DNA of 5,325 nucleotides from Elusimicrobia bacterium HGW-Elusimicrobia-2 (lineage in GTDB: Bacteria; CG03). Where the stretch lies: assembly GCA_002841685.1 (NCBI GenBank), contig PHAM01000090.1, positions 1-5,325 on the forward strand. Direction: 5' to 3'. Below the pieces are notes generated by a model that ran no database searches, had not been told where the DNA came from, and saw nothing but the letters and a program-made list of their open reading frames with translations. The translations under genes and the position numbers were made by a program. Position 1 is the first letter of the stretch; the number at the start of each line of letters is the position of its first letter. Positions 1 through 5,325 of this stretch are shown here, piece after piece.

Positions 1-105
1 CAACATTGCTATGATCCCGCCTGTTGATCTTTGTTCTTTGCTTAAGAAAAAAATTGCTTTTTCAAATAAAAGGGGTTACGATGTATTTGCCGTTCCCTGG
101 AAATG

Positions 106-128
106 GGGACTGTCGGTGGGACGGTTCT
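106..128 (+). repeat. Short REP-like imperfect hairpin downstream of the EVE-like gene
   Basis: GGGACTGTC (106-114) and GACGGTTCT (120-128) can pair over a GGTGG loop, with three G-T wobbles. An outer GGAAA (99-103) and TTTTCC (131-136) also face each other. The element sits just beyond the stop of the minus-strand gene at 137. It has no T-run, so it is not a convincing terminator. Its look, a GGGGAC-type palindrome between genes, recalls REP elements mobilised by REP-associated tyrosine transposases. Only one copy is visible, so this is a weak call. Apart from this I see nothing in 1-136. Confidence 0.25.
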
Positions 129-136
129 GGTTTTCC

Positions 137-595
137 TTACGCGGCGGAATTCATATATTCTTTCAGCGTCAGAAAATCCATGTCAAATTGTTTCTCGGAG
201 CGCTTTATCAGTTTTTTTGAATGCTCATCCAGCAGCGGCTGAAAATCCACGGTCCAGTCAAGCTTGAAATCCCCTATGTTGATGTGATTGTCCGTCCATG
301 TTTTGGAATCGCCCGCATGAATATCCTCCAGACGGAACCGCAGCGGAAACAAAACTTTTCTTGTTCTCAGTTCGGGGATAAAAATAAGTTTTTTTTCGTC
401 TTTGAATTTTCTGGCTATCTTGGCAAAACCCACAACACCCCGCACCGGCCTTATGGCATAGAACCAGAGAATGTCTCCGGGCCTGGCGGCAAGATATAAG
501 AGCCTGTCCTTTTCCGAAACCGCCGCAAGGGGCGGAGAATGTTTCAGCCCCGTGCGCCAGTTTTCCTTTATGTCAATTTTTATCCAGTGGCTCAA
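137..595 (-). CDS. Small EVE/PUA-like domain protein (putative)
   Basis: A 152-residue protein, read from a TTG codon. No ATG or GTG start is available upstream in this frame before the TAA at 643-641, and the first internal methionine is near the C terminus. The N-terminal SHWIKIDIKENW, a central GDILWFYAI followed by VRGVVGFAKIARKF, and a length near 150 residues resemble EVE/PUA-like folds, which bind modified bases or RNA. The family match is by eye only; no catalytic residues are expected for such a domain. There is no signal peptide or membrane segment, so it is probably cytosolic. It lies 45 bp downstream of the lipoprotein PPIase gene on the same strand and probably shares its transcript, though the two functions have no evident link. 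Coding is fairly sure; the family is moderately sure. Confidence 0.7.
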   Translation of the reverse strand: MSHWIKIDIKENWRTGLKHSPPLAAVSEKDRLLYLAARPGDILWFYAIRPVRGVVGFAKIARKFKDEKKLIFIPELRTRKVLFPLRFRLEDIHAGDSKTWTDNHINIGDFKLDWTVDFQPLLDEHSKKLIKRSEKQFDMDFLTLKEYMNSAA

Positions 596-605
596 CGGCG
601 TTGCG

Positions 606-609
606 CTCC
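606..609 (-). promoter_or_regulatory. Ribosome binding site for the TTG start at 595
   Basis: On the minus strand GGAG lies 10 nt before the TTG codon at 595-593. This supports TTG as the start of the EVE-like gene, which has no usable ATG nearby. Confidence 0.45.
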
Positions 610-640
610 GAAAAATAATTCCCTCACGGCAAAAAAGCTC

Positions 641-1306
641 TTATTTGATTATGACCTCTTCCAGAACGACAGACTCCAGCGGCCTGTCGCCGGGGCCAGT
701 CTTCACCGCTTCTATCTTTTTGACCACATCCATTCCCTCAATGACCTCGCCGAATATCGTGTGGTGGTTGTTGAGCCATGGCGTGGGAACAGTCGTTATA
801 AAGAACTGGCTGCCGTTGGTGCCGGGGCCTGAATTGGCCATTGCCAGAATTCCCGGCCTGTCAAAAACAAGGCTCCCGTCGAACTCGTCTTTAAAGCGGT
901 ACCCGGGGCCCCCTGTGCCGTTTCCTAAGGGACATCCGCCCTGTATCATGAAATTCTTTATTATTCTGTGAAATATCAGGCCGTTGTAAAAAGGCCGCTT
1001 GAGCTGCTGGCGGGTCCTCGGGTCGGTAAACATCTTGTCGCCCTTCGCCAGATCGACAAAATTCTCAACAGTGACCGGTGCTTTGTCAGGATAGAGCTTA
1101 ATAACTATTTCTCCGAGCGGCTCGTCCCCGTGGCGGATCTTCATAACAGCCAGCAGTTCTTTCTTTTCAGGTATCTTTTCTTTCACAAGGGTCTCCTCAG
1201 CCGGCGGGGATATTTCGGCAGGATCCGTTGGACTTTCCTGCTTCAGAGCGCCGCAACCGACGATAAAAAACACAACAGCAAAACCAATTTTTGAAATAAT
1301 TTTCAT
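641..1306 (-). CDS. Cyclophilin-type peptidyl-prolyl cis-trans isomerase, lipoprotein
   Basis: Catalyses cis-trans isomerisation of X-Pro bonds, probably as a periplasm-facing lipoprotein. From the ATG at 1306 it has 221 residues: a lysine-poor signal peptide with lipobox I-V-G-C (Cys18), an acidic, Pro/Glu/Lys-rich linker to about residue 50, then a cyclophilin domain to the end. Active-site residues of human cyclophilin A are all recognisable with correct spacing: Arg114 (in FHR), Phe119, Met120, Gln122 (NFMIQGG), Phe169, Trp177 and His182. Gly at position +2 after the lipid Cys argues against inner-membrane retention if the E. coli Lol rule applies. The frame opens further to a TTG at 1315, but GGAGG lies only 1-2 nt before that codon and at good distance from the ATG, so the ATG is chosen. 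It heads a probable two-gene unit with the EVE-like gene. Confidence 0.93.
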
Positions 1307-1315
1307 ATTTTTCAA

Positions 1316-1321
1316 TCCTCC
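1316..1321 (-). promoter_or_regulatory. Ribosome binding site GGAGGA of the PPIase gene
   Basis: GGAGGA on the minus strand ends 9 nt before the ATG at 1306 but directly abuts the in-frame TTG at 1315. The spacing decides for the ATG and shortens the protein by three residues. Confidence 0.75.
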
Positions 1322-1339
1322 GCATATTTTTTGTTTTTC

Positions 1340-1367
1340 ATTATAACAAAAACTCCGGAATGGACAA
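1340..1367 (-). promoter_or_regulatory. Sigma-70-type promoter for the PPIase/EVE-like genes
   Basis: On the minus strand a -35-like TTGTCC (1367-1362) is followed after 16 nt by a perfect -10 TATAAT (1345-1340). Transcription would start near 1333, giving a leader of about 27 nt containing the GGAGGA site. Confidence 0.6.
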
Positions 1368-1374
1368 GCCCCTC

Positions 1375-1398
1375 TGAAAATTTTGGTGAAAATTTTGG
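1375..1398. repeat. Two exact tandem 12-bp repeats with AAAATTTT cores
   Basis: TGAAAATTTTGG occurs at 1375-1386 and again at 1387-1398 with no mismatch. Each unit contains the 8-bp palindrome AAAATTTT. The pair lies between two divergent genes, 8 bp upstream of the minus-strand -35 element, and its last bases overlap the candidate -35 of the helicase promoter. It could be a paired operator, an UP-like element or an intrinsically bent segment. Confidence 0.6.
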
Positions 1399-1424
1399 CG
1401 GAAAAAGGGCTTTTCTGCTATCAT
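1395..1424 (+). promoter_or_regulatory. Candidate promoter of the DinG-like helicase gene
   Basis: TTGGCG (1395-1400) and TATCAT (1419-1424) are separated by 18 nt. A start about 7 nt after the -10 would fall near 1431, only a few bases before the ATG at 1435. This fits the lack of a visible Shine-Dalgarno site there and suggests a nearly leaderless mRNA. The match to consensus is only fair. Confidence 0.35.
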
Positions 1425-1434
1425 TGTCCCGAAC

Positions 1435-3414
1435 ATGAAAGATTACCCCGAACTGACAGAGATCTTTACCCGCGGCGGCATGATTAACACAGGCATGGAA
1501 AATTACGAGATCCGCGATGAACAGCTCGACATGGCTCTGCGCATAGAAGAGGCGCTGGCTACCAACGAACATCTCATAATCGAGGCGGGAACCGGCATAG
1601 GAAAAAGCCTCGCCTATCTCGTGCCGCTGATAATATACGCGAAAACAAAGCGCAAAAGAGCCATCGTCGCCACATACACGAAAACCCTGCAGGAACAGCT
1701 CACAAAAAAAGACCTGCCTTTTCTGCTGAATGCCCTGCCTTTTAAATTCAATTTCGCGCTCTGTCTGGGAAGCGCCAACTACCTTTGCCTGAGGCGCCTC
1801 CACAAGAGCCGCCAGCTCGGACTTTTTAAAGATGACGACGAACTCAGGGAATGGGATGAAATAGCGCGCTGGAGCAGAAAAACAAAAACGGGTGTTAAAC
1901 TCGACGCCGAATTCAAAATCAGCGATAAGATATGGATGGAAGTGTGCAGGGAATCAGACATGTGCACCGGCAGAAAATGCCCTTACGGCAGCCTGTGTTT
2001 CTACAACCGCTCTAAGATAGAACGCTCAAACGCGGATATCCTCGTGTCCAACCATCATCTCTTTTTCACGGATATCGCCGCCGGAAATAAGATACTCCCC
2101 GCCTACGGCGCGGCGCTGATAGACGAGGCCCACAACGCGGAAGATGTCGCCGCCGAATATCTCGGCGCGGAATTTTCCTACGGCAACATGAAATACATCC
2201 TCGGCCGCCTCACGGGCGGACGGGATTTCGGCATGGACAGCGGCACCTCCGACGAAATATTGAAAAGCGCGGCGAGAACCGAAATGCATGTGAAAGAACT
2301 TTTCAGAGCTGTTATCGCCCGTTTCGGCCGTGAAAAAACACTCCGGCGCGTCCGCGAAAAGCACATCTTCAACGGCACCGCCGGGGCATCGATAAAAGAA
2401 CTGTCCGGTCTGGTGCGGACTGCCGCCTCAAAAATGAAAGATGAGAACGGCGATACATCTGACGAGGGCGCGGAACTGGGCGCCTACGCGGGGAGGCTGA
2501 ACGAAGCGAAAAACGCTCTTGAATTGTTTCTTGAGCAGAGCGAACCGGACTTTGTTTACTGGGCCGACATCAAGCCCGCCGGACGGCGCCTGCGGGCAAG
2601 CCTGTATTCCTGCCCGCTGGATGTTTCACGCATCCTCAGGCAGACCCTCTACAAAAACACTGATTCCGTCATCATGACTTCGGCGACTATGTGCGTGAAC
2701 GATTCTTTTGAATATATGAAAGAACGCCTCGGGATGATCAATGCCGGAGAACTGCGGCTCGGTTCGCCTTTTGATTATAAAAAACAGGCCCTGCTTTATG
2801 TAGCCGGAGACCTTCCCTCGCCTGCCGGCGATTTTGATGAATTCGAGCAAAAGGCGCTGGAGAGGATGGGCAGTATATGCGCGGCCGCAGGCGGCGGCAC
2901 TTTCGTTCTTTTCACGAGCTGGAAGAGCCTGGAAAAAGCTCATGACTACCTCAAAAAGAACATCCCTGGCCTGAATTTCCTGAAACAGGGCCAGATGAAC
3001 CGCTGGCAACTGCTTGAGACATTTAAAAAAAAATCTTCGGCGGTGCTTTTGGGAACCAATTCCTTCTGGCAGGGCGTGGATGTGCCCGGAGAAGCGCTGC
3101 GCTGTGTGATAATATTCAAACTGCCCTTCGCGGTGCCCGATAACCCCCTCACAGAAGCGAGGATAGAGAAACTGAAGGAGGAAGGCAAAAACGCTTTCGC
3201 TCATTATCAGATACCGCAGGCCGCGATCATGCTCAAGCAGGGCGTGGGACGCCTTATAAGAACAAAGACCGACAGGGGCGTTATAGCTGTTCTTGACCCG
3301 CGGGTTCTCCTGAGTTCATACGGAAAAATATTCCTCCGCTCCCTTCCCGATTGCGCCATATCCTCGGACATTGAGGAAATAAGCGCTTTCATCCCCTTTC
3401 ACGGCAAAAAATAA
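1435..3414 (+). CDS. DinG/YoaA-family (XPD-like) Fe-S ATP-dependent DNA helicase
   Basis: A superfamily 2 helicase of the XPD/DinG type, expected to unwind DNA 5' to 3' during repair or replication-conflict resolution. It has 659 residues, complete, without the N-terminal exonuclease domain found in some Gram-positive DinG proteins. Visible motifs: a Q-motif-like region near Arg27/Gln30; Walker A AGTGIGKS (51-58); motif Ia about 78-89; DEAH box 230-233; TSAT (415-418); motif V around 539-550 (LGTNSFWQGVDV); motif VI QGVGRLIRT (602-610). The Fe-S cluster cysteines are Cys118 (in NYLC) and Cys177, Cys182, Cys188, with the 5- and 6-residue spacing of E. coli DinG; Cys171 is an extra nearby cysteine. 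The opening residues (PELTEIFTRGG) match the usual family N terminus, so the first ATG is kept although no clear ribosome site precedes it. It stands alone, divergent from the PPIase gene. dinG and yoaA cannot be told apart here. Confidence 0.95.
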   Translation: MKDYPELTEIFTRGGMINTGMENYEIRDEQLDMALRIEEALATNEHLIIEAGTGIGKSLAYLVPLIIYAKTKRKRAIVATYTKTLQEQLTKKDLPFLLNALPFKFNFALCLGSANYLCLRRLHKSRQLGLFKDDDELREWDEIARWSRKTKTGVKLDAEFKISDKIWMEVCRESDMCTGRKCPYGSLCFYNRSKIERSNADILVSNHHLFFTDIAAGNKILPAYGAALIDEAHNAEDVAAEYLGAEFSYGNMKYILGRLTGGRDFGMDSGTSDEILKSAARTEMHVKELFRAVIARFGREKTLRRVREKHIFNGTAGASIKELSGLVRTAASKMKDENGDTSDEGAELGAYAGRLNEAKNALELFLEQSEPDFVYWADIKPAGRRLRASLYSCPLDVSRILRQTLYKNTDSVIMTSATMCVNDSFEYMKERLGMINAGELRLGSPFDYKKQALLYVAGDLPSPAGDFDEFEQKALERMGSICAAAGGGTFVLFTSWKSLEKAHDYLKKNIPGLNFLKQGQMNRWQLLETFKKKSSAVLLGTNSFWQGVDVPGEALRCVIIFKLPFAVPDNPLTEARIEKLKEEGKNAFAHYQIPQAAIMLKQGVGRLIRTKTDRGVIAVLDPRVLLSSYGKIFLRSLPDCAISSDIEEISAFIPFHGKK

Positions 3415-3434
3415 TTCCAGATTCACACAAGAAC

Positions 3435-3543
3435 GGCGAAGATATCCGTAGACGGACGCTCAGGTATGAGCTTCGATGCCTATATCGCTTCGGGAACGTG
3501 GTTAAGCCCTCGCTCATATGGCCCGCTCCGGATACCGTCCGCC
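3435..3543. repeat. Long imperfect inverted repeat downstream of the helicase gene
   Basis: Nested complementary blocks face each other: GGCG (3435-3438) with CGCC (3540-3543), TATCCG (3443-3448) with CGGATA (3529-3534), and TATGAGC (3465-3471) with GCTCATA (3512-3518), around a 40-nt loop. Internal gaps are of similar but unequal length. A small TCCG-TAGA-CGGA hairpin (3445-3456) competes with it. No T-run follows, so it is not a standard terminator. It may be a structured RNA 3' end, a decayed small mobile element, or partly chance. The 276-bp gap 3415-3690 holds this element, the promoter and the leader of the next gene, and no convincing longer gene. Confidence 0.35.
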
Positions 3544-3570
3544 GCTCTTGCGCTTATGCTATTCATTAAA

Positions 3571-3587
3571 TAACTTTGTGTAACTTT
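3571..3587 (+). repeat. TAACTTT direct repeat at the -35 region
   Basis: TAACTTT occurs at 3571-3577 and 3581-3587, one helical turn apart (period 10). The second copy forms the -35 element of the ECF-type promoter. The first has no matching -10 and may be a duplicated -35 or an activator site. Confidence 0.4.
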
Positions 3588-3607
3588 CCGATCAGGACAG
3601 GCGTCTA
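3581..3607 (+). promoter_or_regulatory. ECF-sigma-type promoter of the Spy-like gene
   Basis: A -35 TAACTT (3581-3586, with the AAC core at 3582-3584) is followed after 17 nt by CGTCTA (3602-3607), continuing AAAGG. An AAC-type -35 box and a CGTC-type -10 box 16-17 nt apart are the hallmark of extracytoplasmic-function sigma factors. No comparable sigma-70 promoter was found in 3415-3690. Transcription would start near 3613, giving a leader of about 78 nt. Control by envelope stress would suit a Spy/CpxP-like product. No sigma factor gene is in the window. Confidence 0.6.
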
Positions 3608-3630
3608 AAGGTTGAAGGCAAAAGTGGTGA

Positions 3631-3672
3631 ATGAAGCTGAAAGTCCGCCTGTGGCGGGTCGAACCCAAATAA
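3631..3672 (+). other. Possible 13-codon leader ORF in the Spy-like gene's 5' UTR
   Basis: An ATG at 3631 opens a 13-codon frame (MKLKVRLWRVEPK) ending with TAA at 3670-3672, four nt before the strong ribosome site of the main gene. GAAGG at 3614-3618 is a possible but distant ribosome site, and it would lie at the very 5' end of the predicted mRNA. The frame runs through the leader hairpins, so its translation could open them. It may equally be chance. Confidence 0.2.
3644..3666 (+). other. Two overlapping leader hairpins
   Basis: CCGCC (3645-3649) pairs with GGCGG (3653-3657) over a TGT loop, and T3644 can wobble with G3658. GGGT (3656-3659) can alternatively pair with ACCC (3663-3666) over CGA. 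The two hairpins share bases 3656-3659, so they exclude each other. They lie 9 nt upstream of the ribosome binding site, within the predicted 5' UTR. A CCGCC-TGT-GGCGG palindrome may also simply be a dispersed genomic repeat. Confidence 0.35.
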
Positions 3673-3675
3673 GAT

Positions 3676-3681
3676 AGGAGG
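3676..3681 (+). promoter_or_regulatory. Strong ribosome binding site AGGAGG
   Basis: AGGAGG lies 9 nt before the ATG at 3691 and fixes the start of the Spy-like gene. It is the strongest ribosome site in the window and predicts high expression once the gene is transcribed. Confidence 0.85.
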
Positions 3682-3690
3682 TATGTTAAA

Positions 3691-4188
3691 ATGAAAAACT
3701 TAATGAACTGGACGGCGGCTGGAATGATGATGGTGGCGCTGGCGGCTTTTTCGCCGCTTATGGCCGAAACACCGGACAAGAGCGAAATGGCGGAATTCAG
3801 GGAATGGAAACAGAAAAAAACTCAGAACCTGCAGAAACGCGACGAGCGCAGAAAAGCGATGCACGAGAAAAGAATGGAGAGGATGACTAAAGAACTCGGA
3901 CTCAGTGAAAAACAAAAAACTTCTATCTCCGGTATCCTTGAGAATTCGTGGAAAAAAGTCGCCGAAGAAAGAAACTCGTTCACGGACAAAGTGAAAAAAA
4001 TCAGGGAGTCTTCCGACAAGAGCATTGAGAAAGAACTGACCAAAGAACAGATCAAAAAATGGGAAGAACACAAATCCCGGATGATGAAGCAGGCCCGCAA
4101 GATGAGTAAAAAGGGCAAAAAAAATGGGCGGCAAAAAAGGGGACAGCGGAAATATGCGCGGCGGATGTATGAACTGCGAAAGTTATGA
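3691..4188 (+). CDS. Spy/CpxP-like exported protein, probably frameshifted near its 3' end
   Basis: A 165-residue protein as read. Residues 1-25 form a signal peptide (KN start, hydrophobic MMMVALAAF core, LMA cleavage site before Glu26), so the mature protein should be periplasmic. The rest is charged, lysine/glutamate-rich and predicted helical. Two LTxxQ-like motifs, LSEKQ (71-75) and LTKEQ (116-120), are the mark of the Spy/CpxP family of periplasmic chaperone or stress proteins. The last 21 residues (145-165) are abnormally basic and begin exactly at a run of eight A (4117-4124). Reading one base later gives a 35-codon Gly/Cys-rich tail ending at 4231, for a 179-residue product. The gene appears monocistronic, with an ECF-type promoter upstream and a terminator downstream. 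Family assignment rests on signal peptide, composition and the two motifs. Confidence 0.8.
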   Translation: MKNLMNWTAAGMMMVALAAFSPLMAETPDKSEMAEFREWKQKKTQNLQKRDERRKAMHEKRMERMTKELGLSEKQKTSISGILENSWKKVAEERNSFTDKVKKIRESSDKSIEKELTKEQIKKWEEHKSRMMKQARKMSKKGKKNGRQKRGQRKYARRMYELRKL

Positions 4189-4231
4189 CTGTGGCGACGG
4201 TAAAATGAGAGGCGAACACGACGACAAATAG
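4124..4231 (+). other. Hidden +1-frame Cys-rich C-terminal tail of the Spy-like gene
   Basis: Starting in the A8 run, the +1 frame stays open for 35 codons to TAG at 4229-4231, 43 nt beyond the stop of the main frame. It encodes a tail with GGKKGDSGN, then GGCMNCESYDCGDG and a final GEHDDK. It has three cysteines (positions 159, 162 and 167 of the joined protein), one histidine and several aspartates, a plausible metal-binding end. With one A fewer in the run, the upstream MSKKGKK joins MGGKKGDSG smoothly. It could be a real frameshift mutation, an assembly error in a homopolymer, or productive slippage. Confidence 0.55.
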
Positions 4232-4241
4232 TCTCACCCCT

Positions 4242-4319
4242 GGCTTTTCTGATGCGGCCTTATCCTTTCAAGGGAGAGGGCCGCGCTTTTTCCGCACCCG
4301 TAAAACGCCGGCTTTTCTG
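4242..4319. repeat. 10-bp direct repeat flanking the terminator
   Basis: GGCTTTTCTG occurs at 4242-4251 and 4310-4319, bracketing the hairpin and ending just before the stop codon of the converging gene. This may be chance or a trace of a small insertion or duplication. Confidence 0.35.
4254..4291 (+). terminator. Strong intrinsic terminator of the Spy-like gene
   Basis: GCGGCC (4254-4259) pairs with GGCCGC (4279-4284), and the stem continues inward through CCTT/AGGG to a TCA loop, about 13 pairs with one mismatch. It is followed by GC and five T (4287-4291), so it acts on the plus strand. The other side has no U-run, so it should work poorly for the converging minus-strand gene. It lies beyond both the main stop (4188) and the alternative stop (4231). 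Confidence 0.85.
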
Positions 4320-5325
4320 TTAAATCTTTAAGAAACTGTCTTTTTCAATCACCTTCCGGCCGTTAACAAAAAGATATTCCAGCCCTTCGGCATAAGAATG
4401 AGGATTTTCCACAGAAGCTCTATCCGAAAAAAGATCCGGATCAAAGACCGCTATATCCGCGGCATATCCTTCTTTGATATAGCCCCTGTCCTTGATCCTG
4501 AATTTTTCGGCCGGCAGAGAGGTCATCGAGCGCAGAGCATGGTTTAAGGATATCAGCCGCTCATCTTTCACAAACTGCCGGAGTTTACGCGGAAAATTCC
4601 CGTAACTTCTGGGATGAGGCTTTGCCTCTCCGAAAACCTGCGTCCATCCGTCGGAACCGGATAAAATATAGTCTTTTTTCATTATTGCCCGTACATTCTC
4701 AATATCCTGGCTCATGAATATGCAAAAGGGCGGCGCCGGAGACAAGACAAGCTCCATGAGAACATCTATCGGCGGGCGCAAAAACTCTTCCGCTATGGCG
4801 CTTATGCTTTTTCCCTCGTAATTGCCGCGATGAGGATAAACGCTTATTATTATCCTATCCGGCGGCAGATAATTCAATTTACTTTCAAGTGCCGATTTCA
4901 GCGCCTCGTAACACTCCCCCTTCCCGTGCTCGGTTTTCAAAACACTGCCGTCAAGAAATTCCGGATTAACGAGCAAAGTGATATAGGTTGAGCCGTAATC
5001 ATAGGCATATTGATCGGCTGTAACATCAAGGCCTTCCCCGCGGGCGGCTTCAATTTTTTCAAGTGGGACTTCCGGCGGCAAGGCGTTCAAGGGCGCTGAT
5101 ATTTTCAGGTGTGAGATTTCAAGCGGCACGCCGGTCCTGCGGGCTATGCCGATCGCCTCATCAACAGCGTCACTCACACCGATCCCGGTTTCGCTCCTCA
5201 TATGAGTGGCGTATACACCTCCCCGCCGCCGGCAAACGCGGGCCATAATCTCGATCTCTTCTTTTGAAGCAAAACATCCGGGGGAATATTCAAGGCCGGT
5301 GGAAAAACCCCGCGCTCCCTCATCC
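4320..5325 (-). CDS. N-acyl-D-amino-acid deacylase (D-aminoacylase family), partial
   Basis: A zinc amidohydrolase that removes the acyl group from N-acyl-D-amino acids. The gene enters from the right edge: 334 C-terminal residues are visible, and roughly the first third, with the N-terminal metal ligands (HxH and Cys), lies outside. The visible part opens with DEGARGFSTGLEYSPG, typical of the family. Numbered from the internal Met at 5246, likely metal or active-site residues are His15 (YATHMRSE), His46 (EISHLK) and Asp199 (LSGSDGW). The C-terminal HPRSYGNFPRKL, the MTSLPAEKF region, DRGYIKEGYAADIAVFDP and LFVNGRKVI are textbook for the amidohydrolase beta-sandwich end. The Met at 5246 is internal: the frame is open and conserved upstream of it. 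It converges on the Spy-like gene. Substrate preference cannot be read from this part. Confidence 0.93.
   Translation of the reverse strand, partial: DEGARGFSTGLEYSPGCFASKEEIEIMARVCRRRGGVYATHMRSETGIGVSDAVDEAIGIARRTGVPLEISHLKISAPLNALPPEVPLEKIEAARGEGLDVTADQYAYDYGSTYITLLVNPEFLDGSVLKTEHGKGECYEALKSALESKLNYLPPDRIIISVYPHRGNYEGKSISAIAEEFLRPPIDVLMELVLSPAPPFCIFMSQDIENVRAIMKKDYILSGSDGWTQVFGEAKPHPRSYGNFPRKLRQFVKDERLISLNHALRSMTSLPAEKFRIKDRGYIKEGYAADIAVFDPDLFSDRASVENPHSYAEGLEYLFVNGRKVIEKDSFLKI

What the first reader, a model, noticed from the sequence alone, without database searches (positions are those of the whole stretch)
4117..4231. A8 run splits a Spy-like gene from a hidden Cys/His-rich tail
At 4117-4124 a run of eight A precedes a switch in protein character. 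The annotated frame continues as a very basic 21-residue end (NGRQKRGQRK...), typical of out-of-frame reading. The +1 frame gives a Gly-rich tail with three Cys, one His and many Asp/Glu, and stays open past the first stop to 4231, still before the terminator. One A fewer joins both parts into a 179-residue protein. Possible causes are an assembly error, a recent mutation, or transcriptional slippage that makes two products, one with a metal-binding tail and one without. If the slippage is real, it would be an unusual control of an envelope-stress protein.
Basis: partly seen in the sequence, partly recalled or inferred. Interest (0 to 1): 0.6.

Follow-up and report, generated by a model that had tools for sequence, protein, structure and literature searches.

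The report
Single-base frameshift in Spy-like gene
A run of eight A's throws the last part of a small bacterial envelope-protein gene out of frame, but the closest relative has seven A's and one continuous gene, so this is most likely an ordinary one-base insertion (mutation or assembly error) and not a designed two-product switch.

Summary
In detail: A8 at 4117-4124 separates a 142-codon body from a 37-codon +1-frame tail; the annotated frame ends in 21 unrelated basic residues after the A-run. The window is contig C51 of a fragmented draft genome related to the Elusimicrobia. The nearest genome in the genus, G003 (body 95% identical), has A7 there and a single uninterrupted 179-residue gene. 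Two more distant genus members (G002, G001) also have one open frame with a hydrophilic, Asp/Lys/Gly-rich C-terminus and no A8. The hidden tail is therefore the true ancestral C-terminus, and the split is private to this assembly: a one-base insertion by mutation or by sequencing/assembly error, which cannot be told apart without reads. Programmed slippage is not supported: the run is not conserved, and A8 runs are common in open frames here. A conserved metal-binding tail is not supported either: 3 Cys in the window, 2 in G003, 0 in G002. The body is Spy/CpxP-like by two LTxxQ-type motifs only; no family model reaches its cutoff. Upstream lies a genus-conserved ECF-sigma-type promoter-like box, which fits an envelope-stress role.

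The parts
3581..3608 (+). Promoter-like box, ECF-sigma type (TAACTTT-N15-GTCTAA); followed closely by conserved GGTTGAA
   Evidence: Conserved in G001, G002 and G003 upstream of the same gene with identical spacing while the surroundings diverge; only exact match in the genome. Function inferred from the known sigma-E/ECF promoter form, not tested.
3676..3681 (+). Ribosome-binding site AGGAGG
   Evidence: Sequence; GGAGG also present in G001-G003.
3691..4116 (+). Conserved body of the Spy/CpxP-like protein (142 codons): hydrophobic N-terminus resembling a signal peptide, two LTxxQ-like motifs (LSEKQ, LTKEQ), predicted long helices
   Evidence: 95/81/63% identity to G003/G002/G001; helices 30-69, 73-115 and 118-145 in the model of the G003 protein.
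4117..4124 (+). Run of eight A; G003 has seven at the same place
4125..4188 (+). Out-of-frame basic end of the annotated ORF (stop TGA 4186-4188); not kept in any relative
   Evidence: negative codon-usage score -6.1.
4118..4231 (+). Ancestral C-terminal tail in the other frame (37 codons plus stop TAG), in frame with the body in G003
   Evidence: codon-usage score +4.7.
4254..4291 (+). Probable intrinsic terminator (GCGGCC ... GGCCGC, then TTTTT)
   Evidence: By eye; near-identical in G003; not flagged by the simple scan.

Best explanation
The gene at 3691-4231 is a short Spy/CpxP-like (LTxxQ-motif), presumably periplasmic, helical protein whose ancestral form is one 179-residue frame. In this assembly a one-base length change in a poly-A run puts the last 37 codons out of frame. 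It arose either by replication slippage in the organism or as a sequencing/assembly error. If the change is real, the cell makes a 165-residue variant with an intact helical body and a different, basic, probably disordered end, which probably works much as before. No dual-product control is involved. Shown: the A8/A7 difference and the in-frame tail in relatives. Inferred: direction of change, functional neutrality, periplasmic location.
For: G003 (body 95% identical) has A7 and one 179-aa frame with the same tail. G002 and G001 also have single frames with hydrophilic tails; the G002 tail still resembles that of G003, ESYDCGDGKMRGE / DSYDHRDYGRGEE. No relative keeps the basic end. Codon usage: +4.7 bits for the tail frame, -6.1 for the annotated frame, +32.8 for the body. 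It is the only frame-breaking homopolymer indel I could see inside an established gene in about 26 kb aligned to G003. The tail is predicted disordered (pLDDT below 50 from 147) and evolves fast (pN 0.08 vs 0.02 in the body). PMC3711429 (section 29) attributes unclustered frameshifts mostly to sequencing error or recent indel, and suggests that those near the 3' end are more likely real indels.
Against: No reads are available, so error and mutation cannot be separated. Only three genus relatives exist in the collections; a second strain of the same species with A8 cannot be excluded. The tail codon-usage signal is weak because it is short, and a third frame scores +3.4.
Confidence: 0.93

Rival explanations
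1. First form of the best explanation: pure assembly or sequencing error; the organism has A7 and a normal 179-residue gene.
For: The window is a short contig (5.3 kb) of a 94-contig draft genome; the only frame-changing difference is homopolymer length; the tail codons remain well formed up to a proper stop.
Against: No general excess of homopolymer indels in about 26 kb compared with G003; 3'-end frameshifts are argued to be enriched in real indels (PMC3711429).
Confidence: 0.5
2. Second form of the best explanation: real recent insertion, fixed or polymorphic in the population, with the altered end tolerated.
For: The body is intact and the tail is the most variable, disordered part; poly-A runs are known to be prone to replication slippage (PMC1088944).
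Against: No second genome with A8 was found.
Confidence: 0.43
3. Functional transcriptional slippage (or phase variation) at A8 giving two C-termini, one with a Cys-bearing tail.
For: Poly-A runs are the right kind of sequence; a run of nine A in Thermus dnaX does this (PMC1088944). A7 in G003 versus A8 here shows that the length can vary.
Against: The run is not conserved at this length in any relative and is absent in G001. A8 occurs 33 times on the coding strand inside open frames in 192 kb of coding sequence, with a sharp drop only at A9 (3 cases), so A8 seems tolerated; ORFs do not clearly end more often after A8 (7 of 32, against 13-14% for shorter runs). The published length at which selection against slippage becomes evident is commonly nine. 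The Cys are not conserved.
Confidence: 0.04

Closest known systems
Spy/CpxP-like LTXXQ-motif proteins (Pfam PF07813, NCBIfam NF007769)
   Same: Signal-like N-terminus, about 150-180 aa, all-helical and basic, two LTxxQ-like motifs about 45 residues apart; promoter-like box of envelope-stress (ECF) type.
   Different: No Pfam or NCBIfam model reaches its cutoff; fold search was uninformative; variable hydrophilic tail added.
Homopolymer-indel frameshifts near gene 3' ends (singleton class of PMC3711429)
   Same: Private single-base change near the 3' end, validated by in-frame homologues.
   Different: Nothing apparent.
Programmed transcriptional slippage (Thermus dnaX A9, IS-element genes; PMC1088944)
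   Same: Poly-A run upstream of a second open frame.
   Different: Only eight A, not conserved, the nearest relative is single-frame, not a mobile element.

Membership tests
Spy/CpxP (LTXXQ, PF07813) | Match to the family profile above the curated cutoff | tested here: not met
   No PF07813 match for the four genus proteins at E<=1; the G006 homologue scores 21.6 bits against a cutoff of 24.3; NF007769 (Spy) weak, 12.6-16.4 bits against 174.
Spy/CpxP (LTXXQ, PF07813) | Two LTxxQ motifs | tested here: met
   LSEKQ and LTKEQ (T/S variants) in the window protein, kept in form in G003 and G002; G001 has LSAAQ and LTKEQ; G006 has LNENQ and LTPQQ. Read by eye.
Spy/CpxP (LTXXQ, PF07813) | Spy-type helical cradle fold | tested here: inconclusive
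   Model all helical, mean pLDDT 65.5, pTM 0.31; Foldseek and VIA-align list only weak generic helical matches.
Spy/CpxP (LTXXQ, PF07813) | Periplasmic location (signal peptide) | not tested
   The N-terminus MKNLMNWTAAGMMMVALAAFSPLMAE looks like a signal peptide by eye; no predictor was run.
Programmed transcriptional slippage gene | Slippery run conserved among homologues | tested here: not met
   A8 in the window only; A7 in G003 with a continuous frame; not kept at this position and length in G002/G001.
Programmed transcriptional slippage gene | Two products made from one gene | not testable with these tools
   Needs RNA or peptide data.
Metal-binding Cys/His tail | Conserved Cys/His ligands | tested here: not met
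   Tail Cys: 3 (window), 2 (G003), 0 (G002), 1 in the G001 stretch after the body.

The most novel reading that the evidence does not exclude
A species-specific poly-A length switch (replicative phase variation or transcriptional slippage) that alternates the C-terminus of an envelope-stress protein between an acidic Cys-bearing tail and a short basic tail.
Probability: 0.03. Interest if true: 0.45.

Novelty: already known. Interest (0 to 1): 0.1.

Why it matters
It matters mainly as annotation hygiene: the C-terminus read from this assembly is probably wrong, or a private mutant form, and should not be used to infer a basic tail. The conserved promoter-like box suggests that this gene may answer to an ECF sigma factor in this poorly studied lineage.

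Tried and rejected
Programmed slippage or frameshifting: rejected for lack of conservation and because A8 is common in open frames. Conserved metal-binding tail: rejected. Ka/Ks of the tail frame against G003: only 8 differences, pS 0.058 and pN 0.08, too few to show constraint; the basic frame gave pS 0.099 and pN 0.115. Fold search for Spy gave nothing specific, Spy not listed; a sequence profile against PDB gave no Spy hit either. Search for more relatives: only two genus genomes, already known, in genome contigs, none in viral contigs, 5 of 16 phylum genomes including the window's own. Rfam: no match in the window. A paper search for LTXXQ/CpxP/Spy/metal returned none. A first idea that the weak C36 match was a second copy of the promoter box was wrong: the matching piece does not hold the box.

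Full report
What is there. The window is the whole of contig C51 (5,325 bases) of a 1.78 Mb, 94-contig draft genome, about 96% complete. Two genus relatives are in public records as 'Elusimicrobia bacterium CG03_land...' and 'bacterium isolate 01_128', both metagenome-assembled. The run of eight A lies at 4117-4124 exactly as stated. The ORF 3691-4188 has 165 codons, of which the last 21 after the run are basic. The other frame, read from 4118, gives KKMGGKKGDSGNMRGGCMNCESYDCGDGKMRGEHDDK and stops at 4231.

Homologues settle the frame. A search of 61 genomes with the 142-residue body found it in the three other members of the genus: G003 95%, G002 81% and G001 63% identical, and a distant one in the family, G006, 34%. 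G003 has seven A at the same place and one 179-residue frame ending KKMSGKKGDRGNMRGSGMDCESYDCGDGKMRGEQDDK, clearly the same tail. G002 (171 aa) and G001 (170 aa) are also single-frame; the G002 tail still resembles it (MRG...DSYDHRDYGRGEE). None keeps the basic end. Codon usage learned from 57,217 codons of the same genome favours the tail frame (+4.7 bits) over the annotated frame (-6.1), with the body at +32.8; the stretch is short and the third frame scores +3.4, so this is supporting evidence only.

Mutation or error. Over the two blocks of the window aligned to G003 (about 5 kb), the A8/A7 difference is the only indel that breaks a gene body; the other single-base indel (1313) lies at the TTG start of the neighbouring peptidyl-prolyl isomerase ORF, where an ATG just downstream may be the real start. 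Another roughly 21 kb of G000-G003 alignment showed no further clear homopolymer frameshift within a gene (judged by ORF context, not by annotation). So this is a rare, local event. Without reads I cannot say whether it is a draft-assembly error or a genuine recent insertion. Antonov et al. (PMC3711429) make both points: homologue-validated single frameshifts are expected to be sequencing errors in many cases, but those close to the 3' end are more likely real indels.

Slippage. The run is not conserved at eight in any relative and is absent in G001. In 202 kb of this genome, coding-strand A runs inside open frames number 266, 98, 33 and 3 for lengths 6, 7, 8 and 9; G003 gives 314, 135, 48 and 3. 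A8 thus follows the usual roughly threefold decline and only A9 drops sharply, which fits the published observation that selection against slippage-prone runs commonly becomes evident at nine (PMC1088944). Frames do not clearly stop soon after A8 more often than after shorter runs (7 of 32 within 75 nt, against 13-14% for A5-A7). Low-level slippage at A8 is possible and might produce some full-length protein, but nothing marks it as a control device.

Metal-binding tail. The tail has three Cys in the window, two in G003 and none in G002; the G001 stretch after the body has one. Tail divergence between the window and G003 is mostly non-synonymous (7 of 8 changes; pN 0.08 against 0.02 in the body) and the tail is predicted disordered (pLDDT below 50 from residue 147). 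It is a fast-evolving hydrophilic end, not a conserved ligand site.

What the protein is. Two LTxxQ-like motifs (LSEKQ and LTKEQ) in a short, basic, all-helical protein with a signal-like N-terminus resemble Spy/CpxP. Membership is not shown: no Pfam or NCBIfam model reaches its cutoff, the best being PF07813 for the distant G006 homologue at 21.6 bits against 24.3, and fold and structure-sequence comparison were uninformative. Upstream, TAACTTT-N15-GTCTAA at 3581-3608 is conserved with identical spacing in all four genus members while the neighbouring spacer is not, and it is the only exact match in the genome. This is the form of an ECF/sigma-E promoter (own knowledge) and independently supports an envelope-stress role (inference).

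Verdict. The exciting explanation, slippage giving two products with and without a metal-binding tail, is not supported. This is an ordinary single-base frameshift near the 3' end of a gene.

Noticed in passing
window 3434-3558: About 105-125 bp interspersed repeat with complementary ends (GGTATCCG... / ...CGGATACC) lying just upstream of the promoter box; 21 matches in this genome including itself, 16 in G003, 1 in G002 and 4 in G001, but absent from the orthologous spacer in G003, so it looks like a mobile, MITE-like element. No Rfam match; folding z-score -1.6.
   Followed up: partly
window 3581-3615: ECF-sigma-type promoter-like box TAACTTT-N15-GTCTAA followed by GGTTGAA, conserved in all four genus members and unique in the genome; which sigma factor reads it was not examined.
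   Followed up: partly
L005, about 20-60 bases upstream of the gene start at 1501 (G002): Repeated palindromic unit CCTGCCTACCGGCAGGCAGG inserted between promoter box and ribosome-binding site in G002 only.
   Followed up: no
window 1301-1315: Single-base indel versus G003 at the TTG start of the peptidyl-prolyl isomerase ORF; the true start is probably the ATG just inside.
   Followed up: no
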